This document shows, one piece after another, positions 1 to 41,078 of a stretch of DNA of 41,078 bases. The stretch comes from a virus. The notes beneath the pieces were generated by a model, which had not been told where the DNA came from, searched no databases, and worked only from the letters and a program-made list of their open reading frames with translations. The position numbers and the translations under genes were made by a program. The stretch is from positions 1 through 41,078 of the IMG/VR virus record IMGVR_UViG_3300047551_000963, one strand, 5' to 3'. How positions within the stretch are numbered: position 1 is the stretch's first letter; each line of letters starts with the position of its first letter.

Positions 1-2
1 CG

Positions 3-182
3 CGCCAGATGCTGGCAGTGCATGTGTCGGATGTGCACGCCGAGCTTTCGGAGAGGCTTGAGGCTATCGACGAGGCATTCAAGCTGGCGTTCCGCCACGG
101 GATCGAGCGTGGACTGCTCAGCGAGGCATCGGCGCTCGAGATCTGGGACGTGGCTCGCAACAAGATTGGAGGGATCGCATGA
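3..182 (+). CDS. C-terminal fragment of an unidentified protein
   Basis: An open frame enters from the left edge and ends in TGA at 180-182, giving 59 visible residues. The fragment is charged and looks helical, with sequence such as HAELSERLEAIDEAF and LSEASALEIWDVARNKIG. Its stop overlaps the next start as ATGA at 179-182, the coupling used throughout this operon, which supports it as real. The position upstream of ParB, Mom and terminase genes would fit a small terminase or an early regulatory protein, but nothing visible identifies the family. The N-terminus lies outside the window. Confidence 0.6.
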   Translation, partial: RQMLAVHVSDVHAELSERLEAIDEAFKLAFRHGIERGLLSEASALEIWDVARNKIGGIA

Positions 183-913
183 CGGCAGAAGAGCTCAGAA
201 GACTTCCGGAAGGTGCCGACCTGTCCTACATCCAGCCAGACCTTCGGGTGCTGGCGGTTCCGATTGCGGCGCTGAAGCCGAACCCGACTAATCCCCGGCT
301 ACACCCGGATGCGAATAGGAAGGCGGTGCAGGGATCGCTCCGGAAGTATCTCCAAACCAAATCCGTAGTCGCAAACATGGCGTCGGGCATGCAGATCGTA
401 GCCGGGCATTGCCTCTACGGCGAGATGCTATCGATGGGCGCAGAATATATAGCCTGCACCATTGTGAATTACGACCCCGTAACCGAGCTTGGCTACCTGC
501 TTGCGGACAACCGCACCGGGGATTTGTCGGAGGACGACCCGGAGAAGCTCGCGCCAGCCCTTCGTGCGCTACTGGACGCCGGGGAGGACGTGGAGGAGAT
601 CGGCTGGGACGAGGCCTCGGTGCGTGCGCTGCTGGAGGGTGCGGAGGAAGCTGGAGAGGATTCAGGCGGCGGGAACATTGACCGCCCACCTGATAGCGAA
701 TGGGCTGGAGCGCTCGGGGATTTGCCGACCGGCGAAAAGTCCCCATTCCAGCAGATGACGTTTACGCTGCATAACGAGCAAGCTGAAGCGGTGAGGGCTG
801 CAATGGAGCTTGCTGCAAGCATGGGCGAGTATGGCGACTTGAACGCCAACAGCAACGGCAATGCACTCGCTCGCGTGTGCGAGAAATTCATGGAGGCATT
901 CGATGGGCGCTAA
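179..913 (+). CDS. ParB/Srx-like N-terminal domain protein without methyltransferase domain
   Basis: The first ~150 residues match the ParB-like nuclease fold: NPTNPRLHPDAN (35-46) and the signature loop near residues 74-82, followed by LADNRTGDLSEDD. The usual G-H-G of this loop reads GHC here (G76, H77, C78), so catalytic or nucleotide-binding ability may differ. The C-terminal part, with FTLHNEQAEAVRAAM and NSNGNALARVCEKF, resembles the tail found on many phage ParB-like proteins. It is a close paralogue of the N-terminal domain of the gene at 1757, with long identical stretches such as LADNRTGDLSEDD, but lacks the methyltransferase half. It is coupled upstream by ATGA and overlaps the Mom-family gene downstream. 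A role with DNA modification is inferred from the neighbours. Confidence 0.8.
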   Translation: MTAEELRRLPEGADLSYIQPDLRVLAVPIAALKPNPTNPRLHPDANRKAVQGSLRKYLQTKSVVANMASGMQIVAGHCLYGEMLSMGAEYIACTIVNYDPVTELGYLLADNRTGDLSEDDPEKLAPALRALLDAGEDVEEIGWDEASVRALLEGAEEAGEDSGGGNIDRPPDSEWAGALGDLPTGEKSPFQQMTFTLHNEQAEAVRAAMELAASMGEYGDLNANSNGNALARVCEKFMEAFDGR

Positions 914-1760
914 GGATATCGTGCTGAAGCCCATTTCGGCGCAAGAGGGTAATGCCGTTGTGAAGGCGCACCACTACTCTGGCAAGGTGGTCACGAATTC
1001 ACAGATCCACATCGGCGTGTACTACAACGGCAAGCTTGAGGGTGCGATGCAGTTTGGGCCAAGCCTCGACAAGCGGAAGATCCAGCCGCTCGTAAAGGAT
1101 ACCGGCTGGAACGAGTTCATTGAGCTGAACCGAATGGCGTTTAGCGATGCCTTGCCTCGCAATAGCGAAAGCCGAGCCCTTGCCATCGCAATGAAGCTCC
1201 TTCGGAAGCATGCGCCGCACTTGAAGTGGGTGGTCAGCTTTGCAGACGGCACGCAGTGTGGGGATGGCACAATCTACCGGGCAAGCGGGTTTTTGTTGAC
1301 GGGGCTAAAACGGAATACAACCGTGTGGCTTGGTCCTGAAATGGCACGGTCAGATCTCCCAAAATATTTACGGGATGCATATGATGCATATATTCGTCGA
1401 CATGGCCGGGTATTCCATCAGATGACTTTGCAGGGTGGTGAACGGCACAGCCAAGAACAGACACAACTGCGAGAGGCATATTTTAGACATACTGGCGGGT
1501 CTGCGAGTCGATCAACATTCGATGATCTTGGGTGCCAACAAATACCCGGCTATCAATTCCGGTACGTCTACTTTTTACAGCCTGAGTGCCGTGCGCTTTT
1601 GACTTGCCCGGTCATCCCGTTTGATGATATACCCGATGAATGCCGCATGTACAAAGGTGTGCGTCTGAAGGATTCCAGCGAACCAACCGGCGACCAGCCG
1701 GGAGAGGGCGGGGCAGCACCGACCCGGACGCTCCATACTAAGCCGCAGGTGCGGCAATGA
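903..1760 (+). CDS. mom: Mom-family DNA modification protein
   Basis: The 285-residue product carries the hallmarks of the Mu Mom family, GNAT-related proteins that modify adenines in phage DNA to evade restriction. Visible motifs are HHYSG (23-27), an IHIGVYYNGKLEGAMQFG strand pair, ELNRMAFSD (74-82), then SRALAIAMKLL and SFADGTQCGDGTIYRASGF (112-130). The tail with GEGGAAPTRTLH is a pattern I associate with these phage proteins. The start at 903 is chosen over an upstream ATG at 861 because GGAGG at 892-896 precedes it closely and the overlap with the previous stop is short. The middle of the gene is more AT-rich than the structural genes (about 50% GC in the 1381-1440 line), suggesting separate acquisition. 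The modification and its cofactor cannot be read from sequence. Confidence 0.8.
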   Translation: MGAKDIVLKPISAQEGNAVVKAHHYSGKVVTNSQIHIGVYYNGKLEGAMQFGPSLDKRKIQPLVKDTGWNEFIELNRMAFSDALPRNSESRALAIAMKLLRKHAPHLKWVVSFADGTQCGDGTIYRASGFLLTGLKRNTTVWLGPEMARSDLPKYLRDAYDAYIRRHGRVFHQMTLQGGERHSQEQTQLREAYFRHTGGSASRSTFDDLGCQQIPGYQFRYVYFLQPECRALLTCPVIPFDDIPDECRMYKGVRLKDSSEPTGDQPGEGGAAPTRTLHTKPQVRQ

Positions 1761-3172
1761 AGAACCCGCCAAAGCCGACCCCTGACCAGCTGAAATGGAT
1801 TGCTCCAGGCCTGCACGCGCTGGCAATCCCCATTGAGCGATTCCTACAGCATCCAGCCAACCCCCGGCTTCACCCCGACGCAAACCTAAAGGCGATCCGG
1901 GGATCCCTCGGGAGATACCTCCAGCGCAAGAACGTTGTCGCCAACGATACACCAGAAGGCTACCGGCTTGAAGCTGGGCATGGCGTTTACAAATCCATGC
2001 TTGCGCTTGGGAGTCAGTGGATTGCAGCGGTAATTGTGAATGACGACGCCATTTCTGAGCTTGGGTTTATGCTGGCCGATAACCGAACAGGCGATCTGTC
2101 AGAAGACGATCAAGAAAAGCTAGCACCTGTACTCAGGCAATTGATCGAGGCTGGCGAAGATGTAGAGGAGATCGGGTGGGATGACGAGGCGGTGCAGGCA
2201 TTGCTTGCGGATGAGGAGCAGCAATCCGGCGACAAGACGGGCATTAGCGATAACGAAGCTGAAGCCCCCGTCGACCGCGCTGCCGAGCTCCAGATCCAGT
2301 GGGGAACCGCGCAGGGGCAGATCTGGGAAATCCCATCGAAGACGGTGCCGGGTAAGTGTCACCGGGTGGTGTGCGGGGATTGCAGGGTTCTGGCAGACGT
2401 TCAGACGCTTCTGGAAGGACAGAAGGTCAACGTCGCATTCACCAGCCCGCCGTATGCCTCGCAGCGGAAGTATGACGAGGAAAGCGGATTCAAGCCGATC
2501 AAGCCCGACGCATATGTCGAGTGGTTTGAAGCCGTGCAAGCGAACGTGAGAAGCGTTCTGGCTGCGGACGGCTCATGGTTCGTGAACATTAAGGAGCACT
2601 GCGAGGAGGGACAGCGGCATCTCTACGTGAAAGACCTGACGATTGCGCATGTTCGGCAATGGGGGTGGCGGTTTGTTGATGAATTCTGCTGGAGAAACAC
2701 GAGGGATGGTGTTCCTGGTGGGTGGGCGAATAGATTCAAAAACGCTTGGGAGCCAGTGTTTCACTTTGCAACAACGCCGGCAATCAAGTTCAGGCCAACA
2801 GCCAACGGAGCGCAAAGCGATGGCGTGTTTGGCTACTCGCGAGAGCATGTTAAGACAGCGACAGGCAGCGGGTTTATTGCTGGCAAGGAGACACATGAGG
2901 GGATAGCGCGCCCGTCCAATGTGATCGAACTTGCACCCTCAATGCTGGCAGAGCACTCCGCAGCGTTCCCAATTGGTCTTCCCATGTTCTTTATCAAAGC
3001 ATACTCGGACCCCGGCGATCTCATCTTCGATCCCTTCCTCGGTTCTGGCACGACTCTGATCGCAGCAGAGCGTGAAGGCAGGATCGGATACGGAATGGAG
3101 TTGAGCCCTAAGTATGTCGCCGTCATCCTCGAGCGTGCCAAGAAAGCTGGTCTGGAGCCTCGCCGTGTTTGA
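1757..3172 (+). CDS. ParB-like domain fused to SPPY-type DNA methyltransferase
   Basis: The 471-residue protein has a ParB-like domain in roughly residues 1-160 (NPRLHPDAN, AGHGVYKSM with an intact GHG loop, LADNRTGDLSEDD). A class I methyltransferase follows. Motif IV is TSPPY (229-233) and the AdoMet-binding motif DPFLGSGTT (425-433) comes after it, the permuted order of beta-type amino-methyltransferases. SPPY is common in N4-cytosine enzymes but also occurs in N6-adenine enzymes, so the base is uncertain. The ATG overlaps the Mom stop (ATGA at 1757-1760), and the terminase start lies inside its last codons. Such fusions are frequent in phages and are usually taken as anti-restriction or packaging-linked modification enzymes. 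Confidence 0.9.
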   Translation: MKNPPKPTPDQLKWIAPGLHALAIPIERFLQHPANPRLHPDANLKAIRGSLGRYLQRKNVVANDTPEGYRLEAGHGVYKSMLALGSQWIAAVIVNDDAISELGFMLADNRTGDLSEDDQEKLAPVLRQLIEAGEDVEEIGWDDEAVQALLADEEQQSGDKTGISDNEAEAPVDRAAELQIQWGTAQGQIWEIPSKTVPGKCHRVVCGDCRVLADVQTLLEGQKVNVAFTSPPYASQRKYDEESGFKPIKPDAYVEWFEAVQANVRSVLAADGSWFVNIKEHCEEGQRHLYVKDLTIAHVRQWGWRFVDEFCWRNTRDGVPGGWANRFKNAWEPVFHFATTPAIKFRPTANGAQSDGVFGYSREHVKTATGSGFIAGKETHEGIARPSNVIELAPSMLAEHSAAFPIGLPMFFIKAYSDPGDLIFDPFLGSGTTLIAAEREGRIGYGMELSPKYVAVILERAKKAGLEPRRV

Positions 3173-4844
3173 CCCCGCCCCACTGCGCATCACCGTGCCC
3201 GAGGAGCACGGGCTGCTGTCGTGGACGCTGCGTCAGCTACTGCCCGACCCGGAGCCGACGCCGGACCCGGACCCATTTGATGCCGACCTCTGGGGCTACG
3301 TGCGCTGGGCTTGGCCGGTAATGCGCCCCGGCATCCAGATCACCGATCCCGCCTATTTGGAGGCCATCTGCCTTCACCTCCAGCAGATCACCGACCCCGC
3401 ATCCGTGGGGCTCAAGCCTGAGCAGGGCAACCGCCACCTGCTGCTCGGCATCGAACCCCGCTCGGGTAAGTCCGACCTGCTAGCACTCTGGGCAAGCTGG
3501 GAATGGGGGCCGAAGCGGATGCCGTGGCTGCGGCATCTGGTAGCCATCCACCGCACCGACGCGCTGGAGGAGTGCCACGAAGCCCTGATCCGGCTGGTGC
3601 TCAGTGCCGAGTATCAGGAGCGCTGGGGCGCGCACGTCCAGAAGGGGCGGCTGTGGAGCTGGGATCGGCTCAACCTGGGGGCTGGAGGTGGCCGCCAACT
3701 GGTCAGCCGCCGGATGATAATCCAAGGACTGCCAGCCCACCGGCTGATCTGCGATGACCTCATCGGCGATCTGGAGGTGGACCAGTCCGACGCCAGAAAC
3801 AAGACGATGCGGTTTTTTAACGGTTCCTTCCGCTCGCGTGGGCTGGAAAAGCTGGCCACGCCCACCGTCGTCACCCATCAGGGACTGCACGTTGACGACC
3901 CGATCCGGCGGCTGGAGCGGGAGGAGGGGCTGAAGAGCCACACAGACCAGCAGACCGGCTACGCGGGCACGTGGGATCGGCTGCTGTTCCAAACGGAATA
4001 CACTGGCCCCGTGAGCGACACCGCGTTAACCCGAGCGGGGATCTGGCGAGACCAGCGGGAGCGGGGGCAGTACCTCCGTGCAAGCTGGACCGAGGAGATG
4101 GTCGCCCGCGCCAAGCGCCGTCCCGAAGTGTGGTGGCCCCAGCACCAGCAGGCCCCCAGAAGCGGGCAGGACGCCATCTGGAAGCGCTGGTGGTGGAAGT
4201 TCTGGCACTACCCCGGCCAGCCCCGGCATCCCGTGCTGGTGCGCCTCCCAGACGGCACTGAGAGGGAGATCGCGTGCGAGCCCCTGCCGACCCGGCTGGA
4301 CCGGCAGATCCAGAGCTGGGATCTTGCCTTCAAAGCCACGGCCACCTCGAGCCAAGTGGCTGGCGGCGTCTGGGGCCAGCAGGGCGCACGGATGTACTGG
4401 TTACACGCCCGCCAGGCCCGGCTGGATATCCTGGGCTCTGTGGCCGCCATTCTCGAGATGTCGAAGACCTGGCCGGAGACCACGGCGAAGCTCGTTGAGG
4501 ACAAAGCGAACGGCCCCGCCGTGGAGGCCCTGTTGCGGACCCGTGTTCCGGGCCTGACAATGATCCTGCCCCAGGGGAGCAAGGCACAGCGAGCTGGCGC
4601 AGCGGCTGACCTGCTCGAGGCTGGCAACGTCTACCTGCCGCACCCCTCGCTGGCCCCCTGGGTGGAGGACTTCCTTGACTGGTGCGACCAGTGGACCGGG
4701 AGCAGCGACGCGGGGACGGACCTGCTTGACACCGCTTCGCAGGCGCTCCTGTGGATGGCCAAGCACTCGGCTCTGCAGGGAGACAAGTTCGAGCTGACCG
4801 ACGTGGACGGGTGGCACGCCAAGCCGAAGACGAGCCGGTGGTGA
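3165..4844 (+). CDS. terL: Terminase large subunit
   Basis: The 559-residue product is a packaging motor ATPase-nuclease. The ATPase half has a Walker A-like loop EPRSGKS ending at residue 103 and a Walker B-like RLICDDLIG with acidic pair near 197-198. The RNase H-like nuclease half shows three acidic positions in order: SWDLAFK (D386), VEDKANGPAV (D446) and DLLDTASQALLW (D522). I chose GTG at 3165 because GGAG at 3153-3156 precedes it and it overlaps the previous stop by only a few bases; an in-frame ATG at 3114 would add 17 residues. In Mu order this corresponds to gp28, followed by the portal, but here a 3.9-kb accessory block separates the two. Confidence 0.92.
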   Translation: MFDPAPLRITVPEEHGLLSWTLRQLLPDPEPTPDPDPFDADLWGYVRWAWPVMRPGIQITDPAYLEAICLHLQQITDPASVGLKPEQGNRHLLLGIEPRSGKSDLLALWASWEWGPKRMPWLRHLVAIHRTDALEECHEALIRLVLSAEYQERWGAHVQKGRLWSWDRLNLGAGGGRQLVSRRMIIQGLPAHRLICDDLIGDLEVDQSDARNKTMRFFNGSFRSRGLEKLATPTVVTHQGLHVDDPIRRLEREEGLKSHTDQQTGYAGTWDRLLFQTEYTGPVSDTALTRAGIWRDQRERGQYLRASWTEEMVARAKRRPEVWWPQHQQAPRSGQDAIWKRWWWKFWHYPGQPRHPVLVRLPDGTEREIACEPLPTRLDRQIQSWDLAFKATATSSQVAGGVWGQQGARMYWLHARQARLDILGSVAAILEMSKTWPETTAKLVEDKANGPAVEALLRTRVPGLTMILPQGSKAQRAGAAADLLEAGNVYLPHPSLAPWVEDFLDWCDQWTGSSDAGTDLLDTASQALLWMAKHSALQGDKFELTDVDGWHAKPKTSRW

Positions 4845-4849
4845 TTTTT

Positions 4850-4869
4850 TGAGAATTCTTAAAATCTCT
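4850..4869. promoter_or_regulatory. Upstream imperfect palindrome, candidate operator half of a pair
   Basis: The segment has the form TGAGA-N-TCTC with inner AT-rich bases. It resembles the stronger palindrome at 4887-4907 and sits just upstream of the -35 box of the promoter at 4871. Two similar sites around one promoter suggest a repressor or activator binding pair. Inferred from symmetry only. Confidence 0.35.
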
Positions 4870-4870
4870 A

Positions 4871-4899
4871 TTGACGCCAGCCGTGAATGAGATTATAGT
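4871..4899 (+). promoter_or_regulatory. Sigma70-like promoter for the first accessory block
   Basis: TTGACG (4871-4876) and TATAGT (4894-4899) are separated by exactly 17 bases in the only intergenic gap between the terminase and the accessory genes. The -10 box lies inside a 21-bp near-palindrome, so the promoter is probably regulated. Confidence 0.65.
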
Positions 4900-4907
4900 A
4901 TTCTCAT
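4887..4907. promoter_or_regulatory. 21-bp palindrome over the -10 box, candidate operator
   Basis: ATGAGA at 4887-4892 pairs with TCTCAT at 4902-4907, with further symmetric TA pairs inside. It covers the -10 hexamer, the usual place for a repressor site. The binding protein is unknown; the ribbon-helix-helix protein at 5480 in the same block is one candidate. Confidence 0.5.
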
Positions 4908-4939
4908 AAGCAGCGGCGAACACCACGAAGGAGACGACG

Positions 4940-5470
4940 ATGAACGCGAAAGCACAGTGCGAAGCGGCGAAGAAGATTGAAGCGGCTGGTTTTCGGACTT
5001 GGGAAGGCAGCCATAGCTATAAATACAAGAGATGGTCGAATCTGGTCGGTGCCGAGTTGGATGAGGTTGGCAACAACGTTTCCGTCCGGGTGTACTCTGA
5101 TAGCGGCTACGCGATTGTGACGAAGGAAGGTTTTCTCCGCAAGGAGACGATGAACGCCGAAGACTTCGCCCTCCTGCTCGAGAAAAGCGGTGTGGCGAAG
5201 GAGAAGAAGATGAGCAAGGCGCAGCGGGTGAAGCTGTGGAATAAGATGTATAATCAGCACCCAGCGATGCAGGAGCTTCGCGAGATGGCTGCCAAGCTCG
5301 GGCTGACAGAAGAGCAGAACGCGAAGATCGGCTGGGAAGATTCCTTTATGTTCGCATACTCCAAAATTTGCCACTTTGGCAATGTCAAGTGGGACGCCAA
5401 AACCGCCCAGAGATTCCAAGCTGTCGATATAGAGCTTCTTACACAGTGGCGCGCAGCCATAGCGCCATAA
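4940..5470 (+). CDS. Hypothetical protein, first gene of accessory block
   Basis: The 176-residue protein begins at ATG 4940 after a strong GGAGACG ribosome site and follows the promoter at 4871-4899. It is rich in Lys, Glu and Ala and largely helical in appearance, with a central KSGVAKEKKMSKAQRVKLW stretch. No known domain was recognised. Base composition is clearly less GC-rich than the structural genes around it, which fits recent acquisition. It is probably cytoplasmic, having no signal or membrane segment. Confidence 0.7.
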   Translation: MNAKAQCEAAKKIEAAGFRTWEGSHSYKYKRWSNLVGAELDEVGNNVSVRVYSDSGYAIVTKEGFLRKETMNAEDFALLLEKSGVAKEKKMSKAQRVKLWNKMYNQHPAMQELREMAAKLGLTEEQNAKIGWEDSFMFAYSKICHFGNVKWDAKTAQRFQAVDIELLTQWRAAIAP

Positions 5471-5479
5471 GGGAGATCG

Positions 5480-5713
5480 ATGAACCCAGAAAACTCACGC
5501 CGGGGTGGCCCCCGCCCCGGATTCGGAGGCAAGCAGCCGGGTGCCGGTCGCCCCGCTCAGCCTGTCACAGACCGCCCGGTAGCGGTAATGCTGGACCCCG
5601 AGACGGCGCGGAAGCTCGACGCCCTCCGGGGGGATGCGAGCCGAAGCGCATACATCCGGCGCATACTTGCGCTGGGCTACTCGTGCAAGCTCGACGACGA
5701 GAATGGACTGTAA
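5480..5713 (+). CDS. Small ribbon-helix-helix-like DNA-binding protein
   Basis: This 77-residue protein has a flexible N-terminus rich in Gly, Arg and Pro (RRGGPRPGFGGKQPGAGRP), reminiscent of a minor-groove or AT-hook-like arm. It is followed by a compact VAVMLDPETARKLDAL / SRSAYIRRILALGY pattern, the strand-helix-helix arrangement of Arc/CopG-type proteins. A GGGAG site precedes the ATG at 5480. It could act as the local repressor of the promoter with the palindrome at 4887, but this is inference from proximity. Confidence 0.6.
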   Translation: MNPENSRRGGPRPGFGGKQPGAGRPAQPVTDRPVAVMLDPETARKLDALRGDASRSAYIRRILALGYSCKLDDENGL

Positions 5714-5740
5714 CTGCCCTCGGAGCAGAAGGAGACGACA

Positions 5741-6145
5741 ATGAAAGCGCAAGATCTGTACGCGATGACCCCTGAGTATACAATCCTTTCTTCTCACATG
5801 TTGAAATGGCATGTGCCCGAAATAAACTTTTATAGGGCAGATCCAAATGGTGACCGAAACACCCGTGTCAGCATCCGGGTCATTCGTGAGGTCAACTTTG
5901 ACCACCGGCGCTTCTGGCGCCTTGCCACGGTCTGGCTGGACGACCAGCCGGTCATGGTTATTCAGAACGCCGGGAGGGAGGGGGACGATCATTATGACCG
6001 GTTCGTGACAAACGGGGCGGCGTATGTGCGGATGGTCGAGTACCTCCGGACGCTCGAAATTCCAGAGGACGTTGACATCCCGAGGCTGGTGGATCCTGCT
6101 CAGGATCTGCCAGCGCTTACCGGCTTTTACGGCTATCGACTTTGA
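5741..6145 (+). CDS. Hypothetical protein
   Basis: The 134-residue product starts at ATG 5741 after AGGAGACGACA. It is soluble-looking, with a beta-strand-rich middle (RVSIRVIREVNFDHRRFWRL, VTVWLDDQPVMVIQN-like segments) and no motif I recognise. It lies in the same orientation and spacing as its neighbours, so it is presumably part of the accessory operon. Confidence 0.65.
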   Translation: MKAQDLYAMTPEYTILSSHMLKWHVPEINFYRADPNGDRNTRVSIRVIREVNFDHRRFWRLATVWLDDQPVMVIQNAGREGDDHYDRFVTNGAAYVRMVEYLRTLEIPEDVDIPRLVDPAQDLPALTGFYGYRL

Positions 6146-6157
6146 GAGGGTGCGGCA

Positions 6158-6709
6158 ATGAAACACGGCGGGACGCTGGCAAGATTCCTACATGCGGACG
6201 GGCGGAAGCGGGCGTTTGAGCTGAAGCGCTACGCACCCGCTCGCGATGGCGCCCAGCGGATCGGCATATCCTGGGAAGGCGAGCAGCCCGCCTACGGGGA
6301 TGGCACCCCGCCCGATGTGCAGGTGATCCCCAAGGGCGATCAAGCCCTCGCTGAAGCCTACGCCGAATTCATCGGGGCATGCCCGATGCGGCTGGCGAAC
6401 GCGCTGGAGGACTTGAATGATGCTCGGCGCGAGCTTGCCCGATTCAATGGTGAGGCTTGGCGCGGGCGGGCTATCGCAGTGGAGGATACCGGGCACCGTG
6501 GCGGCATTTGGCTCTACTCGGAGGAGATCGCGACGTTGCCCGAGGGCAAGTGGAGCGCCCACTTCGGGATCTGGTTCGCATCGTGGGAAGCTCTAGCGGA
6601 CATTCTTGCGCTTTCCCCGTGCGGCGTTGGAGTAGCAGCGGGCGGCACGCCGTTCGTGCGGCTGGCGCCATACCGGAAACCGAAAGGAGGCGACAGTGAA
6701 TCCATATGA
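6158..6709 (+). CDS. Hypothetical protein
   Basis: The 183-residue product starts at ATG 6158, 13 bases after the previous stop. It shows a helical region near residues 65-100 (QALAEAYAEFIGACPMRLAN, LEDLNDARRELARFNG) and a Trp-rich C-terminal half (GGIWLYSEEI, FGIWFASWEALADILAL). No family recognised. Its last 14 bases overlap the start of the PP-loop enzyme gene, indicating co-translation. Confidence 0.65.
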   Translation: MKHGGTLARFLHADGRKRAFELKRYAPARDGAQRIGISWEGEQPAYGDGTPPDVQVIPKGDQALAEAYAEFIGACPMRLANALEDLNDARRELARFNGEAWRGRAIAVEDTGHRGGIWLYSEEIATLPEGKWSAHFGIWFASWEALADILALSPCGVGVAAGGTPFVRLAPYRKPKGGDSESI

Positions 6710-7670
6710 GGTACCTCTGCCCGCTGTCGTCGGCACATCCGGCGGTCGCACGTCGGGATATCTGGCGTGGCACGTCTGGCATGCCACGAAGCAATCTCCC
6801 GAAGTGCTCTACCTCTTCCAGAACACCGGCTTCGAGCACCCCGCCACGCTCCGCTTTCTTGCCAACATGCGTGATGTATGGGGCTTGCCAATCCGTGCGC
6901 TGGAGTACGACCACCCGTGCGACGGGTCAGGACCGGAAAGCGGGATGGTCGTTCGGGAAGTCAAGTTGGAAGACTGCTCGCTTGATGGGCGACCATTCCG
7001 GACGTTGATGCGGGCGATCTCCGTACATCGCCAGCACAAGGGCATCCGATGTCATACATGTCACGGCACTGGCACGATTGATGGCGATATGTTCTCTGTA
7101 CGCTGTGGTGACTGCGGCGGGGGGGGCGAGCCTGGATTATTTGTCATCTTTCCAAACCCTGTAATGCGGCACTGTACGGGTTTTTTAAAGGACAAGGTCC
7201 AGTGCCATTTTCTCGGAGCAGCCAATGATGAGATCGTTCGCGTCCCTGGGCTCCGCGCAGACGAGATGCGGCGGGTGGTCAAGGCTCGAGCCCGAGGGGA
7301 TGTATGCCCCCTGGCGTCGGCAGGTGTGACCAAGCCGATGATTCTGGAGTGGTGGAAGTCGCAGCCCTTTGACCTTGAGATTCCCGACCTGCTCGGGAAT
7401 TGTGGAGGGTGTTTTCTGAAGAGTACGGGCAAGCTCCTCTGGATCGCCCACTATTACCCGGATACCCTCGAGCCGATGGCGCAGCTCGAGGAGGAATACG
7501 GGGATCACTTCCGCCGGGATCGCCCATCGTATCGACGCCTGCTGGCTATGGGGCGAGATATGAGCGATGCCCGAGCGGATGCGCTGGTGGCACCCTCGGC
7601 ACAGCAGGCGCTGCCGATGGGTTTGGCATGTTCTCTTGACGATGAGATGCCGTGCAACTGCACGGATTAA
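6696..7670 (+). CDS. PAPS reductase-like PP-loop enzyme with Cys-rich zinc-finger insert
   Basis: The 324-residue product opens with the PP-loop motif SGGRTSG (15-21) followed by EVLYLFQNTGFEHPATLRFL, the N-terminal signature of the PAPS reductase / adenine nucleotide alpha hydrolase superfamily. Around residues 118-145 there is a DnaJ-like pair of CxxCxG knuckles (CHTCHGTG and CGDCGGGG), likely a zinc site. Further Cys motifs are MRHCTGFLKDK and GNCGGCFLKS. GTG at 6696 follows AAAGGAGGCGACA at ideal spacing. Family members activate a substrate with ATP and move sulfur or reduce sulfate; DndC of DNA phosphorothioation belongs to this superfamily. In a phage with several DNA modification genes a nucleic-acid role is plausible but unproven. 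Confidence 0.75.
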   Translation: MNPYEVPLPAVVGTSGGRTSGYLAWHVWHATKQSPEVLYLFQNTGFEHPATLRFLANMRDVWGLPIRALEYDHPCDGSGPESGMVVREVKLEDCSLDGRPFRTLMRAISVHRQHKGIRCHTCHGTGTIDGDMFSVRCGDCGGGGEPGLFVIFPNPVMRHCTGFLKDKVQCHFLGAANDEIVRVPGLRADEMRRVVKARARGDVCPLASAGVTKPMILEWWKSQPFDLEIPDLLGNCGGCFLKSTGKLLWIAHYYPDTLEPMAQLEEEYGDHFRRDRPSYRRLLAMGRDMSDARADALVAPSAQQALPMGLACSLDDEMPCNCTD

Positions 7671-7681
7671 AGGAGGCGACA

Positions 7682-8077
7682 ATGAAGGAAGGTGATTGGG
7701 TGGTGGTGTTTCGCAGTAAGTTGGTCAGGGCGGAAGGACGCTACATTGAGGCGGACGCTAGGACTGCCCGGATTGCTCGGCGCACGCCGACGCAGATCTT
7801 GGTGGATTGCTCGATCCACCCGTTCAGGCTCAAAGCTGGGGTCTGGGAGCAGAAGCGCTATTTGCATGATGACGTAACCTGCCTCCGCCCAGCCACAGCG
7901 GCGGAGATCCAGCAGGCCGAAGAAATCGAGCGCCAAGTGGAGGAGGCAACCCGGAAGCGCAAGCAGGCTTGTGATGAGAAGCGACTGATGATCGCCAAGG
8001 TCAACTGGGCGACCATCGACGACATAACCGTCGAGGCCATCTATACGATGGCGGTTGACCCCCGGAACCGTCGATGA
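7682..8077 (+). CDS. Hypothetical protein with basic N-terminal strand region and coiled C-terminus
   Basis: The 131-residue product starts at ATG 7682 after AAAGGAGGCGACA, the same leader as the PP-loop gene. The first ~75 residues look beta-rich (KEGDWVVVF, RTPTQILVDC); residues ~85-115 form a charged helix (EEIERQVEEATRKRKQACDE). No known family recognised. It is coupled to the next gene by ATGA at 8074-8077. Confidence 0.65.
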   Translation: MKEGDWVVVFRSKLVRAEGRYIEADARTARIARRTPTQILVDCSIHPFRLKAGVWEQKRYLHDDVTCLRPATAAEIQQAEEIERQVEEATRKRKQACDEKRLMIAKVNWATIDDITVEAIYTMAVDPRNRR

Positions 8078-8295
8078 GTGCGCGTGACGACCTCGCCTTT
8101 TTGGCGCGGGTGGATGCCGCACTGCGGGCCGATGGCGTGACAATCGAGCAGAAGGCCCAGGACGTGATGGCCACTGTCCTGGCCCGGCTGCAGCAAGGAG
8201 GGTGGAATGGACTGGACGGAATACGCGGAATGGACGGCGACAACGGCGCTACAGAGCGCAGCCAATCCCGAGTATCTGAAGCTCGGGGCGATTGA
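8074..8295 (+). CDS. Small hypothetical protein overlapping the MazG-like gene
   Basis: The 73-residue frame starts at ATG 8074 overlapping the previous stop (ATGA). The first ~45 residues look like a real helical protein (DDLAFLARVDAALRADG, QKAQDVMATVLARLQQ). The last 30 residues are Gly/Asp/Ser-rich and overlap the next gene by 89 bases, so the C-terminus may be a read-through tail. Confidence 0.5.
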   Translation: MSARDDLAFLARVDAALRADGVTIEQKAQDVMATVLARLQQGGWNGLDGIRGMDGDNGATERSQSRVSEARGD

Positions 8296-8707
8296 GGAGG
8301 CGTTTGAGGCGCTAGAGGCCTACTGCGCCATGCAGGCGGCCAAGTACGGTAAGCAGAAGCGCATCCTCCGGGGAGATGGCCCCGAAGTGCTAGCGGCGAA
8401 GGATGCAGCCGTGGAGCGTGCGAAGCTGAAGCTCCGGGAGGAGGTTGGCGATCTGGCGTGGTACGTGGCACGCATCCTTGCGGGGACGCCGCAGGTCCCG
8501 GACTTCGACGGAGAATGGAAGCTGGAGTTTACGCTGAGCGCTGCGGAGGACGTGGGGACGATCACGACGCACGACACCGCCCAGCGCATTCTGGCGGAGC
8601 TTCTGGCGTTCACGGACGCCCCGCTCGAGGCGATTCTCGAGGGCAACAAGCTCAAGCTCGAAGCCCGCAAGGCGGCCTCCCTTCTTCGCGGGGAGGGTGA
8701 CAGGTAG
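8207..8707 (+). CDS. MazG-like nucleotide pyrophosphohydrolase-related protein
   Basis: The 166-residue product starts at ATG 8207 after AGGAGGG. A helical core contains AIEEAFEALEAY and KLREEVGDLAWYVARIL; the EEVGDLAWY stretch is the metal-binding ExxD signature of MazG-type all-alpha NTP pyrophosphatases. A later ILEGNKLKLEARK fits the C-terminal helix of the family. Phage MazG-like proteins are thought to hydrolyse nucleoside triphosphates or alarmone-related nucleotides. It ends at the inverted repeat preceding the portal promoter and closes the accessory block. Confidence 0.65.
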   Translation: MDWTEYAEWTATTALQSAANPEYLKLGAIEEAFEALEAYCAMQAAKYGKQKRILRGDGPEVLAAKDAAVERAKLKLREEVGDLAWYVARILAGTPQVPDFDGEWKLEFTLSAAEDVGTITTHDTAQRILAELLAFTDAPLEAILEGNKLKLEARKAASLLRGEGDR

Positions 8708-8727
8708 ACTTGCACGGACCTACCTGT
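8700..8727. promoter_or_regulatory. 8-bp inverted repeat upstream of the portal promoter
   Basis: ACAGGTAG (8700-8707) and CTACCTGT (8720-8727) are perfect inverted copies with a 12-base spacer. The left arm contains the stop codon of the MazG-like gene and the right arm touches the -35 box at 8727. It could be an operator, or an RNA hairpin ending the accessory transcript; no T-run follows, so a classic terminator is less likely. Confidence 0.5.
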
Positions 8728-8755
8728 TGACGCTTCGCGTGTGGTCGTGTAGGCT
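8727..8755 (+). promoter_or_regulatory. Candidate promoter for the portal/head operon
   Basis: TTGACG (8727-8732) and TAGGCT (8750-8755) are 17 bases apart in the short gap before the portal gene. The -35 is the same hexamer as at 4871 and 22839. The -10 matches the consensus weakly. Confidence 0.5.
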
Positions 8756-8774
8756 GAAGGCAAAGGAGAACGCC

Positions 8775-11700
8775 ATGCCCCTACGCGATCGTAAGCCATC
8801 AAGCCGCCCCACCACCGCCGAAACACTGGTCCAGCTCGAGCAGCAGGTGACAGCGCTGCGCGAGCAGGTCTTCGAGCGCTTTGAGCTGCTCCAAGTCCAG
8901 CCCGCAGCCCCCATTACCAGCCCGACGACATACGAGCGGGAATACGAGCTAATCACACTCCCCTTCCGTGGCTGGGACCCGGGGGCGATCCTGACCGCGA
9001 AGTCGCTGGCAGACGAGGGCGATCTCGAGAGGGCTGCTGATCTCTGGGAGTCGGCGCTTGCTGACGACCGGGTGGCGGCGGCGATGGAGCAGCGCTTGCA
9101 CGGGCTTCAAGGCTTGCCTGTCCGCTTCACTGGCGACGGGGAGGACGTGCTGACGGCGATCAGCACCGACTACTGGCAGATGATGGCACCCGGCGAGCGC
9201 ACGGCGATGCTGCGCTGGGGGCTGGGGCTTGGCGTCTGCCCCGTCTACGTTGAGGAGTACAGCGAGAACGCAGCCGGGCGGCTGGTGCCAGTTCTGAAGG
9301 CCTGGAACCCCCGCGCCCTCCGCTGGCGTCAGGGCGGCACGGTCGGGCAGTATGAGTGGTGGATCCAGACCGCTCGGGGGCAGGTCCGGCTATCCGACCA
9401 GCCCGGCAGGTGGTTCCTGTTCACCCCATTTTCGGGCGCGGGTCAGCGTCCCTGGGTGGACGGGATCTGGTACTCGACTGCCACGTGGTGGCTGGCCAAG
9501 TCCTTCGGGATCGCTGACCTCGCCAGCTTCAGCCAGTCGCACGCCACGCCCAAATGGTTCCTGATGCCGAAGGATGGGGCGCAGATCGACAAGGCAGACA
9601 AGCAGGAGGCGATCCGGCGCTTGGCAGCCCTTCCGCAGCGTTCGGGGATGTACATCCCTGCCGGGTTCCAGGTCGAGCAGCGGGAGGCGACCAGCACGGC
9701 TTGGAACGCAATCACAGCGCTCATCGATCTGGCCAACAAGGCGCTGACTGTGCGGATCCTCGGGACGGACTCAACGACGGACAAGGAGAGCTCCTATGCC
9801 TCGGCAGCGGGCGGCATGCAACTGCTCTACGCCAAATTCCGGACGGACGCCGACGCGCTGGCTGCGTTCTGGCACGATGGACCGCTCCAATACTGGTACT
9901 TGTTGAACTTCCGGGGCACCCGCAAGGCAAGCCGGAAGGTGCTGGACATGGCGATGGACGAAGCGGGCGTGTATCGCCTGCTGGAGGAGACCGAACGGCG
10001 GCACCAGGGCAGCTACGGCTACCTGCTGCGCCAGCTCAGCGAAGGCGTGCGGGGCGGGGACGAAGTGCCCTGGCCGACGAGCGACGCGACACCGCCCCAG
10101 GATATGGCAGCGGTAGCCGAGACGCAGGGAAAGGCAGCGGCGGCGCTGGTCCAGCTCACAGCGGCATCTGCCAACCCCGACTTTGCGGCAGCCATCGCTC
10201 AGATCGACCTGCCCCGGTATCTCGAGCGCTTCTTCCCAATGCGCGAGAAGGACGAAAGCGGGGTTCAACTCGAGATGGAGGACGGAACCATTATCGAGCT
10301 TGGCAAGGGCAAGACCGGCTCGGGGTGGATCACGGTCAACGGGGCGCACATCCACGCAGAGCCGGGCAAGGCTATCGACTTCGGAGCGCTCCGCGCCACG
10401 AAGGGCGGGGCGGTCAAGCAGACGAAAGAGTCCATTGCAGCAGCCAAGCAGAAGGCGGAGGAGGATTGGATCAAGGCGAATACAAAGCCAGCAGACCCAA
10501 GCGATCTTGAGGCATGGTCAAAGTTTGCGGCACGCCCGAACGCTACCTACGACGACAAGCGGGAAGCGCGAAACAACGTAGACAAGGCTGTGGAGCGGAT
10601 GAAAAAGGATCCGTCGATTAAACAGATTGACTACATTGCTCAGCATTCAGACGTGCCCCGAGAAAAGCTCGTCAAGAAGGTTATGGAGACAAAGCAGCAT
10701 ACTGTCCGATACAGGGCTGAGGCAGGCATGCGCGCGGTAGACAGTCTCGAGTCCGGTGGCGTTGACGGCATTCCTGCGGCTGAGCTGAAAAGTGGGCTGG
10801 ATGTCGCAAGAAACAAATTACTGACGGCGAAGAGCGATAGAGACTTTCCCGCTGCAGATGTTTACGACCGCCCTCTTATGTATGTGCACCAGCTAAATCC
10901 CAAGATCTTTGGATCCACGGAGGCGGTTCACGCGAGGGAATTGCGGGATATCCCGGACATCCCGAACGTAGCTGGTAAGAAAGGAACGGTCGTGATAGCC
11001 ACCAGGGATGGCGAAAAGGACGTGAGCGCAACGATCTATGACAGCAAGACCGCCGTGCACAAGGGTGAAAAAGCAGGCTGGACGATTACGCATGTCAACA
11101 CGGGAATGCAGATAGAGAGCGCAGGCACGAAGTCAGAAGCGGATGCAATCGCCAAGAGGCTGGCAAAAGAAATCGAGGAGCCTGCGTTCTGGTCGCTGAA
11201 AAGCGCATCGGACACGTTGCAGTACAGGGGTGACGCGGTAGACATAACGCGCAAAATCGCATCTCAAGAGAGGGTGCGTGCCGAGATAAGCGCGGAAGCG
11301 AAGAAGTTGGAAGATGTTGACGCCGCTGCCTCAGAATCAGACGGATACGGAGATGCCGCGCAGGAAATCCTGGAACTTGGGCAAGACCCCACCGACTTTC
11401 CACGCCAGGGCGACGACAAGCCCGTCTCGCTGGGAAGCTCTGGCTACGCCGTCTTCGATCCGGACTACGCCGAAGACATCCGGCAGAATTGGCCAGACAT
11501 CTGGAACGCTGGCGGCAACGACGTTGAGGGCACCGAGCATAGCGGCGATGACCAGTATCGGCGGCTGAAGCCTGTGGTCGCTCGAGGCGGGGATCCAGAG
11601 ACAGACACGGAGGAGGAAGCCATCCGACGCCGGGAGGCATGGGCGGCCCGGCACTTCAAGAACCACCGGCTTGCTGGCGTGGTGGCGCTCATGAAATGGT

Positions 11701-12056
11701 TCGTGGTCGGTGAGATCGGCGAATCGAAGATGAAGGCGGTGATGGACGCCGCTAAGGAGGCACAGATGAAGCTTCAGCAGCCCCGCAACGTGCGGGCGCC
11801 CCTTCACGAGGGGCTCGAGTTCGCGGACGAGACCGTGGGGGCGATGGCGGCGGCCAACCCGGTGGTGATGGATGACATCACGGGGCAGATCGTGCGGGTG
11901 CTGGCTGATTCGCGGGACTACCCGGACGCCCGCCAGCGGCTTGCGGCGGCGTTCCCCACCTTGGACAGAGAGGCGCTGCGGAACATGCTGACCGGCGGGT
12001 TGCTGATTGCCCAAGCGGCGGGGATGGAAGGCGTGCAGAGGGAGGGCAAGGCATGA
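8775..12056 (+). CDS. Mu gp29-like portal protein (DUF935) with ~500-residue insertion
   Basis: Residues ~50-480 match the Mu gp29 portal family: LPFRGWDPGAIL, WNPRALRW, the loading-region WWLAKSFGIADLASFSQSHATPKWF, and LTVRILGTDSTTDKESSYASAAGG. A family-like helical C-terminus (ADSRDYPDARQRLAAAFPTL, ALRNMLTGGLLIAQAAG) returns near residues ~1010-1093. Between them, residues ~495-1005 form a foreign-looking insertion beginning WITVNGAHIHAEPGKA, rich in Lys/Glu/Ser and visibly lower in GC. The family is usually about 500 residues, so this 1093-residue form is about twice as long. ATG 8775 follows AGGAG at 8764-8768; the frame is open from 8697 but that part overlaps promoter sequence. The portal is the dodecameric DNA gate at one head vertex. 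Confidence 0.88.
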   Translation: MPLRDRKPSSRPTTAETLVQLEQQVTALREQVFERFELLQVQPAAPITSPTTYEREYELITLPFRGWDPGAILTAKSLADEGDLERAADLWESALADDRVAAAMEQRLHGLQGLPVRFTGDGEDVLTAISTDYWQMMAPGERTAMLRWGLGLGVCPVYVEEYSENAAGRLVPVLKAWNPRALRWRQGGTVGQYEWWIQTARGQVRLSDQPGRWFLFTPFSGAGQRPWVDGIWYSTATWWLAKSFGIADLASFSQSHATPKWFLMPKDGAQIDKADKQEAIRRLAALPQRSGMYIPAGFQVEQREATSTAWNAITALIDLANKALTVRILGTDSTTDKESSYASAAGGMQLLYAKFRTDADALAAFWHDGPLQYWYLLNFRGTRKASRKVLDMAMDEAGVYRLLEETERRHQGSYGYLLRQLSEGVRGGDEVPWPTSDATPPQDMAAVAETQGKAAAALVQLTAASANPDFAAAIAQIDLPRYLERFFPMREKDESGVQLEMEDGTIIELGKGKTGSGWITVNGAHIHAEPGKAIDFGALRATKGGAVKQTKESIAAAKQKAEEDWIKANTKPADPSDLEAWSKFAARPNATYDDKREARNNVDKAVERMKKDPSIKQIDYIAQHSDVPREKLVKKVMETKQHTVRYRAEAGMRAVDSLESGGVDGIPAAELKSGLDVARNKLLTAKSDRDFPAADVYDRPLMYVHQLNPKIFGSTEAVHARELRDIPDIPNVAGKKGTVVIATRDGEKDVSATIYDSKTAVHKGEKAGWTITHVNTGMQIESAGTKSEADAIAKRLAKEIEEPAFWSLKSASDTLQYRGDAVDITRKIASQERVRAEISAEAKKLEDVDAAASESDGYGDAAQEILELGQDPTDFPRQGDDKPVSLGSSGYAVFDPDYAEDIRQNWPDIWNAGGNDVEGTEHSGDDQYRRLKPVVARGGDPETDTEEEAIRRREAWAARHFKNHRLAGVVALMKWFVVGEIGESKMKAVMDAAKEAQMKLQQPRNVRAPLHEGLEFADETVGAMAAANPVVMDDITGQIVRVLADSRDYPDARQRLAAAFPTLDREALRNMLTGGLLIAQAAGMEGVQREGKA

Positions 12057-12499
12057 TCACGACACCTGAGCTTGACCTGACCCCGGAGTCGGCTGGAAGC
12101 CTCGTGCGCTTCAGCCAGCTATTCCGTGGTGGGCGTTTCCTGGGGCTGGCACTGCTCGGCGGGCTGGGCACGACGGACGTGCAGACGCTCTACCGCGTGA
12201 TGGACCGGATCGTGAGCACGGCGGCGGGGCATGACCTCTGCACAGCCCCAGACCCGCTGACCCCGGCGGAAAGGCTTGCAGCGGCGCAGACAGCGCTGGG
12301 GCAGTTCGAGCAGGCGGCGGCGGACTGGTATGACGAGTTGACCCCAGAGCAGCAGCAGGCGGTGATCGACCTCCTGCGCTCGATTGTGGAGTGGCTGGGG
12401 GCAGCGCCAACCTTTTCGGCGGAAGCTCAGGCAATGGCGGCGGCGCTCAAGTCGCTGCTCGGGCTGCTGCTGATGGAAACGAAGGAGGAGAAGAGATGA
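12053..12499 (+). CDS. Hypothetical protein between portal and head morphogenesis genes
   Basis: The 148-residue product overlaps the portal stop as ATGA at 12053-12056. It is rich in Ala, Leu and Gln and looks all-helical (LTPAERLAAAQTALGQFEQ, LTPEQQQAVIDLLRSIVEWL). No family recognised. Position suggests a head-assembly or connector accessory. Confidence 0.65.
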   Translation: MITTPELDLTPESAGSLVRFSQLFRGGRFLGLALLGGLGTTDVQTLYRVMDRIVSTAAGHDLCTAPDPLTPAERLAAAQTALGQFEQAAADWYDELTPEQQQAVIDLLRSIVEWLGAAPTFSAEAQAMAAALKSLLGLLLMETKEEKR

Positions 12500-12840
12500 A
12501 CTTGTGGAGCAATACCGGTCCTTTTCAGCCGCTGACACGCCAGACGTTTGAGGAGGCGCGGAGGAAGTGGGCGGCGAAGCGGGAAGAGGAACGCAGAGCC
12601 GACGTGATCGCTCAGCAAGGCCAGCTGCAATCCGACGCGCTGGCGGAGCTTCGTGTGGTCTTCGGCAGCGACACAACCGACAGGCTTCTGGTTACGGCGG
12701 CGGATATCGCCAAGACCACAACGATGCCCTATCATGAGGCGTTCTGGGGCTCTATCATGCGCTCAAGCGGGTCTTGGCGCACCGGAATCAGCGTCATTGT
12801 GACGTGGCTCAAATACTGGCGGAAGCTGCGGAAATGCTGA
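12496..12840 (+). CDS. Small helical protein, unshifted reading (probably frameshifted near its 3' end)
   Basis: ATG 12496 overlaps the previous stop (ATGA). The first ~84 residues look coding, with a basic helix FEEARRKWAAKREEERRADVI-like region and TAADIAKTTTMPYHEAFWG. After TGG at 12745-12747 the direct frame turns into an Arg/Ser/Trp-rich stretch ending at 12840 that looks non-coding. The -1 frame instead continues naturally (see the feature at 12747-12884). Function unknown. Confidence 0.6.
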   Translation: MNLWSNTGPFQPLTRQTFEEARRKWAAKREEERRADVIAQQGQLQSDALAELRVVFGSDTTDRLLVTAADIAKTTTMPYHEAFWGSIMRSSGSWRTGISVIVTWLKYWRKLRKC

Positions 12841-12884
12841 AGGCCGCCAACGCAATCTCCGAACACATGAGGATGCGGCCCTGA
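12747..12884 (+). other. -1 frame continuation of the gene at 12496
   Basis: Re-reading one G of the GGGG run at 12746-12749 continues the protein as GLYHALKRVLAHR followed by VAQILAEAAEMLKAANAISE, a regular helical pattern. It ends in TGA at 12882-12884, exactly overlapping the next ATG as TGATG. The unshifted frame leaves a 43-base gap instead. The joined product would be about 129 residues. Either a base was lost from the G-run (mutation or sequencing error) or translation shifts here; no canonical slippery heptamer is visible. Confidence 0.6.
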
Positions 12885-15800
12885 TGGCGTTACCCCTCCC
12901 CATCCCCGAGTTCAAGCCAGCGGAGCCCGTGCCGTTTTACGAGGCGATCACGTGGTTCCGCCAGCAAGCCCCGTGGATCTCCGGCTCGAGCTGGAACACG
13001 ATGGCGAGCTTGGCAGCGCTCAAAGGCGACCAGATCAGCGGGACCGTCCTGCTGGCCGTGCTGGACGATGTCTGGGGCCAGATGGATCGGGCTGTGGCGG
13101 AGGGCAAGCCTTACGGGTCCTTCCTCCGGGACGTGGCCGAGCACCTGAATACGAAGTGGTATCAGGCGGACAGTGCCCGGCTAAAGTTAATCTACCACAA
13201 CAACGTGGGCGGGGCGCTGATGGCCGGGCGGGAGGCCCGGATGAGCGATCCGGACATCCGAGAGGCCCGGCCCTTCGTTCTCTTCGACGGCATCGGCGAC
13301 TGGCGGCAGACAATCGACATCTGCAAGCCTCGGGATGGGGTCATTCGTTCCATCGACGATGTGTGGTGGAAGGAGAACAGCCCGTTAATGCATCATGGGG
13401 CAGTTGAATCGAGTACACTGATTCAAACAGGCAGGGGAAGGATTCCCGCACGCGATGTAAGGTGCGGCGATAGTGTTTTAACGCACACAGGAGCATACCG
13501 GAAGGTCACAACAGCCGTTCATAAGTACGTGCGGCGTGCGAGGACCAGAATATTACACCTTGATTCCTGGAAGGTTATTCGCGTCACGGACGAGCACCCG
13601 ATACTCCGGGCCGGTACGGACGGGTTCATCTGGAAGCGGGCAGACAGTTTGAAGGTCGGGGATGTATTGCTTCAGAACCCGGATGAGCTTGGCCGGTCTT
13701 TGCGCTGCGGCGTTGTAGATTCTCAAGATTGTCCATCCCTGAGCGACGATCAGCGAATCACGTTTCAGATCCCTGGCCCGTGCTTTCCGCCCGGTATGGC
13801 CTTTCCCGTCCAGCTCGATGGCGACCTTGAATTTCTCAAAGGCAATATCGAGGTTGAACCGACCGATGGGGTGCTGCGCTGTCGCAATCTGCCCGAAGAT
13901 GCCGAGCAAGTAGTACTCCTGTGGGGTGAGTTTTTCCCTGAAAGTATCGGCAATGCTACGAGCGCGGTGCTCGGCAACGGGAATCGTGGCCATGGGGTTC
14001 TTGAGTTTCATCCTGCGGCTGCTGTTTGCGCAGATATCGGAGTCGGCAGATGTCTTGCCCCAGAGGTAATGATTGGCACCGCTGCGTTTGGCAACGGCCT
14101 CGGGCGTAAATCCGCTGATCTTAACCTGATCAATTCTGGATCTGACCGCAATGCCATGCTTTTTACACCAGAGCGAAAGTCGCCCGTTGGCCCAGCCGTA
14201 TTCCCTCTCAAGTTCTCTGATACTCCTGTGCTTACCGAAGTGCTCGGATTCAATAAGGTTAGCGCAAATACCCCTGTCCCTGATGTCTGGTCCAGCTACC
14301 AACATAGGCGAATTACCTCGATTTCTGTAGTGGTTGAAGATACGCAACTTAGCGATTTCACCGTAGAAGAAGATGAATCGTATGTTGCAGGAGACATTGT
14401 ATTACACAATTGCCGCTCAGGCAAGGTGACGCTCGACGAGGAGGATGCTGCGGAACTGGGCGGCGTGACCCCATCCGAGCGGCTGGTGGGGCTCAGGGCT
14501 GCGCAATGGGGTTGGGGCAAGCCTGCAAGCTGGACCGGCTGGCAGCCGGACCCGGCCAACTACCACGCCCCGCTGATGGAGGAGTATACCCAATGGGCGA
14601 ACGGGATGGACTACATCCACGAAAAGCGGGAGTGGGATGCCAAGTGGCAGCGCTACGCCGCCCAGCAGAAGTTTGCGGCGGACGCGGCGGCTGCTCGGGC
14701 AGCAGAGGTGATTCAGCTCAAGTCGGCAGAAGCTGAGCTCAACGACCCCACGAAGGCTGCTGTCTGGCAGAAGCAGCCCAAGTACGACGGGCTGAAGATG
14801 AACGGCATCCCGATTCAGCCAGCGCACAATGGCTACTGGTCGAGCGTCGCGGACGTGGCGACTGGCGAGCCCGCGCTACCGACCGGGCTGGGCAGTGTGT
14901 CAACCGGCATCCTCGTGATGGAGCCTGACGGGCGCATCTGGGTGGTCGAGCCGAAGGATCACTTCGGCGGTTATCAGCACACCTTCCCCAAGGGCAAGCT
15001 CGAGGCGGGATTAAGCGCCCAGCAGAACGCGCTGAAGGAGCTGTATGAGGAGGCGGGGCTAAGCGCCGAGATCACCGGCTACGTCGGCGACTTCAAGGGC
15101 TCGACGGGCGTCACCCGCTACTACCTCGCCAAGCGCACATGCGGGCAGCCTTGGACGGCACACTGGGAAAGCCAGGCGGTCAAGGCGATCCCTGTCGCTG
15201 ACGCCGAGCAGTACCTGAACACCGAGCGAGACCGGGAGGTGATAGCCGTGCTGATGGCGAAAAAGACCGGCTCGCCCCTGCCTCCGGGGCTCAAAACCTA
15301 TGTGACACCACCACCCGCTGTGCCAGCTGCCAGCCCCTACCCCTTCGGGCTGGACCCGGCGAAATACGTGTACTCCGCCCCAAACCACGTCGGCTCGACC
15401 CCGAAGATGGTCGTGGTGCACCCCGACGCCCCCGGAGACAAATTCCTGCTGAAACAGCTTACCGACGAGTTCAAGGCGCATGCCGAGGTGGCTGGCGGGA
15501 AGCTCTACGGGCTGGTCAATGACGATGTGGTCAACGTCGAGATGATGACGCCCTCGTCCCTCCCCGCTGCGGTGCGTGGCAGAAGCAAACTGGTCACACT
15601 CCAGAAGATGACGCCGAACGTGACCGGCTTGACGGACGTGATCGGCCACAAGAGCGCCCCCGACTTCACGAAGCTCACGCCAGACCAGCAGGCGGAGCTT
15701 ATCGCCCACGGCATCGCATCGTGGATGGCTGGCGAGCACGACGGACACGCCGAGCAGTACCTGATCTCGGGCGGAAAGCTGGTGCGGATTGATATGGGGC

Positions 15801-17611
15801 AGGCGCTCAAGTACACGCTGAGCACCGGCGACAAGCTCGAGCTGGACTACCACCCGAATGCAGCATACGGCGAGGCCCGCCCAGCCCACTTGCAGCTCTT
15901 GAAGGCCATCAAGGCGGGTCAGATCGATTCCGCCGTGCTCTACCACTCGAAGGTCAAGGCAGCAGCAGAACGGGCCAGCAAGGTCAGCGAGGCGGCCATC
16001 GTGAAGGCGCTGGGGGGCTACGGAGACCTGCGCCCCTACGGCTACAGCAAAACGGCGATTGCAGCCCTGCTCAAGAAGCGCTCGGAGAACGTCAAGAAGG
16101 ACTGGGCAGACCTGTTCGAGCAGGTGACGGGCGCCCCCTATAGCTGGGACGCCACAGCCAAGCCGAAGCCCAAGCCCAAGCCTCGCGTGCCCCAGCAGGC
16201 AGCCGCCGACACCAGCCCGCCGAAGCTCCAGCCCGGCGTGGACTTCGCGAAGGCGCAGCCTGCGCTTGAGTCCTTCGGGGCTGTCACGGTGATGGCTGAC
16301 GGCGATAAGCTCCGGGGCCAGACATGGCGCGTGCAACGGGCAGACGTCGTGTCTGCTACCAGATCAGAAGCCCGCTACTCCATCACCGGGGAGCTGGACC
16401 AGAGTATCTGGCCTGAGCTCGAGCGGACGCTACAGGCGAAGGGGGCACGCTCCAGATCCTGGGAGAGCTACGGGCGCGTCGGAATGTTCGACCCCACCAG
16501 AGACACCGCCCGCGATCCGGTCAAGAAGTTCGACGCCGGGAACGCCACCGGATTCCTGGGCAAATCGCTGGTCTACACCGCCCCCGATGGCAGCTACCGG
16601 GTCACGTTCGCCGACTCGAGCGCCTACTCTGCGATGCGGGGACGTCTACGCATCGAAGCGCTCAGCGCTGACCCTGGCGCAGCCCAGGACGTGCTCGGGA
16701 AGGCGCTCAAGGACTTGGGGCTTGACCAGTACAAGCTCGACAGTGAGCCGGATATACAGGACACCGTAATAGCTCGCGCTGCTCGAGCGCTCTGGAACAT
16801 CGAGGGCGGCGCATATCGCCCCCCGCGCACGGTAGCTGAAGCCAAGCAGCGACTGAAGGCATACGGGGTGACTAAGATCGAGGCCAAGCAGAACAGCGTG
16901 GGCTATGAGGAGCCCAGCATCCCCGGACGCTGGAAGGGCTACCGACAGAAGGGCGTAAGGTTCCTCTATCATCAATTCAGCCCGAAGGCTGAGGTGGTAC
17001 GGGGCGTCAGCGGCGCAGACGGAAGCCACGGCGGGCTGCTGTCTACCGTGGCGCGGTACGACAACGGCATCATCCGCACGGGGCTATCAAGCTCGGATGA
17101 CCTCTATAGCGGCGGTGCGAACAGCGCATTTGCCCGGATCATAGGAGACCGCACCACCAGCGCAGCGAGAAGCTGGAGCAGCAGTTACCACTACACCGCC
17201 ATCGTAAGCCCCAGGGTGTTGGACCGGGTTGACTGGTACGGCTATAATAGCGACAAATACGGGATAACAACTGGCGTATTCGACACTCGGCAGGGCGCCG
17301 ACGCCCACGTTGAGACCGTGGTCAAACGCGGCGCCAACGACAACGAGATGATGTTCCGGAATGCCATCGCTCGGGAGGATATCTTGTTCTTCGCGGTGCC
17401 GGACGACGGGATGCGGACGAACATGCTGGCCACCCTGTCGGCGGCTGGCGTGACGACGATTCGAGGGCAGGCGCTCGATGAGATGGTGGTCGTAATGAGG
17501 ACCCCCAATGACTACAGCAGGCTGAACGCAAACAACCCCGTCCACGCCTTTTTGATGGGCACACGAGACACGTGCCCGGAATGGACGGAAACCTACGGAG
17601 GAACGCCGTGA
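12884..17611 (+). CDS. gpF/SPP1 gp7-like head morphogenesis polyprotein with intein and extra domains
   Basis: The 1575-residue frame starts with a Mu gpF / SPP1 gp7-type minor head domain; residues 1-172 plus 510 onward contain RPFVLFDGIGDWR, KPRDGVIRSIDDVWW and, after intein removal, HHG-CRSGKVTLDEEDA, the usual place of the conserved Cys. An intein fills residues 173-509. Beyond it lie a Nudix-like domain (~665-800; GKLEAG at 704 and KELYEEAGL, with the first box Glu replaced by Leu), a kinase-like region (KFLLKQLTDEFKAH near 853, GEHDGHAEQYLI near 950, RIDMGQAL near 970) and a C-terminal region (~1360-1560; GGANSAFARI, DNEMMFRNAI) that might be ADP-ribosyltransferase-like. Removing the intein leaves 1238 residues. 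Head morphogenesis proteins bind the portal and help connector assembly; extra enzyme modules are unusual. Confidence 0.85.
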   Translation: MALPLPIPEFKPAEPVPFYEAITWFRQQAPWISGSSWNTMASLAALKGDQISGTVLLAVLDDVWGQMDRAVAEGKPYGSFLRDVAEHLNTKWYQADSARLKLIYHNNVGGALMAGREARMSDPDIREARPFVLFDGIGDWRQTIDICKPRDGVIRSIDDVWWKENSPLMHHGAVESSTLIQTGRGRIPARDVRCGDSVLTHTGAYRKVTTAVHKYVRRARTRILHLDSWKVIRVTDEHPILRAGTDGFIWKRADSLKVGDVLLQNPDELGRSLRCGVVDSQDCPSLSDDQRITFQIPGPCFPPGMAFPVQLDGDLEFLKGNIEVEPTDGVLRCRNLPEDAEQVVLLWGEFFPESIGNATSAVLGNGNRGHGVLEFHPAAAVCADIGVGRCLAPEVMIGTAAFGNGLGRKSADLNLINSGSDRNAMLFTPERKSPVGPAVFPLKFSDTPVLTEVLGFNKVSANTPVPDVWSSYQHRRITSISVVVEDTQLSDFTVEEDESYVAGDIVLHNCRSGKVTLDEEDAAELGGVTPSERLVGLRAAQWGWGKPASWTGWQPDPANYHAPLMEEYTQWANGMDYIHEKREWDAKWQRYAAQQKFAADAAAARAAEVIQLKSAEAELNDPTKAAVWQKQPKYDGLKMNGIPIQPAHNGYWSSVADVATGEPALPTGLGSVSTGILVMEPDGRIWVVEPKDHFGGYQHTFPKGKLEAGLSAQQNALKELYEEAGLSAEITGYVGDFKGSTGVTRYYLAKRTCGQPWTAHWESQAVKAIPVADAEQYLNTERDREVIAVLMAKKTGSPLPPGLKTYVTPPPAVPAASPYPFGLDPAKYVYSAPNHVGSTPKMVVVHPDAPGDKFLLKQLTDEFKAHAEVAGGKLYGLVNDDVVNVEMMTPSSLPAAVRGRSKLVTLQKMTPNVTGLTDVIGHKSAPDFTKLTPDQQAELIAHGIASWMAGEHDGHAEQYLISGGKLVRIDMGQALKYTLSTGDKLELDYHPNAAYGEARPAHLQLLKAIKAGQIDSAVLYHSKVKAAAERASKVSEAAIVKALGGYGDLRPYGYSKTAIAALLKKRSENVKKDWADLFEQVTGAPYSWDATAKPKPKPKPRVPQQAAADTSPPKLQPGVDFAKAQPALESFGAVTVMADGDKLRGQTWRVQRADVVSATRSEARYSITGELDQSIWPELERTLQAKGARSRSWESYGRVGMFDPTRDTARDPVKKFDAGNATGFLGKSLVYTAPDGSYRVTFADSSAYSAMRGRLRIEALSADPGAAQDVLGKALKDLGLDQYKLDSEPDIQDTVIARAARALWNIEGGAYRPPRTVAEAKQRLKAYGVTKIEAKQNSVGYEEPSIPGRWKGYRQKGVRFLYHQFSPKAEVVRGVSGADGSHGGLLSTVARYDNGIIRTGLSSSDDLYSGGANSAFARIIGDRTTSAARSWSSSYHYTAIVSPRVLDRVDWYGYNSDKYGITTGVFDTRQGADAHVETVVKRGANDNEMMFRNAIAREDILFFAVPDDGMRTNMLATLSAAGVTTIRGQALDEMVVVMRTPNDYSRLNANNPVHAFLMGTRDTCPEWTETYGGTP
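13400..14410 (+). other. In-frame intein (Ala1 type) in the head morphogenesis protein
   Basis: The 337-residue insert begins with block A AVESSTLIQTGRGRIPARD, with Ala in place of the usual Cys1 or Ser1, then CGDSVLTH. Block B is VIRVTDEHPIL with the TxxH motif, followed by WKRADSLKVGDVLL. Block F is SDFTVEEDESYVAGDIVL, and block G ends in His-Asn at 14405-14410 followed by Cys+1 at 14411. These are the residues known to be needed for splicing in Ala1 (KlbA-like, class 2) inteins, where Cys+1 attacks the N-junction directly. No Cys is present at the block F position expected of class 3 inteins. The splicing halves are about 13400-13690 and 14306-14410; the middle is overlapped by the antisense endonuclease gene. 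Confidence 0.85.
13553..14305 (-). CDS. Antisense Vsr/DUF559-like homing endonuclease inside the intein
   Basis: On the minus strand an open frame encodes a 250-residue protein from ATG 14305 (GAGG lies about 10 bases upstream; an in-frame TTG at 14347 would add 14 residues). Residues ~28-55 form a helix-turn-helix (SIRELEREYG, LSLWCKKHGI). LKNPM near 101 resembles a NUMOD-type DNA-binding motif. The nuclease core reads TPQEYYLLGIFG (127-), then FNLDIAF (D153), VAIELDGKGH (E164, D166, H170), ARDLKRD and GWTILRIYN, matching the Vsr/EDxHD-related endonuclease pattern. This family is known from homing endonucleases lying between split-intein halves. Here the gene occupies the usual endonuclease position of the intein but in reverse. 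GC is lower (about 50-60% in sampled lines) than in the flanking gene. Confidence 0.8.
   Translation of the reverse strand: MLVAGPDIRDRGICANLIESEHFGKHRSIRELEREYGWANGRLSLWCKKHGIAVRSRIDQVKISGFTPEAVAKRSGANHYLWGKTSADSDICANSSRRMKLKNPMATIPVAEHRARSIADTFREKLTPQEYYLLGIFGQIATAQHPIGRFNLDIAFEKFKVAIELDGKGHTGRKARARDLKRDSLIVAQGWTILRIYNAAAQRPAKLIRVLKQYIPDLQTVCPLPDEPVRTGPEYRVLVRDANNLPGIKV
14396..14424 (-). promoter_or_regulatory. Candidate minus-strand promoter for the endonuclease
   Basis: Read on the minus strand, TTGCCT (complement of 14419-14424) and TACAAT (complement of 14396-14401) are 17 bases apart. The -10 lies in intein block G and the -35 in the flanking extein, so the promoter exists only when the intein is inserted. 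It would start RNA about 85 bases upstream of ATG 14305. Confidence 0.45.
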
Positions 17612-17949
17612 ATAGGGCAGCTATTGCGTATGTGGTGACCCGGCTGGGGCTGGATCGCCCCCCGCTGATCGCCAAGTGTATCGTGGAGGAGACCCCGGAG
17701 GGCATCCGAGCGCTGATCGACGATGGCAGCGGCCCCCGGTGGTGCCCTCGGGAGGGCGTGGGGGCGGCTGCGGAGACTGAAGACGAGCTTGAGCTTGCCT
17801 GCGATCCTTCGGCGGGACACTTCGGGGAGACGGGGGTCAAGCTCCAGCCCGCTACTGTCGAGCGCTGGAACGCGCTGGCGGAGCTCCGCCCGGAAATGAT
17901 CCCAGTCGCCAACTTCGATGAAATGACCGAACGGCTGAGGGGGTTCTGA
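17608..17949 (+). CDS. Hypothetical protein, first gene of second accessory block
   Basis: The 113-residue product starts at GTG 17608, overlapping the previous stop (GTGA) and preceded by GGAGGA at 17597-17602. An upstream in-frame ATG at 17572 is less likely, as it lies inside the previous gene without such a site. The sequence is acidic with an IAYVVTRLGL opening and VERWNALAELRPEMI near the end. Family not recognised. Confidence 0.65.
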   Translation: MNRAAIAYVVTRLGLDRPPLIAKCIVEETPEGIRALIDDGSGPRWCPREGVGAAAETEDELELACDPSAGHFGETGVKLQPATVERWNALAELRPEMIPVANFDEMTERLRGF

Positions 17950-18290
17950 TGTGGATCATGAGCCGCTACGGGTTTTTCAGCATCGTCCAGAAGGACGACG
18001 GCATCCACATCCGGGCACGTGAGCGGGGCGATCTCTATTGGCTGCTGTCGGTAGCCAAGGTGCAGCCGCCTCCAAAGGTGCTGGAGACGCCGACGAATGA
18101 CTACCGCTGGCGGGTTGTGGTGGATCGTCCAGTGCTTGAGCGGGTGATGGCCACACTCGGGGATTCGGTGGACTACCCCAACTTCAAGGCGCAGATCGAC
18201 CGGGATCCAGCGCAGCGGCGGAAGCCCTACCACGAAGTCTGGGCGGTGCTCGCACGAGCCCTCGGGGCATACGGGAAGAAAGGAGAATAA
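17949..18290 (+). CDS. Conserved small hypothetical protein (MWI-type)
   Basis: The 113-residue product begins MWIMSRYGFFSIVQKDDG, continues with IHIRARERGDLYWLL, then DYRWRVVVDRPVLERVM, VDYPNFKAQI and ends in YHEVWAVLARALG. I recognise this pattern from a conserved bacterial protein family of unknown function: an alpha-beta protein with a YPNFK motif and a C-terminal YHxVW. ATG 17949 overlaps the previous stop (TGATG). Its role in a phage is unknown. Confidence 0.7.
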   Translation: MWIMSRYGFFSIVQKDDGIHIRARERGDLYWLLSVAKVQPPPKVLETPTNDYRWRVVVDRPVLERVMATLGDSVDYPNFKAQIDRDPAQRRKPYHEVWAVLARALGAYGKKGE

Positions 18291-18296
18291 AACGCT

Positions 18297-18324
18297 TGCG
18301 CTTTTTCAAGCGCTCGGGTACTGT
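18297..18324 (+). promoter_or_regulatory. Candidate promoter for the 18363-22612 genes
   Basis: TTGCGC (18297-18302) and TACTGT (18319-18324) are 16 bases apart in the 72-base gap before the ASCH-like gene. The -35 lies inside a hairpin-forming palindrome (18298-18313; six-base arms with a TTTC loop). Confidence 0.45.
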
Positions 18325-18328
18325 AAAG

Positions 18329-18346
18329 GGGTGCAATCAAGCACCC
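18329..18346 (+). promoter_or_regulatory. Perfect 6-bp hairpin in the 5' leader
   Basis: GGGTGC (18329-18334) and GCACCC (18341-18346) pair perfectly around a six-base loop, just downstream of the candidate promoter and six bases before the GGAGG of the next gene. It could influence RNA stability or translation, or be a protein-binding site. Confidence 0.4.
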
Positions 18347-18362
18347 AACGATGGAGGCGAAG

Positions 18363-19046
18363 ATGAAGTCGAGACCCCTGCTGATGAAAGGCCCGCTTGT
18401 GCGTCGCACGCTGAGCGGCGAGAAAACCGAGACCCGGCGGCTGGTGAAATACAGCCCGACAACTGGCGATCCAGAAGACTGGTGCGACAGAATTCATGAT
18501 TCGGAATTCAAACGAACCATAGGAGACTTTCGCCGGTTCTGCCCTTACGGACGCGTCGGTGATGAACTGTGGATCCGCGAGACATGGGCACCCGGCGATC
18601 TGCTGGTGCAGCAGCACGAGAGCGACCCGCCCGAGTATGTGGCCTATCGGGCTGATGACAGCCTTCGACGGGTTCAGGCTGGGGCGCCCCCTTCCGAAGA
18701 CCTCAGAGACAACGCAACGCCGCCCGTGGGCGTCTGGCGTCCGGCGATTTTCATGCCTCAAGTCGCATGTCGCCTTCGGGTGCGGATCGTAGAGGTGGGC
18801 ATCGAGCCCGTGCAGCACATCACCAACGCCGAAGCAAGGGACGAGGGGGTGGCGACCCTCGCGAACGCTGACTTGCTCGAGATGGGCGTCAGCCGGAAGC
18901 GGAGCCCCGGCGACATGTACTTGAGCAGCGCCAGCCCCCGCGAGCGGTTCCAGCTCGTTTGGGACCTGATCAACGGCGACAAGCCCGGCGCTCGGTGGGC
19001 GGATGACCCCTACGTGTGGGTTGTCCGGTATGAGGTGGTGCGATGA
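18363..19046 (+). CDS. ASCH-like phage protein
   Basis: The 227-residue product begins MKSRPLLMKGPLVRRTLSGEKTETRR and contains CPYGRVGDELWIRETWAPGD. Both stretches are characteristic of the phage ASCH-domain (PUA-like, proposed RNA-binding) proteins often annotated as morphogenetic. The C-terminal FQLVWDLINGDKPGARWADDPYVWVVRYEVV also matches. ATG 18363 is chosen over ATG 18351 because GGAGG at 18353-18357 lies immediately upstream. It couples to the next gene by ATGA. Confidence 0.75.
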   Translation: MKSRPLLMKGPLVRRTLSGEKTETRRLVKYSPTTGDPEDWCDRIHDSEFKRTIGDFRRFCPYGRVGDELWIRETWAPGDLLVQQHESDPPEYVAYRADDSLRRVQAGAPPSEDLRDNATPPVGVWRPAIFMPQVACRLRVRIVEVGIEPVQHITNAEARDEGVATLANADLLEMGVSRKRSPGDMYLSSASPRERFQLVWDLINGDKPGARWADDPYVWVVRYEVVR

Positions 19047-19228
19047 CCCCCAAGATCCGAGATGCCCGCTGCCCCGTGTGCGGGGCGCTGGTGAGGCAGC
19101 GAAAGGATGGCTCGGTCCGGATTCACCGGTCCAAGCAGGAACGGTGCATCGTGATCAATGGGGCGCTTGTGAGCCTGGGCATGTGCCTGGGCTCGGGCAT
19201 GCCCGTTAAGGAGGTGGAACGTGGGTAA
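19043..19228 (+). CDS. Small Cys-containing hypothetical protein
   Basis: The 61-residue product starts at ATG 19043 overlapping the previous stop. It has one CPVCG knuckle (residues 10-14) followed by basic residues, with two further Cys (34 and 48) that might complete a metal site. Function unknown; perhaps nucleic-acid binding. Confidence 0.6.
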   Translation: MTPKIRDARCPVCGALVRQRKDGSVRIHRSKQERCIVINGALVSLGMCLGSGMPVKEVERG

Positions 19229-19445
19229 TTACGACCATCCCGCCCATTATGGCGGAGAGCACAGCACATATGAGGCGATCAAGGTCATCGAGGCTTGGGA
19301 TCTCAACTTCTGTTTAGGCAATGTCGTGAAGTACATCTGCCGATTCGGGAAAAAGCCGACAGACGGGTCATTCATCGATGACCTTCGGAAGGCGCGATGG
19401 TATCTGGATCGCGAGATCCAGCGGCTCGAGAAGGAATGCCAATGA
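19221..19445 (+). CDS. DUF3310-family (SaV-like) protein
   Basis: The 74-residue product starts at GTG 19221 after AAGGAGGTGG. It shows the family pattern HPAHYGG, EAIKVIEAW, FCLGNVVKYICRFGKK and DLRKARWYLDREI. DUF3310 proteins are short helical phage proteins, sometimes described as nucleotide kinases in annotation, with no settled activity. It is coupled to the methyltransferase start at 19442. Confidence 0.85.
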   Translation: MGNYDHPAHYGGEHSTYEAIKVIEAWDLNFCLGNVVKYICRFGKKPTDGSFIDDLRKARWYLDREIQRLEKECQ

Positions 19446-20890
19446 CTGAGCACATCTACACGGTCCTACACCTATTCTGCGGCCTCGGCGGGGGCTCGCT
19501 CGGATTCGCCCAGGCTCGGGCCTCCTGGCGGGGCCTGGATGGGCGCTTCAAGAACGTCGCGGGCGTGGATGTGGACCCCGACGCCTGCGCGGCATACGAG
19601 GCGCTGACGGGCTCTCCAGCGCACCGGCTGGACCTCTTCAGCCGAGAGGATTACGAGGCATTCCACGGGCACGAGCCCCCTGCCGAGTGGCAGGAGGTGT
19701 CGGCGCAGCTGCTGCGGGATCTGGTCGGCGAGTGCCCGGATGTCGTGTTCTTGTCGGCCCCGTGCAAGGGCTTCTCGGGCCTCCTGCCGACAGCGCAGGC
19801 GGAGAGCGCCAAATATCAAGCCCTGAACCGGCTCGCGCTGCGGGCTGTGTGGCTGCTGCTCGAGGCTTGGCCGGAGGGGCCTCGCGTGATCTTGTTTGAG
19901 AATGTGCCCCGGATCCGGCAGCGTGGTGCGGATCTGCTCCGGCAGATCGAGGGCACCCTGAAGGCATACGGCTTCGCGTGGCAGACGGCAGACCACGATG
20001 CCGGGGTGATCGGTGGGCTGGGTCAGCACCGGATGCGCTTTCTCGGCATCGGGCGCAACACTCGGCGGGTCAAGCCGTTCGTCTACCAGCCGCCGGCGCT
20101 TCCGCTGCTGTCCATCGGTGACGTGCTCAGCCCCCTTCCGCTTCCGGACGATCCCCGGTGCGGCAGCATGCATCGCCTGCCCCGGCTGAAGTGGATCACG
20201 TGGCTGCGGCTTGCCTTGATCCGGGCTGGGAAGGATTGGCGCGACTTGCGGGACATGCCCGAAGTCCAGCTCGAGCACGAACCCCGGCGGGGTGTGTGGC
20301 GCGTGGTGCCGGGATCGGATGTGTTAGCCGTCGCTGAAGCCGTTATGCCTGACGGCACGGTACTGAGGGCGAACGGCTACCGCATCCAGCGCTGGGAGGC
20401 GACTGCGCACACGGTCACGGGGGCTGTAGCGCCGATTGCGGGTGGTCCGTGCGTCGCTGACCCTCGGCTGGGGTGCGAGCCCAGGCGGGGAACCTACGGC
20501 GTGATGGCGTGGGACCAGACAGCCCCGACCGTGATCGGCTCGCTGGACGTGCACGCCGGTACGGCAGCGGTAGCGGACCCTCGCCCGGCACCCGACCGGG
20601 ACTACCCGGTGATCGTGTCGCTTGACGGCACGTGGCACCGCCCCCTAACGACGCTGGAGCTTGCAGCGCTTCAAGGGCTGCCGATGCAGGACGCCCAGGG
20701 CAAGTGGCTCGAGCTTCCCGGCTCGGACGCCAAGCGGCGAGAACTGATTGGAAACGCCGTCCCCCCTCCGGCTGCAAGGGCGATGGCGGAGACGATCCTT
20801 GTTTCTCTTTTGGCCAGCTCCGCCGGGGTTGGCTTCATTCTCGGCTCGACCCCGGTTTGGGTGGACCAATATCAGGAGGTGGCGCAATGA
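19442..20890 (+). CDS. DNA cytosine-C5 methyltransferase (Dcm-like)
   Basis: The 482-residue enzyme shows ordered C5-methyltransferase motifs: I LFCGLGGGSLGF (11-22), IV APCKGFSG with catalytic Cys at 108, VI FENVPRI, VIII QHRMRFLGIG and X IGNAVPPPAARAM. Motif IV has Lys after the PC pair instead of the usual Gln, and motif I has CGLGG rather than AGxGG. The target recognition region lies between about residues 200 and 420 and contains two similar repeats (EPRRGVWRVV, EPRRGTYGVM). ATG 19442 overlaps the previous stop (ATGA). A protective role against host restriction is likely; no cognate nuclease was seen. Confidence 0.88.
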   Translation: MTEHIYTVLHLFCGLGGGSLGFAQARASWRGLDGRFKNVAGVDVDPDACAAYEALTGSPAHRLDLFSREDYEAFHGHEPPAEWQEVSAQLLRDLVGECPDVVFLSAPCKGFSGLLPTAQAESAKYQALNRLALRAVWLLLEAWPEGPRVILFENVPRIRQRGADLLRQIEGTLKAYGFAWQTADHDAGVIGGLGQHRMRFLGIGRNTRRVKPFVYQPPALPLLSIGDVLSPLPLPDDPRCGSMHRLPRLKWITWLRLALIRAGKDWRDLRDMPEVQLEHEPRRGVWRVVPGSDVLAVAEAVMPDGTVLRANGYRIQRWEATAHTVTGAVAPIAGGPCVADPRLGCEPRRGTYGVMAWDQTAPTVIGSLDVHAGTAAVADPRPAPDRDYPVIVSLDGTWHRPLTTLELAALQGLPMQDAQGKWLELPGSDAKRRELIGNAVPPPAARAMAETILVSLLASSAGVGFILGSTPVWVDQYQEVAQ

Positions 20891-21069
20891 TGACGGAAGA
20901 AGAACTGCGAAAGCTCATGCGGGAACTGACCGATGATCAGATAGAAGAGCTGATGGAATCTCGTGGCGGGTGCTCATGTCACGATAGCCCGCCGTGCCCG
21001 GCGCATTCAGACCCACTCACGCTGGAGGAAGCGCTTGAGCTTGGCTTTATTGGGGAGGTGACGCAATGA
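20887..21069 (+). CDS. Small acidic hypothetical protein
   Basis: The 60-residue product starts at ATG 20887 overlapping the methyltransferase stop. It is helical and acidic at the N-terminus (EEELRKLMRELTDDQIEELM), then has CSCHDSPPCPAH, a compact Cys/His cluster that may bind metal. It ends overlapping the next ATG (ATGA). Confidence 0.6.
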   Translation: MMTEEELRKLMRELTDDQIEELMESRGGCSCHDSPPCPAHSDPLTLEEALELGFIGEVTQ

Positions 21070-21284
21070 AATTCATGGTACGCGAGATCGTGCAAGAGGA
21101 TGAGCCAGCCGTAATGATAGATGCGGAGTCTGTCACAGATGCTGTGCAGCAGTATTTTGACGCCCGCCCCGATGTGTTGGACGGGTACACGCTGATGGAA
21201 GTCACGGGGCCCGGCGGCGTGCCTTATTGCTACTGGGCGCATGTTGGCACCATCATCGGGGATACGCCATCCCCGACCGGCTGA
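21066..21284 (+). CDS. Small hypothetical protein
   Basis: The 72-residue product is coupled to the previous gene by ATGA. The pattern KFMVREIVQEDEPAVMI, DAESVTDAVQQYFDARP and TLMEVTG suggests a small alpha-beta fold. No family recognised. Confidence 0.6.
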   Translation: MKFMVREIVQEDEPAVMIDAESVTDAVQQYFDARPDVLDGYTLMEVTGPGGVPYCYWAHVGTIIGDTPSPTG

Positions 21285-21298
21285 CGTGAGGGCGAGGA

Positions 21299-21589
21299 AT
21301 GACAAGCGTGAGCGTGCGGTATCAGGTCCCTGGCGGTGTTCCGACGGTAGCCGGAGTGAAGGAATGGATGCAGGGTGCCGGGTATCCCCTGGGCACCGTT
21401 CACAAGCAGATCGAGGAGCTGGAGCAGGCTATCTTGATGGCGGAAGCTCGAGCCCGGCTGACTCGGCGGAAGGCACCCAAGGGTTCCGGCGGGGCTGTTT
21501 GGCGAGTCTGGAAGCCTGCCCGGCTACCGGAGATGACGGCGGAAACTGAGCGGCCTCTGGTCGCTATCACAGCGGAGTGGGAAAAATGA
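21299..21589 (+). CDS. Hypothetical protein
   Basis: The 96-residue product starts at ATG 21299 after GAGGGCGAGG. It contains a helix near residues 30-55 (TVHKQIEELEQAILMAEARA) and a basic stretch RRKAPKGSG. No family recognised. Its stop overlaps the next ATG. Confidence 0.6.
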   Translation: MTSVSVRYQVPGGVPTVAGVKEWMQGAGYPLGTVHKQIEELEQAILMAEARARLTRRKAPKGSGGAVWRVWKPARLPEMTAETERPLVAITAEWEK

Positions 21590-21918
21590 GCCTGAACGCA
21601 TGCCCCTTTTGCGGGGGTGATGGAATGATTGACAGTGCAGACCACGGGCACGAAGACGGGATCTGTTGGCTCGTCCTGTGCCGTTCATGCGGCGCAGAAG
21701 GCCCCTGGGACCACCAGCAAGGCGCTGCAATCCGGCTGTGGAATGCCCGCTATACCCGGCTTCAGCCCGCGCCCACGTGCGGCGTCTGTGGGCATGTGGC
21801 ACGGGAGGAATCCGGGCTGGTGCCGGTGCGCGAGGGCGAGATAGTCGAAATGGGCACCGATGGAGCCGAAATGCGCCACCTGTGCGAGGCACACTTGGCG
21901 GAATGGAGGCGACGATGA
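21586..21918 (+). CDS. Lar-like zinc-finger protein with second Cys cluster
   Basis: The 110-residue product starts at ATG 21586 (ATGA overlap). It opens with the Lar-family signature NACPFCGGDG, then CRSCGAEGPWD and AAIRLWNARY. Lar-type proteins were named for restriction alleviation. A second knuckle CGVCGH and a later HLCEAH suggest another zinc site at the C-terminus, longer than the usual ~60-residue Lar protein. An anti-restriction role would fit the nearby methyltransferases. Confidence 0.75.
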   Translation: MSLNACPFCGGDGMIDSADHGHEDGICWLVLCRSCGAEGPWDHQQGAAIRLWNARYTRLQPAPTCGVCGHVAREESGLVPVREGEIVEMGTDGAEMRHLCEAHLAEWRRR

Positions 21919-22280
21919 CAAGCCGAGAGAAGCGCGCATTGGCCGCGCAGGGGATTGATTGGCGGGTTCGCGAGTCGGAGAAACACGCCGAGCGGGGCAT
22001 GTGCCAACTCGACTTTGCGGGGCGCGTCCTGTCCATCGAAGACGGGCAGGTCCGGCTGGCGCTCGAGGGTCTGACGCCAGAGCTGGCATTGACCTACCAC
22101 ACCGTCGCAGCCATGTACTTGGTTCGGGACGGGCGCATCCCTCGAGGCAAGGTGCAGATCCCATGGGCGGATCTTGAGGTGTTCCTGCGGGATTCCGTGG
22201 GGCTTGCGCTCGACGGCAAGGTGCACGTGTGCACGCCAGACGGGCAGGTAGCTACGCTCAGGCTGGAGGGGGACGTATGA
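21915..22280 (+). CDS. Hypothetical protein
   Basis: The 121-residue product starts at ATG 21915 overlapping the Lar-like stop, with GGAGGCG upstream. After a basic helix (TSREKRALAAQGIDWRV) it becomes beta-rich (VLSIEDGQVRLALEG, GRIPRGKVQIPWADLEVFL). No family recognised. Confidence 0.6.
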   Translation: MTSREKRALAAQGIDWRVRESEKHAERGMCQLDFAGRVLSIEDGQVRLALEGLTPELALTYHTVAAMYLVRDGRIPRGKVQIPWADLEVFLRDSVGLALDGKVHVCTPDGQVATLRLEGDV

Positions 22281-22612
22281 CTTGTGTGGATACCGATACA
22301 TTCCACGGCTTACGGAGACTTCTCCAACGGGTTGCAGTTGAGGAAGGGCTTCCGCTCCCAAGGGTGTCAGATACTAAAGCCCACAGCGTAATAGTGTGGT
22401 GGCCGAGCCCAATACCGCGTGCGCAGTGTATCCGAGTTGAGATGGATCTGGCCTTCCGCTGGGAAGCAGTGCTCGCATACTGGTACGAGCCATTCCGTAT
22501 GATATATCTCACTCCATTCGCACCCGGAGCCTTGCCAGAAGGAAAAACGCTGGAAGATCTATGCAGGGAAGCCTGTCGAGCTGTCAAAAAGGAATTAGAC
22601 CAGCTAGCCTAG
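22277..22612 (+). CDS. Hypothetical protein, last gene of second accessory block
   Basis: The 111-residue product starts at ATG 22277 (ATGA overlap). It is Trp/Tyr-rich in the middle (VIVWWPSPIP, VLAYWYEPFRMIYL) and helical at the end (TLEDLCREACRAVKKELDQL). GC is lower than in the structural genes. Its end overlaps the tail of the convergent minus-strand gene by nine bases. Confidence 0.6.
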   Translation: MTCVDTDTFHGLRRLLQRVAVEEGLPLPRVSDTKAHSVIVWWPSPIPRAQCIRVEMDLAFRWEAVLAYWYEPFRMIYLTPFAPGALPEGKTLEDLCREACRAVKKELDQLA

Positions 22613-22804
22613 CCTCCTTGGCGGCGGCAGGTACTCCTCGGCGGGATCCTCAAGCTCCAGATACGCCCGCAAAGCCTTCCTGTGAACAAAGGACACCGGC
22701 ACCCCCTCCCGCTGCGCCCTCTGCTCCAGCCGGATCCGCTCCGTCTCCTCCACCCGCACAATCAGCCGCTCGATCCGCTTCTCACCCGGTAATTGCTCGC
22801 CCAT
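22604..22804 (-). CDS. Minus-strand ribbon-helix-helix-like regulator
   Basis: The 66-residue protein is one of the only two supported minus-strand genes. It has a central RIERLIVRVEE strand followed by RIRLEQRAQREG and SFVHRKALRAYLEL helices, the Arc/CopG pattern. AAAGGAGGCAAGG precedes its ATG at 22804. It diverges from the head operon and its promoter overlaps the forward promoter, so it may regulate both. Confidence 0.65.
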   Translation of the reverse strand: MGEQLPGEKRIERLIVRVEETERIRLEQRAQREGVPVSFVHRKALRAYLELEDPAEEYLPPPRRLG

Positions 22805-22835
22805 CCTTGCCTCCTTTCGTTGTCTGACACGCCTT

Positions 22836-22864
22836 ATTTTGACGTATCCCGCCCGTGTTGTCTA
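22836..22864 (-). promoter_or_regulatory. Candidate promoter of the minus-strand regulator
   Basis: On the minus strand TAGACA (complement of 22859-22864) and CAAAAT (complement of 22836-22841) are 17 bases apart, upstream of the ATG at 22804. It physically overlaps the opposing forward promoter. Confidence 0.45.
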
Positions 22865-22868
22865 CCCT
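22839..22868 (+). promoter_or_regulatory. Candidate promoter of the protease/capsid operon
   Basis: TTGACG (22839-22844) and TACCCT (22863-22868) are 18 bases apart, preceding the start at 22921. Two GTTGTCT direct repeats (22819-22825 and 22857-22863) flank it and could be regulator sites. Confidence 0.5.
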
Positions 22869-22920
22869 ACAAGCAGCGCACACCCTATTCGTGTCTCCAG
22901 TGCGCTTTTTTGGAGGGCTC

Positions 22921-24552
22921 ATGTCTCGCATCCTGCTTCTCGACGTCGCAGCCACCACAGACAGGCTTGAGCCTGTCACGGAATTCCTGCTCTTCCGCTT
23001 CGGCGTCAACGAGACGACCCAGGGACCGATCACTTTGGACGAGGCAGCAGCCCGGAAGGTGATGGCGGCATACGAGAAGCGGACGAAGGCCAGAAACGGC
23101 GATCTGGATATCGACTTCTTCCACCTGTCGCGGAAGGAGAATGCCCGGCTCGAGGATCGGCGCTCGGCTGGCCGATGCAAGCTGGAGCTTCGCAGCGACG
23201 GCATCTGGTGCACGGACATCCGACCCACCGCCGAAGCCCGCGCTATGCTCGAGGCTGATCAGGTCCGCAGCTACTCCCCCGTCGTGAGCGTGTCAAGCAA
23301 GGGCGTCCTGCTCGAGGTGCTCCAGTTGAGCCTTACGAACATCCCCGCGATGGACGACGCTGGCTTGCTGGCCGCTGAGGAGGAGCTTGACAACGCCCTC
23401 CTGCTGAGCGTGACACCCTTCCAGAGCCTGCCCGTGTACGAGGGCGCTACCTGGGATGGGCGGGCAGCAGATGAGCGGGTCCGCAAGTTCTACTCGAGCG
23501 ACGGCAGCGGCGATCTGGGCAAGGTGGACATGGCACGCTACCGGAAAGCCTTCGTCTTCTTCGACGGGGATGCCCCGGAGGCGATCAGCCGCTACAAGGG
23601 GCAGGTGCTCGATGTCCAGGACGTCGGCAATGGCCCTGAGCTTGTCGTCAGCAAGCGGGCTGTCCAGACCCTCGGCGCCATCATGCAAGGCTCGAGGGGC
23701 GGCATCAACGTTTCCGATTCTGATCGCGAGAAGGGCAAGGCAGTGCTTGCCCGCTACTACAAACTATTTGGCGCGGTCGCCCCCTGGGACCGTCAGGAGA
23801 AGCAGATGCAAACAACCCCCAGGGTTGAACTTCAGCTCGAGCAGGCCCAGTGGGCCAACGAGATGCGCGATATGTTGCGCAAGGCGATCGGTTACCGCTT
23901 CGGCGATCACGCTTATATCGACGACTGGAGCGCCGAAAAAGTGCGCGTGTGCGTCTATCACGAAGACAAGCCGGGGACGCAGATGTTCGAGATCCCCTAC
24001 ACCATTGACGCTGGCCGGATCCTGCTCGGAGAGCCGGTCGAGGTCAGGGTGTCCTACGTGCCCGTCGCTGCAGCCGCCGAGACGATGGCGATGCAGGAGC
24101 GGCTCAGCGCAGCCCATACCCGGCTTCTGGAGCTCACGGGCAAGTCTTCCACCTCGGAGGCGCTCGTGATGCTGGAGGCGCTCGCCCGCAGCGCAGCCAA
24201 GACCGAGACGCTTGAGACCCGGCTGCGCACGCTGGAGGAGGACCGGTTCAGCGTCGCCCGCGCTGCCCAGATCGACGCCGCCAAGCGTGCAGGCAAATGG
24301 ACGCTGGCGCTCGAGCAGCAGGGAGACCGGCTGGCAGGGATGGCTCAGCGCCTTGGCGAGGATCGGGTCAAGGCGCTCGAGACCCACTGGGGCGCCGCAT
24401 CTGTCGTGATCGCTCCGGGCGGGGAGCGACAGGCGCAGCACCAGATCTCGTTGAGTGAGGCAGAGGAATCCACTGCCCAGCAGGTCGCCAAGCTGACCGG
24501 AAAGCCGGTCGAGGCGGTTCGCAAAACCATTCTCGAGCAGAAGACTCGATAA
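22921..24552 (+). CDS. Mu gpI-like head protease fused to scaffold
   Basis: The 543-residue product has an N-terminal Mu I-like protease region: LDIDFFHLSRKENARL, WCTDIRPTAEARAML, VRSYSPVVSV and LSLTNIPAMDDAG. A middle domain (WDGRAADERVRKFY, YRKAFVFFDG, RYKGQVLDVQDVGNG, MQGSRGGINV) resembles a module found in several phage protease or capsid-region proteins. The C-terminal ~170 residues are charged and helical, as expected for an internal scaffold. ATG 22921 follows GGAGGG; an in-frame ATG at 22855 would start inside the promoter. It probably cuts scaffold and itself during head maturation. Confidence 0.82.
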   Translation: MSRILLLDVAATTDRLEPVTEFLLFRFGVNETTQGPITLDEAAARKVMAAYEKRTKARNGDLDIDFFHLSRKENARLEDRRSAGRCKLELRSDGIWCTDIRPTAEARAMLEADQVRSYSPVVSVSSKGVLLEVLQLSLTNIPAMDDAGLLAAEEELDNALLLSVTPFQSLPVYEGATWDGRAADERVRKFYSSDGSGDLGKVDMARYRKAFVFFDGDAPEAISRYKGQVLDVQDVGNGPELVVSKRAVQTLGAIMQGSRGGINVSDSDREKGKAVLARYYKLFGAVAPWDRQEKQMQTTPRVELQLEQAQWANEMRDMLRKAIGYRFGDHAYIDDWSAEKVRVCVYHEDKPGTQMFEIPYTIDAGRILLGEPVEVRVSYVPVAAAAETMAMQERLSAAHTRLLELTGKSSTSEALVMLEALARSAAKTETLETRLRTLEEDRFSVARAAQIDAAKRAGKWTLALEQQGDRLAGMAQRLGEDRVKALETHWGAASVVIAPGGERQAQHQISLSEAEESTAQQVAKLTGKPVEAVRKTILEQKTR

Positions 24553-24562
24553 TTAGGAGGTT

Positions 24563-25675
24563 ATGATGTCCGCACAGACGGAAGGCCGGGATCCCGGTCG
24601 TGTAGGTAGTGATGCGATCCCGGTGCGACCCTCGCAGGCGCTGCCTGTCGCGGCTTCCACGGTGATCTATGGGGGCTCGCTGTTCTTTGTGAATTCCAGT
24701 GGTTACGCCACGGCGACCAGCCCCGACCAGACGATGACGTGTGTCGGGTACGCCGAGAACGACGTGGACAACAGCACCGGCGCGGCTGGCGATAAGACAA
24801 TCGTTCCCCGGATCGGCGCCATCAAGCTGGCCAACAGCAGCAGCGGGGATGCCATCTCCGCCGACGACGTGGGCAAGCTCGCCTACGCCGCCGACAATCA
24901 GACGGCAGCGCTCACCAGCGCCAGCGTCACCCGCCCCGCCATCGGCCCGATCCTCGGGATGGACGGATCGCAGGTGGTCGTGCTGGCAGGCTTCCCCGGC
25001 AACCGGGCGCTTCAGACGCTCGAGGCGGTGCAGCCAATCGACGCGGACCTTACCGCGCTGGCAGCCCTTTCCAGCACCGGTCTGATTGCCCGGACTGGTA
25101 GCGGAACCTTCTCTGAGCGCACCCTGACTGCCCCAGCTGCCGGGATCACCGTCAGCAACGGCAACGGCGTCAGCGGCAACCCCACCCTTGCGCTGGCCAA
25201 CGATCTGGCCGCCTACGAGGGGCTGGCTGCCACTGGACTGGTGGCACGCACCGCTGACGGCGCAGCTTCCGCACGCACCCTGACCGCCGCATCCGCCCGC
25301 GTGACCATCACCAACGGCGATGGCGTCAGCGGCAACCCCACCATCGAAGTGCCCAGCGGCATCCTCGAGGTGGCCGACCCCGGCACTGGCCAGGCGATCC
25401 CGGTGACGGGTTCCGCCTACATCGGCTTCACCATCGCTGGCAGCGAGACCGGCACGCTGGCCATCCCGACGTTCATCGGGCAGACGCTTGAGCTCAATTG
25501 CGACACCTACACCAGTGGCAGCCGGGCTGTGACGTGCGCTCAGGCGATCAATCAGGCGGGCAACACCGTGATGACGTTCGGGGCTGCTCGGGACTTCATC
25601 GTACTGCGTGCGGTCAAGGTAGGCGGGTCACTCCGATGGCAGGTTGCCTATAACGACGGCGTGGCGCTCAGCTAA
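24563..25675 (+). CDS. Head decoration protein fused to fibre-like repeats
   Basis: The 370-residue product starts at ATG 24563 after AGGAGG (a second ATG follows directly). Residues ~1-155 look like a head decoration protein (YGGSLFFVNSSGYATATS, VGYAENDVDNSTG, ISADDVGKLAYAADN). From ~158 two ~54-residue repeats follow (ALSSTGLIARTGSGT... and GLAATGLVARTADGA..., each ending NGxGVSGNPT), a pattern typical of tail fibres. The C-terminal part is beta-rich. The gene lies just before the major capsid gene, the usual decoration position. The fibre-like extension may project from the capsid. Confidence 0.7.
   Translation: MMSAQTEGRDPGRVGSDAIPVRPSQALPVAASTVIYGGSLFFVNSSGYATATSPDQTMTCVGYAENDVDNSTGAAGDKTIVPRIGAIKLANSSSGDAISADDVGKLAYAADNQTAALTSASVTRPAIGPILGMDGSQVVVLAGFPGNRALQTLEAVQPIDADLTALAALSSTGLIARTGSGTFSERTLTAPAAGITVSNGNGVSGNPTLALANDLAAYEGLAATGLVARTADGAASARTLTAASARVTITNGDGVSGNPTIEVPSGILEVADPGTGQAIPVTGSAYIGFTIAGSETGTLAIPTFIGQTLELNCDTYTSGSRAVTCAQAINQAGNTVMTFGAARDFIVLRAVKVGGSLRWQVAYNDGVALS
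25166..25342 (+). repeat. Direct repeat in the decoration protein gene
   Basis: A 21-base identical segment occurs at 25166-25186 and 25322-25342, marking the GVSGNPT ends of the two protein repeats 156 bases apart. It reflects internal duplication of the fibre-like module. Confidence 0.7.
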
Positions 25676-25681
25676 TCATTT

Positions 25682-25695
25682 GCGGCTGACGCCGC
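25682..25695 (+). promoter_or_regulatory. Hairpin just upstream of the capsid ribosome site
   Basis: GCGGC (25682-25686) and GCCGC (25691-25695) pair around a TGAC loop, immediately before GGAGG at 25697-25701. It may be an RNA-stabilising or processing element for the highly expressed capsid message. Confidence 0.35.
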
Positions 25696-25705
25696 TGGAG
25701 GAATT

Positions 25706-26644
25706 ATGGCAGTGCAAGTAACGCAGGCGCTGATTGATCAGCTTTTTTCGGTCACCAAGCGGACGCTGTTGGATGTTGCGCGGGACTACCAGCCTCAGTT
25801 CTCTGGGCTGTACTCCTTTGAGCAGAGCGAGGGTGCGCAGTCCACCTACCCGGTTATTGCTGCTGTGGCAGCCATGCAGCGCCTTGGGGGCAGCCCCGAG
25901 TATCGGGACATGTTTCTGAAGGGATTGACGCTGGTCAACGGGGAGCCCTACGTGGACTTTCAGGCGATCAAGCGCAAGGACGTCGAGCAGCAGAAGTCGA
26001 TGTCGTACCTCGACACCATCGCCAGAACGCAGGCGATTGCAGCGAAGGCGCTCGAGGATGACATCATCGTCGGGCTGCTGCAGGCGGGTGCTTCCACCGT
26101 GTGGGGACCGGACGGCAAGAATTTCTTCGCCACCGACCACCCCAACAGCCCCAACGGGCTGGTCAGCGGGCACTGGTCCAACCTGAAGACCGGTACAGCG
26201 CTCAGCGCTGCCAACTTCGAGACCGTGCTGGCAGAGCTGGAGTCCCGAGTGGGTTGGACTGGCCGCTCGATGAACTTCCGGGGCGGCTTCGAGTTGATCG
26301 TGGCACCCCAGAAGCGGGCCATCGCCAAGCGGATCTGTGAGGCGGAGATGTCCAGCGATCCCGGTGTTTCCACCGCAGGCGGGAACACCAACATCAATAA
26401 GGACGCCGCCAAGGTCCGCGTCTGCCGAGCACTCTCCGGCGAGCCCGATGTTTGGTATCTGGCTGCCACCGGCGAGCCGGTCAAGCCCTTCGTGATCCAG
26501 GAATGGGCGCCGCTCGAAATGACCTGGCAGACCAGCCCGGACAACGATAGCGTGTTTGAAAAGGAAGAGTACCGCGCCAAGGTCCGCCGTGGTGTTGAGG
26601 GCGGGTATCTGGATCCGCACTACATCACCCGCTGCTCGGCGTAA
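25706..26644 (+). CDS. Major capsid protein, Mu gpT-like
   Basis: The 312-residue product shows Mu-type major head features: an N-terminal helix (ALIDQLFSVTKRTLLDVARD), GKNFFATDHPNSP, a central NFRGGFELIVAP strand and a C-terminal KPFVIQEWAPLEM / NDSVFEKEEYRAKVRRG / GGYLDPHYITR pattern. The length is normal for the family. ATG 25706 follows GGAGGAATT. It should form the HK97-fold icosahedral shell together with the decoration protein encoded upstream. Confidence 0.88.
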   Translation: MAVQVTQALIDQLFSVTKRTLLDVARDYQPQFSGLYSFEQSEGAQSTYPVIAAVAAMQRLGGSPEYRDMFLKGLTLVNGEPYVDFQAIKRKDVEQQKSMSYLDTIARTQAIAAKALEDDIIVGLLQAGASTVWGPDGKNFFATDHPNSPNGLVSGHWSNLKTGTALSAANFETVLAELESRVGWTGRSMNFRGGFELIVAPQKRAIAKRICEAEMSSDPGVSTAGGNTNINKDAAKVRVCRALSGEPDVWYLAATGEPVKPFVIQEWAPLEMTWQTSPDNDSVFEKEEYRAKVRRGVEGGYLDPHYITRCSA

Positions 26645-26662
26645 GCTCGACAAGGAGCCGCA

Positions 26663-27418
26663 TTGAGTCGCTACGCCTCCATCATGGACTTCGAGACGCT
26701 GGGACTGCCTGCTGCTGCTACGGCAGTGGTAGCAGCCCAGCGTCTGCCCATCCTTGATTCGGTCAGCGACGATGCGGATATGTTTCTACCGGCGCGCTAT
26801 ACCCTCCCCGTGTACGCCAGTGTCCGACCCGTCGCACCTTATCGAATTGCTGGCAGTGCGGGGACGGGCGGTATAACGGCGGCAGCGACAACCGGCGCCA
26901 CATTCACTGAAGCCATCGGCATCAAGGTGGAGGTGCTGACCACCGGCGCCTCTGGCGTCGCTACAGCCCGAATCAGTACGGATTCGGGTGAAACGTGGGG
27001 GGATACCTTCACGATCACAGCGGGGGCGCTGGTGCATCCAGTCGGCGTCACCCTGACATTTACAGCCGGGACTTGGGTGGATGGCGACGTGTTCCAGATC
27101 CCGGTAAACTTCGGTGCTCTGACAAAGCTGGTGGTCAAGATCGGTGTCTTTCTGGTGCTCGAGCGGCGTGGCTTCGATTCGGATGCATCCTACGCATCGG
27201 CCAAGTCTGCGCATGACCGTGCGCTGAAGATGCTGGAGGGATTGCCGAGCAATAAGATTGAGCTGAACCTGACGGACTCCAGCCCTTCGGTCAACGAAGG
27301 CGGCTTCTTCTACTCCCCCGAAACGGAATCGAGCGGAGACCGGCGCTGGGATTCGGTGATGGGGCGACAAGCCCGCACGCAGCCTTCCACCGCCAGCGGC
27401 GAGGAGGATATCTGGTGA
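26663..27418 (+). CDS. Mu gp36-like head-tail connector protein with beta-rich insertion
   Basis: The 251-residue product starts at TTG 26663 after AAGGAG; ATG 26684 is an alternative. The ends match the gp36 / DUF1320 connector pattern: DADMFLPARYTLPV near the start and SYASAKSAHDRALKMLEGL after residue ~170. In between, residues ~62-152 form a Gly/Thr-rich beta module (IKVEVLTTGASGVATARI, STDSGETWGDTF, TLTFTAGTWVDGDVF) absent from ordinary family members. The same module appears in the tail sheath gene at 28654. Confidence 0.65.
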   Translation: MSRYASIMDFETLGLPAAATAVVAAQRLPILDSVSDDADMFLPARYTLPVYASVRPVAPYRIAGSAGTGGITAAATTGATFTEAIGIKVEVLTTGASGVATARISTDSGETWGDTFTITAGALVHPVGVTLTFTAGTWVDGDVFQIPVNFGALTKLVVKIGVFLVLERRGFDSDASYASAKSAHDRALKMLEGLPSNKIELNLTDSSPSVNEGGFFYSPETESSGDRRWDSVMGRQARTQPSTASGEEDIW

Positions 27419-27963
27419 GCAATCGAGAAGCCACGCTGAGAGCACAAGCCCTCGTCGCAGCCTTCGGGCAGTTGGCTGGGGCGGGCAAGATCAAGCTCCA
27501 GAAGCAACTCGGCGAAACCTCTATCGCTCAGGCTGCGCTCGGGATTCGGCGCAGCGAGAATCCCTACGGCGATCCGTTCGCCCCGCTCACCAGCCGCACC
27601 GGCATCCCTCTCCGGGACACCGGCAACAATATCCAGCGCTCGTGGACGGCTGGGCAAGAGACCCCCACGAGCTTCGTCTTCGGCAGCCGCTTCAAATACT
27701 TGGCGACTCACCAGTACGGCGCGGTGATTGTCCCGAGACGAGCCCCAGCCCTCCGATTCAGTGTGGCAGGCGCCCCCAAGCAAAAATCGGGGCGCTGGAA
27801 AGCCAGTAGCCATGTGGTTTACGCGCTGCGTGTCGTCATCCCCCGGCGGCAGATGGTCCCTGAAATGGACACCGGGGGGCTAGGACCACGCTGGACCCGC
27901 GCATTCGAGCGCACGATCCGGGCGTACCTGCAGAAACTGCTCGCCCCAGCTGGGGGCCAGTGA
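27415..27963 (+). CDS. Mu gpG-like virion morphogenesis protein
   Basis: The 182-residue product starts at GTG 27415 overlapping the previous stop (GTGA). The sequence shows the family pattern: PLRDTGNNIQRSW, FVFGSRFKYLATHQYGAVI, then VPRRAPALRFS. C-terminal RTIRAYLQKLL is basic and helical. In Mu, gpG acts in tail completion or head-tail joining. Confidence 0.78.
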   Translation: MSNREATLRAQALVAAFGQLAGAGKIKLQKQLGETSIAQAALGIRRSENPYGDPFAPLTSRTGIPLRDTGNNIQRSWTAGQETPTSFVFGSRFKYLATHQYGAVIVPRRAPALRFSVAGAPKQKSGRWKASSHVVYALRVVIPRRQMVPEMDTGGLGPRWTRAFERTIRAYLQKLLAPAGGQ

Positions 27964-28493
27964 TGGGCGTCTATGCCTCCTTCGAGCTGGTCCGGGCGCT
28001 CGTCGTCGCTGCGGTGCCGACCGTCACGATGGAGCTGACGGCGGAGGCCAAACAATTCCACGGCGCGCCCCCTCGCGTGGTCTGGTATTTGCCTGAGCCC
28101 GGTCAAGAGTCGCTCGAGGTGGCGCAGGTAGGCCCAGGGGCACGGCCCACTGACCTGCATCAGGGCGTCCTGCTCGCTCGGCGGGTCACCTGTCAGATCC
28201 ACTGCTGGATGGCGGGCACGATGGACGCCCGCAACGTGGAAGTGTGCGACGACAACGAAGACCCGGCGGTGGGCGCTGTCTGGCTGCCCGGCATCGTCAT
28301 GTCCTGCATGCGTGCGGGGCTGACGAACGTGCGCTTTGGGCGAGGCGGCTTTCTTGAGCGCAGCATGGGGAATCTGGGATTTGCTTACGTCTTCGAGATC
28401 TCGCTGGACTATCCGGTCTACAGGCTGAAAACCAATCAGGCGGTGCTCGTCGAGAGCGCGGCCATTACAAATCGAGGAGTCACGATCACATGA
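27963..28493 (+). CDS. Mu gp37-like tail terminator candidate
   Basis: The 176-residue product starts at ATG 27963 (TGATG overlap); GTG 27960 would add one residue. It has the size and place of Mu gp37-type proteins, between gpG and the sheath. Pattern: helix SFELVRALVVAAVP, then LLARRVTCQIHCWM and C-terminal NLGFAYVFEISLDYPVYR strands. The family is assigned mostly from order. Confidence 0.6.
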   Translation: MGVYASFELVRALVVAAVPTVTMELTAEAKQFHGAPPRVVWYLPEPGQESLEVAQVGPGARPTDLHQGVLLARRVTCQIHCWMAGTMDARNVEVCDDNEDPAVGAVWLPGIVMSCMRAGLTNVRFGRGGFLERSMGNLGFAYVFEISLDYPVYRLKTNQAVLVESAAITNRGVTIT

Positions 28494-28657
28494 GCGAGAC
28501 CCAGCAGCAGCCCGAGGCGCAGCCCTCGGCGGAGCACCAGACCGGCTACACGGGGCACGCGTACCCGTGGATGACCGACCCAAAGGCGGCGAAAGCCGAG
28601 CGCAGCCCCCGGCACCTTCCGCCGATGATGCGGCGCAAGAAGGGAGGTAAGCGATGA
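28490..28657 (+). CDS. Small basic protein upstream of tail sheath
   Basis: The 55-residue frame starts at ATG 28490 (ATGA overlap with the previous stop) and ends with TGA at 28655-28657 overlapping the sheath ATG at 28654. The N-terminus is Gln/Glu-rich, the C-terminus basic (MMRRKKGGKR). The coupled overlaps at both ends argue that it is translated. Mu has a small gene (gp38) in the same position before the sheath. Confidence 0.65.
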   Translation: MSETQQQPEAQPSAEHQTGYTGHAYPWMTDPKAAKAERSPRHLPPMMRRKKGGKR

Positions 28658-30147
28658 GCGCGACACCCATCACAGCCACAGTCCAGACCGGACCTCGTGC
28701 AGCGCTTCCCGTCAGCAACGCCACGCTGGTTATCGGCGCAGCGTCGGCTGGCACAGACAACGCCATCGTGAAGATCTCCAGCACGTCAGAGCTTCTGGAG
28801 GAGTTCGCAGCCACCTCGACAGCCCCCGGCCCGCTGTGCCATTGTGCAGCGCTGTACCTCAGCATCACGGGCCAGCCCGTGTACTGCATGAGGATCAACG
28901 ACAGCGTGGCCGCCACGATGGGCAGCGTCACGAAGACCGCAGCGGGCTCGACCAACGGCACTGTCGCCAACAACAGCAGCGTCCCTGTCGATGCCTTCTC
29001 GGTGATCGTGGAGATCCTGAGCACCGGCACCGTGGCGGCGGGCACGTTCACATACCGCTACTCCCTTGACGGCGGCGACAACTACACCGGCACGATCACT
29101 GGCCCAACGCATGCCAGCGGGTCAGCCAGTGCGTCCCTGGGCACCACCGGCATCTCGATCACGTTCGCGGACGGCTCGAGCCCCACAGGATTCACAGACG
29201 GCGATCTGTTCACGTTCACGACCAGCGCACCGGGCTGGGGCACGTCTGACTTGCAGGCAGCGCTCGACGCATTCATCTCGAGCGAATACCGCATCCGGCG
29301 CATCCACGTCGTCGGCGTGAGCTCCAGCACGATCCACGCTGCCATCATCACCCGGCTGGCTACTGCCTTTGCCGGGTACAAGTACACCCGCGTGATCGAG
29401 GAGACCGACGACCAGACCGGCGGGGAATCCGTCTCCGGCTGGGCGAATAGCGTGCTCGTGGACTACGCCAGCGCCAGCAATCGCACGGTGGTCGCAGCGG
29501 GCTGGATTGAGGCATCGCTGGTGCTCAACCAGGATAGCCTGGCGCTTCAGCTTCGGCGGCCCGTAGCATGGACCATCGGCCCCCGTCAGGCAGCCATCGA
29601 CGTCAGTGAGGACGCCGGGGCGGTGAAGGATGGTGCACTGACCGGCATCGTCGTCTCCGACGTCTACCCGTTCGCACAGGACGGCAGGCTTTATACCGGC
29701 TACGAGGGGCGGGGCTATACCTACGCCCAGAGCTACCTCGGGCGCTCGGGCGTCTATTGTGCTGGCGCTTTCACCCGCTCAGACTCGGCTGACGCCTCGC
29801 ACCGGCTTGCCCACGGGCAGGTTCTCGATGTGCTGCTGGAAACGATGTACGACCAGTTGCTCGAGTATATCAATACCAACGTCCCGGCCAACAGCGACGG
29901 GACCATCGAGGAGAGCGCGGCGGCGTCCATCGAGGCGCAGCTTAACTCGGCTGTTGAGCAGACCGTGGTCAACGTGAGCCCGCAGCGTATCAGCCCGAGC
30001 TCAAGCCGCAGCTACTGCGTGGTAGACCGGGCGAACGTGATCGCCACCACGCGCCAGCTACGGGTCACGCTGGCTTACCAGCAGCGCCCCTTCGTTGACT
30101 CTGTGGCGCTTTTCGTTTCCCAAACCCTTTCCGTGCCCGTGGCATAA
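28654..30147 (+). CDS. Tail sheath protein (Mu gpL-like)
   Basis: The 497-residue product forms the contractile sheath. An N-terminal ATLVIGAASAGTDNAIVKI segment and C-terminal features such as GRLYTGYEGRGYTYAQSYL, DVLLETMYDQLLEYIN, RSYCVVDRANVIATTRQLRVTLAYQQR fit contractile sheath proteins. Residues ~105-192 hold a beta-rich module (VIVEILSTGTVAAGTFTY, YSLDGGDNYTG, FTDGDLFTFTT) similar to the insertion in the gp36-like protein. Its presence shows a myovirus-type tail. Confidence 0.85.
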   Translation: MSATPITATVQTGPRAALPVSNATLVIGAASAGTDNAIVKISSTSELLEEFAATSTAPGPLCHCAALYLSITGQPVYCMRINDSVAATMGSVTKTAAGSTNGTVANNSSVPVDAFSVIVEILSTGTVAAGTFTYRYSLDGGDNYTGTITGPTHASGSASASLGTTGISITFADGSSPTGFTDGDLFTFTTSAPGWGTSDLQAALDAFISSEYRIRRIHVVGVSSSTIHAAIITRLATAFAGYKYTRVIEETDDQTGGESVSGWANSVLVDYASASNRTVVAAGWIEASLVLNQDSLALQLRRPVAWTIGPRQAAIDVSEDAGAVKDGALTGIVVSDVYPFAQDGRLYTGYEGRGYTYAQSYLGRSGVYCAGAFTRSDSADASHRLAHGQVLDVLLETMYDQLLEYINTNVPANSDGTIEESAAASIEAQLNSAVEQTVVNVSPQRISPSSSRSYCVVDRANVIATTRQLRVTLAYQQRPFVDSVALFVSQTLSVPVA

Positions 30148-30157
30148 GGAGGCTTCG

Positions 30158-30610
30158 ATGCCGCTTCTTAACGGACGACACCACGATTGGGTGTCCCTGA
30201 ATCTGATTCTGCCGTCTATCGGGCAGCGCCCCATGACCATTCAATCGGTCACGTACCCGGCGCATACAGTCGAAGCCCCTGACGTGCACGGAAACGGGAG
30301 CAAGCCCATCGGATACACACGGGGGCAATACTCGGTCGAGGGGCTGGAGGTGGAATTCATCGCCAGCGAGTGGGATGCAATCCGCACGATCCTCGGCCCG
30401 GGCTATATGATGACCGCCCGGCTGCCGATCACCATCGTCTATATCGACACCGGACTGACCGCCCGAAAGGACGAGTTCATCGACTGCAAGATCACGGTCG
30501 AGGGGCAGGCGATCTCGATGGGCACGGACGCCTTAAAAACGAAGGTGACCTTCAAACCCTCGGAAATGATCCTTAACGGCGTGCCAGCCGTGCTGGCGAT
30601 TACCGCTTAA
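30158..30610 (+). CDS. Tail tube protein candidate
   Basis: The 150-residue product starts at ATG 30158 after AAGGAGG and follows the sheath directly, as tube genes do. The beta-rich pattern (MPLLNGRHHDWVSLNLI, YSVEGLEVEFIASEWDAI, ITVEGQAISMGTDALKTKVTFKP) fits Mu gpM-type tube proteins. Assignment relies on size and gene order as much as sequence. Confidence 0.75.
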   Translation: MPLLNGRHHDWVSLNLILPSIGQRPMTIQSVTYPAHTVEAPDVHGNGSKPIGYTRGQYSVEGLEVEFIASEWDAIRTILGPGYMMTARLPITIVYIDTGLTARKDEFIDCKITVEGQAISMGTDALKTKVTFKPSEMILNGVPAVLAITA

Positions 30611-30630
30611 TCAGCAGAAGGAGACACGAA

Positions 30631-31185
30631 ATGAATGCTGAGCAGGCCCAGAAAAGCAACCCCGGCAGCCGCGTTTTTACGGCTGGCACCCTCTCTATCG
30701 TCGTGCGGCGCCCCCTCTCGCAGGAGTGGGATCTGTACGTGGATATGAGGCGGAAGAAGCCCGCCGAAGCGCGGGCATTCCTCCGGGGTTACATCCTCTA
30801 CCCCGGAAAGGACGAGCTTGCCCGGCTGTGCGAGGCGAAGCCCGCGATCGCCAAAAAGCTGGAGGAGCTTGTCTGGACGGTCGTCGCACCGGAGACGGGC
30901 ACGCTGGTGGACTCCGACAAGCATCCCGGCGCTCAGGCGCTGGTGTGCGATGGGGTGACGTACCACCTTCGGCAGCCCACTGAGGCGGACTATGAGCGCT
31001 TTGAGGACGACGCCAAGGGCAGCTACTCCCGCGCTGCCCTCATACTCCTAAAGGCATGTCTGCTCGAGCCGAACGTGCTGGATTTCGATTCGGCGAACGA
31101 GCTCAGGCCGGGGCTCAAGCACGTGCTGGCTGGCCACCTTGCCCGGATGGCGGGCGAAGAACTGGAGTTCACCGAAAAAAAGTGA
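30631..31185 (+). CDS. Tail assembly chaperone, short form (G-type)
   Basis: The 184-residue helical product lies between tube and tape-measure genes. It ends with EFTEKK directly followed by TGA at 31183. The codons GAA AAA AAG before the stop contain the canonical slippery heptamer A AAA AAG at 31176-31182. This is the standard arrangement of phage tail assembly chaperones, which coat the tape measure during tail building. Confidence 0.85.
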   Translation: MNAEQAQKSNPGSRVFTAGTLSIVVRRPLSQEWDLYVDMRRKKPAEARAFLRGYILYPGKDELARLCEAKPAIAKKLEELVWTVVAPETGTLVDSDKHPGAQALVCDGVTYHLRQPTEADYERFEDDAKGSYSRAALILLKACLLEPNVLDFDSANELRPGLKHVLAGHLARMAGEELEFTEKK

Positions 31186-31346
31186 TTGAGACCGTCCGGG
31201 AAGTCCTGCGGGGCGACACCCGCAAGGGCGCTCGGGCGGTCCAAGCGCTGTTCAAGGGATCCGACGACACCGATGCTCGTATAGGCGCTCGGCTGGTCAC
31301 GCTGGCGCTTCTGCGCATTATCGGCCCGGAGGGAGGCGATGGCTAA
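30631..31346 (+). CDS. Tail assembly chaperone, -1 frameshifted long form (GT-type)
   Basis: Slipping back one base at 31176-31182 continues into a frame that reads VIETVREVLRGDTRKG, ALFKGSDDTDARIG and LVTLALLRIIGPEGG, ending TAA at 31344-31346. This gives about 238 residues in total. The stop overlaps the tape-measure ATG at 31339. Mu and most tailed phages make this fusion by programmed frameshift. Confidence 0.82.
31176..31182 (+). promoter_or_regulatory. Slippery sequence for programmed -1 frameshift
   Basis: A AAA AAG in the zero frame, immediately before the TGA at 31183. Seven A residues run from 31175 to 31181. Confidence 0.85.
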
Positions 31347-32886
31347 TAAGCTCACATGGGTGCTAGAGATGATCGATCGCGTGAGCGGCCCGGCCAAGTC
31401 GGCGGGCTCCTCGATGGGCGATTTCATCCAGACCACGCACTCTGCCCTTGCAGCCGTCCAGATGATCGGCCAAGCCGCCATCGGTGCCGGGCACATGATC
31501 GCCTCTGGCCTCCAGCCCGCAATCTCCCGCGAGAAGTCGCTGGGCGCATTCGAGACGCTTCTGGGCACCGCCGAAAAGGCCCGTTCCATGTATGGGCAAG
31601 CCGTCAAATTCGCTGCCGAGACCCCATTCGAGACCGCCCAGGTGGTCGATGCCTTCCAAAGACTGCTTACCGCTCGCTTCAGCGAGGAGGAAGTCCCGAT
31701 CGCCATGCGCATCATCGGGGACGCCGCCTCAATGCAGGAGGATAGCCAAGCCGCCGTGCAGTCCGTAACGCGGGCACTTTCCCAGATCCGCAGCAAGGGC
31801 AGGCTGCAGGGCGAGGAGCTGATGCAGCTTCAAGAGGCGGTGCCGCTCAACACGGCATCGCTTTACGAGAAGTTGGGGAAAATCTACGGCGTCAACGCTG
31901 ACCGAGCGCGGAAGATGCAAGAGGCGGGGCAGATCGACGCTCAAGCGGCATCGTTCGCAATCCTTGAACAGCTCTCCGAGCAGTTTGGCGGGAACATGGC
32001 GCGGGCGTCCAAGCAGATGGGCGGCATCCTCTCCACGCTCGCCAGCCGCCCGGCTGAATTTCTGGCCAAGCTCCAGGACACGCGAGGTTACGACGCCCTC
32101 CGCGATGCACTGAACAGCATGGCAGCTGCTTTCGACCCCGAGACATCTGGGCTGACATCGTTCGTGACGCAGTTGGGCTCCGGCGTGCTCGAGCGGGCAG
32201 CGGTGATGCTGGAATACCTGAGCGCGGGGGCGAGCGCATTCATGGATGGGCTGGCCGCTGGCATCGGGCCTCTGAACACAGCCTTCGGGCCAGCCAGTCA
32301 AGAAAACCTGGCTACGTTCAAGGATATCATGGGGGGCATCGGGGCTGGCATCGCATCTGTTGTCAACGCCACCAAGTTCTGGGTTGAAGCGCTGGGAGAC
32401 GTGCTGGGCTACTTTAAGCAGATCGGGGATTGGTGGTCCCGAAACGAGACGATCGCCGGGTTTATGGACGCCTACATCGCCCCCCTGATGACGACAGCGC
32501 CGACCACTGGCTCTGGAGCTGGCTCGACGCAGGCGCTTCTAGTGGCACAACAGCGCCAGCGTGAAAGGCGGGCGGCGCTCGAGCAGCAGGCAGGCGTGGC
32601 CGAGCCCAGCATCGTGGCGGTTCCTGCGTTCGCGGAAGGGGCTATCGTGCGGCGTCCGACGCTGGCGCTTGTCGGCGAGCGCGGCCCGGAGATGATCCGA
32701 CCTCTGGCTGGCAATTACGATCGGCTGCCAGCGAGCAGCGGTGCACTGCCTCCGATCAGCGCTTCCTTCACCTTCCACGGCATTGCAGCGACACAGGAGG
32801 CGGCGCAGGACATCCGCAGGGAGGTCGAGGCGGGGATTTACGCCACGCTTGAGCGGTGGGCGCTTCAATCCGGGAGGTATGCCTGA
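31339..32886 (+). CDS. Tail tape measure protein
   Basis: The 515-residue product starts WVLEMIDRVSGPAKSAG and continues with FETLLGTAEKARSMY, FETAQVVDAFQRLL, RALSQIRSKGRLQGEELMQL and GILSTLASRPAEF, the shared N-terminal core of tape measure proteins. The C-terminal part has Gly/Ala-rich possibly membrane-active segments (MGGIGAGIASVVNATKFW) and ends near LALVGERGPEMIRPL, a frequent tape-measure tail. At about 0.15 nm per residue the tail would be near 77 nm, short for a myovirus. Confidence 0.88.
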   Translation: MANKLTWVLEMIDRVSGPAKSAGSSMGDFIQTTHSALAAVQMIGQAAIGAGHMIASGLQPAISREKSLGAFETLLGTAEKARSMYGQAVKFAAETPFETAQVVDAFQRLLTARFSEEEVPIAMRIIGDAASMQEDSQAAVQSVTRALSQIRSKGRLQGEELMQLQEAVPLNTASLYEKLGKIYGVNADRARKMQEAGQIDAQAASFAILEQLSEQFGGNMARASKQMGGILSTLASRPAEFLAKLQDTRGYDALRDALNSMAAAFDPETSGLTSFVTQLGSGVLERAAVMLEYLSAGASAFMDGLAAGIGPLNTAFGPASQENLATFKDIMGGIGAGIASVVNATKFWVEALGDVLGYFKQIGDWWSRNETIAGFMDAYIAPLMTTAPTTGSGAGSTQALLVAQQRQRERRAALEQQAGVAEPSIVAVPAFAEGAIVRRPTLALVGERGPEMIRPLAGNYDRLPASSGALPPISASFTFHGIAATQEAAQDIRREVEAGIYATLERWALQSGRYA

Positions 32887-33443
32887 TGGCCAGCGCAATC
32901 CCTTCGTGGCAGACCGATCCCTATGCCTGGGATCGGCTCAAGATCAACGGAAAGTTCGTGCCCGGTAAGGTGCGGGTCAGCTACAAGATCGCTAATCGGC
33001 TGGACGTGCAGAAGGCGCCCAAGCAGCAGCATGCCGTGCTGGTCGATCAAGGCGTGCCCCCCATCGAGGGTGAGATCGAGGTGGAGATCGGCTTTGAGTC
33101 GGCCCCCGGCGCCCCGTTCGGCACAGCGGAAAGCCAGATCGAAGCATGGTTCGCCCTCGAGGCGGAGCTTTTCGGGCGCAAGGCGGGGCCCCGCAAGGCT
33201 TACACTGTCAATCATCCGGAGTTCAGCCGGAAAGGCATCAGCAAGGTCTACCTGAACGAGCCGGGAAGCCTCCAGGGCAGTGGACCAGGGACGCGCACCG
33301 TCTCGATGAGCTGGTGCCAGTTCGCCCCGGTCTATCCTGGGGAAACCGGAGCAGTCAAGGCGGGACCTGTCAAGCCAGTCGGAACCACTGACATCCGGAC
33401 GCTGGCAGCCAAAAAACCAAGCTCGGGAAACACGGGACCATGA
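32886..33443 (+). CDS. Tail or baseplate protein of unknown type (Mu gp43 position)
   Basis: The 185-residue product starts at ATG 32886 (TGATG overlap). It begins with ASAIPSWQTDPYAWDRLKI and is beta-rich (VRVSYKIANRL, GEIEVEIGFES). The C-terminus is Pro/Ala/Lys-rich. It occupies the position between tape measure and hub genes. No specific family recognised. Confidence 0.6.
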   Translation: MASAIPSWQTDPYAWDRLKINGKFVPGKVRVSYKIANRLDVQKAPKQQHAVLVDQGVPPIEGEIEVEIGFESAPGAPFGTAESQIEAWFALEAELFGRKAGPRKAYTVNHPEFSRKGISKVYLNEPGSLQGSGPGTRTVSMSWCQFAPVYPGETGAVKAGPVKPVGTTDIRTLAAKKPSSGNTGP

Positions 33444-33712
33444 AAATCGACGTCACCCCCTACATTCAGCAAGCACTTGAGCGGATCACCCCTCAGCCGC
33501 TGGATCTGTCTGCGGTACGCCTGAGCTTGGGCATTGACTTCCAGCCTGACGCCATCAACAGTGCTCTCCGGCTGGCTACCACACTTACAGCCACTGAGGA
33601 TGCTGGCTTGCGATTCCGGGCTGCGCTCAGGCATGCCGGGCTGGACGATCTGCGGGTCTTCGAGCTTGGGCGGGCGTTTGATCGACTCCTCGAGGGCTTG
33701 GCATGTACCTGA
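33440..33712 (+). CDS. Small hypothetical tail-region protein
   Basis: The 90-residue product is coupled by ATGA. It contains two helical stretches (YIQQALERI, NSALRLATTLTATEDAG) and ends AFDRLLEGLAC, overlapping the next gene by ten bases. No family recognised. Confidence 0.55.
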   Translation: MKIDVTPYIQQALERITPQPLDLSAVRLSLGIDFQPDAINSALRLATTLTATEDAGLRFRAALRHAGLDDLRVFELGRAFDRLLEGLACT

Positions 33713-34866
33713 CCCTTAACGGCGCTGTATGCCTGGCTGCCACGATCAGCCTGCCCCGACGTGGGGCTTGGACGGCTGACGTGGAAACGCAGGGCGTCCC
33801 TACTGTGGCGGCTGGCGCTGCCGTCGCGCTGGTCTTCGGCTCGCAGACGTTTCTGGGCACCGTCCACAGGGTCACGACGCTCGAGGCGCGTGGCTGCAAC
33901 GTGCGCATCGTCGGCGGGCACGGCGGGCTTTCAACGCTGCTCCAGCCAGCCCAGTTCTTTCAGCCGACAGCCCGCAACGTGCTGGACGCTGCGCTTCTGG
34001 CGGCAGGTGAATCCCTCTCAAGCGCCAGCGATACAGCCACGCTCAGCGCGCAGTTGAACTTCTGGGAGCGCTCTGCCCGCACGCTGGGACAGGAACTTGA
34101 CGCATTGGCTCGAGCCACGAGGCTTGAGTGGCGGGTGCTCGCTGACGGCGCAATCTTCGTCGGCTTGAGCACGTGGGCAGCGGCGAGGTTAACTGAATAT
34201 CAGGTTATGGACCATATTGCTGACGTCGGCAAAATGGTCATCGCAGCAGACGATCCCGTCGTCCTGCCGGGGCAGACCTTCGAGGGTATTCGCGTCTCGC
34301 TGGTGGTCCACACGGTCACAGCCGATGGCACCCGCACCGAGATCTATCAGAACGACAGCGTTGATCGCTCGCTTGGACTGCTAGACTCGCTCATCCGGCG
34401 TTCGCAGCCCACCGATCTGTATGCGTTCTATCCCTATCAGGTGATCGGCCAGAATGCGGACGGAACATTCGAGCTTCGGGCAATTGATTCCCGGATGCCG
34501 TCGCTTTCGCGGGTCAGGTATGCGCCTGCAACCCCCGGAGAGCAATACACTAGCAGCAACGGCGTTTGCGTGGTAGGATTCGAGGGCGGTGCGGAGACCG
34601 CGCCATATATCGCAGCCTGGAAGCTGGGGACGCCGACCACGGTAGCGCTTCCCGTCTCCAGCCTCCTGCACCTCGGGGCTGTGTCTGGCGCGGACTTCGT
34701 GGCGCTTTCTGGGCTGGTAGAAGCGCAATTGACTGCGCTCAAGAGCGCGATCAGCGCTACGGTAATAGCCCCCAACGATGGGGGGGCGTCCTTTAAGACA
34801 ACTTTGCTGGCTGCCCTGTCGGCTTGGCCAGCATCAACCGCTGCGACCAAGGTCAAGGCAACATAG
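33703..34866 (+). CDS. Baseplate hub-like protein (Mu gpP/gp44 position)
   Basis: The 387-residue product begins with beta-rich segments (MYLTLNGAVCLAATISL, VALVFGSQTFLGTVHRV) followed by LLAAGESLSSAS and LGQELDALARATRLEWRVL, a pattern of gpD/gpP-type hub proteins that cap the tube and hold the spike. The C-terminal third (YPYQVIGQNADGTFEL) resembles an OB-like spike base. Order in the tail cluster supports the call. Confidence 0.65.
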   Translation: MYLTLNGAVCLAATISLPRRGAWTADVETQGVPTVAAGAAVALVFGSQTFLGTVHRVTTLEARGCNVRIVGGHGGLSTLLQPAQFFQPTARNVLDAALLAAGESLSSASDTATLSAQLNFWERSARTLGQELDALARATRLEWRVLADGAIFVGLSTWAAARLTEYQVMDHIADVGKMVIAADDPVVLPGQTFEGIRVSLVVHTVTADGTRTEIYQNDSVDRSLGLLDSLIRRSQPTDLYAFYPYQVIGQNADGTFELRAIDSRMPSLSRVRYAPATPGEQYTSSNGVCVVGFEGGAETAPYIAAWKLGTPTTVALPVSSLLHLGAVSGADFVALSGLVEAQLTALKSAISATVIAPNDGGASFKTTLLAALSAWPASTAATKVKAT

Positions 34867-34876
34867 GAGACACGAG

Positions 34877-35350
34877 ATGAAGATCGAAGAAGGCTCACTG
34901 TCCACCCTCCCGAGCAAGCCCAGCACGGGCTATGTCGGCTTGCTTGCCAAGCACCGGCAGGACATCGATCCCAGCTTCAACGCCCGCAGTGAGCAGAAGA
35001 AGCTCCACGGCTACGCCCGAGCCCTCATCGAGGCGCTGGGGGGCAAACAGACCGCCGACGGCTGGTCCGTGGACCTGGGCTCGATGATGGACATTTCCGC
35101 CCGCATTGACGCCGTGGCGGCTGACGTGACAAGCCTCCGGGACGCCATCGCAGGCATCACTGAGGCTGTAGAAGCCAGCATGGCGGCTGCCGAGCATGTG
35201 CAGCAGCAGGTGACGATGATGCAGGAGCAGATCAAGGGCTTCGACACCCTGACCGCTCGGGTGGCTGTGCTCGAGGCACTGGACGCCGAGCGGGCTGCGA
35301 AGGCAACGAAGATTGAGAAGCGCACAGAGAAGGCGGAGAAAGCATCCTGA
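34877..35350 (+). CDS. Coiled-coil baseplate-region protein
   Basis: The 157-residue product starts at ATG 34877 after AGGAGACACG. After a short head it forms a long predicted coiled coil (ISARIDAVAADVTSLRDAI, MQEQIKGFDTLTARVAVLEAL) ending in a Lys/Glu/Ala tail. It sits where Mu has gp45 (spike), but no spike features are seen. Its stop overlaps the next ATG. Confidence 0.6.
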   Translation: MKIEEGSLSTLPSKPSTGYVGLLAKHRQDIDPSFNARSEQKKLHGYARALIEALGGKQTADGWSVDLGSMMDISARIDAVAADVTSLRDAIAGITEAVEASMAAAEHVQQQVTMMQEQIKGFDTLTARVAVLEALDAERAAKATKIEKRTEKAEKAS

Positions 35351-35742
35351 TGGACTATGGCACCGACATCAGCACCCTCGCCCCGGACGGGTCTATCGAT
35401 CTGGACCCCTACTTCCGGGTGGTCAGTGGCTCAACCTGCGTCTCGCATGCCATCGTCAAGCGGCTGGTGACACCGCCCGGGGGGCTGCTGGACGAGGAGG
35501 ATTACGGCTATGACCTGCGTGCGCTGGTGCACGGATCCACGTCGCGGGCTGAGCTCAACGCAGCGGTAGCCGAGATCGAGGCGCAGTGCTTGGCCGATGA
35601 GCGGGTGTCGGATGCTACGGTCACCCTCTCGGCGTCGGGCGGCGTGCTGACATGCCGGGTGCAGGTGGTGCTTGTGGATGGGCAGACCTTCCGGCTGGTG
35701 CTGGCTGTGTCTGCCGTCTCTGTTGACGTGCTGGAGGGCTGA
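35350..35742 (+). CDS. Mu gp46 / T4 gp25-like baseplate wedge protein
   Basis: The 130-residue product has the gp25-like pattern LLDEEDYGYDLRALVHG near residues 51-67, preceded by VSHAIVKRLVTPPG and followed by a helix (RAELNAAVAEIEAQCLADERV). The small lysozyme-like fold links inner baseplate to sheath. It lies immediately before the baseplate J gene, as in Mu. Coupled by TGATG. Confidence 0.78.
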   Translation: MDYGTDISTLAPDGSIDLDPYFRVVSGSTCVSHAIVKRLVTPPGGLLDEEDYGYDLRALVHGSTSRAELNAAVAEIEAQCLADERVSDATVTLSASGGVLTCRVQVVLVDGQTFRLVLAVSAVSVDVLEG

Positions 35743-37229
35743 TGGCGACGCTTGACACCCTGCTCGAGGAGAAGACAGCCGCCACCTATCAGGCGGAGAT
35801 GCTGGCTGATCTGGCTGACCCCGCTGTGGTCGGCGGGACGGGACTGCCCACCACCTCGTGGCAGCCGGGCAGCACTCCCCGGACGCTGATTGCGGCTCAA
35901 TCGCAGGTAGCTGCCGACTTCAACGCATCGCAGCGGGCGATTGCGCGAGGGGGCTTTCTCGACTACGCCGAGGGCGATTGGCTGACCCTGCTGGCTGTTC
36001 AGCTCTACATCGTCACCCGAGCGGCACCGGTCGCCACACTCGGCATCGCAACCCTGACCGACACTGGAGGGGGACCACACACGATCTCCGCCAGCCAGCT
36101 GATCGCGAAGGACGCATCGGGCAGGGAATTCCGAAACGTCACCGGCGGGACGCTGACCCTATCCGGATCGCTCGCCCTCCGCTGGCAGGCGGTGGCTACC
36201 GGCGCGGACTACAATATCGGCTCAAGCACCCTTACAACGCTGGTCACAGCGCTGGCGGGCGTCACGATCAACAACCCGGCGACGTGGCTGACCCTGCCGG
36301 GCACGGCTTCGAGCAAGGCGCAGGGCACCGTCCGGATCACTGATGGCGCGCTGACTGGCCCCCACGTCGTCGGCGCGGGTACTGTGACCGTCACGGACGG
36401 CTCGCATGCCTTTACAAACGTCAACACCTTCACGATCACGACGGCAGGCGGGTACGCCGACGTCCTCTTCGAGGCCTCGGCGAACGGGCTGGCATACAAC
36501 GTCGCCAACAGCACCCTGACGACCGTCAGCGTGACCCCGGTGGCGGGGCTGACCAGCACGAACCCCGGCAGCACGTGGATCACCACCTCGGGCGCTGAGG
36601 AGCAGACGGATGCCGACCTGCGGGAGGAATGCCGAGACAAGTGGTCAACCCTCGGCGTCGGCTGGACTTCGAGCGCCATCGAGTATCTGGCGCAGCAGGC
36701 TGCGACAAGCACGCCGGTCACGCGGGTGCTGGTCGAGACCAACCCCGGCAGCGTAGCTGGGCTGGTGGGCGTCGTGATCGGCTCGGTGGTCGGTCCCATG
36801 TCCTCGGCGGACGTCGCGGTGGTGCAGGCGCACTTCGACGACGACCGGATCACTCTGACCAGCGCTCTGGCCGTCTCTAGCTGTACCAGCGTCACGATTG
36901 CGCTGACAGCCACGATCCGGGTGCCGGCGGCGTACTCCGCCACGATTCAGGCAGGTGTGGCGCTTCGGCTGTCCTTGCTCGCTCAGGGCACCCCCATCGG
37001 CGGAGACCCCAACAAGGGCAACACCCTGACATGGGAGGATATCATCGCAGCGATCGTCGGGGCGGCTTACGACAGCAGCGGGAGGCAGACCAGCGCAGCG
37101 GTGCCATACGATGTTGACATCTCCGCTGTGACCGTGGGCGGATCGCCTGCGACGGTCGGCGCAGATATCGCGCTGACAGCCTATCAGGTGCCAACCTTCA
37201 GCAACACGTTCACCTACGTGGGGGTGTAA
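35742..37229 (+). CDS. Baseplate J-like protein (Mu gp47) with duplicated beta module
   Basis: The 495-residue product shows baseplate J features: PTTSWQPGSTPRTL, LTLLAVQLYIVTR, then DLREECRDKWSTL, YLAQQAATSTPVTRV and VPAAYSATIQ. A ~80-residue beta module occurs twice in the middle, at about 36055-36300 and 36334-36585. The copies share PH, FxNV, AYN or DYN, NSTLTT/SSTLTT and TxNP motifs. Ordinary family members have one such region. It forms the inner baseplate wedge. Confidence 0.82.
   Translation: MATLDTLLEEKTAATYQAEMLADLADPAVVGGTGLPTTSWQPGSTPRTLIAAQSQVAADFNASQRAIARGGFLDYAEGDWLTLLAVQLYIVTRAAPVATLGIATLTDTGGGPHTISASQLIAKDASGREFRNVTGGTLTLSGSLALRWQAVATGADYNIGSSTLTTLVTALAGVTINNPATWLTLPGTASSKAQGTVRITDGALTGPHVVGAGTVTVTDGSHAFTNVNTFTITTAGGYADVLFEASANGLAYNVANSTLTTVSVTPVAGLTSTNPGSTWITTSGAEEQTDADLREECRDKWSTLGVGWTSSAIEYLAQQAATSTPVTRVLVETNPGSVAGLVGVVIGSVVGPMSSADVAVVQAHFDDDRITLTSALAVSSCTSVTIALTATIRVPAAYSATIQAGVALRLSLLAQGTPIGGDPNKGNTLTWEDIIAAIVGAAYDSSGRQTSAAVPYDVDISAVTVGGSPATVGADIALTAYQVPTFSNTFTYVGV
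36055..36585 (+). repeat. Tandem domain duplication within baseplate J gene
   Basis: The two copies align from LTDTGGGPHTIS to NPATWLT and from ITDGALTGPHVV to NPGSTWIT. The similarity is at protein level; the DNA copies have diverged, so the duplication is not recent. Confidence 0.6.
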
Positions 37230-37702
37230 TGAGCAGGCTAAACACATGCCTTGACTGGATCCTCCGCGCTGAGGGCGGGCTGTCGCTGGACCCTGACGAC
37301 CGGGGAGGGTTGACGAACTACGGCATCAGCCAGGCAGCCTACCCGGATGTGGATATCGCAGCGCTGACGGAAGCGGACGCCCGAGCCATCTACCAGCGGG
37401 ACTACTGGATGCCCTGCCGGTGCGCTGAGCTTCCACCCCCGCTTGATCTGGTGGTGCTGGACGGCGCTGTCTTGATGGGCGTAGGCGCGTCCGTTGTGCA
37501 GCTACAGCGGGCGCTCAGGGTGGATATTGATGGCGTGCTCGGCCCCAAGACCCTTGCGGCGGCGAAGGCGAACGGGCTGGCGTCGCTCGAGCGACTGTTC
37601 ACCGAGCGACTGCTGTATCTCGCCAAAGCCGTGACTTGGAAGCAACACGGGCGCGGGTGGACGCTGCGCACGTTCGCGCTGGCGCGGGAGGCGTTCCGGT
37701 GA
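37229..37702 (+). CDS. GH108-type N-acetylmuramidase
   Basis: The 157-residue product has the GH108 start: LDWILRAEGGLSLDPDDRGGLTNYGIS, with catalytic Glu at 15 in the EGG motif, then ADARAIYQRDYWMP. The C-terminal half has the peptidoglycan-binding type LQRALRVDIDGVLGPKTLAAA. It cuts the glycan strands of peptidoglycan. No signal peptide is present. It sits between baseplate genes gp47 and gp48, so it may be a tail-tip enzyme or a displaced endolysin. ATG 37229 overlaps the previous stop. Confidence 0.85.
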   Translation: MSRLNTCLDWILRAEGGLSLDPDDRGGLTNYGISQAAYPDVDIAALTEADARAIYQRDYWMPCRCAELPPPLDLVVLDGAVLMGVGASVVQLQRALRVDIDGVLGPKTLAAAKANGLASLERLFTERLLYLAKAVTWKQHGRGWTLRTFALAREAFR

Positions 37703-38436
37703 GCACCTATAAGCAATACGCCGCCGACCTGTCACCCCCCTTCCTGCAGGGGTCCAACGGCGTCAAGTGGCACAACGGGTTTAACCAGCATCTTGACGAC
37801 CTGCTGGAGGATACGAAGGCGGCGGTCAAGGCTCGATTCCCCAGCGAGGCGGCGGATGCGAGCGATACTCTGGCGCTCGGCGCTATTGGCTCAGACAGCC
37901 GGGTTCCGCGCTATACCTCGGAGACCGATGCGGGCTACGCTGAGCGGCTGGTGGGGCGCTTCGGCTACCACGCACAGGCTGGCACTGAGCAGGGGCTTCT
38001 GGATGACTTGGCGGGCCTCGGCTTCGGCGACGTGACGATCATGGAATACCGGGACTGGCCAGCAGACGCGGGCGATCCAAACGTCCACCACAGCCCCGGA
38101 AGCTGGTACGACTCGACAGGCGTCACTCCGTGGTGGTCCCGGTTCTGGGTGCTCATCGGGCAGTACGACGGCGCTGCAATCCCCTCGGGCGGCGTGCTCG
38201 GAACGGGCGTGCTCGGCGTGATGCCGCTGGGCTTCGAGCTTGACGCCGATGTGATCGAGATGGCGCTGGATGCCGTCCGGAGGCGGAAGCCTGCGCATGC
38301 GCTCTTCGCCTCGCTGACCGTCCTAACGGACGATACCCCAGTAGAATCGGTGCTCGGCGTCGGCGTGCTCGGCACGATGGTTTTGGGCGCTGCGGGCAGT
38401 GGTCCCGGCAGCGTCGTGATTGATGTCAACAAGTGA
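37699..38436 (+). CDS. Mu gp48-like tail protein
   Basis: The 245-residue product starts at GTG 37699 (GTGA overlap). It begins STYKQYAADLSPPFLQG and contains YAERLVGRFGYHAQAGTEQGL and VIEMALDAVRRRKPAHALF. The C-terminal KPAHA pattern is common in gp48/P2 gpI-type baseplate proteins, which link fibres to the baseplate. Repeated VLGTGVLG and VLGVGVLG strings are unusual. Confidence 0.68.
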   Translation: MSTYKQYAADLSPPFLQGSNGVKWHNGFNQHLDDLLEDTKAAVKARFPSEAADASDTLALGAIGSDSRVPRYTSETDAGYAERLVGRFGYHAQAGTEQGLLDDLAGLGFGDVTIMEYRDWPADAGDPNVHHSPGSWYDSTGVTPWWSRFWVLIGQYDGAAIPSGGVLGTGVLGVMPLGFELDADVIEMALDAVRRRKPAHALFASLTVLTDDTPVESVLGVGVLGTMVLGAAGSGPGSVVIDVNK

Positions 38437-38443
38437 GGGTGCA

Positions 38444-38725
38444 ATGGAGCCGATTCTTCGAGGAGGGATCCGGGTGGAGAGAACACCCACCGGAATCCGG
38501 GTGGCAAACAACCGGCGATGCCGGGTAGCTGTGCAGGCTGGGGGCGCCAACGCGGTCATCCCCGCAGCAGGCCCCAGGGACTGGTGGCCATCGGTTCAGC
38601 TCGATTGCGACCCGGCATCCACAGTCGTCGTGACGCTGGAGGCCGAAGGACCCCAGGGGCCAGACCCGAGCAAAACCGGCGACTTCGAGCCGGGAGAGCA
38701 CAACATCATTTTTGAGGGATGCTAA
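38444..38725 (+). CDS. Small tail-tip region protein
   Basis: The 93-residue product starts at ATG 38444 after GAGGGTGC. It is beta-rich and hydrophilic (GIRVANNRRCRVAVQ, DPASTVVVTLEAEGPQG). No family recognised; position suggests a tail-fibre accessory. It abuts the next gene exactly. Confidence 0.58.
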   Translation: MEPILRGGIRVERTPTGIRVANNRRCRVAVQAGGANAVIPAAGPRDWWPSVQLDCDPASTVVVTLEAEGPQGPDPSKTGDFEPGEHNIIFEGC

Positions 38726-39559
38726 ATGTCCACCCAGACGCACACACCCGCAGCAAGCTGGCACAATACCAGCCAATACCAGCAGAATGGCGACGTTTCC
38801 GATGCCACCATCCTCCAGAAGACCGGGCAGGACGCGATGGACAACGTCGCCTACCTGACCGGCTCCAATACACGAACGCAGGTGTCACGGATCCAGACCT
38901 GTACCGACCTGACAGCCCTCAAGGCTATCGGCACGTCGGATCGGCGGGATCTGGACTTCTGCGTACTCGACACCGCCAACGGGGAGCGGCTTTACAAGTT
39001 CGACAGCGGCTCAAGCTCCACCGGCGACGACTACGCCGTCGTAACCCCGGCTTCGGGCTCGGGCAGGTGGCATCTGGTCAACGCCAAGCCGAAGAGCACG
39101 TCAAAGCGATGGGTTACGGCAGGGGCAAACGCCGTTAAGGAAGACGGCGGGGGCACGGTAGACCGCAGCGCCACGACAGGGCATGCGCGGATCTACCATC
39201 CCGGCACCGCCACGCTGTGGCACCAGTTCGGCGCGGGCGAGTTCAACGCGGGCGATGCGATCACAGGCGTTGAAGCTGTATTGCAGCAGAGCACTGGGAA
39301 CACCACGGTCACAACGGTTTACCATCTGAGCTCGGCTGCGGCTGGTACTGCGCCGACCGTCACAACGCTGGCGACACTCTCAGCCACGGGAGCAACCGCC
39401 AACATCACATCGTCGTCGGCGCCGTTACCCGTCACAATGGCGGCGGGTGACCAGATCGTGGCGCGCACAGTTTTCGACGCATCAGGCGGGTCTGGCGGAA
39501 CCACGTGCATCGTGGTTTGGGTAGCTCTTACAGGCACCCGCACATACATCACGGAGTAA
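38726..39559 (+). CDS. Tail fibre or receptor-binding structural protein
   Basis: The 277-residue product contains CTDLTALKAIGTSDRRDLDF and ERLYKFDSGSSSTGDDYAVV, a short module seen in many phage tail fibre proteins. This is followed by Thr/Ser/Ala-rich beta stretches (TTVTTVYHLSSAAAG, TTLATLSATGATANI). The location after gp48 supports a fibre function. The target is unknown. Confidence 0.65.
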   Translation: MSTQTHTPAASWHNTSQYQQNGDVSDATILQKTGQDAMDNVAYLTGSNTRTQVSRIQTCTDLTALKAIGTSDRRDLDFCVLDTANGERLYKFDSGSSSTGDDYAVVTPASGSGRWHLVNAKPKSTSKRWVTAGANAVKEDGGGTVDRSATTGHARIYHPGTATLWHQFGAGEFNAGDAITGVEAVLQQSTGNTTVTTVYHLSSAAAGTAPTVTTLATLSATGATANITSSSAPLPVTMAAGDQIVARTVFDASGGSGGTTCIVVWVALTGTRTYITE

Positions 39560-39604
39560 GCTCGCCAGCAATTCCGCTGGGGGCAATTGAAGCAGGAGGC
39601 AATC

Positions 39605-40075
39605 ATGCGAAGCGGTATCGGTATCGGGATGATTCTGGCGGTTCTGGGGCTGGGCACAGTGCGCGCTGAAGGCTTGCGCGAGACCCACGCGTGTGCTGCG
39701 ATGGCGACGGATTCGGCATCTGGGCTCGCTGTCAGCACGGCGGGCGTGAAGGCAAGCGCAGCCAACCGTATGCTCCGCACGCAGGCACGGATCGGGGAGG
39801 GCGATTGCGTCTCGTACCTTGAGATCGCAGGCTCGACCACGGCCCCCGGCGGCCCCGTGTGGGCAACGCTTTACGTACTGCGCTCCGGGCAGCAGGCAGC
39901 CAGTGTGGCGGCGTCTGTGGCCATTCCAGAGGGCAAGGCGGGCGTGTTCACGGCTCGGTTCTCCCCGGTCTGTCTTGGGCGCGGCGATGCGGCATACCTG
40001 ACCGTCAGCCTGAACGCTGGCGGCGGAGTGCCCTACGAGACAGCAGCCTGCTCCTATGTGGCGCTTGGTGAATAA
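39605..40075 (+). CDS. Secreted Cys-containing protein in the fibre region
   Basis: The 156-residue product begins with a typical signal peptide: MRS, hydrophobic core IGIGMILAVLGLGT and a VRA-E cleavage site near residue 22. The mature part is beta-rich with four Cys (in HACAAM, GDCVSY, PVCLGR, AACSYV), enough for two disulfides. ATG 39605 follows GGAGGC. Exported proteins are rare among virion genes; possible roles are envelope modification or superinfection exclusion, or a fibre-related surface protein. Confidence 0.6.
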   Translation: MRSGIGIGMILAVLGLGTVRAEGLRETHACAAMATDSASGLAVSTAGVKASAANRMLRTQARIGEGDCVSYLEIAGSTTAPGGPVWATLYVLRSGQQAASVAASVAIPEGKAGVFTARFSPVCLGRGDAAYLTVSLNAGGGVPYETAACSYVALGE

Positions 40076-40084
40076 GGGGGGCAT

Positions 40085-40447
40085 ATGGCAGCCAGCGTAG
40101 CAGCCCTCACGGGCACGCTCGCCAACATGGCGGCGATCGAGACGGAGTTTCAAGCCAACTGGAAGGCGCTCGATGTCATGGCGGGCTCTCGGCGCCCCAA
40201 CCTGATCATCACAACCAACCTTGCAGCCGGGCAGACCCTTCGGCTTTTCATCCGCAGCGCTCAGCACAGCGGCACCCCGATCTGGTCCCTGCATGAGGAT
40301 GGCGCCTTTACCATCCCCGCCAAGTTCACGACTGGGGCAGACGAATGGGCCAGCCTGTCCTATCAGGTGATGGCCGAGTGGTCTGGATTCGTGATCCACG
40401 CCTCCGCAGCCTGTACCTGCATCCTCTCAACTTCCGACAATCCATAG
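40085..40447 (+). CDS. Small beta-rich tail-region protein
   Basis: The 120-residue product starts at ATG 40085 after AAGGGGG. A short N-terminal helix (LANMAAIETEFQANWKAL) precedes beta-strands (LIITTNLAAGQTLRLFIR, SYQVMAEWSGFVIHAS). Family not recognised. It may belong to the fibre set. Confidence 0.55.
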   Translation: MAASVAALTGTLANMAAIETEFQANWKALDVMAGSRRPNLIITTNLAAGQTLRLFIRSAQHSGTPIWSLHEDGAFTIPAKFTTGADEWASLSYQVMAEWSGFVIHASAACTCILSTSDNP

Positions 40448-40462
40448 CAATAGGAGGTGACC

Positions 40463-41078
40463 CGTGGAAGGGCCAAACCTGCTACGCAAACTTCGGGCTC
40501 TGCCTGACGTAGACCCAGGGGATCCGCTCGGCCTCGCTGGCCCTCTCGACGCTGACGGGCTACTCCCGACAGCCCAGATGCCTTCGCTGGCGATCACGGA
40601 TACGTTTCCGGTCGCCAACCAGACGGAGCGACTTGCGCTCACCGCCCAAAAGGGCGACGTTGCGATCCAGGCTGACACCAACACGGCATACATCCTGGCT
40701 GCCCTCCCCCCGTCCACCGACAGCAATTGGGTGGCTTTGCCTCAGCAGCCCTACACCACCAGCACCCACGGAGGCAGCGGGAATGCAGGCCGCCTGTTGG
40801 CGCTCGACGCTGCGGGCAAGGCTGACGGGAGGGATCTGCAGGCTGATGGCGCCAAACTGGACGGCATCGCTGCTGGAGCTGCTGCGCTCACGTCCTCTCT
40901 GCCATCGGCGCTCGGCGTAGCTGCTGCTGGGGTGGCTACCACGGCGGCTCGAGCCGACCACGTGCACGCGATGCCCTCGGCGGCTGATGTCGGCGCGCAG
41001 CCTGCGGATGCCACACTCAGCGGGCTTGCAAGTCTCTCGAGCACGCTCGGGCTGGTCGAACAGACGGCAACCGATACC
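40463..41078 (+). CDS. Tail fibre protein, N-terminal part (cut by window end)
   Basis: From GTG 40463, after AGGAGGTGACCC, the frame is open to the window end (205 codons). It contains QTERLALTAQKGDVAIQADTNTAYIL and ARADHVHAMPSAADVGA, motifs typical of tail fibres, with QADGAKLDGIAAGA between. The C-terminal receptor-binding region lies outside the window. Confidence 0.75.

What the first reader, a model, noticed from the sequence alone, without database searches (positions are those of the whole stretch)
13553..14410. Homing endonuclease gene encoded antisense inside an intein
The minus-strand frame 14305-13553 codes a helix-turn-helix plus Vsr/DUF559-like nuclease (D153, E164, D166, H170 and ARDLKRD, GWTILRIYN). 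It lies wholly within the intein, at the place where an endonuclease domain is normally fused in sense. Known layouts are an in-frame endonuclease domain, or a free-standing gene between split-intein halves; this Vsr-like family is known from the latter. An uninterrupted intein carrying the gene in reverse looks new and could be an intermediate between the two layouts.
Basis: partly seen in the sequence, partly recalled or inferred. Interest (0 to 1): 0.95.

Follow-up and report, generated by a model that had tools for sequence, protein, structure and literature searches.

The report
Homing nuclease gene antisense inside intein
A self-removing protein insert (intein) in a phage head protein carries its DNA-cutting 'homing' gene backwards on the opposite strand of the same DNA, so one stretch of sequence encodes both a spliceable protein and a nuclease; related phages show the same layout, and others show the same intein broken in two around the same gene.

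Summary
Window 13400-14410 (+) is a 337-aa intein (A1...HN, then C+1) in a Mu gpF/SPP1 gp7-like head protein. The minus frame 14305-13553 encodes a 250-aa helix-turn-helix plus EDxHD/DUF559 homing-type nuclease, codon-on-codon antisense. It is no shadow ORF: it matches DUF559 and the I-Bth0305I domain and models confidently, while the same DNA read in sense is disordered between two splicing halves.

Six other loci, including three Vibrio phage isolates, keep the layout at about 30% identity. Five of them lack every codon that would stop the intein frame (0 seen, 9-14 expected). Intein-free alleles up to 91% identical exist, and two Vibrio phages share an intein 98% identical between 80-88% identical flanks, implying mobility. 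Six relatives carry the same antisense gene at the same site with the intein split in two, all stops confined to a gap of about 300 bases. So 'between two layouts' is well supported; direction is unsettled.

A separate clade hides similar nucleases out of frame on the sense strand. Splicing, cleavage and antisense expression are inferred. No antisense precedent was found, but key papers were not readable.

The parts
12884..17611 (+). Phage head morphogenesis (Mu gpF / SPP1 gp7-like) ORF that hosts the intein; also carries a NUDIX domain further downstream
   Evidence: phrog_220 minor head protein 5e-21, Phage_Mu_F 6e-4, NUDIX 6e-12
13400..14410 (+). Intein, 337 aa, A1 to N337, followed by C+1 (TGC 14411-14413); sense frame open throughout
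   Evidence: boundaries fixed by empty alleles H-x-N|CRS in relatives
13400..13678 (+). N-terminal splicing part (blocks A and B; T63-x-x-H66)
   Evidence: solved inteins matched, incl. class 2 MJ0781 KlbA intein; modelled strands
14306..14410 (+). C-terminal splicing part (blocks F and G, ends H336-N337)
   Evidence: (TIGR01443)
13553..14305 (-). Antisense homing endonuclease gene, 250 aa, codon-on-codon antisense to the intein
13703..13879 (-). DUF559 / EDxHD nuclease core (Q144, D153, E164, D166, H170)
   Evidence: (3r3p I-Bth0305I 1.6e-5; 3hrl 4.5e-11)
14159..14275 (-). N-terminal helix-turn-helix-like DNA-binding part of the nuclease
   Evidence: helices 11-23, 29-36, 42-49; conserved
14315..14319 (-). 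Shine-Dalgarno-like GAGGT before the nuclease ATG
   Evidence: GGAG/AGGAG-type sites precede the same gene in most relatives
13553..13678 (.). Stretch constrained in both frames: nuclease C-terminus (EYRVLVR) is the complement of intein block B (TDEHPIL)

Best explanation
It is a mobile intein whose homing endonuclease gene is encoded in reverse inside it. The head-protein mRNA is translated through the whole insert; the middle of the intein is the meaningless complement of the nuclease gene and serves only as a loop. The two ends form the splicing domain and excise it, with the +1 Cys probably attacking the N-terminal junction directly because residue 1 is Ala (class 2 type). The nuclease is made from an antisense transcript from its own start site, cuts intein-free head-gene alleles at the conserved H-x-N-C-R-S codons, and repair copies intein and nuclease together. 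Selection keeps both frames open: the intein frame because an essential head protein must be completed, the nuclease frame because it drives spread. When the sense frame acquires stops and the C-terminal half acquires its own start codon, the same element becomes a split intein around the gene. Shown: both frames open, both homologous to known families, nuclease under selection, layout conserved in diverged phages, empty alleles, split relatives. Inferred: splicing, cleavage, antisense expression, homing, and the direction of splitting.
For: Homology in both frames. The fold model is confident only for the antisense reading: mean pLDDT 79 with an I-Bth0305I-like core, against about 19-35 for the sense middle. 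Same layout in L003, L004/L005, L006, L013 and L016. TTA/CTA/TCA completely absent in continuous loci. In all 15 pairs of the six distinct continuous elements the nuclease frame is more conserved than sense read through the same codons. In L004 v L005, 8 of 10 substitutions inside the nuclease gene fall on its third positions and 0 of 6 outside do (Fisher p=0.007). Shine-Dalgarno-like sequence before the gene in most loci. Empty alleles, and an intein 98.4% identical between flanks 88% and 80% identical. Split relatives with stops only in the gap.
Against: No experiment. In the window itself the open sense frame is statistically unremarkable because the genome is GC-rich (P=0.13), so the case for selection on both frames rests on relatives. 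Promoter evidence is thin: the window has one 9/12 match on the nuclease strand at 14424-14396 (0.1 expected in the region), L003 one 10/12 match on the nuclease strand (1.3 expected), L004 none on that strand. No close relative of the window with an empty site was found.
Confidence: 0.85

Rival explanations
1. The antisense ORF is a shadow of the sense intein and codes nothing.
For: Long antisense ORFs are common in this GC-rich window.
Against: DUF559 match at 2.5e-10, match of its family profile to I-Bth0305I, invariant catalytic residues, confident fold, Shine-Dalgarno-like sequence, and nuclease-frame conservation in 12 distinct loci.
Confidence: 0.01
2. The intein no longer splices: the nuclease gene sits in a dying intein, and the sense frame is open by chance or because the insert is tolerated unspliced, as proposed for the ShiLan domain.
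For: Residue 1 is not Cys or Ser in most loci; the middle of the sense product is disordered; an unspliced out-of-frame insert is a published proposal (PMC11855218).
Against: All splicing blocks are present; Ala1 with Cys+1 is the class 2 arrangement; junctions match empty alleles exactly; splicing-part substitutions between L004 and L005 fall mostly on sense third positions; complete stop avoidance in AT-richer relatives; the insertion is in a motif conserved across head proteins.
Confidence: 0.06
3. The intein splices but the antisense nuclease is inactive, a remnant of past homing.
For: No expression data; promoter evidence weak.
Against: Catalytic residues invariant; third-position bias of recent substitutions; Shine-Dalgarno-like sequence kept; recent transfer between Vibrio phages implied by 98.4% intein identity against 80-88% in flanks.
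Confidence: 0.08

Closest known systems
Fractured genes: split inteins with a free-standing Vsr-like (EDxHD) endonuclease between the halves (Dassa et al. 2009, NAR 37:2560; known to me from memory and from citing papers, full text not held)
   Same: Same nuclease superfamily, phage genes, intein plus separate nuclease gene; relatives L007-L011 and L039 are of this general type
   Different: Here the intein ORF is uninterrupted and the nuclease gene runs antisense, overlapping the intein codons; even in the split relatives the gene is antisense and overlaps both halves
[quoted passage not shown]
   Same: A homing-type nuclease hidden in another reading frame of an insert that stays open in the host gene's frame
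   Different: There the gene is on the sense strand, HNH type, and no splicing domain is detectable; here it is antisense, EDxHD type, in a complete intein
I-Bth0305I (PDB 3r3p), EDxHD homing endonuclease of a phage group I intron
   Same: Nuclease core by profile and fold
   Different: Intron-encoded; different DNA-binding part
Class 2 inteins such as KlbA MJ0781 (PDB 2jmz)
   Same: Ala1 with Cys+1; sequence profile match 4.7e-7
   Different: No antisense gene; archaeal host protein
Canonical large inteins with an in-frame LAGLIDADG or HNH domain
   Same: Nuclease sits between splicing blocks B and F
   Different: There the nuclease is part of the translated sense polypeptide

Membership tests
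Intein | Splicing blocks A, B, F, G with B-block T-x-x-H and terminal H-N followed by C/S/T | tested here: met
   T63-D-E-H66, H336-N337, C+1
Intein | Precise in-frame insert absent from homologous alleles | tested here: met
   H-x-N|CRS empty alleles in Vibrio phages; HHNCRSG in Thermus phage Riverbug for the window's protein
Intein | Protein splicing occurs | not testable with these tools
   needs expression
Class 2 intein | Non-nucleophilic Ala1 with Cys+1 and no Cys at block F position 4 | tested here: met
   A1 in ten of twelve loci including the window, S1 in L006 and L010; D or N at the block F position; Cys+1 in all
Class 2 intein | Direct attack of Cys+1 on the N-terminal junction | not testable with these tools
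   needs biochemistry
EDxHD/Vsr-like homing endonuclease | Nuclease core with catalytic acidic residues and His, same fold as I-Bth0305I | tested here: met
   E130, D153, E164, D166, H170, D179 invariant; top Foldseek hit 3r3p, Vsr 1cw0 also listed
EDxHD/Vsr-like homing endonuclease | Cuts the intein-free allele | not testable with these tools
   needs cleavage assay
Split intein with free-standing endonuclease (fractured gene) | Host gene and intein broken into two ORFs | tested here: not met
   window sense frame uninterrupted; met in relatives L007-L011, L039
ShiLan-type hidden endonuclease insert | Sense-strand out-of-frame nuclease without splicing domains | tested here: not met
   antisense and with splicing domain

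The most novel reading that the evidence does not exclude
Overprinted inteins are a third general layout of mobile inteins, arisen at least twice in phages (antisense in register in head genes; sense strand, shifted frame, in clamp-loader and helicase genes). One DNA stretch is kept open for two unrelated proteins, and the antisense form is a living link between whole inteins and split inteins.
Probability: 0.7. Interest if true: 0.92.

Novelty: new variant of a known kind. Interest (0 to 1): 0.88.

Why it matters
How a nuclease gene gets into an intein, and how whole inteins become split, are long-standing questions. This family shows the same nuclease gene at the same site in whole and split inteins, in phages that exist as isolates with closely related empty alleles, so the steps can be tested by co-infection and sequence comparison. 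It also shows long double-coding under selection on both strands, which gene finders annotate as a single 'hint domain' or 'coil containing' protein, so such elements are probably widely overlooked.

Tried and rejected
Two scans of 84,980 bacterial and archaeal genomes for the nuclease found no relative; the patterns used were narrow, so absence from prophages is not shown. A viral scan with the window's joined head-protein flanks found no near relative, so the window's own empty allele is known only from phage proteins about 35-37% identical. A viral scan with the sense intein as query found nothing, as expected if its middle is a shadow. The idea that the intein starts one residue later (at the Cys of the Vibrio copies) was rejected because empty alleles lack the preceding Ala. 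A class 3 mechanism was rejected because there is no Cys at the block F position. The intein tree was too weakly supported to give the direction of splitting. Dassa 2009, Gorbalenya 1998 ('Non-canonical inteins') and the Gosselin 2025 preprint (10.1101/2025.01.02.630785) could not be read.

Full report
What is there. ORF 12884-17611 (+) is a phage head morphogenesis protein (phrog_220 minor head protein 5e-21, Phage_Mu_F weak) with a downstream NUDIX domain. It is interrupted after residue 172 by a 337-aa insert, 13400-14410, which matches Pfam Intein_splicing (7.7e-8) and the NCBIfam intein C-terminal model above its cut-off. A profile of the insert and its relatives matches solved inteins, including the class 2 KlbA intein MJ0781. 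On the minus strand, wholly inside the insert, 14305-13553 encodes a 250-aa protein that matches DUF559 (2.5e-10). Its family profile matches the I-Bth0305I catalytic domain 3r3p (1.6e-5) and 3hrl (4.5e-11).

Antisense is the real gene, the sense middle is the shadow. AlphaFold2 with ten family members gives the antisense protein mean pLDDT 79, with helical N-terminal elements and a helix, three strands, helix, strand nuclease core. The best fold matches in the PDB are I-Bth0305I and 3hrl with probability 1.00; E-values are only 0.01-0.03, and the match covers about 100 of 250 residues; Vsr is also listed. The sense intein modelled with four members has partly folded ends and an unfolded middle, pLDDT about 19-35 over residues 91-301 (the alignment is shallow, so only the contrast is used). 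In all 15 pairs of the six distinct continuous elements, the nuclease reading is more conserved than the sense reading of the same codons. Mismatches peak at nuclease third positions inside the gene and at sense third positions in the two splicing parts.

Conservation of the layout. tblastn of both readings against annotated phages found the same arrangement in three Vibrio phages: 1.265.O (MG592630, L003), 1.266.O (MG592631, L004) and 1.082.O (MG592457, L005), annotated only as 'hint domain' or 'coil containing' proteins. Viral-contig scans added L006, L013 and L016 with an uninterrupted sense frame. In all six distinct elements the two frames are in register, and the intein is 337-341 aa. 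In register, a sense stop requires TTA, CTA or TCA in the nuclease gene. The continuous loci contain none. From neighbouring-gene codon usage, L003-L006 and L016 should have 9 to 14.5 (P of none from 3e-5 to 7e-9); the GC-rich window and L013 should have about 2 (P 0.13 and 0.11), so they are uninformative on this point alone. For the relatives the expectations rest on only 600 to 1,500 codons each.

Split relatives. L007, L008, L009, L010, L011 and L039 carry the same nuclease gene, antisense, at the same site, but the intein is two ORFs. All of their 5-13 TTA/CTA/TCA codons lie in a 268-328-nt gap between the end of the N-half and the ATG of the C-half; both halves keep phase 0. Most C-half ATGs have a Shine-Dalgarno-like sequence, and the halves tested match intein or Hint models. 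The nuclease tree puts the antisense genes in one clade (100/100), separate from the sense-strand genes described below. The split forms fall together in 56% of bootstrap trees and nest among continuous ones, which favours continuous-to-split, but weakly.

Mobility. Vibrio phages 1.198.A and 1.236.O have head proteins 91% and 88% identical to that of 1.265.O and no insert. Their junction is H-x-N|CRS, so the intein begins with Ala and splicing would restore the empty layout exactly. The inteins of 1.266.O and 1.082.O are 98.4% identical, while the flanking head-gene parts of these two phages are 88.3% and 79.9% identical, and intein-free relatives are up to 94% identical to one or the other. 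Of 16 substitutions in that intein, 8 of 10 inside the nuclease gene are at its third position and 0 of 6 outside (two-sided Fisher p=0.007). Six of those eight are silent in the nuclease and all eight change the sense residue. This is what selection on the nuclease, with little on the sense middle, would leave.

Expression. The nuclease start is preceded by a Shine-Dalgarno-like sequence in most loci (window GAGGT; AGGAG, GGAGG or GGAG in relatives). L008 has no clear one. Promoter scans are inconclusive. How the antisense mRNA arises is the weakest step.

A second family. The same scans brought in a separate clade of DUF559/EDxHD genes on the sense strand, hidden in a shifted frame within uninterrupted inteins at the Walker B site of clamp loaders and helicases (L002, L014, L015, L017, L018, L020-L033, L035-L037). 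In 16 of 17 tested loci the intein frame has zero stops across the nuclease gene, against 8.5-32 expected in synonymous reshuffling (P at most 5e-5), while the third frame has 9-29 stops. In four cultured phages (CP-T1, MR14, 159E43-1b, phi673) the single annotated helicase ORF spans such a match in another frame. Overprinting of homing genes in inteins is therefore recurrent.

Known and new. Known from the literature: in-frame endonuclease inteins; split inteins with free-standing Vsr-like genes (Dassa 2009, cited in PMC12350094 and PMC10448857); and a sense-strand out-of-frame HNH in a non-splicing phage methylase insert (PMC11855218), whose authors cite a preprint on non-canonical actinobacteriophage inteins that I could not read. 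Full-text searches found no antisense case. The parts are known; the antisense, fully overlapping arrangement in an unbroken intein appears new, so I rate it a new variant of a known kind with high interest.

Noticed in passing
L002, L014, L015, L017, L018, L020-L033, L035-L037 (IMG/VR); L048-L051 (phages CP-T1, MR14, 159E43-1b, phi673): Sense-strand DUF559/EDxHD nuclease genes, mostly with a strong Shine-Dalgarno, hidden in a shifted frame inside uninterrupted inteins at the Walker B site of clamp loaders and helicases; zero stops in the intein frame against 8.5-32 expected.
   Followed up: partly
L007-L011, L039: In the split relatives the N-half stays open for some 350-430 nt into the nuclease shadow, well past the splicing block, with no stop codon; why this tail stays open is unexplained.
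   Followed up: partly
window 13400-13402 and relatives: The intein family starts with Ala (Ser in L006, L010) and has Cys+1, a class 2 type arrangement in phage head proteins.
   Followed up: yes
L034: One clamp-loader intein with a hidden sense-strand nuclease has a single stop in the intein frame; possibly a recent break.
   Followed up: no
window 14897-15247: NUDIX hydrolase domain fused downstream in the same long head protein ORF.
   Followed up: no
L045, L047: Some intein-free V. breoganii phages carry a DNA methylase gene inserted just upstream of the head gene.
   Followed up: no
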